A stretch of 32,181 nucleotides of DNA from Novosphingobium sp. (GTDB taxonomy: Bacteria; Pseudomonadota; Alphaproteobacteria; Sphingomonadales; Sphingomonadaceae): assembly GCA_013141325.1 (NCBI GenBank), contig JABFRE010000271.1, positions 1 to 32,181 on the forward strand, read 5' to 3'. Shown here piece after piece: positions 1 to 32,181 of the stretch (positions are counted from its first letter, which is position 1; each line of letters starts with the position of its first letter). A model generated the notes under the pieces. The model was given only the letters and a program-made list of their open reading frames with translations. It ran no database searches and was not told where the DNA came from. The position numbers and the translations under genes were made by a program.

Positions 1-351
1 CAGCAGGCGGGCATCACGGTTGCCGCCGCGCTCGGGGGCGATTGGGCCCACGCCCGCAGCATGCTTGAAAGTTTGCGTCAGCGCGGCGGCAACCGTGATG
101 CCCGCCTGCTGGCTGACCTCAGCCTGACCCAGCTGCGCACCGGCGACGCCGACGCGGCGCTGGAAACGGCCGAACGCGCCGCCGCGCTGCAACCGGGCAG
201 CGGCGTGGCCGCACAGGCATGGGCCCTTGCGCTGGTCGAGCTGGACCGCGATCCTGGGCAAGCCGCTGCGCTGCTGGCCAAGGCCCGACGGATCGGCGGC
301 GACAATCCATTGCTGGCGGCTGCGCGCAAGACGCTGGGCAAGCCGGGCTGA
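1..351 (+). CDS. Partial TPR-repeat-like protein (C-terminal part, 5' end outside window)
   Basis: Frame is open from base 1 through ATG 61 to the stop at 351. Ala/Leu-rich helical repeats such as 'DARLLADLSLTQLRTGDADAALETAERAAALQP' resemble TPR. Confidence 0.6.
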   Translation, partial: QQAGITVAAALGGDWAHARSMLESLRQRGGNRDARLLADLSLTQLRTGDADAALETAERAAALQPGSGVAAQAWALALVELDRDPGQAAALLAKARRIGGDNPLLAAARKTLGKPG

Positions 352-421
352 GGCAATTGCCCTCTCGACAAGCTGTCCGTACCCCCTAAAGGCAAATTCA
401 TCGCGCGATTAAATTCGAGGG

Positions 422-1486
422 ATGAGCATGGCTGGCGTACTTCAGGGTGTTACCGTTATCGAGCTTGCCGGGATCGGGCCGGGGCCCTTTGCGGGCATGA
501 TGCTGGCCGATCATGGTGCCCGCGTAGTCCGGGTCGAACGGCCGGGAACGGCGGGCCGGTTCGGCGATGGCGGCAACCGCGACATCCTCAACCGCAACCG
601 GGAACGGATCGAGCTTGACCTCAAGGATCCGGCCGCGATCGCGCAGCTCAAGGACCTGGTGAAGAGCGCTGACGCGCTGATCGAAGGCTATCGCCCCGGA
701 GTCATCGAGCGGATGGGGATCGGCCCCGACGTGCTGCTGGCGATCAACCCGAAACTGGTGATCGGGCGGATGACCGGGTGGGGTCAGGACGGGCCGATGG
801 CACCGCTGGCCGGGCATGACATCAACTATATCGCGCTGTCGGGCGCGCTGCATTCCTATGGCCGCAAGGGCGAAAAGCCGACGTTTCCGGTGAATGCGGT
901 GGGCGATTTCGGCGGCGGCGGAATGATGCTGGCCTTCGGGGTTGTAGCGGCCGTGCTGCACGCGCGTTCGGGCGGGGCAGGGCAGGTGGTCGATTGCGCA
1001 ATGGTCGATGGCGCGGCGATCCTGTCGGCGATGACCTACACCTTCCTTGGCAATGGGCAGTGGCGCGACGAACGCGGGGTCAACCTGCTCGATTCGGGGA
1101 CGCACTTCTACGACACCTATGAAACGGCCGACGGCAAGTGGATCTCGCTCGGTTCGATCGAACCCCAATTCTATGCACTGCTGCTGGAAAAGACCGGGCT
1201 GGCGGGTGATCCAGATTTCGCCCAGCAAATGAACCCGGCCAAATGGGGTGAACTCAAGGATCGCATGACCGCGCTGATTCTGACCAGGACCCGCGATGAA
1301 TGGTGCGCGATCATGAACGGCACCGACATTTGCTTTGCCCCCGTACTAAGCCTGAAGGAAGCGCCGCAGCACCCGCACAACGTGGCGCGGCGCACCTTTG
1401 TAGAGGATGGCGGCATGGTTCAGCCGGCCCCTGCGCCGCGCTTTTCGGCCACGCCTGCGCCGGCGCCAAAACTGGCAGGGCGTTGA
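422..1486 (+). CDS. CaiB/BaiF family CoA-transferase (alpha-methylacyl-CoA racemase-like)
   Basis: 354 aa; N-terminal 'GVTVIELAGIGPGPFAGMMLADHGARVVRVERP', 'DLKDPAAIAQLKDLV', 'GHDINYIALSGALHSYG', 'GQVVDCAMVDGAA' are family hallmarks. Confidence 0.93.
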   Translation: MSMAGVLQGVTVIELAGIGPGPFAGMMLADHGARVVRVERPGTAGRFGDGGNRDILNRNRERIELDLKDPAAIAQLKDLVKSADALIEGYRPGVIERMGIGPDVLLAINPKLVIGRMTGWGQDGPMAPLAGHDINYIALSGALHSYGRKGEKPTFPVNAVGDFGGGGMMLAFGVVAAVLHARSGGAGQVVDCAMVDGAAILSAMTYTFLGNGQWRDERGVNLLDSGTHFYDTYETADGKWISLGSIEPQFYALLLEKTGLAGDPDFAQQMNPAKWGELKDRMTALILTRTRDEWCAIMNGTDICFAPVLSLKEAPQHPHNVARRTFVEDGGMVQPAPAPRFSATPAPAPKLAGR

Positions 1487-1501
1487 AACGATAGCGGCCG
1501 T

Positions 1502-2464
1502 ATGCAGGCGATGAGCCTCTTCCAGCGTATCGATCCAATGGTCCGCCTCCTGGTGCTGGCGATCGCCCTCGCGATTATCCTGCCGGTGCGCGGCGGCGCG
1601 CGCGAGGCTGCACAGTTTGTAGCGAATGCGGCGGTGTTTCTGCTGTTCTTCCTCAACGGGCTGCGGCTGCCGCGCCACGAAGTGGCTGCGGGGATGGGCA
1701 ACCACCGGCTGCTGTGGCCGCTGGTGGGCTGGGTGTTTGGCGGCATGGCGCTGGCCGGGTGGGGGCTATGGCAGCTCAGCACGCCGTGGATGCCCTATCT
1801 GATCGCGGTGGGCTTTCTCTATCTCGGCTGCCTGCCCTCAACGGTCCAGTCGGCCACGGCCTACAGCTCGCTGGCCGGGGGAAATGTCGCGAGTTCGGTC
1901 GTCGCGGCGGCGCTGCTCAATATTCTCGGCGTATTCATCACCGCGCCGCTCTATGCTGTACTTGCGGGGGGCGACGCCCCGCAGTTTCACGCCGACGGCC
2001 TGATCAAGGTCGCCACGATCCTGCTGCTGCCCTTTGCTGCGGGCCAGTTGCTGCAAGGACGGCTGGGGGGCTGGGTGAAGGACCACCGGCCGCTGGTGAC
2101 CTCGATGGACCGCAGCTCGATCACGATCGCGGTTTATGTCGCGTTTTCCGGGGCGGTGGCTCAGCAATTCTGGGTCCACATCCAAAGCGCCGGCTGGATC
2201 GGACTGATGGGCGGAACCGCGCTGATGCTGCTGATCGGGCACGCGGGAGCCTGGTTGGTGGGTGGGCTGGCGGGTCTTGATCGCGCCAACCGGATCTCGA
2301 TGCTGTTCGCCGGGGCGCAGAAGAGCATCGCGATGGGCGCGCCGCTCGCCACGGTGCTGTTCCCGCCGCACGTGGCCGGGACCATTCTGCTGCCGGTTCT
2401 GCTTTACCACCTGGCCCAGCTGGTGCTGGCCGCACCGCTGGCCACGCGGCTCAGTCGGCCCTGA
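1502..2464 (+). CDS. Bile acid:sodium symporter family-like membrane protein (SBF-like)
   Basis: 320 aa polytopic membrane protein; 'FLLFFLNGLRLPRHE', 'GCLPSTVQSATAYSSLAGGNVASSVVAAALLN', 'GAQKSIAMGAPLATVLF' match the SBF-like family. Confidence 0.85.
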   Translation: MQAMSLFQRIDPMVRLLVLAIALAIILPVRGGAREAAQFVANAAVFLLFFLNGLRLPRHEVAAGMGNHRLLWPLVGWVFGGMALAGWGLWQLSTPWMPYLIAVGFLYLGCLPSTVQSATAYSSLAGGNVASSVVAAALLNILGVFITAPLYAVLAGGDAPQFHADGLIKVATILLLPFAAGQLLQGRLGGWVKDHRPLVTSMDRSSITIAVYVAFSGAVAQQFWVHIQSAGWIGLMGGTALMLLIGHAGAWLVGGLAGLDRANRISMLFAGAQKSIAMGAPLATVLFPPHVAGTILLPVLLYHLAQLVLAAPLATRLSRP

Positions 2465-3518
2465 CCGCGTCCTCGATCTCACCGTCGGGGAATTTGCGGT
2501 TGTGGCGGACAGACCACCACAGCGATGCTCCGATCAGCGCCGCGCCGATCAGGCCGGTCACGGTTTCGGGAATGTGGAATTTCGCCGACAGCAGCATGAT
2601 CGCACCCAGCGCGATGATCGCCCAGAACGCGCCGTGCTCAAGATAGCGATACTCCGCCAGGGTACCTTTCTGCACCAGCATGATGGTCATCGAGCGCACA
2701 AACATAGCCCCGATCGACAGGCCCAGCGCGATCACCACCATGTTGTTGGACAGCGCGAAGGCCCCGATTACTCCGTCAAAGCTGAACGAGGCGTCGAGAA
2801 TGTTGAGGTAGAGAAACCCGCCAAGCCCGGAGCGCACGACCGCGCCCTGCGCTTCCAGCGCCGTTTCACGCATTTCGAGGATCGTCCCGAGCGCTTCGAC
2901 TCCGATGAAGGTGACGATCCCGAGCGCACCCGAGACCATGAAGGTCAGCGCATCGGTTGGATCCAGCAGCAACGAGATCAGATAGAGGCAGAGCAGCAGC
3001 AGCGCGATCTCGGCCGCCTTGATATTGGAAATGGTGCTGAGCTTGGCCTCGATCCATTCGATCCAGTGCACGTCCTTCTCGCCGTCGAAGAAGAAAGAGA
3101 GGCCGACCATTGCCAGAAAGGCACCGCCAAAGCCGGCGATGCCGACGTGGGCGCTGCTGACGATTTCCTCGTAGCGCTGCGGATCGTTGAGCGACAATTG
3201 CAACGCCTCACGCGGCCCAAGACCCGCCGCGATCGCAACAATCGCGAGGGGAAACACGATCCGCATCCCGAACACGGCGATCACCATGCCCCAGGTCAGG
3301 AACCGCTGCTGCCAGACGTGGTCCATGTCCTCCAGCACGGCGGCGTTGACCACCGCGTTGTCGAACGACAGCGATACTTCCAGCACCGCCAGCACCACGA
3401 CAATCCACAGCAGCGAGAGCGTTCCCTGAATCGAGCCGGTCTGGGCCCAGCCATACCAGACCGCAGTCGCAAGACAGGCCAGGGTGAAGAGAATAGAACC
3501 CTTGTAAAAGCGCAGCAA
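2451..3518 (-). CDS. DUF475 / TerC-like integral membrane protein
   Basis: 355 aa; 'LAVLEVSLSFDNAVVNAAVL', 'SFSFDGVIGAFALSNNMVVIALGLSIGAMFVRSMTIMLV' with paired SFDN/SFDG motifs typical of DUF475/TerC-like proteins. The 3' end overlaps the convergent symporter gene by 14 nt. Confidence 0.87.
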   Translation of the reverse strand: MLRFYKGSILFTLACLATAVWYGWAQTGSIQGTLSLLWIVVVLAVLEVSLSFDNAVVNAAVLEDMDHVWQQRFLTWGMVIAVFGMRIVFPLAIVAIAAGLGPREALQLSLNDPQRYEEIVSSAHVGIAGFGGAFLAMVGLSFFFDGEKDVHWIEWIEAKLSTISNIKAAEIALLLLCLYLISLLLDPTDALTFMVSGALGIVTFIGVEALGTILEMRETALEAQGAVVRSGLGGFLYLNILDASFSFDGVIGAFALSNNMVVIALGLSIGAMFVRSMTIMLVQKGTLAEYRYLEHGAFWAIIALGAIMLLSAKFHIPETVTGLIGAALIGASLWWSVRHNRKFPDGEIEDAVRAD

Positions 3519-3554
3519 AACGGGATTTCCTTGATTGAGTTTCGGGCCGAACGG

Positions 3555-4424
3555 CTATTTGGGCTGGTAGGTCTGCTCGATACCGGGGAAGCTGCGGGCC
3601 CGCACGTTAGCGGCGTAGCTTTCCGCAGCGGACGAGATCACCCCTGCGATTTCGGCATAGCGCTTCACGAAACGCGGAACGCGCTCGAACATGCCCAGCA
3701 TGTCTTCGGTCACCAGCACCTGCCCGTCGCACTGGTTCGACGCGCCGATGCCGATGGTCAGGCAGGCGACCGCCTTGGTGGCCTCGATTGCGATCGGCTC
3801 GACCACGCCTTCGATCACGATCGCAAAGGCGCCGGCCTGATCGAGCGCGACCGCGTCGGAGACGATCTTCTCGGCCTCGGCCGCGCTGCGTCCGCGCGCG
3901 TTATAGCCGCCCAGCGTGTTGACCGCCTGCGGGGTCAGCCCGACATGGCCCATCACCGGTACGCCGCGCTGGCTGAGAAAGGTCACCGTCTTGGCCATCA
4001 CCGCGCCGCCTTCCAGCTTGACCGCGCTGCATCCGGTTTCGGCCAGCACCCGCGTTGCGCTCGCCAGGGCCTGTTCGGGGGAGGCTTCGTAGGTGCCGAA
4101 AGGCAGATCGACCACCACCGCTGCGTGATAGGACCCGCGCACCACCGCCGCGCCGTGGGCGATCATCATGTCCAGCGTCACCTGCAGGCTGCTGGGCAAG
4201 CCATAGATCACCTGGCCCAGCGAATCGCCGCACAGCAGCAGGTCGCAATGTTCGTCGAGCAGCTGCGCCTGCCGCGCGGTATAGGCGGTCAGCATCACCA
4301 CCGGTTCGGTGGTGACGCCGTCTGCCTTGCGCTGGCGGACGGCGGGAATCGAAAGGCGGCGCAGCGGCGTGGGCGTGGGATGCGCGCGGCTGGTCGATGT
4401 GTCGAGCTGGAAGGTCGTGGACAT
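3555..4424 (-). CDS. panB: 3-methyl-2-oxobutanoate hydroxymethyltransferase
   Basis: 289 aa; '[34 protein letters not shown]', '[18 protein letters not shown]', 'AVKLEGG', '[23 protein letters not shown]' are PanB hallmarks. Confidence 0.96.
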
Positions 4425-4576
4425 GGACCGCCTTTAGCCGAGGTGGCAAAGCTGGGGAAGGGCGGCTTTTAGCGCTTGCCAATACCCGGCTTGCCGCTAG
4501 CTTCCGCGCTCAGGGAATGACCAGCGGACGCGCGCATCCACAGGTGCGACAGCCTCCGCCAGATTAGGGGAAATGC

Positions 4577-6172
4577 ATGTTCGGCCGCGTAAAATCGCTG
4601 GACGCCATTCTGGCGACCGCCGAAAAGAAATCGCTTCATCGCTCGCTTGGCCCCGTGCAGCTGACGCTGCTGGGCGTCGGGGCAATTATCGGCACCGGAA
4701 TCTTCGTGCTGACTGCCGCCGCTGCCCAGAAGGCCGGTCCGGGGATGATGTGGAGCTTCGTGATCGCAGGCTTCGTCTGCGCGGTCGCAGCGCTGTGCTA
4801 TTCCGAGCTGGCCTCAATGGTTCCGGTTTCGGGTTCGGCCTACACCTACACCTATGCCGTAGTTGGCGAGATGTTGGCCTGGACGGTCGGCTGGGCGTTG
4901 ATTCTCGAATATGCCGTGGCGGCATCTGCAGTTTCCGTTGGTTGGTCGGGCTACTTCATGGGACTTGTGAAGAGTTGGACAGGGTTCGAATTGCCGCTTG
5001 CGCTCCAATCCGGCCCAGTTTGGTCGATGCAGGGGATGCTCCCGCATGCCGATTTCTCGGTCGGGCTGATCAACGTTCCCGCCATCGGTGTGGCGTTGGC
5101 CGTCACCTGGCTGCTGATGATCGGCACCAAGGAAAGCGCGCAGTTCAACGCCGTGCTGGTGGGGATCAAGATCCTTGCATTGACGATGTTCCTGGCCCTG
5201 ACGTTGCCCGCGATCAACGGTACGCATTTCGCTCCGTTCGCACCCAATGGCTGGTTTGGCCCTGCGGGGACCACCGGCATGGGAATCGTCGGCGCGGCCT
5301 CGTCTATCTTCTTTGCCTATGTCGGCTTCGATGCGGTTTCGACCGCAGCGGAGGAAACCAAGAATCCGCAGCGCAACGTGCCGATCGGGCTGATCGGCAG
5401 CCTGGCGATCTGCACCGTGTTTTACCTGCTGGTGGCAGCCGGTGCAGTCGGGGCGATGGGAGCCCAGCCAACCGCTCTGGGGGTTGAACCCGGGTCGGCC
5501 GAATTCACTGCCCAGTGCGCCGCTATGGCGGCTCAGGGCAATTCGCCGCTGGTCTGCTCGAACGAGGCGCTGGCGCACGTCCTGCGCTCGATCAACTACA
5601 GTTGGGCGGGCGATCTGATCGGGCTGGCTGCGAATCTGGCGCTGCCTTCGGTGATCCTGATGATGATGTTCGGCCAGACGCGCATCTTCTTCGTCATGGC
5701 CCGCGATGGCCTGCTGCCCGAAAAGCTGGCGACAGTGCATCCCAAGTGGAAGACACCGCATATCGTGACGCTGGTGACCGGGATCTTCGTCGCGATTGCC
5801 GCCGCCCTGCTCCCGGTAGGTCAGCTGGCCGATATTTCCAATTCGGGAACGCTGTTTGCCTTCTTCATGGTCGCCGTCGCGGTGATGATCCTGCGGCTGC
5901 GCGATCCTGGCCGGGCCCGTCCGTTCCGGACACCGCTGATCTGGGCGGTTGGACCGGTCGCGGCTCTTGGCTGCGTGTTCCTGTACTGGAACCTGCCCTA
6001 CGGGGCCAAGATGGTGCTGCCGATCTGGGGCGCGATCGGCCTCGCCGTTTACTATGCCTATGGCTTCCGCAAGAGCCACGTCGGGCGTGGTATCGTGGAA
6101 GTGCACGAGGATGATCCCGATGCGCCGCAGCAGCCGGTTGCACCGCTGCCGGGTGGTATTGATCTCGACTGA
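4577..6172 (+). CDS. APC-superfamily amino acid permease (cationic amino acid transporter-like)
   Basis: 531 aa; 'LTLLGVGAIIGTGIFVLTAAAA', 'GPGMMWSFVIAGFVCAVAALCYSELASMVPVSGSAYTYTYAVVGEMLAWTVGWALILEY', 'YVGFDAVSTAAEETKNPQRNVPIGLIGSL'. Confidence 0.94.
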   Translation: MFGRVKSLDAILATAEKKSLHRSLGPVQLTLLGVGAIIGTGIFVLTAAAAQKAGPGMMWSFVIAGFVCAVAALCYSELASMVPVSGSAYTYTYAVVGEMLAWTVGWALILEYAVAASAVSVGWSGYFMGLVKSWTGFELPLALQSGPVWSMQGMLPHADFSVGLINVPAIGVALAVTWLLMIGTKESAQFNAVLVGIKILALTMFLALTLPAINGTHFAPFAPNGWFGPAGTTGMGIVGAASSIFFAYVGFDAVSTAAEETKNPQRNVPIGLIGSLAICTVFYLLVAAGAVGAMGAQPTALGVEPGSAEFTAQCAAMAAQGNSPLVCSNEALAHVLRSINYSWAGDLIGLAANLALPSVILMMMFGQTRIFFVMARDGLLPEKLATVHPKWKTPHIVTLVTGIFVAIAAALLPVGQLADISNSGTLFAFFMVAVAVMILRLRDPGRARPFRTPLIWAVGPVAALGCVFLYWNLPYGAKMVLPIWGAIGLAVYYAYGFRKSHVGRGIVEVHEDDPDAPQQPVAPLPGGIDLD

Positions 6173-6197
6173 TTTCCCGCAATCCGGGGAGGGGAGG

Positions 6198-6226
6198 GGG
6201 CCGTTTCCTTAGGGAAGCGGCCCTTT
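6198..6226. terminator. Candidate intrinsic terminator between convergent permease and phoB genes
   Basis: GGGCCGTTTCC-TTAG-GGAAGCGGCCC, an 11-bp stem with one G:U pair and a 4-nt loop, followed by TTTCG. It lies in the 82-bp convergent gap. Confidence 0.7.
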
Positions 6227-6254
6227 CGCTGTCAGGTTCCGGGAGTGCAGGCGC

Positions 6255-6944
6255 TCAAACCGCTTCGAGCGAGTACCCGGCCGAACGCACCGTCCGCACC
6301 GGATCGGCGGCGTTGGGCAGTTCGATGCCCTTGCGCAGGCGGCGGATATGAACATCGACGGTGCGCAGTTCGATATCGCTGTCGGTCCCCCAGACCGCGT
6401 CGAGCAGCTGCCCCCGGCTGAACACCCGGCCGGGATGCTCCATGAAGAACTTGAGCAGGCGGAACTCGGTCGGCCCCAGCGCCAGCACCTGACCACGCCG
6501 GGTTACCTTGTGCGCGGTGGCATCGAGTGAGAGATCGCCCACGGTGAGCGTTTCACCAGCCAGCGCCGGGCGGATCCGGCGCATGATCGCGTTGACCCGG
6601 GCGATCAGCTCGCGCGGAGAGAACGGTTTGGTGACGAAATCGTCGGCCCCGGTGTCCAGCCCGCGAATCTTGTCGTCCTCTGCTCCACGCGCGGTCAGCA
6701 TGACGATGGGCACGTGGGCGGTGGCCTTGCCCTTGCGCAGGCGGCGGCAAACCTCGATCCCGCTGGTTCCCTCGATCATCCAGTCGAGCACGACCAGATC
6801 AGGCGCCTCTTCGCTGGCCAGCAGCAGCGCCTCGTCGCCGTCGGGAGTGACGGTCACGCTGTAGCCTTCGGCCTTGAACCGGAATTCCAGCAGCTCGGCC
6901 AGCGCCGGATCGTCTTCGACCAGCAGCAAACGGGGGGCGCTCAT
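6255..6944 (-). CDS. phoB: Phosphate regulon response regulator PhoB
   Basis: Starts at MSAPRLLLVEDDPALAELLEF; receiver domain ('VVLDWMIEGTSGIEVCRRLR', 'MLTARGAEDDKIRGLDTGADDFVTKPFSPREL') plus OmpR-type winged helix. The 558-aa ORF in the track extends upstream spuriously through phoU. Confidence 0.95.
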   Translation of the reverse strand: MSAPRLLLVEDDPALAELLEFRFKAEGYSVTVTPDGDEALLLASEEAPDLVVLDWMIEGTSGIEVCRRLRKGKATAHVPIVMLTARGAEDDKIRGLDTGADDFVTKPFSPRELIARVNAIMRRIRPALAGETLTVGDLSLDATAHKVTRRGQVLALGPTEFRLLKFFMEHPGRVFSRGQLLDAVWGTDSDIELRTVDVHIRRLRKGIELPNAADPVRTVRSAGYSLEAV

Positions 6945-6949
6945 GGTGT

Positions 6950-7639
6950 TCAGGACCCCGACCTGTCTTCCTTGTCGGTCAGATAGGATCCGGTTGCCGC
7001 ATAATAGACCATTTCCGCGACGTTGGTGGCGTGATCGCCGATCCGCTCGATGTTGCGGGCGACGAACAGCAGCTGCGCGGCGCTGGAAATGGTGGCCGGG
7101 TTTTCCATCATGTGGCTGACGAGGTTGCGGAAGATGCTTTCGTAAAAGGCATCGACCTTGTCGTCGCGGGCGACGATCTCGGCGGCGAGTTCGGCATCGC
7201 GCGCGGCGTAGGCAGTCAGCACGTCGTGGACCATTTCGCTGGCCAGCTCGGCCATTGCCGGGATCAGCGTAAGCGGTTCGAACTGGCGGCGGCCGTGGAT
7301 CTTGTTGGTGCTCTTGGCGATGTTCTTGGCATAGTCGCCGATCCGCTCGACCACGCCGGCGATCTTGAGCCCGGCGATGACTTCGCGCAGGTCGTCGGCC
7401 ATCGGCGCACGCAGGGCGATAATCCGCACCGCCAGCTTGTCGATCTCCGCCTCGAGCGAATCGATCCGGCGGTCGCGTTCGACCACGCCCTTGGCCAGTT
7501 CCTGATTGCCCTTGACCAGGGCCTCCATCGCTTCGCCGATCGACACTTCGGCCAGCCCGCCCATCTCGGCGATCAGGCCGCGCAGGCGGGTGATGTCCTC
7601 GTCGAAGGCCTTGACGGTGTGTTCCTGTGCCATTCGCAA
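6950..7639 (-). CDS. phoU: Phosphate signalling complex protein PhoU
   Basis: 229 aa; 'HTVKAFDEDITRLRGLIAEMGGLAEVSIGEAMEAL', 'RRIDSLEAEIDKLAVRIIALRAPMADDLREVIAGLKIAGVVERIGDYAKNIAK'; operon position after pstB. Confidence 0.95.
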   Translation of the reverse strand: MRMAQEHTVKAFDEDITRLRGLIAEMGGLAEVSIGEAMEALVKGNQELAKGVVERDRRIDSLEAEIDKLAVRIIALRAPMADDLREVIAGLKIAGVVERIGDYAKNIAKSTNKIHGRRQFEPLTLIPAMAELASEMVHDVLTAYAARDAELAAEIVARDDKVDAFYESIFRNLVSHMMENPATISSAAQLLFVARNIERIGDHATNVAEMVYYAATGSYLTDKEDRSGS

Positions 7640-7642
7640 TTC

Positions 7643-8428
7643 CTAACCGTAACGTCCGGTAATGTAATCTTTGGTCCGCTCTTCGCGGGGATTGGTGAAG
7701 ATATCCGACGTCTTGCCGTATTCGACCATCTTGCCGAGGTGGAAGAAGGCGGTGCGCTGTGAAACGCGGGCCGCTTGCTGCATCGAATGGGTGACGATGA
7801 CGATGGCATAGCGGCCGCGCAACTCGTCGATCAGTTCTTCGATCCGGGCCGTGGCGATCGGATCGAGCGCGGAGCAGGGCTCGTCCATCAGGATCACTTC
7901 GGGATCGACCGCGATCGCGCGGGCGATGCACAGCCGCTGCTGCTGGCCGCCTGACAGCGCGGTGCCGCTGTCGGTCAGACGGTCCTTAACCTCGTCCCAC
8001 AGGCCCGCCCGTTTCAGGGATCGTTCGACGATTTCGTCCAGCTCGCCCTTGCTGGCGGCCAGGCCATGGATCTTCGGCCCGTAGGCGACATTTTCATAGA
8101 TCGACTTGGGAAAGGGGTTGGGCTTTTGAAACACCATCCCCACCCGCGCGCGCAGCTGCACCACGTCCATGCCGGAGGTATAGATATCCTTGCCGTCCAG
8201 CTTGATCTCGCCTTCGACCCGGGCCCCGGCGATCGTATCGTTCATCCGGTTGAGCGTGCGCAGGAACGTGCTCTTGCCGCAGCCCGACGGGCCGATGAAG
8301 GCCGTGACATACTGGGTGGCGATATCGATCGACACGTTGTCGATCGCGCGCTTGTCCCCGTAGTAGACGGAAACGTCGCGGGCGGTGATCTTGGAATCGA
8401 CCGGGTCAAGTTCGTGTAGGGTGGTCAC
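7643..8428 (-). CDS. pstB: Phosphate ABC transporter ATP-binding protein PstB
   Basis: 261 aa; Walker A 'GPSGCGKST', 'RTLNRMND', signature '[14 protein letters not shown]', Walker B '[13 protein letters not shown]'. Confidence 0.97.
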
Positions 8429-9681
8429 CAGCGTTTCTCAAATCGGTTACGGAGATAAATGGCGAGGCCGTTCATCACCAGCAGGAACAGCAGCAGGACG
8501 ATGATCGCGGCCGATGTGCGCTCGACGAAGCCGCGGTCGATTTCGTCCGACCACAGGAAGATCTGCACCGGCAGCACGGTGGCCGGTGAGGTGAACCCTT
8601 CGGGCGGACTGGCGACGAAAGCGCGCATCCCGATCATCAGCAGCGGCGCGGTTTCACCCAGCGCGCGGGCCATGCCGATAATCGTGCCGGTCAGGATACC
8701 GGGCAGGGCCAGCGGCAGGACATGGTGGAACACCGTCTGGACCCGGCTTGCCCCGACCGCAAGTGCCGCGTCGCGGATGGAAGGCGGCACGGCCTTGATC
8801 GCGTTGCGCCCCGATATGACAATCACCGGCATGGTCATCAGCGCCAGGGTCATCCCCCCGATCAGCGGTGCTGAGCGGAAGTTGGGGAAGATCGCCAGAA
8901 ACACCGCCAGCCCCAGCAGCCCGAAGATGATTGAGGGAACCGCCGCGAGGTTGTTGATCGAAACCTCGATGATCTCGGTCCAGCGGTTCTTGGGGGCGTA
9001 TTCTTCAAGATAGACCGCAGCAAGCACGCCGATCGGGAAGGCCAGCGCCAGCGTGACCAGCATGGTCAGCATCGAGCCCTTGAGTGCCCCCCAGATGCCG
9101 ACATCCTGCGGGCCGGTGGCATCGCCGCGCGACAGGAAGCCCCAGTCGATGGCGGACACCAGCTTGCCCTCGGCGCGCAGCTTTGCGGCGAGCGGGCGCA
9201 GCGTCTTTTGCCCGTCGCCGCGCGCCGCCGCTGCGAGGTCATCACTGGCCGGAAGCGAGGCGGCGAAGGTGCCCGACAGGCGCGAGGGATCGGCAATCAG
9301 CGCCTTGGCCACCGCGCGCCAGGCGTTGTCTTGCACCTGTGCGGCGCCGGCATCGCCCAGCTGCTTGGCGGCCGCGAAGGCCACCACGTCCTTGAGGCCA
9401 GCGCCTTCGAGCGCCTGCATCGCCTGCGGTCCCTGCAACTGCGAGGGGTCTACGGTCAGCAAGCCGGACGAAAAGTCGATCGGCACTTTCAGCTCGGTGC
9501 GCTGGAACCCGCCCAGCGCATTGGCGGTCATGGTGACGAGCAGAAAGGCCAGCACCAGCGCGGAAAACAGCACCGCGGCAAAGCCCAGCGCCTTGAACCG
9601 GCGTTCGGCAGCGTATCGGCTTTTCAACCGCGCTTCGATCCGCGCCAGGCGGAGCTGAACCGGATCACTCATAGGCTTCAC
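8425..9681 (-). CDS. pstA: Phosphate ABC transporter permease PstA (with N-terminal extension)
   Basis: 418 aa; permease core '[11 protein letters not shown]', '[31 protein letters not shown]', plus a long N-terminal extension of the alphaproteobacterial type. Confidence 0.94.
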
Positions 9682-11056
9682 GGAAGTGTTTGACGACGCG
9701 CAGGGCGATGAAGTTGAGCATCAGGGTTACCAGGAACAGCACCATTCCCAGCGCAAAGGCCGAGAGGGTGGCGGGGTGATCGAAACTGCCCTCACCAGTC
9801 AGCATGGCGACGATCTGGAACGTGACCGTGGTCATCGTTTCGAACGGATTGGCAGAGAGGCGCGCGGTAGCACCGGCGGCCATTACCACGATCATTGTTT
9901 CGCCGATCGCCCGGCTGACCGCCAGCATCACGCCCGCGACAATGCCGGGCAGGGCAGCCGGGATCAGCACCTTCTTGATCGTTTCCGACTTGGTCGCGCC
10001 CATCGCCAGGCTGCCGTCGCGCATCGCCTGCGGCACAGCGGCGATCGAATCGTCGGCCATCGAGGAGACGAAGGGGATGATCATGATCCCCATCACCAGA
10101 CCGGCCGCGAGCGCGCTTTCGCTCGATGCGCTGGAAATGCCGATCAGGTGCCCGAAATCGCGGATCACGGGGGCCACGGTCAATGCGGCGAAATAGCCGT
10201 AGACCACGGTCGGCACGCCGGCGAGGATTTCAAGCAGCGGCTTCATCCACTTGCGCAGCGTTGGCGTGGCGTATTGGGTGAGAAAGATCGCGCTCATCAG
10301 ACCCAGCGGGATCGCCACAATCATGGCGATGATCGCGCCGATGAAGATCGTTCCCCAGAACAGCGGCACCGCGCCGTAGTTGCTGCCCTGCGTGGTTGAC
10401 GGATCGGACATCGGATCCGGGCCCCAATGGGTGCCGAACAGGAAATCGCCGGGGCTGACGATCTGGAAGAACCGTGCGGTTTCGAACAGCAGCGATGCCA
10501 GGATGCCGAAGGTGGTCAGGATCGCGACCAGCGATGCCGCCAGCAGCCCGGCCATCACCGCACGCTCGACCCGGGTGCGGGCCGTGAAGCCCGGGCGCAG
10601 CCGCAGATAGGCAAAGCCGCCGCCCGCCAGACCCAGCGCCAGGGTCGCGACGATGCCGATCAGGTTGAACTGCCCCAGCGCCGCCCGGAAGGGTTCGACC
10701 AGCGCGGCGCTTTCGGGCTGGAACCCGGCCATCAACTGCCCGGAGGCGAGCGCCTGCGCTTCGGCAAGGATGGCGTCGCGCTTGATCCCGAAAGCGGGCA
10801 GGCTAGCCGCTGCGGGGTGGGCCATGACCCGCGTCAGAATCAAACCAGGGCTGATTGCCATCCAGGTGGCGGCGAACAGGGTTGCGGGAACAACCGTCCA
10901 CAGAGCGACGTACCAGGCATGATAGCCCGGCAGGGAATGGAGATCTGCTCCTGCGGCCCTCGCGTCCTTGCGCAAGGCCCAGGCCCGCGCACGCGCCGCC
11001 AACCAGCCGATCAGCCCCAGTGCCAGGGCTAGCAGGATCGGAATGGCTGGCGACAT
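9665..11056 (-). CDS. pstC: Phosphate ABC transporter permease PstC (with N-terminal extension)
   Basis: 463 aa; 'GAVPLFWGTIFIGAIIAMIVAIPLGLMSAIFLTQYA', 'LIPAALPGIVAGVMLAVSRAIGETMIVVMAAG'. Confidence 0.94.
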   Translation of the reverse strand: MSPAIPILLALALGLIGWLAARARAWALRKDARAAGADLHSLPGYHAWYVALWTVVPATLFAATWMAISPGLILTRVMAHPAAASLPAFGIKRDAILAEAQALASGQLMAGFQPESAALVEPFRAALGQFNLIGIVATLALGLAGGGFAYLRLRPGFTARTRVERAVMAGLLAASLVAILTTFGILASLLFETARFFQIVSPGDFLFGTHWGPDPMSDPSTTQGSNYGAVPLFWGTIFIGAIIAMIVAIPLGLMSAIFLTQYATPTLRKWMKPLLEILAGVPTVVYGYFAALTVAPVIRDFGHLIGISSASSESALAAGLVMGIMIIPFVSSMADDSIAAVPQAMRDGSLAMGATKSETIKKVLIPAALPGIVAGVMLAVSRAIGETMIVVMAAGATARLSANPFETMTTVTFQIVAMLTGEGSFDHPATLSAFALGMVLFLVTLMLNFIALRVVKHFREAYE

Positions 11057-11097
11057 CGTGTGCGCGGGTCCTTGTACAGCGGATTCGAAAGCTTAGC

Positions 11098-12141
11098 TTA
11101 CTTCAGTTCCGCCGGATCGAGCAGCGTGAATTCGCTGGCGATTTTGGCATTCTTCGCCTGAATGTCGGCGGGGGCGACCACCATGCCCTGCTTGGCCAGC
11201 AGACCGTCCTTGCCCCAGCTCTTGGCCCATTCGGCCACGAAGTCCTTCAGGCCTTTGATCGCGTCAAGGTGAGCGACCTTGACGTAGATGTAGAGCGGGC
11301 GGGCGCCGGGATAGCTGAAGTCGGAGATCGAGGCATAGGTCGGCGCAACACCGCTCATGGTCAGGCCAACCAGCTTGTCGGCGTTCTCTTCGAGGTAGGA
11401 GAAGCCGAACACGCCGACCGCCTTGGGATTGGCTTCCAGCTTCTGCACGATCAGGTTGTCGTTCTCACCCGAGTCGACATAGGCCCCGTCGCTACGCACT
11501 TCGCCGCAAATCGCGTCGTGCTTTTCCTTGTCGCTGTCCTTCAGTGCCTTCATTTCCGGGTTGGCGTCGCAGCCCTTGGCCAGAATCAGCTCCTTCAGCG
11601 CATCGCGCGTTCCCGAAGTGCTGGGCGGGCCATAAACCAGGATCGGCTCGGCCGGATAGGCCGGGTTGACGTCCTTCCAGGTCTTGGCGGTGTTGGGCTT
11701 GCCATAGGGATTGGCGGCCAGCGCCTTGTACACATCTGCGGGGGTGAGCTTCAGGCCCAGGCCGCCCTTGGCCTCAGCAAAGGCAACGCCGTCCAGTCCG
11801 ACCTGCACTTCGGCGATCTTGTCGACGCCATTCTTGGCGCAATCCTCATATTCGGACTTCTTCATCCGGCGCGAGGCGTTTTCGATATCGGGGTGGGATA
11901 CACCGACACCGCCGCAAAACAGCTTCATGCCGGCGCCGGTGCCGGTCGATTCGACGATGGGGGACTTGATCGCGCTGTTCGATTTGGCCAGCGAATCCGC
12001 CACGGCCTTGGCGAAAGGATAGACGGTCGACGATCCGACGGCGCGGATCTGGTCGCGCGAGCCGCTCTGCGCGCCGCCGCAGGCAGCAAGCATTGCAGTG
12101 GCCGAAACGGCGGCGCTAAGGGCAAAGAATTTCTTGGTCAT
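11098..12141 (-). CDS. pstS: Phosphate ABC transporter substrate-binding protein PstS (lipoprotein signal)
   Basis: Preferred start MTKKFFALSAAVSATAMLAACGG (lipobox LAAC). 'IRAVGSSTVYPFAKAVADSLAK', 'VESTGTGAGMKLFCGGVG', 'ENASRRMKKSEYEDCAKNGVDKIAEVQVGLDGVAFAEAKGG'. Confidence 0.95.
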   Translation of the reverse strand: MTKKFFALSAAVSATAMLAACGGAQSGSRDQIRAVGSSTVYPFAKAVADSLAKSNSAIKSPIVESTGTGAGMKLFCGGVGVSHPDIENASRRMKKSEYEDCAKNGVDKIAEVQVGLDGVAFAEAKGGLGLKLTPADVYKALAANPYGKPNTAKTWKDVNPAYPAEPILVYGPPSTSGTRDALKELILAKGCDANPEMKALKDSDKEKHDAICGEVRSDGAYVDSGENDNLIVQKLEANPKAVGVFGFSYLEENADKLVGLTMSGVAPTYASISDFSYPGARPLYIYVKVAHLDAIKGLKDFVAEWAKSWGKDGLLAKQGMVVAPADIQAKNAKIASEFTLLDPAELK

Positions 12142-12188
12142 GGCGAATCTCTCCGTACCGGTGATTGCCGCCGATCTGGTCAGGTTTG

Positions 12189-12206
12189 ATGACAGATTGA
12201 TGACAC
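12189..12206 (-). promoter_or_regulatory. Pho box upstream of pstS
   Basis: Minus strand GTGTCAT-CAAT-CTGTCAT fits the 7-4-7 Pho-box architecture (CTGTCAT-N4-CTGTCAT), 48 nt upstream of the preferred pstS start. Confidence 0.85.
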
Positions 12207-12245
12207 ACTCTGTCACGCCCCCGCCAATCCATGGTCACGAACGGT

Positions 12246-12263
12246 GTGTCATGGTGATGTCAG
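12246..12263 (+). promoter_or_regulatory. Candidate Pho box, distal copy, upstream of DUF2490-like gene
   Basis: Plus strand GTGTCAT-GGTG-ATGTCAG, two TGTCA cores 11 bp apart. Confidence 0.6.
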
Positions 12264-12277
12264 GCTATTGGCACAAA

Positions 12278-12295
12278 ACGTCATCGAAGTGTCAC
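12278..12295 (+). promoter_or_regulatory. Candidate Pho box, proximal copy, upstream of DUF2490-like gene
   Basis: Plus strand ACGTCAT-CGAA-GTGTCAC, two GTCA cores 11 bp apart, 50 nt upstream of ATG 12346. Confidence 0.65.
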
Positions 12296-12345
12296 AAAAC
12301 TGACCTAGTTCCCGCTGCAAATGTTCCCTCAAGGATAATCGTCCC

Positions 12346-13017
12346 ATGCGCATTTCGCTTCGCTGTCTCTTGATCGTCCCGGCCCTGGCGCTGGCTTCCC
12401 CGGCAGTGGCGGGCGAAGATACCCAGTATTGGCAGACATTGGGCCTCACCGTTGGGCTTGGCGGCGGTTTCCGGGTCTCGGACGAGATCGTCATTCGCAC
12501 GAGCGAAGCGAAGGGGCTCTACGAAATCGAGAATGCGCTGATGCTGGGCTACAAACCGAGCAAGCAGGTTACTATTGCGGCCGGTTATGTCCACGATCCG
12601 CTCTATTCGCATGGCGACTTCACCGTGATGGAGCACCGCCTGCGTCAGCAGGTCAGCGTTGACAATTTTGCGAAGCTGGGCGCGGTGAAGTTCAGCGCCC
12701 GGATGCGGATGGAAGAACGCTGGCGCGAAGGCGCGGTCGGCACCGGCTGGCGCCTGCGACCCTATCTCAAGGCCAGCGCACCACTGGTTGGCAAGCTCAC
12801 GCTGAATCTCACCCACGAAAGCTTCGTCAACCTCAACACCACGGGCTTCCAGAAGGTGTCGGGCTATGACCGGATGCGCAACGCGATTGCCGTGTCTGCC
12901 CCGCTCAGCAAACGGTTCAATGTCGACCTGGGGTATATGAACCAGCTCGGGATCGTCCGCGGCGGCCCGGACAACATGGACCATATCATGACGGTCGGGC
13001 TCAGCGCCAGCTTCTGA
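12346..13017 (+). CDS. DUF2490-like outer-membrane beta-barrel protein
   Basis: 223 aa; signal peptide 'MRISLRCLLIVPALALASPAVAG', alternating beta-strand pattern ('YEIENALMLGYKPSKQVTIAAGYVHDPLY', 'EHRLRQQVSVDNF', 'RMRMEERWREGAVGTGWRLRPYLKAS') and C-terminal Phe ('VGLSASF'). Confidence 0.75.
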   Translation: MRISLRCLLIVPALALASPAVAGEDTQYWQTLGLTVGLGGGFRVSDEIVIRTSEAKGLYEIENALMLGYKPSKQVTIAAGYVHDPLYSHGDFTVMEHRLRQQVSVDNFAKLGAVKFSARMRMEERWREGAVGTGWRLRPYLKASAPLVGKLTLNLTHESFVNLNTTGFQKVSGYDRMRNAIAVSAPLSKRFNVDLGYMNQLGIVRGGPDNMDHIMTVGLSASF

Positions 13018-13026
13018 TCGCGAATG

Positions 13027-14217
13027 TCACTCTGGCTCGTCAGTGCGACGGGGCAGGGTGACCGATACGCTGGTGCCTTCCCCTACTTCGCTGGCGATAT
13101 CGAGCTGACCGCCGTGCCGCTCGACAATGTGCTTGACGATCGCCAGGCCAAGTCCCGTGCCGCCCGAAGCGCGGCTGCGCCCAGGATCGGTGCGGTAAAA
13201 GCGCCGGGTGAGGTGCGGCAGATGTTCGGCTGCGATGCCCGGGCCCTTGTCAACGATCGAGAGCACCACGCGGCCCCGCTCGGCGTCGTGGAGGCCAACG
13301 CGCACTGGCTGGTCCGGCGCGCCGTATTTCAGGGCATTGTCGATAAGGTTGCGCAGCAATTGCTCAAGCTGCCCCGCGTCGCCGGCAATGCGTACGTCCG
13401 CCAGGCAATCGCCGAGTTCGACCCGTTCCTTCCCGCGCAGCGACGAAACCTCGCCCACCACCCGCGCGGCAAGACGGCCAAGGTCGATATCTTCGGACGG
13501 ACGGTCGTGCTTCTCTGCCTCGACGTGGCTGAGCGTCATCAGATCTTCGACCAGTGACAGCATCCGCTTGGCCTCGCGTTCGATGATTCCAAGAAACCGC
13601 TTGCTGGCCGCAGCATCCACCGCCGGGCCGCCGTCTTCCAGAGTTTCGACATAACCGATGATCGCGGCGAGCGGCGTGCGCAGCTCGTGGCTGGCATTGG
13701 CGACGAAATCGGTGTGCGCGCGCCCGACGTCGGATTCGGATGTCCGGTCGGTCAGTTCGATCAGCCAGCGATCCGCATCAATCCGGCGGCGCACCAACTG
13801 CCACAGGCTGCGCCCGCCGGTGAAGCCGGGAATGCTGACACTGGCGCCGTCTTCCATATCGAGCAGCCGCATCGCGTCGGGGTGGCGCAAGGCGATGCGG
13901 GCGTCCTGCCCGACGATGTGGCTGCCCAGCGCCGCGCGTGCGGCGCCATTGGCCATCACGATCCGCGCTTGATCGAGCAGCAGCACCGGCCCGCCCAACG
14001 CCTCGATCGTTTCACGCACCGCATCGCGCGAAGCTTCGGCAGCATCGACCTTCGGCGCCGCAATTTCGGGTTCCGGCACGGCCAGCCACAGCGAGCCCAG
14101 CCACAGTACCAGCACCGCCAGAACCAGCCAGGGATTGGCTCCGGCCAGCGCCATAGCAATAGCCGCCGCCAAAGCGAGCAGTCCGCTCGCCAGAGGAAAG
14201 GTACGCCAGCCGATCAT
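13027..14217 (-). CDS. phoR: Phosphate regulon sensor histidine kinase PhoR
   Basis: 396 aa; N-terminal TM segments, PAS-like region, HisKA 'FVANASHELRTPLAAIIGYVETLE', HATPase 'LLRNLIDNALKYG', 'VDKGPGIAAEHLPHLTRRFYRTDPGRSRASGGTGLGLAIVKHIVERHGG'. Confidence 0.93.
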   Translation of the reverse strand: MIGWRTFPLASGLLALAAAIAMALAGANPWLVLAVLVLWLGSLWLAVPEPEIAAPKVDAAEASRDAVRETIEALGGPVLLLDQARIVMANGAARAALGSHIVGQDARIALRHPDAMRLLDMEDGASVSIPGFTGGRSLWQLVRRRIDADRWLIELTDRTSESDVGRAHTDFVANASHELRTPLAAIIGYVETLEDGGPAVDAAASKRFLGIIEREAKRMLSLVEDLMTLSHVEAEKHDRPSEDIDLGRLAARVVGEVSSLRGKERVELGDCLADVRIAGDAGQLEQLLRNLIDNALKYGAPDQPVRVGLHDAERGRVVLSIVDKGPGIAAEHLPHLTRRFYRTDPGRSRASGGTGLGLAIVKHIVERHGGQLDIASEVGEGTSVSVTLPRRTDEPE

Positions 14218-14312
14218 AGGCGGCGCTTCTAGGGAAGCCGCTGCGATGTCACCAGCGGCAAATGCGGATTGATTGTGACGCCATGGTGACGATCTGCCGC
14301 AGCGATGGCGGC

Positions 14313-14387
14313 TGGTGACCCCTACGGGAATCGAACCCGTGTTTCAGCCGTGAGAGGGCCGCGTCCTGACCGCTAGACGAAGGGGCC
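14313..14387 (-). tRNA. tRNA-Glu (CTC), CCA encoded
   Basis: Minus strand GGCCCCTTCGTCTAGCGGTCAGGACGCGGCCCTCTCACGGCTGAAACACGGGTTCGATTCCCGTAGGGGTCACCA; anticodon loop CTCTCAC, T-loop GGTTCGATTCC. Confidence 0.96.
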
Positions 14388-14415
14388 GAAAGTGAAACTG
14401 CCCCGGCATTCCGGT

Positions 14416-14491
14416 TGGTGACCCCTACGGGAATCGAACCCGTGTTTCAGCCGTGAAAGGGCCGCGTCCTAGGCCTCTAGACGAAGGGGCC
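14416..14491 (-). tRNA. tRNA-Glu (TTC), CCA encoded
   Basis: Minus strand GGCCCCTTCGTCTAGAGGCCTAGGACGCGGCCCTTTCACGGCTGAAACACGGGTTCGATTCCCGTAGGGGTCACCA; anticodon loop CTTTCAC. Confidence 0.96.
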
Positions 14492-14568
14492 GCACCGGCT
14501 ATGCCGTGGGCAGGCCGCGCCTTTAGGCAAGCGTGCCGGAGGGGTCAAGTGCAAAGGGCAATATTGTT

Positions 14569-16356
14569 TCAATCGGCAAAGGCGGCATCTTCAAGGTGCA
14601 GTTCGGCTTGCGGGCGGCTGGCCCAATCGTCGATTTTGGCGCGGCCGGCCAGCCACAGGCGGCGGTGATGGGTGGCGTGGAGTAGCGTCTGGCCCATGCT
14701 GCTGGTGGCGGCGCGAAACGCGATCGCCTTGAAGCTGGCGCCATCGTCTCCGCGCACGATCAGGCGGACGTGATCGGTGCCCACGACATCGGCCTTGACC
14801 AGCCGCACCGGCCCCACGGCAATCCGCGGCCCGGGCCAGCCGACGCCAAAGGGTCCGGCGCTGTCCATCGCTTCGACCAGCGACGGTTTCAGCCCGCCCG
14901 GCGTCAGCGCCATGTCGAGCAGCAGCGCCTGATTGGCCTGGGCGGCCGAAACCGCATGACCCAGTTGTTGGTCAAGCCATTCGCCCAGCGCCTCCAGCTT
15001 GTCGGGAGCGACGGTCAGCCCCGCTGCCATGGCGTGCCCGCCGCCCGCCATCAGCAACCCGTGCTCGCGCGCGGCGATGATCGCGGCGCCGAGATCGACA
15101 CCGGAGATCGAGCGGCCCGAACCCTTGCCGTTGCCATGCTCATCAGCATCGAGGGCGATCACCACAGCCGGCTTGCCGGTCTTTTCCTTGATCCGACCGG
15201 CCACGATCCCGATCACGCCGGGGTGCCAGCCGCGCCCGGCGAGCGTCAGGACGGCGCGGTTGTGCTGGGCATCGATCTGCGCCTCCGCCGCTTCCTGCAC
15301 TTCGGCTTCGATGGCCCGGCGCTCCTCGTTGAGCTGAGACAGCTGGGCGGCGATCGCACGGGCTTCGTCGGGATCTTCTGTGGTCAGCAAGCGCACCCCC
15401 AGGGTGGATTCGCCAACCCGGCCCCCTGCGTTGATCCGCGGGCCGAGTGCGAAGCCAAGATCGCTGCAGGTCGGCGCACGGGTCAGGCGGCTGGCGTCGA
15501 TCAGCGCCGCCATGCCGATCCCTTCGCGCCGGGCCATGACCTTCAGCCCCTGGGCAACCAGCGCCCGGTTGAGTCCGTGGAGCGCCGCGACATCCGCCAC
15601 CGTGCCCAGCGCGACCAGATCGAGCAGGCTGAACAGATCGGGTTCGGGACACGTTTCAAAGAAGCCGCGTTGGCGCAGCGTGCGAACCGTGGCGATCGCC
15701 AGAAGGAACGCCACCCCGACTGCGGCGAGGTGCCCGTGGGCGGCGCCGGCGTCGCTTTCGTCGAGCCGGTTGGGATTGACCAGCGCGGCGGCGCGGGGCA
15801 GCTCGGCCGCGCATTTGTGGTGATCGACCACGATTACGTCGACCCCGGCCTGATGCGCCATGTCCAGCGCCTGATGGGCCATGGCCCCGCAATCGACCGT
15901 GACGATCAGGCTCGATCCCTGCTCGGCGAGCCGCACCAGGGCCTCGCCCGACGGGCCGTAACCCTCAAGCAGACGGTCGGGGATGTAATAGTCGGCTTCG
16001 TGCCCCAGCCCGCGCAGCAGGCGGATCAGCAACGCGGCGCTGGTTGCCCCGTCGACATCGTAATCGCCGTAGACGGTCAACCGTTCGCGGGTGAGCACGG
16101 CCTGGGCCAGCCGTTCGGCGGCGGCATCCATGTCGCGAAACAGGCTGGGGTCGGGGAGGAAGGCCCGAAGCGAGGGGTTGCGCTGGCGCTCGATGTCGTC
16201 CGGAGCCACCCCGCGCGCCAGCAACAGCTGGGTGACCAGATCGTGTTCCAGCGTCGCGCTGCCCGCGCCCAGGTCCATGTTGCCGCCGCGCCAGCGCCAC
16301 AGGCGCCCCGAAAGCGACCGCTCGAGGCCGAGAATGGATGTTTCCGTGGACGTCAT
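14569..16356 (-). CDS. recJ: Single-stranded-DNA-specific exonuclease RecJ
   Basis: 595 aa; 'LTVYGDYDVDGATSAALLIRLLRGLG', 'LIVTVDCGAMAHQALDMAHQAGVDVIVVDHHK', 'ALVNPNRLD', 'DLVALGTVADVAAL', 'GPRINAGGRVG', 'GGGHAMAAGLTV'. Confidence 0.97.
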   Translation of the reverse strand: MTSTETSILGLERSLSGRLWRWRGGNMDLGAGSATLEHDLVTQLLLARGVAPDDIERQRNPSLRAFLPDPSLFRDMDAAAERLAQAVLTRERLTVYGDYDVDGATSAALLIRLLRGLGHEADYYIPDRLLEGYGPSGEALVRLAEQGSSLIVTVDCGAMAHQALDMAHQAGVDVIVVDHHKCAAELPRAAALVNPNRLDESDAGAAHGHLAAVGVAFLLAIATVRTLRQRGFFETCPEPDLFSLLDLVALGTVADVAALHGLNRALVAQGLKVMARREGIGMAALIDASRLTRAPTCSDLGFALGPRINAGGRVGESTLGVRLLTTEDPDEARAIAAQLSQLNEERRAIEAEVQEAAEAQIDAQHNRAVLTLAGRGWHPGVIGIVAGRIKEKTGKPAVVIALDADEHGNGKGSGRSISGVDLGAAIIAAREHGLLMAGGGHAMAAGLTVAPDKLEALGEWLDQQLGHAVSAAQANQALLLDMALTPGGLKPSLVEAMDSAGPFGVGWPGPRIAVGPVRLVKADVVGTDHVRLIVRGDDGASFKAIAFRAATSSMGQTLLHATHHRRLWLAGRAKIDDWASRPQAELHLEDAAFAD

Positions 16357-16479
16357 CCGCTTGCGCTATCCGATCCGCACGAGGAGGAAAAGCTCTCGCA
16401 ATTTGATCTCGACAATTGACTTCGCTCGGCGAGGGGCGTTCGCTCGTGCCGGGAGCGCGACACCACGGAGTCCATTGCC

Positions 16480-17694
16480 ATGCGAGCCAAGCGAAATCTG
16501 GTCGTCTTTGCGTCACTTGCGGTCACTGCCGCGATCGCCTTGCCGGTTCTGGCCCAGCGCGGGCCGACGAGCGGGCCGGTTGCCCGTTACGATATGCGGG
16601 CCGGAACCGTTTCGGGAATGGCCGCGATGGGCGGCGGTATGGGCGGGGCCATGGGAATGATGCTGGGGCGCGGCGGCAGCCGTACCCAGCACGAGCTCTA
16701 CCTGCGGCTTGGCAGCGGGCGCGGGCCGGAAAAGGGCGCGCCCAAGGCCGATCATTTCATGCCGCCCAGTGCCAAACTGGGCAAGTCGGTAGCGCTGGTC
16801 ACCCCGCAGGACGAGCGGGTTCCTGAAGGTTTTCCCGAAGGGCGGCGTCCCAAGGGGCGCCTGCTGGTGTTCTGGGGCTGCGGCGAACATGCGCCCAAAG
16901 GTCAGCCGGTGGTGATCGACTTTGCCAAGCTGGCCGCCGGGCAGGCGCCCGCCGGGCTGTGGACATCGACCATCATCCGCGATTGGGGACCGACGAAAGC
17001 CAACAGCAAGACCTTCGGGCGCTGGCCGGCCGAGGATGGCAAGTTCGTCAAGGCGGACAGTTCGCTGCTTGGCGCCCACCGGATCGCCGGCAACTATGCG
17101 CCTGAGATCGGCTTCACCCTCAGCAAGGACTTCATGGGCGCGCTGACCAGCAGCACCGGATCGCTGCCCAGCGGCGCCACCCTGCTGCGCTGGAACGCGC
17201 TGAGCGACGCTACCGGCTATCTGGCCACGCTGATGGGCGGCAAGATGAGCGGCCAGGGCGAGATGGGCGACATGGTGATGTGGACCAGCAGCGCCAGCCG
17301 CCAGTTCGGCGGTGGTCTGACCGACTGGCTCAGCCCTGCACAGGTGGCGGGCCTGGTCAAGGACCGGACGCTGCTGGCGCCAGGTGTCACGACCTGCACG
17401 ATCCCTGCGGAAGTCCGCGCGGCTGCTCCCGATTTCCGGATGGGTACGCTGAGTGCATTCGGGCCTGAAGAAAGCTTCGCCTATCCGCCGCGTCCCGCCG
17501 ATCCAAAGGCGGCATGGAACCTGGAATGGACCGCGCGGGTCCGTCACCGTTCGATGACCAGCTGGATGGACATGGCCGGAATGGCCGGCATGGCCGGTCA
17601 GGATCCGAACCAGACGCCGCCCCCCAATGACAAGTGCAAGCCCAAGGGCGGCCTTGGCGGCTTGCTGGGCGGGATGGTCAAACCGGGCTGTTGA
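16480..17694 (+). CDS. Secreted/periplasmic uncharacterised protein with Met/Gly-rich segments
   Basis: 404 aa; signal peptide 'MRAKRNLVVFASLAVTAAIALPVLAQ'; Met/Gly-rich 'GMAAMGGGMGGAMGMMLGRGG' and 'SWMDMAGMAGMAGQ'; terminal '...GMVKPGC'. Confidence 0.8.
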   Translation: MRAKRNLVVFASLAVTAAIALPVLAQRGPTSGPVARYDMRAGTVSGMAAMGGGMGGAMGMMLGRGGSRTQHELYLRLGSGRGPEKGAPKADHFMPPSAKLGKSVALVTPQDERVPEGFPEGRRPKGRLLVFWGCGEHAPKGQPVVIDFAKLAAGQAPAGLWTSTIIRDWGPTKANSKTFGRWPAEDGKFVKADSSLLGAHRIAGNYAPEIGFTLSKDFMGALTSSTGSLPSGATLLRWNALSDATGYLATLMGGKMSGQGEMGDMVMWTSSASRQFGGGLTDWLSPAQVAGLVKDRTLLAPGVTTCTIPAEVRAAAPDFRMGTLSAFGPEESFAYPPRPADPKAAWNLEWTARVRHRSMTSWMDMAGMAGMAGQDPNQTPPPNDKCKPKGGLGGLLGGMVKPGC

Positions 17695-17698
17695 GCCG

Positions 17699-18172
17699 AT
17701 GCTGGCAATCGTCTGGCACAGCCGGACCGGCGCCGCGCAGGCCATGGCCCGCGCGGCGCAGTCGGGCGCGGGCGCTGCGGCTGAACTGGTCGCGGCCGAT
17801 TGCGTGACCGCGGATCTGCTGCTGGCAGCGCAGGGCTATTTGTTCGTCTGTCCCGAAAATCTGGGGACGATGAGCGGCGCGATGAAAGAGATGTTCGATC
17901 GCTGCTATTACCCGCTGCTGGGCCGGATCGAAGGGCGGCCCTATGCGACACTGATCGCGGCCGGGTCCGACGGCCACGGTGCGCAGTCGCAGATAGACCG
18001 AATCGTGACCGGGTGGCGACTGCGCCGGGTGGCAGAGCCCTATATCGTCAATCTTGGCGCGCAGAGCCCCGCGGAAATTCTCACACCCAAAGTGGTTGGA
18101 GAAGCGGAATTGGCGCATTGCGGTTCGCTTGGCGCGGCCATGGCGGAAGGAATTGCGCTCGGCCTGTTCTGA
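17699..18172 (+). CDS. Flavodoxin-like / NAD(P)H-dependent FMN reductase-like protein
   Basis: 'MLAIVWHSRTGAAQAMARAAQSGA' (FMN P-loop-like), 'YLFVCPENLGTMSGAMKEMFDRCYYPLLGRIEGRPYATLIAAGSDG'. Start taken at ATG 17699, 2 nt after the upstream stop codon context, rather than the longer ORF. Confidence 0.8.
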   Translation: MLAIVWHSRTGAAQAMARAAQSGAGAAAELVAADCVTADLLLAAQGYLFVCPENLGTMSGAMKEMFDRCYYPLLGRIEGRPYATLIAAGSDGHGAQSQIDRIVTGWRLRRVAEPYIVNLGAQSPAEILTPKVVGEAELAHCGSLGAAMAEGIALGLF

Positions 18173-18277
18173 AGAATGATCCGTAACAGATCAATCCGGT
18201 ACGACAGGACTCGACTAACCCGTTGAATTGATGCCACAGACAATTGACCGGTTTGATGCGACTTCGGGGAGATAGTC

Positions 18278-19033
18278 ATCGGCAACGCGGATGCCACTGC
18301 TGGCGGCGCCGAAGAAGCGATCCTCTCGCTTGTCTTCGCCAAGGGCGCGCGCCCCGATGCGGCGGCTGTCGCAGCGGTCGGGCAAGGGTTTGCCCTGCCA
18401 GGGGCCTATGCCGTCAGTCACAGCCCGGATCCGTCCGAGGGCTGGCTTGAACTGTTGTCCAGCGGACTGACGTTCGATTGTGGCGGGCTGACGCCAGCCC
18501 CGGCAGGCTTGCTGCCGCCGCGCGGCGCCTTGCTGGGGCTCGATGCTGCGCCGATGGGGGAGGCGATCTGGCTGGCGCCGGGCCCGCACATTGCCGCGGG
18601 CCGGGGGCTGCTGCCGATCGTGCGGGTGCTTGCGGCGATCGGGTCGCGCCTCGCTACCCTGCCCGAGCTCAAGGCGGTGTGCTGGCAGCCGGCCGGCAGC
18701 TGGATGGAACCGGGCTACTTTCGCCGTGTCGTCCAGGACTGGCTGGATGGCGGCGCGTTCCCGGCACTGGGGCTGACCTCGCTGCGGCGTGAGAGCAACG
18801 GGGCGATGGTCTCGCTGGGGCTGGGGCTGCTGATCGGGCAGGAGCTGCGGTTCGAACCCGAACGCGCCTTGCCTGCGGCAGCGATTGCCCGGATCTCGGT
18901 CCGCCTGATCCATGAGCTGATCGAGAGTGGCCCGCTGCTGGACACGCGGGAGTTCGAAGGCCCCAATGGAGAGGCGCTGCTGGCCGTGCCGGTACGCGAT
19001 GGACAGCAGCTGCGGGTGATGGTGCGCAAGTGA
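18278..19033 (+). CDS. Uncharacterised protein (possibly DUF4261-like); start codon uncertain
   Basis: Frame open from 18257 (after TGA at 18254) to 19033 with coding-like composition (VIGNADATAGGAEEAILSLVFAKGARPDAAAVAAVGQGFALPGAYAVSHSPDPSEGWLELL...), but no in-frame ATG/GTG/TTG before TTG 18455. 18278 is a tentative ATC start 6 nt after GGGGAG. The family assignment is tentative. Confidence 0.5.
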   Translation: MGNADATAGGAEEAILSLVFAKGARPDAAAVAAVGQGFALPGAYAVSHSPDPSEGWLELLSSGLTFDCGGLTPAPAGLLPPRGALLGLDAAPMGEAIWLAPGPHIAAGRGLLPIVRVLAAIGSRLATLPELKAVCWQPAGSWMEPGYFRRVVQDWLDGGAFPALGLTSLRRESNGAMVSLGLGLLIGQELRFEPERALPAAAIARISVRLIHELIESGPLLDTREFEGPNGEALLAVPVRDGQQLRVMVRK

Positions 19034-19057
19034 GCGGCACGGGGCGGGAGGTGCGGC

Positions 19058-19609
19058 GTGGGTGATCTGACCGGCGCGGGCCACTGCCTGCGTCTGCCGC
19101 CACGCCAGCGCATCGCCTTTCGCGCGGTCAACCGCCGCGAGGCGCCCGACTATGATCCCGCGCTGCAACGCCACCACATCCTGCCCCGCCAGCTGATGTC
19201 GCGCCCGTGCTTTGCGCCGCTGCTCTCGGCGCTGGGGAGCGACCGGCTGGGGTTCGAGGACTTCCGCCGCAACGGCCTGCTGCTGCCGGCGAACGACGAT
19301 GCGGCGGTACGGATCGGCTTGCCGCTGCACCGCGGCCCGCACCGCAGCTACAACGAGATGGTGATCGAGCGGGTCGGCCAGATCGAACATGGGTGGTCAT
19401 CCACCCGGCTGCGCGCGCCCGAAGTCGCGCTGAGCGAAGCCTATGACCGGCTCGAGCTGCTGCAGCGTGCGCTGCGCCGCCGCCTGCTCGATCAACATCG
19501 CCGGCTGCGGCTCAACCGCCGCGATCCGCTGGGGACAGGGATCGACTTTGCCGAGCTTGACGCGATGGCCGCGCTGCTGTGGCCGGCGACCGAATTGATC
19601 GACGCCTAG
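19058..19609 (+). CDS. HNH/EndoVII-fold nuclease-like protein (AHH-type)
   Basis: 183 aa, GTG start. 'PALQRHHILPRQLM...FEDFRRNGLLLPANDDAAVRIGLPLHRGPHRSYNEMVIERV' matches the AHH nuclease pattern (HHILP ... N-LLP ... LHRGPH-xYN). Confidence 0.75.
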   Translation: MGDLTGAGHCLRLPPRQRIAFRAVNRREAPDYDPALQRHHILPRQLMSRPCFAPLLSALGSDRLGFEDFRRNGLLLPANDDAAVRIGLPLHRGPHRSYNEMVIERVGQIEHGWSSTRLRAPEVALSEAYDRLELLQRALRRRLLDQHRRLRLNRRDPLGTGIDFAELDAMAALLWPATELIDA

Positions 19610-20586
19610 GCCAGCGTCAGCCGCGCCTTGGCGGCCAGCTCGATGCGCGCCTGATCGTATTCGGCCTCCAGCCGGTCCACCCGCTGCTCCACGCTCTCCA
19701 CCGCGGTGACCGCGCCGATCCCCTGGCCCGAACCCCAGATGTCCTTCCAGGCCTTGGCATCGGTGTTGCCGCCCGATCCGAAATTCATCTGGGTGGGATC
19801 GCTCACCGGCAGGTTGTCGGGATCGAGCCCTGCCGCAACGATAGACGGGCGCAGATAGTTTCCGTGGACCCCGGTGAACAAGTTGGAATAGACGATGTCG
19901 CCGGCCGACCCGGCAACGATGGCGTCCTTGTAGGCCTGCTGGGCGTTGGCCTCGGTCGTGGCGATCCACGGTGAGCCGATATAGGCAAAGTCCGCGCCCA
20001 TCGCCTGCGCCGCCAGGATCGAACGGCCGCAGGCGATCGAGCCGGACAGGGCGACCAGCCCGCTGAACCAGCCGCGGATTTCCTGCATCAAGGCGAAGGG
20101 GGAGAGCGTTCCGGCATGACCGCCGGCTCCGGCCGCGACCGGGATCAGCCCGTCGGCGCCCTTTTCGATCGCCTTGTGGGCAAACCGGTCGTTGATCACG
20201 TCGTGCAGCACGATCCCGCCCCACTTGTGGACTGCCTGGTTGATGTCCTCGCGCGCGCCGAGCGAGGTAATCGTCATCGGCACCTGCCACTTGGCGCAGA
20301 CCTCCATGTCCTCTTCCAGCCGGTTGTTTGACTTGTGGACGATCTGGTTGACCGCATAGGGCGCCGCTGGCCGATCCGGGTTGGCGCGGTTGTGGGCCGC
20401 CAGCTCCTCGGTGATCTGGTGCAGCCACTCGTCGAGCACGCCCGAGGGCCGCGCGTTGAGCGCCGGAAAGCTGCCGATCACCCCGGCCTTGCACTGCGCG
20501 ATCACCAGTTCGGGACCAGAGATGATGAACAACGGTGAGCCGATGACGGGCAGGCGAAGGCGGTCGAACGGGGCGGGAAGCGGCAT
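19606..20586 (-). CDS. Nitronate monooxygenase (2-nitropropane dioxygenase family)
   Basis: Starts at MPLPAPFDRLRLPVIGSPLFIISGPELVIAQCKAGVIGSFPALNARP; 'INDRFAHKAIEKGADGLIPVAAGAGGHAGTLSPFAL', 'GSIACGRSILAAQAMGADFAYIGSPWIAT'. Confidence 0.94.
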   Translation of the reverse strand: MPLPAPFDRLRLPVIGSPLFIISGPELVIAQCKAGVIGSFPALNARPSGVLDEWLHQITEELAAHNRANPDRPAAPYAVNQIVHKSNNRLEEDMEVCAKWQVPMTITSLGAREDINQAVHKWGGIVLHDVINDRFAHKAIEKGADGLIPVAAGAGGHAGTLSPFALMQEIRGWFSGLVALSGSIACGRSILAAQAMGADFAYIGSPWIATTEANAQQAYKDAIVAGSAGDIVYSNLFTGVHGNYLRPSIVAAGLDPDNLPVSDPTQMNFGSGGNTDAKAWKDIWGSGQGIGAVTAVESVEQRVDRLEAEYDQARIELAAKARLTLA

Positions 20587-20658
20587 CGCTGGGCGTATCC
20601 TCTCGTGGCGTTCGGGTTTTCTTATGAGACGCAATCAGCGCTGTCGAGGGTCTTGGAA

Positions 20659-20685
20659 GTTCACAAAGTTCACAGGGTTCACAGC
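20659..20685. repeat. Three tandem 9-bp repeats GTTCACANN
   Basis: GTTCACAAA GTTCACAGG GTTCACAGC, perfect 7-bp cores at 9-bp spacing. Confidence 0.8.
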
Positions 20686-20910
20686 AGCAGAAAAATCCCA
20701 GGGGGCCGGGCGGCGCCTCCGCCCATTTCGGCCTGGTCGCGGGGCGGCGAAGGCGACTGCGCGGCGATCGGAGCCAGGAAGAAAATGGCCATGAAATCCA
20801 CCCTGGCGCCTGCGCGCCGTGCAGGAAAATTGCCCGGCGCGGCAGCGCGCGCGACTGCCGTTGGCGGCAGTCCAGTCCTTTCCCTATCCGTTCGCTTTCC
20901 ACTCCCGATC

Positions 20911-20964
20911 GTGTCGAGCGAAGGCGAGATACGCTGCGCACTGTGTCTCGACTTCGCTCGACAC
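20911..20964. repeat. REP-like inverted repeat pair
   Basis: Arm 1 GTGTCGAGCGAAGGCGAGATAC (20911-20932); arm 2 GTGTCTCGACTTCGCTCGACAC (20943-20964), whose reverse complement is GTGTCGAGCGAAGTCGAGACAC (20/22 identical). 10-nt spacer. Confidence 0.88.
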
Positions 20965-20992
20965 CAGCGAGCCACAGTGGTTAGGTGCCCCC

Positions 20993-21535
20993 ATGAGCCC
21001 CACCATCATCGGCCTTGCCCGCGATGCGGAACACCGCTTTTCCAAGGCGCCCTGCGCCAGTATCACCCTGCTGCCCGGCCTGGGGGTGGACGGCGATGCC
21101 CACGCCGGTCGCACGGTCCAGCACCTCTCGCGCATGGCCAAGGACCCCAGCGTCGCCAACCTGCGCCAGGTCCACCTGATCCACGCCGAACTGTTCGAGG
21201 AACTGGCCGTCAAGGGCTTTGCGGTCGCGCCCGGTCAACTGGGTGAGAATATCACCACCCGCGGGCTCGACCTGCTGGGCCTCTCCGCCGGCACCCGCCT
21301 GCGGCTGGGGGCCGAGGCGGTGATCGAGATCACCGGCCTGCGCAACCCCTGCAAACAGATCGACGGTGTCGCCAAAGGCCTGATGGCCGCGACGCTGGAC
21401 ACGGCGGAAGACGGATCGTTGGTCCGCAAATGCGGGGTGATGGCGACGGTAGTGACCGGCGGGGCAGTGCATGTCGGCGACGGGATCGTGCTGGAGAGCG
21501 TGCCGCTGGTGTTTGAGGTGTTGGGGGTGGTTTAA
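20993..21535 (+). CDS. MOSC domain-containing protein
   Basis: 'GLGVDGDAHAGRTVQH', 'RQVHLIHAELFEEL', 'PGQLGENITTRGLDLLGLSAGTRLRLG', 'ITGLRNPCKQID' with the conserved MOSC Cys. Confidence 0.93.
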   Translation: MSPTIIGLARDAEHRFSKAPCASITLLPGLGVDGDAHAGRTVQHLSRMAKDPSVANLRQVHLIHAELFEELAVKGFAVAPGQLGENITTRGLDLLGLSAGTRLRLGAEAVIEITGLRNPCKQIDGVAKGLMAATLDTAEDGSLVRKCGVMATVVTGGAVHVGDGIVLESVPLVFEVLGVV

Positions 21536-21537
21536 TT

Positions 21538-22821
21538 ATGATGCGGGTGCTCGTCCTTGGGGCTGGCGGCTTCATCGGCCGCCATATCGTTACCCGCCTG
21601 CTCGCTGAAGGGCACGCCGTCACCGGGACGGCGCGCAGCATTGCCGGGTTGGAGGCGGCGATGCCGGGCGCGCGGTTTGTCCAGATCGACCTCGCCAAAG
21701 CGGTAGAACCCGAACACTGGCACGGACTGCTGAATGGGATCGATGTGGTGGTCAACGCCGCTGGTGTGCTGCGCGGGCCAGAAATGGAAGCAATCCATGT
21801 CGCCATGCCCGGTGCGCTCATTGCTGCAGCGTCAAGCGTCGGCCTGCAGCGCGTAATACTCGTTTCCGCCATCAGTGCGCGGGCGGATGTGCCGACTGAC
21901 TATGCCCAAAGCAAACTGCGCGGCGAACAAGTGCTGCGCGCATCGGGTTTGGCCTGGACGATCCTGCGACCGTCGCTGGTCTATGCCGAGGGCAGCTATG
22001 GCGGTACCTCGCTGTTGCGCGGGCTGGCTGCACTTCCATTTGCGGTCCCGGTGCCCGCGGGAGAGGGATATGAATTTTCGCCGATCCACGTCGATGATCT
22101 GGCTGAAACCGTGGCGCGGGTCACGGCGGGCCCGGGCTTTGCCGGACAAACACTTGAGCCTTGCGGTCCCGAAACCCTGTCGCACCGCGAAATCCTCAAG
22201 CGCTATCGGGCCTGGCTGGGATTTGGCCGGACCCGGTATCTCGCGCTGCCCCTGCCGCTCATGCAAGTGATCGCCAGACTTGGCGATCTTTGGCGCGAAG
22301 GACCAGTCTCATCGGTCAGCCTGAATCAGTTGATCGCTGGCAACGCTGGCGATGGCGCAGCATTCTCCAGTGCTGTCGGCACCAGTCCACGCAGCATGGC
22401 CAACGCGCTGCGCGACCAACCGGCGCAAGTGCAGGATCGCTGGCACGCGCGGCTCTATTTCTTGGCGCCGACCATTCGCTGTGTGCTTGCGCTGTTGTGG
22501 CTGGTGTCGGCCTGGCTTGGGCTGACGCAGGGCGCGGAGCAGACCCATGATGTGGTGCGATCGCTCGCCTTGCCTTCTGGTTTCGAAGATCCGCTGCGGA
22601 TCGGAGCCAGCCTGGCCGATGCCGGACTGGCCGCGCTGGTGCTGTTCAACCGCAAAGGCCGATGGGCGACCTGGGCGCAACTGGCGGTGATCGGCGGGTA
22701 CACGGCGGTGATCGGGTGGGCGCTTCCGGGGCTGTGGCTCGATCCGCTGGGGCCATTGCTGAAGAACCTTCCGATCCTGGCCCTGGTGCTGGTTCACGGT
22801 GCCATTGCGGATTCGCGATGA
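21538..22821 (+). CDS. SDR/NAD(P)-binding protein fused to a C-terminal DoxX-like membrane domain
   Basis: 427 aa; 'VLVLGAGGFIGRHIVTRLLAEGH', 'YAQSKLRGEQVLRASGLAWTILRPSLVYAEG', then four hydrophobic segments 'TIRCVLALLWLVSAWLGLTQG...LADAGLAALVLFNRKGRWATWAQLAVIGGYTAVIGWALPGLWLDPLGPLLKNLPILALVLV'. Confidence 0.88.
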   Translation: MMRVLVLGAGGFIGRHIVTRLLAEGHAVTGTARSIAGLEAAMPGARFVQIDLAKAVEPEHWHGLLNGIDVVVNAAGVLRGPEMEAIHVAMPGALIAAASSVGLQRVILVSAISARADVPTDYAQSKLRGEQVLRASGLAWTILRPSLVYAEGSYGGTSLLRGLAALPFAVPVPAGEGYEFSPIHVDDLAETVARVTAGPGFAGQTLEPCGPETLSHREILKRYRAWLGFGRTRYLALPLPLMQVIARLGDLWREGPVSSVSLNQLIAGNAGDGAAFSSAVGTSPRSMANALRDQPAQVQDRWHARLYFLAPTIRCVLALLWLVSAWLGLTQGAEQTHDVVRSLALPSGFEDPLRIGASLADAGLAALVLFNRKGRWATWAQLAVIGGYTAVIGWALPGLWLDPLGPLLKNLPILALVLVHGAIADSR

Positions 22822-23294
22822 TGGAACCCTATTTCCTCCTCAAATGGGCCCATGTGCTGTCCAGCACGGTGCTGTTCGGGTTTGGTGCGGGTACTGCGTG
22901 GTACTTCTGGAACGCACATCTGTCGGGCGATGCCGGTACCATAGCCAAGGTCGGGCGGATGGTCGTGCGAGCAGACTGGATATTCACCGGAGGCAGCGGA
23001 ATTCTGCAACCGATCAGCGGTGTGCTGCTGGCGCGCGTAGCGGGCTATTCTCTGACGGAAAGCTGGCTGGTAGCGGCCTACGCCCTTTACGCCTTGGCTT
23101 TTGCGTGTTGGGCCCCGGTGGTGTGGCTGCAAATCCGCGCAACCGAATTGGCCGAGCAGGCGGCAGAACTGGGTTCGCCGCTGGGACTGGACTATCGCAG
23201 GGTGATCCGCTGGTGGTTTGCATTGGGATGGCCGGCTTTCGCAGGATTGACGGCTACGTTTTGGCTGATGATCGCGCGTCCGCAGTTGTGGTGA
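22818..23294 (+). CDS. DUF2269-like integral membrane protein
   Basis: 'YFLLKWAHVLSSTVLFGFGAGTAWYFWNAHLSGD', 'GGSGILQPISGVLLARVAGYSL'. ATG overlaps the upstream TGA as ATGA (translational coupling). Confidence 0.83.
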   Translation: MMEPYFLLKWAHVLSSTVLFGFGAGTAWYFWNAHLSGDAGTIAKVGRMVVRADWIFTGGSGILQPISGVLLARVAGYSLTESWLVAAYALYALAFACWAPVVWLQIRATELAEQAAELGSPLGLDYRRVIRWWFALGWPAFAGLTATFWLMIARPQLW

Positions 23295-24449
23295 TCAGTG
23301 GGCCCAAGCCGCCAGGTACAACCCTACAATCTCCTCCAACCCCGGCACCCGCGGGTTGTTCCCGGGCGAGCCGCTCGCCAGCGCCTGCTCGGCCATGAGC
23401 GGCAGCAGTTCGTCCCAGCGTGCCTTGTCGATGCCGTAGGCGGCGGGGGAGGGGACGGCCAGGTCCGCGTTGATCTGGTGGAGAGCTTCGATCAGACGGC
23501 CGACGGCGCTCTGGTCGCTCTCGGCCGCGTCGGCCACGCCCATTGCGCGGGCGCAGTCGGCGTAGCGGGGCAGGGCGGCGGGGGCGCTCCATTGGGTTAC
23601 CACCGGCATCAGCATCGCATTGCTCAACCCGTGGCTGACATGGAAGTGTGCCCCGATCGGCCGGCTCATCCCGTGGACCAGCGCCACCGAGCTGTTGGAA
23701 AAGGCAATCCCGCCCTGCAGCGCGCCCAGCATCAGCGCCTCGCGCGCCGCGCGGTTGCCGGGGTCCTGGCAGGCCAGCGGCAGGTTGGGCCAGATCAGCC
23801 GCATCGCATTGAGCGCCATCGAATCCGCGAAGGGGTTGGCTTGCTTCGAGACATAGGCCTCGACCGCGTGGACCAGGCTGTCGATCCCGGTATCGGCGGT
23901 CAGGCGCGCGGGCTTGGTCAGGGTCAGCTCGTAATCGACCAGCGCGAAGCTGGGCAGGTAGGCCAGCCCGGCGCACAGCATCTTCTCGTCGGTGTCCGCG
24001 TCGGTGATGACGGTGAAGCGGGTGGCCTCCGATCCGGTCCCGGCGGTGGTCGGGATGGCGACGATTGGCAGCGCCGGTGCGTCTTCCTGATGCGGGGCCT
24101 TCAGATCGGCGATGCGGCGGGTGCCCTTGACCGCAATCATCTTGGCGCTGTCGATCGGGCTGCCACCGCCCAGCCCGATCACGCAATCGTGATCTCCCTC
24201 CGCGAGAAAGGCGCAGCCCTCCTCAACCGAGGCCACGGTGGGATCGGGCACCACCCCGGTAAAGGCGCGCGCGGCAATGCCGGCCTTCGCCAGCAAGTCC
24301 TGAACCCGCGCCAGCAGGCCCGAACTTTCGATCCAGCTATCGGTGACGATCAGCGGGCGCGTCAGGCCGTTCTGGGCGAGGACCGCGGGCAGCTCGGCCA
24401 GAACGCCGCCGCCGATGCGGATGGTGCGAGGCAGATGGATGGAGGCCAT
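23295..24449 (-). CDS. Iron-containing alcohol dehydrogenase
   Basis: 384 aa from MASIHLPRTIRIGGGVLAELP; 'VIGLGGGSPIDSAKMIAV', 'PIVAIPTTAGTGSEAT', 'TGIDSLVHAVEAYVS', 'LVHGMSRPIGAHFHVSHGLSNAMLMP'. Confidence 0.95.
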   Translation of the reverse strand: MASIHLPRTIRIGGGVLAELPAVLAQNGLTRPLIVTDSWIESSGLLARVQDLLAKAGIAARAFTGVVPDPTVASVEEGCAFLAEGDHDCVIGLGGGSPIDSAKMIAVKGTRRIADLKAPHQEDAPALPIVAIPTTAGTGSEATRFTVITDADTDEKMLCAGLAYLPSFALVDYELTLTKPARLTADTGIDSLVHAVEAYVSKQANPFADSMALNAMRLIWPNLPLACQDPGNRAAREALMLGALQGGIAFSNSSVALVHGMSRPIGAHFHVSHGLSNAMLMPVVTQWSAPAALPRYADCARAMGVADAAESDQSAVGRLIEALHQINADLAVPSPAAYGIDKARWDELLPLMAEQALASGSPGNNPRVPGLEEIVGLYLAAWAH

Positions 24450-24451
24450 GG

Positions 24452-25492
24452 CTAGGGCAGCAGGTGCTCCATCCCATAGAACCGCGCGGCGGTTCCGGCG
24501 TAGAGCGCGCGCTTTTCGTCTGCCGAGGCGCCGTGGGTCAGGTGCTTGAAGGCGTTCCACAGGGTCGCATAGCTCGCGCCCCATTTGTCGACCGGATAGT
24601 TGCTTTCGAACATCGCGCGGGCCGGGCCGAAGGCTTCGATGCAGGTTTCTATATAGGGCCGCCACATCGCCGCCAGCGTCTCGGACGGGGTTTCCGCCGC
24701 CGGGCCGTGGTCCGGCATCCCCGCAAAGCTCATCGCCAGCCCGCCCAGCTTGACCGAGACGTTCGAACACTGGCCGATTGCCTTGATCTTCTCACGCCAG
24801 ATGTCGAAGCGCTCGTGCAGCTTGCCGTGATAGCTGCCCATGCCCAGCGGCGTGCCGCAGTGATCGAGGCAGATCGGCTGATCGGAGAAGGCGCGCGCAA
24901 GATCGAGCACGTCGTCGAGCTGCGGTTCGAGCAGCCAGGCATCGAAGGTCAGCCCGCGCTTGCCCAGCTCGGCAAAACCCTCGCGGAATGTGGCATCGCG
25001 GTAGAGCCCCTTGGGCGCGTGGAACGGCGGGCCCAGCACGTCGGGGTCCGCGTCCCAGGCAGCAGCGTGGCGGATGCCCTTGAAGCGCGGACTGGCAGCC
25101 ATCAGCGCGTCGAGCACGCCGCCCGCCTTGCTGCCCAGTGCGAGGTCGGCATGGCCGATAATCGCATCGCACAGGCGGATGGAGCCATAGAGCCCGCTGG
25201 CGCTCTGCGCGGCGACGCCGTTGACGTATTCAACCTCGCCAATCACCTTCAGCGCGTCGCTGGCCCCGGCGTTGTAGAAGGCGCCGCATTCCATGAACAC
25301 GGTGCCAATCACGTTGTGCCCGCTGGTGGCGTCGGCATGGATCTCGTTGAAGGTGTAATAGGGCGAAAGCGCGATCGAGGCGATGAAGGGGTGCAGCGGC
25401 TCGGGGAAGGCCCCCATCAGCGGGCGCAGGTCCCACAGGTGGTGGTGCGGGTCGATAATCGGCAGGTCGGGTTCGAGGATCGCTTCGCTCAT
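24452..25492 (-). CDS. Amidohydrolase family protein (amidohydrolase 2, TIM-barrel)
   Basis: 346 aa; 'LPIIDPHHHLWDL', 'GIRHAAAWD', 'PICLDHCGTPLG', 'VSVKLGGLAMSF', 'RAMFESNYPVDKWG'. Confidence 0.92.
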   Translation of the reverse strand: MSEAILEPDLPIIDPHHHLWDLRPLMGAFPEPLHPFIASIALSPYYTFNEIHADATSGHNVIGTVFMECGAFYNAGASDALKVIGEVEYVNGVAAQSASGLYGSIRLCDAIIGHADLALGSKAGGVLDALMAASPRFKGIRHAAAWDADPDVLGPPFHAPKGLYRDATFREGFAELGKRGLTFDAWLLEPQLDDVLDLARAFSDQPICLDHCGTPLGMGSYHGKLHERFDIWREKIKAIGQCSNVSVKLGGLAMSFAGMPDHGPAAETPSETLAAMWRPYIETCIEAFGPARAMFESNYPVDKWGASYATLWNAFKHLTHGASADEKRALYAGTAARFYGMEHLLP

Positions 25493-25562
25493 GATGGGCC
25501 TCTCCTTGTGCGATGCAGCTTATGCCTGCCTTGGCGTTTGACAAGCGCGCTGTGCGGGCACA

Positions 25563-25578
25563 TTAATCGATCGGTTAA
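25563..25578. promoter_or_regulatory. Near-palindromic operator-like site in divergent intergenic region
   Basis: TTAATCGATCGGTTAA; reverse complement TTAACCGATCGATTAA (14/16 self-complementary). Lies 17 nt upstream of ATG 25595 and between divergent genes. Confidence 0.65.
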
Positions 25579-25594
25579 AAATGTGGAGCGGGCA

Positions 25595-26332
25595 ATGGCG
25601 GGCGATACCGATTTTTCCGGCAAGCGCGTGCTGGTGGTGGGCGGATCGAGCGGGATCGGCAATGGAATCGCCCGCGCCTTTCTGGATCGCGGGGCTGAGG
25701 TCCACGTCTGGGGCACACGCGCCTCGGCCGCGCAGTACGATCCGGCGGACGGATCGGACCTTGGCGGAATGGGCTACTCCTGCGTCGATGTCGGCGATCC
25801 CGATGCTATCGATGCGGCGGCTATGCCGCTGGGCGCCCTCGACGTGCTGGTGCTCTGCCAGGGGACGGTAGTCTACCGGCGCGGCGAGTTTGATCGGCCC
25901 GGTTGGGACCGGGTGATGGCGGTCAATCTGGATAGCCTGATGCACTGCGCCCGGCGCTTCAAGCCGCAGCTGCTGGACAGCAGGGGCAGCGTGATCGTGG
26001 TCAGTTCAATCTCGGGGCTCAAGGCCAATATCGGCAACCCGGCCTATGCCGCGTCGAAGGCCGGGGCGATCAGCCTGACCAAGACGCTCGGCCAAGCCTG
26101 GGCGCCTGAGGGCATCCGGGTGAACGGCCTGGCCCCGGGGCTGGTCGATACCAAGCTGACCAAGGTCACCACCGACAATCCCGAACGCCTGGCCGGCGCG
26201 CTGGCCGCGATTCCGCAGCGGCGGATGGGCACTCCGGCGGACATGGCCGGCGCCGCACTGTTTCTCGCTTCCCCGCTTGCATCCTACGTTACGGGGCACA
26301 CCCTGATCGTCGATGGCGGCCTCTCGCTCTGA
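25595..26332 (+). CDS. Short-chain dehydrogenase/reductase
   Basis: 245 aa; '[26 protein letters not shown]', '[50 protein letters not shown]', '[14 protein letters not shown]'. Confidence 0.96.
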
Positions 26333-26345
26333 AAGGGCTTGCACC

Positions 26346-27572
26346 ATGAATTTCGAACACAGCGACACGGTGAAGGATTTGCTGGCCAAGGTCAGCGCCT
26401 TCATGGACGAGCACATCTACCCGAACGAAGAGGCCTACCACGCCTTCGTCACCGATCCCGCCAACCAGTGGCAGGAATGGCCGGGGATGGAACCGCTGAA
26501 GGACAAGGCCCGGGCGCAGGGCCTGTGGAACCTGTTCCTGCCGCATGAATACGGCGCGTACTCGCCCGGATACACCAATCTGGAATATGCCCCGGTGGCA
26601 GAGCTGCTGGGGCGGGTGCCCTGGGCCAGCCAGGTGCTCAACTGTTCGGCCCCCGATACCGGCAACATGGAAGTGCTGGCCAAGTTCGGATCGCCCGAAC
26701 AGCAGGAAAAATGGCTCAAACCGCTGCTCGATGGCTCGATCCGTTCGGCCTATGTGATGACCGAGCCGCAGGTCGCCAGCTCGGACGCCACCAACCTCGA
26801 GCTGTCGATCACCCCGGACGGTGATGACTATGTCCTCAACGGGCGCAAGTGGTGGATTTCCAACGCGATGCACCCGCGCTGCACCATCTGGATCGTGATG
26901 GGCAAGACCGATTTCAACGCACCGCGCCATGCCCAGCATTCGCAGATCCTGGTCGAGCCGGACACGCCGGGGATCACCATCGTCCGGCACCTGACGGTGT
27001 TCGGATCGCACAACTCACCCGGCGGCGAATGCGAGCTGCGGTTCGACAATGTCCGCGTGCCCAAGGGCAATCTGATCCTGGGCGAGGGCCGCGGGTTCGA
27101 GATCGCGCAGGGCCGGCTTGGGCCGGGCCGGATCCATCACTGCATGCGCTCGATCGGCCAGGCCCAGCGCGCGCTGGAAATCATGGCCCGCCGCGCCGAC
27201 GGCCGCACCGCTTTCGGCAAAAAGCTGGCCGACCAGTCCAGCATTCGTCAGGATATCGCCCGCAGCTTTTGCGAGATCGAGATGGCCCGCCTGCTGACGC
27301 TGAAGGCTGCCGACGCGATGGACCGCTATGGCAACAAGGTGGCGAAAGACCTGATCGCCGCGATCAAGGTGGTCGCCCCGCAAATGGCGCAAACCGTCTG
27401 TGACCGGGCGATCCAGGTCCACGGCGGAATGGGGGTTTCCGATGACACGCCCATTGCCCGGTTCTTCACATTGAACCGCTTCGTGCGGATCGCCGACGGG
27501 CCGGACGAGGTGCACATGAGCCAGCTCGGCAAGGCCAAGATCAAGGAATACGTCGCGATGAACGAAAGGTAA
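26346..27572 (+). CDS. Acyl-CoA dehydrogenase family protein
   Basis: 408 aa; '[21 protein letters not shown]', '[14 protein letters not shown]', '[35 protein letters not shown]', '[35 protein letters not shown]'. Confidence 0.97.
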
Positions 27573-27576
27573 GCAG

Positions 27577-28617
27577 ATGAAAGCCCTGCGTTACTACGGC
27601 GCCCGCGATGTCCGGTACGAGGCGATGGACGATCCCACTCCGCAAAGCGACCGCGATGCGGTGGTGAAGGTCAGCGCCTGTTCGATCTGCGGATCGGACC
27701 TGCACATCTACCACGGCCACGGATTTTCCGAGGATGTCGGCTTCTGCGTCGGCCACGAAGCTGTCGGCGAAGTGGTGGAGGTTGGCCGAGCGGTGCAACG
27801 CCTCAAGGTGGGTGACAAGGTGATGCTGCCGGCGGCAATCGGCTGCGGCGCGTGCCGCTCGTGCTTGGCGGGCAATGTCATCAATTGCGAATTTGGACTG
27901 GGGGCGTGTTACGGCCTGTCAGACCGCCTGCAAGGCTCGCAGGCCGAGGCGGTGCGGGTTCCGGCGGCCGACATGAACGCCGTTCCGGTGCCGGATGGCG
28001 TCAGCATGGAACAGGCCTTGATGATGACCGACGCGCTGGCCACCGCCTGGTACGGCGCACGGCGGGCGGACATCCGTCCCGGTGCGTCGGCGGCGGTGAT
28101 CGGCCTCGGCCCGATTGGGCTGATGGCTGTGGAAAGCGCCTTCGTGATGGGCGCGCATGTAGTCTATGCGATCGACCCGATCCCGGAGCGCCGCGCGCTG
28201 GCCGCCGCAGCAGGCGCGATCGCGCTGCATCCGGACGAGGCCTTGGACCGGATCAAGGAGGACACCCGGGGCGCCAAGCTGGAATGCGTGGTCGAAGTGG
28301 TGGGCAGCGATGCCACGGTCGATCTGGCGCTGCGGCTGGTCGCGCGGCGCGGAACGGTTTCGGTGATCGGTGTCCAGCAAAGCCGCCGCTATGCCTTTCC
28401 GCTGGAACGCGCCTTCGCCGCCGGGCTGACCTTCCGCGCCGGCACCTGCTCGGTGCCAGAGGAACTGCCCGCGCTGTTCCCGCTGGTTCAGTCGGGCCGG
28501 CTCAAACCCGAACGTTGCATCAGTCACCGCCTGCCGCTGAGCGTGGGCGCGGAAGCTTACCGCCTGTTCGAAGCGCGTGAGGCAGGGGCGCTGAAGATGG
28601 TGCTGGCGCCGGACTAG
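27577..28617 (+). CDS. Zinc-dependent alcohol dehydrogenase family protein
   Basis: 346 aa; 'ACSICGSDLHIYHGHG', 'GHEAVGEVVEVG', 'GCGACRSCLAGNVINCEFG', 'AAVIGLGPIGLMAVESAFVMGAHVVYAIDP'. Confidence 0.95.
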   Translation: MKALRYYGARDVRYEAMDDPTPQSDRDAVVKVSACSICGSDLHIYHGHGFSEDVGFCVGHEAVGEVVEVGRAVQRLKVGDKVMLPAAIGCGACRSCLAGNVINCEFGLGACYGLSDRLQGSQAEAVRVPAADMNAVPVPDGVSMEQALMMTDALATAWYGARRADIRPGASAAVIGLGPIGLMAVESAFVMGAHVVYAIDPIPERRALAAAAGAIALHPDEALDRIKEDTRGAKLECVVEVVGSDATVDLALRLVARRGTVSVIGVQQSRRYAFPLERAFAAGLTFRAGTCSVPEELPALFPLVQSGRLKPERCISHRLPLSVGAEAYRLFEAREAGALKMVLAPD

Positions 28618-28621
28618 ATTG

Positions 28622-29440
28622 TCAGGCGGATCGGCCGGCGAGGAACGCGATCAGCCTGTCGCGCCACACCGCATAGCCTTCCAGGCTTGGGTGGAGACTG
28701 TCATTGAACAGGCTCTTGCGCTGGAGTCCGGCGGCGTCGACAAATGACGGATACAGATCGAGGAATTCCATCCGCGCCTTGGGGCCTGCATCGCTGACCA
28801 AGGCCCGGAGCCGGGCATTTATCGGCTGAACGAGCGCAGCGTTCTTGCCCGGATCATCGGTGGGCAGCAAGGATTGGACAACGATCCGGGCCTTGGGTTT
28901 ACGCGCGCGGATTGCTGCAATTGTCGCGCGGACTCCGCTGAAAATGCTCTCGACAGCCGGGTCTTCCGCATCGAAACTGTTGTTGATGCCCAATAGCAGA
29001 AAGACGGTATCGGGTTGCAGGTCTTGTCGATCCAGCCAGCCGCTGCCGCCCTTGGCTTTCGGCAGAATCCGATGGAGCACATGCTCGATCCGGTCTCCCG
29101 AGACCCCCAGGTTCAGGGCCTTGTGTTCGGGAAGCCTTCCCGAAAAGCTCTCATCCCACACCTGGCGTCCGCACCATTTCCCTTTGAACCAGGGATTGGC
29201 ATCCAGATGCCAGAAATCGGTGATCGAATCGCCGACGAACAGCAGCCGGACGTCCTTCAGACTCTTCGTGCTGCGCAGCGTGCGGGTTATGTCATCGGAG
29301 CGCTTCTGCCAGTAGTCGACCCGTGGAGTCGGCCGTTCCGCGACAAAGGCCGTTTGCGCGCGTGCTGAAGCCGGTGCGCTTAGACCCAGGCACACGGCGG
29401 ATAGTATGGCAGTGGCGCAAGCGATGTGCATGAACTTCAT
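28622..29440 (-). CDS. Secreted SGNH/GDSL hydrolase family protein
   Basis: 272 aa; signal peptide 'MKFMHIACATAILSAVCLGLSAPASARA'; block I 'LLFVGDSITDFW', 'LNLGVSGDRIEHVLHRI', 'LLLGINNSFD', 'DSLHPSLEGYAVW'. Confidence 0.93.
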   Translation of the reverse strand: MKFMHIACATAILSAVCLGLSAPASARAQTAFVAERPTPRVDYWQKRSDDITRTLRSTKSLKDVRLLFVGDSITDFWHLDANPWFKGKWCGRQVWDESFSGRLPEHKALNLGVSGDRIEHVLHRILPKAKGGSGWLDRQDLQPDTVFLLLGINNSFDAEDPAVESIFSGVRATIAAIRARKPKARIVVQSLLPTDDPGKNAALVQPINARLRALVSDAGPKARMEFLDLYPSFVDAAGLQRKSLFNDSLHPSLEGYAVWRDRLIAFLAGRSA

Positions 29441-29469
29441 GGTGATCCGTTCCCCACTTGCCTGGCGCA

Positions 29470-31143
29470 CTAACCGGCACCCTCGTTCGCGGCGCTGAGC
29501 ACGGCCCGGACCGACGCAGTGGCGACGTCTTCGTCGATCCCCACACCCCAGACCGTCTTGCCACTTGGCGTTACGCATTCAACATAGGCCGCCGCGCGCG
29601 CGTCTGATCCAGCAGTCATCGCGTGCTCAGTGTAGTCCTTGATTTCAAGCGCAACCCCGAAGCTTTCAGCCAGGGTGGTGACCACCGAGCTGATCAGCCC
29701 GTTGCCGCGGCCCGAGACGGACTGTTCCTTGTCATCCACCGCGATCTTGCCGGCGAACATGCGGGTGCCGTCGGCGGCCTTCGATTCCTCGTAATCGAGC
29801 AACTGGAAGTGCTGGGGCGTGTTCAGGTGATAGACCCGCTGGAATACCTCCCAGATATCCTCGGCAAACAGTTCGCGGCCGGCCGAATCCGCCAGTTCCT
29901 GCACGTGCTTGGAAAAGTGCGCCTGCATCTTCTTGGGCAGTTTCAAGCCCTGGTCCTGTTCCAGCACCCAGGCGAACCCGCCTTTGCCGCTTTGCGAATT
30001 GACCCGGATCACCGCCTCGTAATCGCGGCCGAGGTCGGCGGGATCGATCGGCAGATAGGGCATTTCCCAGAGCGTATCGTTCTGCTTTTCCCGCGCGGCG
30101 AAGCCCTTCTTGATCGCGTCCTGATGGCTGCCCGAAAACGAGGTGTAGACCAGCTCGCCCACATAAGGGTGGCGCGGGTGGATCGGCAGCTGGTTGCAAT
30201 ATTCCACCGTCTTGGCGATCGCATCGATGTCCGAAAAATCTAGTCCCGGATCAATGCCTTGCGTGTACATGTTGAGGGCGACTGTAACCAGATCGCAGTT
30301 GCCGGTCCGCTCACCGTTGCCGAACAGGCAGCCTTCCACCCGGTCGCCCCCGGCCATCAGCCCCAGCTCGGCCGCAGCGATGCCGGTGCCGCGGTCGTTG
30401 TGGGTGTGAAGCGAGATCACCACCGCCTCGCGGTTGGGGATCATCCGGGCGAACAGTTCGACCTGATCGGCATAGATGTTGGGCGTGGCGCATTCCACGG
30501 TGGCCGGCAGGTTGAAGATGATCGGGTGCTCGGCGCTGGGCTGCAGCACGTCCATCACCGCCGCGCAGACCTCTACCGAGAAGTCGACTTCGGCGGTGGA
30601 GAAGGTCTCGGGTGAATATTCGAAGGTCCAGCGGGTGCCGGGGTGCTTCGCCGCCTGGTCACGCAGCACCTTCGCCCCGTCGATGGCGATGGCCTTGATC
30701 TCGTCCTTGCCCATTCCGAACACGATCTTGCGCCAAACGGGCGAGACTGCGTTGTAGAGGTGGACGATCGCGCTTTTCGCGCCTTCGAGGCTGGCAAAGC
30801 TGGTTTCGATCAGATCGCGGCGCGACTGGGTCAGCACCTGGACGGTCACGTCATCGGGGATCCGGTTGCCGCGCACCAGGCCCGAGATAAAGTCGAAATC
30901 CGTTGCGCCCGAGGCAGGAAAGCCGACTTCGATTTCCTTGACGCCGACCTTCAGCAGCAGATCGAAAAACCGATTCTTCTTTTCCGCACCCATCGGATCG
31001 ATCAGCGCCTGGTTACCATCGCGCAGATCGGTCGACAGCCAACGCGGTGGCTGGGTGATCTGGCGACCCGGCCATTGGCGATCGGGCAGGTTGATCGGCG
31101 GAAAGGGGCGGTACTTGGCCCCGGGGTTCTTCAGCATGGTCAT
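29470..31143 (-). CDS. leuA: 2-isopropylmalate synthase
   Basis: 557 aa; 'RQITQPPRWLSTDLRDGNQALIDPMGAEKKNRFFDLLLKVGVKEIEVGFPASGATDFDF', 'SLHTHNDRGTGIAAAELGLMAGGDRVEGCLFGNGERTGN', C-terminal LeuA_dimer region. Confidence 0.97.
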   Translation of the reverse strand: MTMLKNPGAKYRPFPPINLPDRQWPGRQITQPPRWLSTDLRDGNQALIDPMGAEKKNRFFDLLLKVGVKEIEVGFPASGATDFDFISGLVRGNRIPDDVTVQVLTQSRRDLIETSFASLEGAKSAIVHLYNAVSPVWRKIVFGMGKDEIKAIAIDGAKVLRDQAAKHPGTRWTFEYSPETFSTAEVDFSVEVCAAVMDVLQPSAEHPIIFNLPATVECATPNIYADQVELFARMIPNREAVVISLHTHNDRGTGIAAAELGLMAGGDRVEGCLFGNGERTGNCDLVTVALNMYTQGIDPGLDFSDIDAIAKTVEYCNQLPIHPRHPYVGELVYTSFSGSHQDAIKKGFAAREKQNDTLWEMPYLPIDPADLGRDYEAVIRVNSQSGKGGFAWVLEQDQGLKLPKKMQAHFSKHVQELADSAGRELFAEDIWEVFQRVYHLNTPQHFQLLDYEESKAADGTRMFAGKIAVDDKEQSVSGRGNGLISSVVTTLAESFGVALEIKDYTEHAMTAGSDARAAAYVECVTPSGKTVWGVGIDEDVATASVRAVLSAANEGAG

Positions 31144-31190
31144 AGCGGTGTCTCAGCGTGGCAGTGCGACTGGTCAGTGGTGTTCAGCTT

Positions 31191-31244
31191 CCCTTGGGCG
31201 GCGCTGTGTGCCGCTCAAAGGACACACCCGCTCACGCCCAAGGG
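31191..31244 (-). promoter_or_regulatory. leuA 5'-leader stem-loop (candidate attenuator)
   Basis: Perfect 10-bp inverted repeat CCCTTGGGCG (31191-31200) / CGCCCAAGGG (31235-31244) enclosing an inner GTGTG...CACAC hairpin. Confidence 0.65.
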
Positions 31245-31282
31245 CGGATAAGTCGCAGGGTAAGGCCAAGCCGGGAGATCAT
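31232..31282 (-). CDS. Candidate leu leader peptide (16 aa: MISRLGLTLRLIRPWA)
   Basis: ATG ATC TCC CGG CTT GGC CTT ACC CTG CGA CTT ATC CGC CCT TGG GCG TGA; four Leu codons within seven consecutive codons, immediately upstream of leuA; the last codons lie in the left arm of an inverted repeat. Confidence 0.65.
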   Translation of the reverse strand: MISRLGLTLRLIRPWA

Positions 31283-31335
31283 GGGTTCAGCCTATGCTGC
31301 CTTGCCGGTGGGTTGTAAAGGGGCAAGCCGCGCGT

Positions 31336-32181
31336 TCAGGCGCGGTCTTGCGTGCTTTGCTTGCCGCGCCAGCGCGCACTTTCGCCCGCCTGACGCTCGG
31401 CCCGGTCGGCATGGCAAGCGGCGCAGCACAGCCCGGCGACGTAGTGCGCAGACTGGCGCGCCACTTCGTCCAGCGGCCGCCCGCAGCCCTGGCAGGCTTC
31501 GAAGGTTCCGGGAACCAGACCGTGGCCGACGGTGACGCGTTCATCGAAAACGAAGCACTCGCCGCGCCACAGGCTGTTCTCAGCGGGCACTTCTTCGAGA
31601 TATTTGAGGATGCCGCCCTGCAGGTGATAGACCTCGCCCACCCCCTCGGCCTTGAGGAAGGCGGTCGATTTTTCGCAGCGGATCCCGCCGGTGCAGAACA
31701 TCGCCACCCTGGGCGGCGTTTCGCCGGCCAGCAGGCTCTCGCGATGGGCCCGGAACCAGGCGGGAAATTCGCGGAACGTGCGGGTTGCGGGGTTGATCGC
31801 TCCGGCGAAGGTTCCGGCGACCACTTCGTAGTCGTTGCGGGTGTCGATCACGATGGTTCCGGGAGCGGCGATCAGCGCGTTCCAATCCTCAGGCGCCACG
31901 TAGTGGCCGGTCGCCAGCGGATCGATGCCGGGCTCACCCATGGTTACGATCTCGGCCTTGATCCGCACTTTCATCCGGCGGAACGGCACGTCCGGCGCGC
32001 GCGAGTACTTAACCTCGGTGTCGCCGCAGCCAGGCAGATTGCGGATCGCGGCGACCACGGCGGCGATCCCCGCGTCACTTCCGGCAATGGTACCGTTGAT
32101 CCCTTCGCGGGCCAGCAGCAGCGTCCCCTTGATGGCCTGATCCTGGCACAGTGCGGCGAGATCGGCGCGGATTTCGGCAAG
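31336..32181 (-). CDS. trhO: Rhodanese-domain tRNA uridine hydroxylase TrhO/YceA-like (partial, N-terminus outside window)
   Basis: Frame stays open to the window end (LAEIRADLAALCQDQAIKGTLLLAREGINGTIAGSDAGIAAVVA...). 'MFCTGGIRCEKSTAFLKAEGVGEVYHLQGGILKYLE', Cys-rich C-terminus 'CQGCGRPL...CCAAC'. Confidence 0.93.
   Translation of the reverse strand, partial: LAEIRADLAALCQDQAIKGTLLLAREGINGTIAGSDAGIAAVVAAIRNLPGCGDTEVKYSRAPDVPFRRMKVRIKAEIVTMGEPGIDPLATGHYVAPEDWNALIAAPGTIVIDTRNDYEVVAGTFAGAINPATRTFREFPAWFRAHRESLLAGETPPRVAMFCTGGIRCEKSTAFLKAEGVGEVYHLQGGILKYLEEVPAENSLWRGECFVFDERVTVGHGLVPGTFEACQGCGRPLDEVARQSAHYVAGLCCAACHADRAERQAGESARWRGKQSTQDRA

Follow-up and report, generated by a model that had tools for sequence, protein, structure and literature searches.

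The reaction encoded by leuA commits carbon to leucine. In Escherichia coli, the leader leuL (Rfam Leu_leader) has 28 residues and includes 4 Leu. In Actinobacteria, the LEU element consists of a leader ORF with a run of Leu codons, a base stem in which these codons pair with the Shine-Dalgarno sequence of leuA, and a conserved pseudoknot, and it contains no terminator (Seliverstov et al., 2005; PMC1262725). For Streptomyces, the leader LeuL1 of leuA, MRFGLLLLSCRGEGL*, has been reported to be leaderless and to have no typical terminator (PMC8079986). The Caulobacter ilv leader controls genes for branched-chain amino acids and is described as an attenuator that acts via a Rho-independent terminator (PMC4117421). 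In Sinorhizobium meliloti, the trpL leader ORF begins at the 5′ end of the RNA, and the trpE attenuator to which it belongs releases an sRNA (PMC10117765).

In this study, we describe a conserved leader in front of leuA in Novosphingobium sp. and compare it with these systems. The window, that is, the whole stretch of 32,181 nucleotides that was analysed, carries a 16-codon ORF 5′ of leuA (Table 1), and the product of leuA matches TIGR00970 with 807 bits, which places it in the yeast-type class of 2-isopropylmalate synthases. The gene 5′ of the leader, which looks like a gene for a rhodanese-domain protein, ends at 31336, and 53 nt remain for a promoter. A sequence-only reading of the window had drawn attention to the short ORF and its Leu codons (CTT, CTT, CTG and CTT), to the perfect 10-bp inverted repeat at the end of the ORF and to the pairing of TGCGACT with AGTCGCA, and all of these are present as it described them. 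The same reading took the two stems to be mutually exclusive. However, the TGCGACT/AGTCGCA helix (P0) encloses the 10-bp hairpin (P1) and both coexist in the predicted fold, and on account of this nesting mutual exclusion of P0 and P1 was rejected. Class-wide conservation of the ORF, its reading frame, the promoter, the hairpin and the Leu codons strongly supports the proposal of a leucine attenuator, but the picture of two competing stems is not supported. The evidence points instead to a ribosome that would compete with one long structure reaching the leuA ribosome-binding site. Because the single-sequence fold of the window leader is not significantly better than that of shuffles (z -1.8 and -0.8), the case for the leader rests on comparison.

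Table 1. Positions in the window of the leader, its predicted RNA structure and leuA.
Feature	Position	Strand	Basis
-35 element TTTACA (CTTTACA in relatives)	31314..31319	-	Conserved spacing to CATAGG
-10 element CATAGG	31291..31296	-	Conservation; spacing suggests a transcription start a few nt from the leader ATG
Leader peptide ORF MISRLGLTLRLIRPWA*	31232..31282	-	Kept in 78/80 leuA loci; frame 56/56
Putative regulatory Leu codons CTT GGC CTT ACC CTG CGA CTT; core CTNCGACTTA (CTT 31270-31268, CTT 31264-31262, CTG 31258-31256, CTT 31252-31250)	31250..31270	-	
TGCGACT of the Leu codons, 5′ strand of P0	31251..31257	-	Complements AGTCGCA 31171-31165
Hairpin P1 5′ arm CCCTTGGGCG, within the ORF end	31235..31244	-	Covariation
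Hairpin P1 3′ arm CGCCCAAGGG	31191..31200	-	Covariation
AGTCGCA, 3′ strand of outer helix P0	31165..31171	-	Predicted pairing; cognate-versus-swapped test
GAG, likely leuA Shine-Dalgarno sequence	31152..31154	-	Duplex prediction extends P0 to GAG
leuA, 2-isopropylmalate synthase, yeast-type class (TIGR00970)	29470..31143	-	

The regions 5′ of leuA were compared at 80 loci from Novosphingobium, Qipengyuania/Erythrobacter, Sphingomonas, Stakelama and Croceicoccus. The conservation in relatives on which the earlier proposal depended was found: the ORF and its Leu codons are kept at 78 of these loci, the exceptions being one locus at an assembly gap and one divergent locus. The ORFs of the relatives end in L-R-L-x-R-P or a close variant, which is mostly followed by W-A-stop. 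At all of the 56 loci checked, the first ATG past the -10 element opens a stop-free stretch in the same frame as the invariant last CTT; the distances from this ATG to the CTT are 30, 33, 36, 39 or 42, and the distances from the promoter to the CTT cover all frames. This conservation of the frame suggests that the leader ORF is translated. The promoter, CTTTACA-N17-CATAGG, has a 17-nt spacer in 37 of 40 dereplicated relatives, a count in which the -10 element played no part in selecting the promoters. Moreover, the -35 element was detected at 57 of the 78 loci and lies 35-38 nt 5′ of the leader ATG in nearly all of these. Because of this constant geometry, transcription is predicted to start at the leader ATG or a few nt before it, in a leaderless-like manner. 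In one Novosphingobium group, approximately 20-55 additional nt with GC-rich repeats are found between P1 and leuA.

The codons of the leader differ from those of leuA. The rare codons CTT and CTA account for 62 of the 130 Leu codons of the leaders (48%), a count that leaves out the invariant CTT, whereas leuA has 143 of 1922 (7%), which gives an odds ratio of 11 (p=4e-31). CGA, which is fixed in the leader core, represents 27 of the 1470 Arg codons of leuA (2%). In the dereplicated set, the residue preceding the last CTT is Arg in 69 cases and Leu in 6, with no other residue observed. In addition, the conservation of the leader extends to third codon positions and runs on into the stem.

Across 51 class-wide sequences, 97.3% of the cells of P1 and its inner helix are paired, and two-sided changes occur in 9 of 12 pairs over the whole of P1 and the inner helix and in 5 of 8 pairs of P1. 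This covariation was matched by none of 500 shuffles, slid partners score far lower, and the signal is also seen with 84 sequences. Elsewhere in the class, the stem mostly contains the stop codon of the leader (CCCCTGAGCG/CGYTCAGGGG). In the window lineage, TGA has become TGG, the other arm has changed in compensation, and the peptide has been extended to RPWA. Judging from these alignments, the RNA pairing of P1 is conserved at the cost of the end of the leader peptide. No U-run follows P1, the mean in sphingomonads being 1.22 T per 9 nt against 1.51 expected, and a terminator scan of the window found none at P1. An intrinsic terminator at P1 was rejected because the T content 3′ of the hairpin is at or near background, as had been supposed from the window alone. 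With the 5′ arm of P1 masked, pairing becomes possible between UCCUUUG.GCGGC and GCCGC.CAAGGG (window 31221-31191, minus strand), and the loop-to-3′-arm duplex of this alternative stem (P2) beats shuffled loops in sphingomonads (p=1e-9). As a class-wide feature, P2 was rejected because it is weakly conserved and has no support beyond sphingomonads.

The sequence of P0 varies among species, and P0 was kept outside the column-covariation scoring because it has no single conserved sequence. In the predicted fold of the window, it reaches toward the leuA ribosome-binding site. At 75 loci dereplicated at 75% identity, the cognate partner gives the duplex between the leader and the downstream region an advantage of 3.5 kcal/mol over a swapped partner (p=3e-6), and own leaders beat shuffled leaders by 4.7 kcal/mol (p=9e-12). 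When the pairing is limited to the 18 nt preceding leuA, the Shine-Dalgarno segment, the cognate partner is 1.25 kcal/mol better (p=1e-4). These swap and shuffle tests, like the shuffles of P1, correct for relatedness only in part. In the Shine-Dalgarno region of the window (-14 to -5), the predicted unpaired fraction is 0.22 in free RNA and 0.70 when a ribosome occupies the last CTT. Over 77 sphingomonad loci, the corresponding means for the leuA start region are 0.446 free and 0.526 stalled, which is a modest difference, and at 31 other loci the values of 0.416 and 0.435 reveal no clear effect, the leuA starts in other orders having been chosen by a heuristic. This modest average masking counts against a translational output.

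The leader element is not specific to sphingomonads and is found across Alphaproteobacteria. Two covariance models, whose E-values are rough, were used. R1 matched 184 of the 301 genomes of the order, once per genome and nearly always within one family, and R2 matched 89 of the 290 genomes of the class. In the phylum sample, R2 matched 43 of 249 genomes, all 43 within Alphaproteobacteria, and no sampled genome outside that class had a match to the leader model. Among the newly fetched R1 and R2 sites, 57 of 59 precede leuA; two weak R2 matches do not lie before leuA. The leader stands in front of both enzyme classes of LeuA. In the class-I sample of 52 genomes, 31 carry R2, in each case 69-430 nt upstream of the class-I gene and on its strand. 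Within the order, the distance to the class-II gene downstream is 55-85 nt for 29 of 30 compared sites, the LeuA coordinates of the 30th genome being absent from the list compared. Class-II leuA loci of other orders that were found by protein have related leaders in about 24 of 27 cases as judged by eye, in forms such as CTNCGACTTANNGGCCCGG..., LRLTAPAC*, LLRLTGPAL* and LLLLTRPTS*. The leaders of such loci have the CTNCGACTTA core with a different short hairpin that holds the stop codon in its loop, are often far from the leuA start and were missed by R2; at several of these loci, the distance from the leader to the matched LeuA start is approximately 170-315 nt, reaching about 315 nt when counted from the leader stop codon. 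Because R2 missed these diverged leaders, its tallies are lower bounds. Three Sphingomonadaceae loci with class-I LeuA (L290, L292, L293) bear the same leader as the class-II loci of the 80-locus sample (L001-L080). Because these loci share the leader across enzyme classes, the class of LeuA appears to have been exchanged beneath a retained leader in this family. Leu-rich ORFs were also observed 5′ of class-II leuA in Cupriavidus, in Ralstonia and on pSymB of Sinorhizobium meliloti, with the ends LLLSLPIGCRA*, PLSLRLPTGCQ.. and LLLLGLIRGCRVR*, respectively, and these ORFs may be leaders of additional types in Rhizobiaceae and Betaproteobacteria.

We believe, with a probability of roughly 0.7, that the leuA leader is a leucine-responsive, ribosome-mediated attenuator with a translational output. 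The RNA would begin at the leader ATG or a few bases ahead of it. When leucyl-tRNA is plentiful, the ribosome would complete the leader peptide and depart, and the RNA would adopt one long structure in which P1 forms on the last leader codons and is enclosed by P0. In P0, the Leu codons would be paired with the stretch preceding leuA, including the Shine-Dalgarno region, and little translation of leuA would follow. Under a shortage of leucyl-tRNA, the ribosome would stall on the Leu codons, among them the rare CTT and the CGA-CTT pair, and would thereby cover the 5′ strand of each helix, P0 as well as P1, and leave the leuA start open. We infer the stalling of the ribosome, the direction of control, and translation rather than Rho-dependent termination as the output. 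The lack of a terminator, the species-matched pairing and the accessibility of the Shine-Dalgarno region favour translation attenuation without proving it.

The same leucine-sensing leader could instead have a transcriptional output, in which the position of the ribosome would set a Rho-dependent (or hairpin-pause) stop of RNA polymerase before leuA. Classical Gram-negative leucine operon attenuators act on transcription (PMC6123439), and the alternative stem to P1 in the window has some support in sphingomonads. Furthermore, the large distance between leader and leuA at several class-II loci of other orders is better suited to a transcriptional output, and Rho-dependent output is possible especially where the leader is far from leuA. 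However, P1 is not followed by a U-run, the alternative stem has no class-wide support, and a purely transcriptional switch leaves the species-matched pairing between the leader and the leuA start unexplained. We consider a transcriptional output unlikely, although it is the likeliest of the alternatives.

Stalling at the Leu codons is also to be preferred to a reading in which the peptide itself would be the sensor, its conserved Arg-Leu ... Pro end stalling the ribosome on free leucine or another ligand in the manner of TnaC, which has a C-terminal Arg-Pro and whose arrest responds to tryptophan. The near invariance of CGA-CTT and the (R/x)-Pro-stop ends of many relatives would agree with such a sensor. 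However, several orders have Leu in place of the Arg (LLLLIRP*, LLLLSCP*), the residue preceding the Pro varies, and the conservation of third codon positions and of the adjoining stem does not match a constraint on the peptide. In the window lineage, moreover, Pro-stop has become Pro-Trp-Ala-stop with the RNA pairing retained. Because the pairing was retained while the peptide end changed, nascent-peptide arrest is disfavoured, and we regard it as quite improbable. Least probable of all is a reading in which the Leu-rich ORF is incidental and P1, which has the best support among the structural parts, serves mRNA stability or structure, since the frame is conserved at 56 of 56 loci, rare Leu codons are enriched in the leader, and the linkage to leuA of two enzyme classes is near-exclusive.

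A conserved leader that spans a large part of the class is a target for annotation, and no leucine-sensing RNA for alphaproteobacterial leuA was found in Rfam or in the literature searched. For many environmental and plant-associated bacteria, the leader predicts a step under the control of leucine, and it provides a natural test of the way in which codon choice (CGA-CTT and the rare CTT and CTA) tunes attenuation that is free of a terminator. Its presence over both LeuA classes suggests a regulatory RNA that has outlived the exchange of the enzyme it controls. We put forward tentatively, and with considerable doubt, the broader idea of a class-wide leucine switch with a slow codon pair as its sensor, in which the near-invariant CGA-CUU would be an intrinsic brake on the ribosome that sharpens the response of the rare Leu codon after it and the leader would have been kept across the exchange of LeuA classes.

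The Rfam search suggested by the sequence-only reading gave no leader family for the window or for 11 loci of other taxa, with nothing relevant when the region was tested to E 5, and no match was obtained in Pfam and NCBIfam with the leader peptides. Elsewhere in the window, Rfam tRNA matches mark two adjacent tRNA genes (14316-14491, minus strand). The literature searched yielded the trp, trpS and ilv leaders and not an alphaproteobacterial leuA leader, which the surveys of Vitreschak (2004) and Lopatovskaya (2010) may mention, and the priority of its description is uncertain.

Compared with the known systems, the leader resembles the enterobacterial Leu_leader in that a short peptide with Leu codons is encoded ahead of leuA, but it has no U-run terminator and no Rfam match. 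The Caulobacter ilv leader likewise encodes a leader peptide and attenuates branched-chain amino acid genes in an alphaproteobacterium, whereas it is described as having a Rho-independent terminator and concerns a different gene and different codons. The trpL leader of S. meliloti shares a leader ORF that starts at the 5′ end of the RNA, but it belongs to a tryptophan system in which trpE is attenuated and the attenuator is released as an sRNA. Mutations in the Streptomyces leuA leader did not behave as in classical attenuation, according to a passage of PMC1262725 that cites earlier work, and by analogy this result may be read as a warning for the present model. In contrast to the LEU element, the alphaproteobacterial version has a CGACTTA core, and its hairpin holds the leader's own stop codon, except in the window lineage. 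Nevertheless, both have a Leu-rich leader ORF directly before leuA and no obvious terminator. The fold and duplex predictions for the window pair the Leu codons with the leuA Shine-Dalgarno sequence, a pairing to which the statistics over 75 loci add. Some alphaproteobacterial leaders (LLLLLSCP*) resemble those of the LEU element, the actinobacterial ones being compared by description. The best reading by analogy is that the alphaproteobacterial leuA leader would work like the actinobacterial LEU element.
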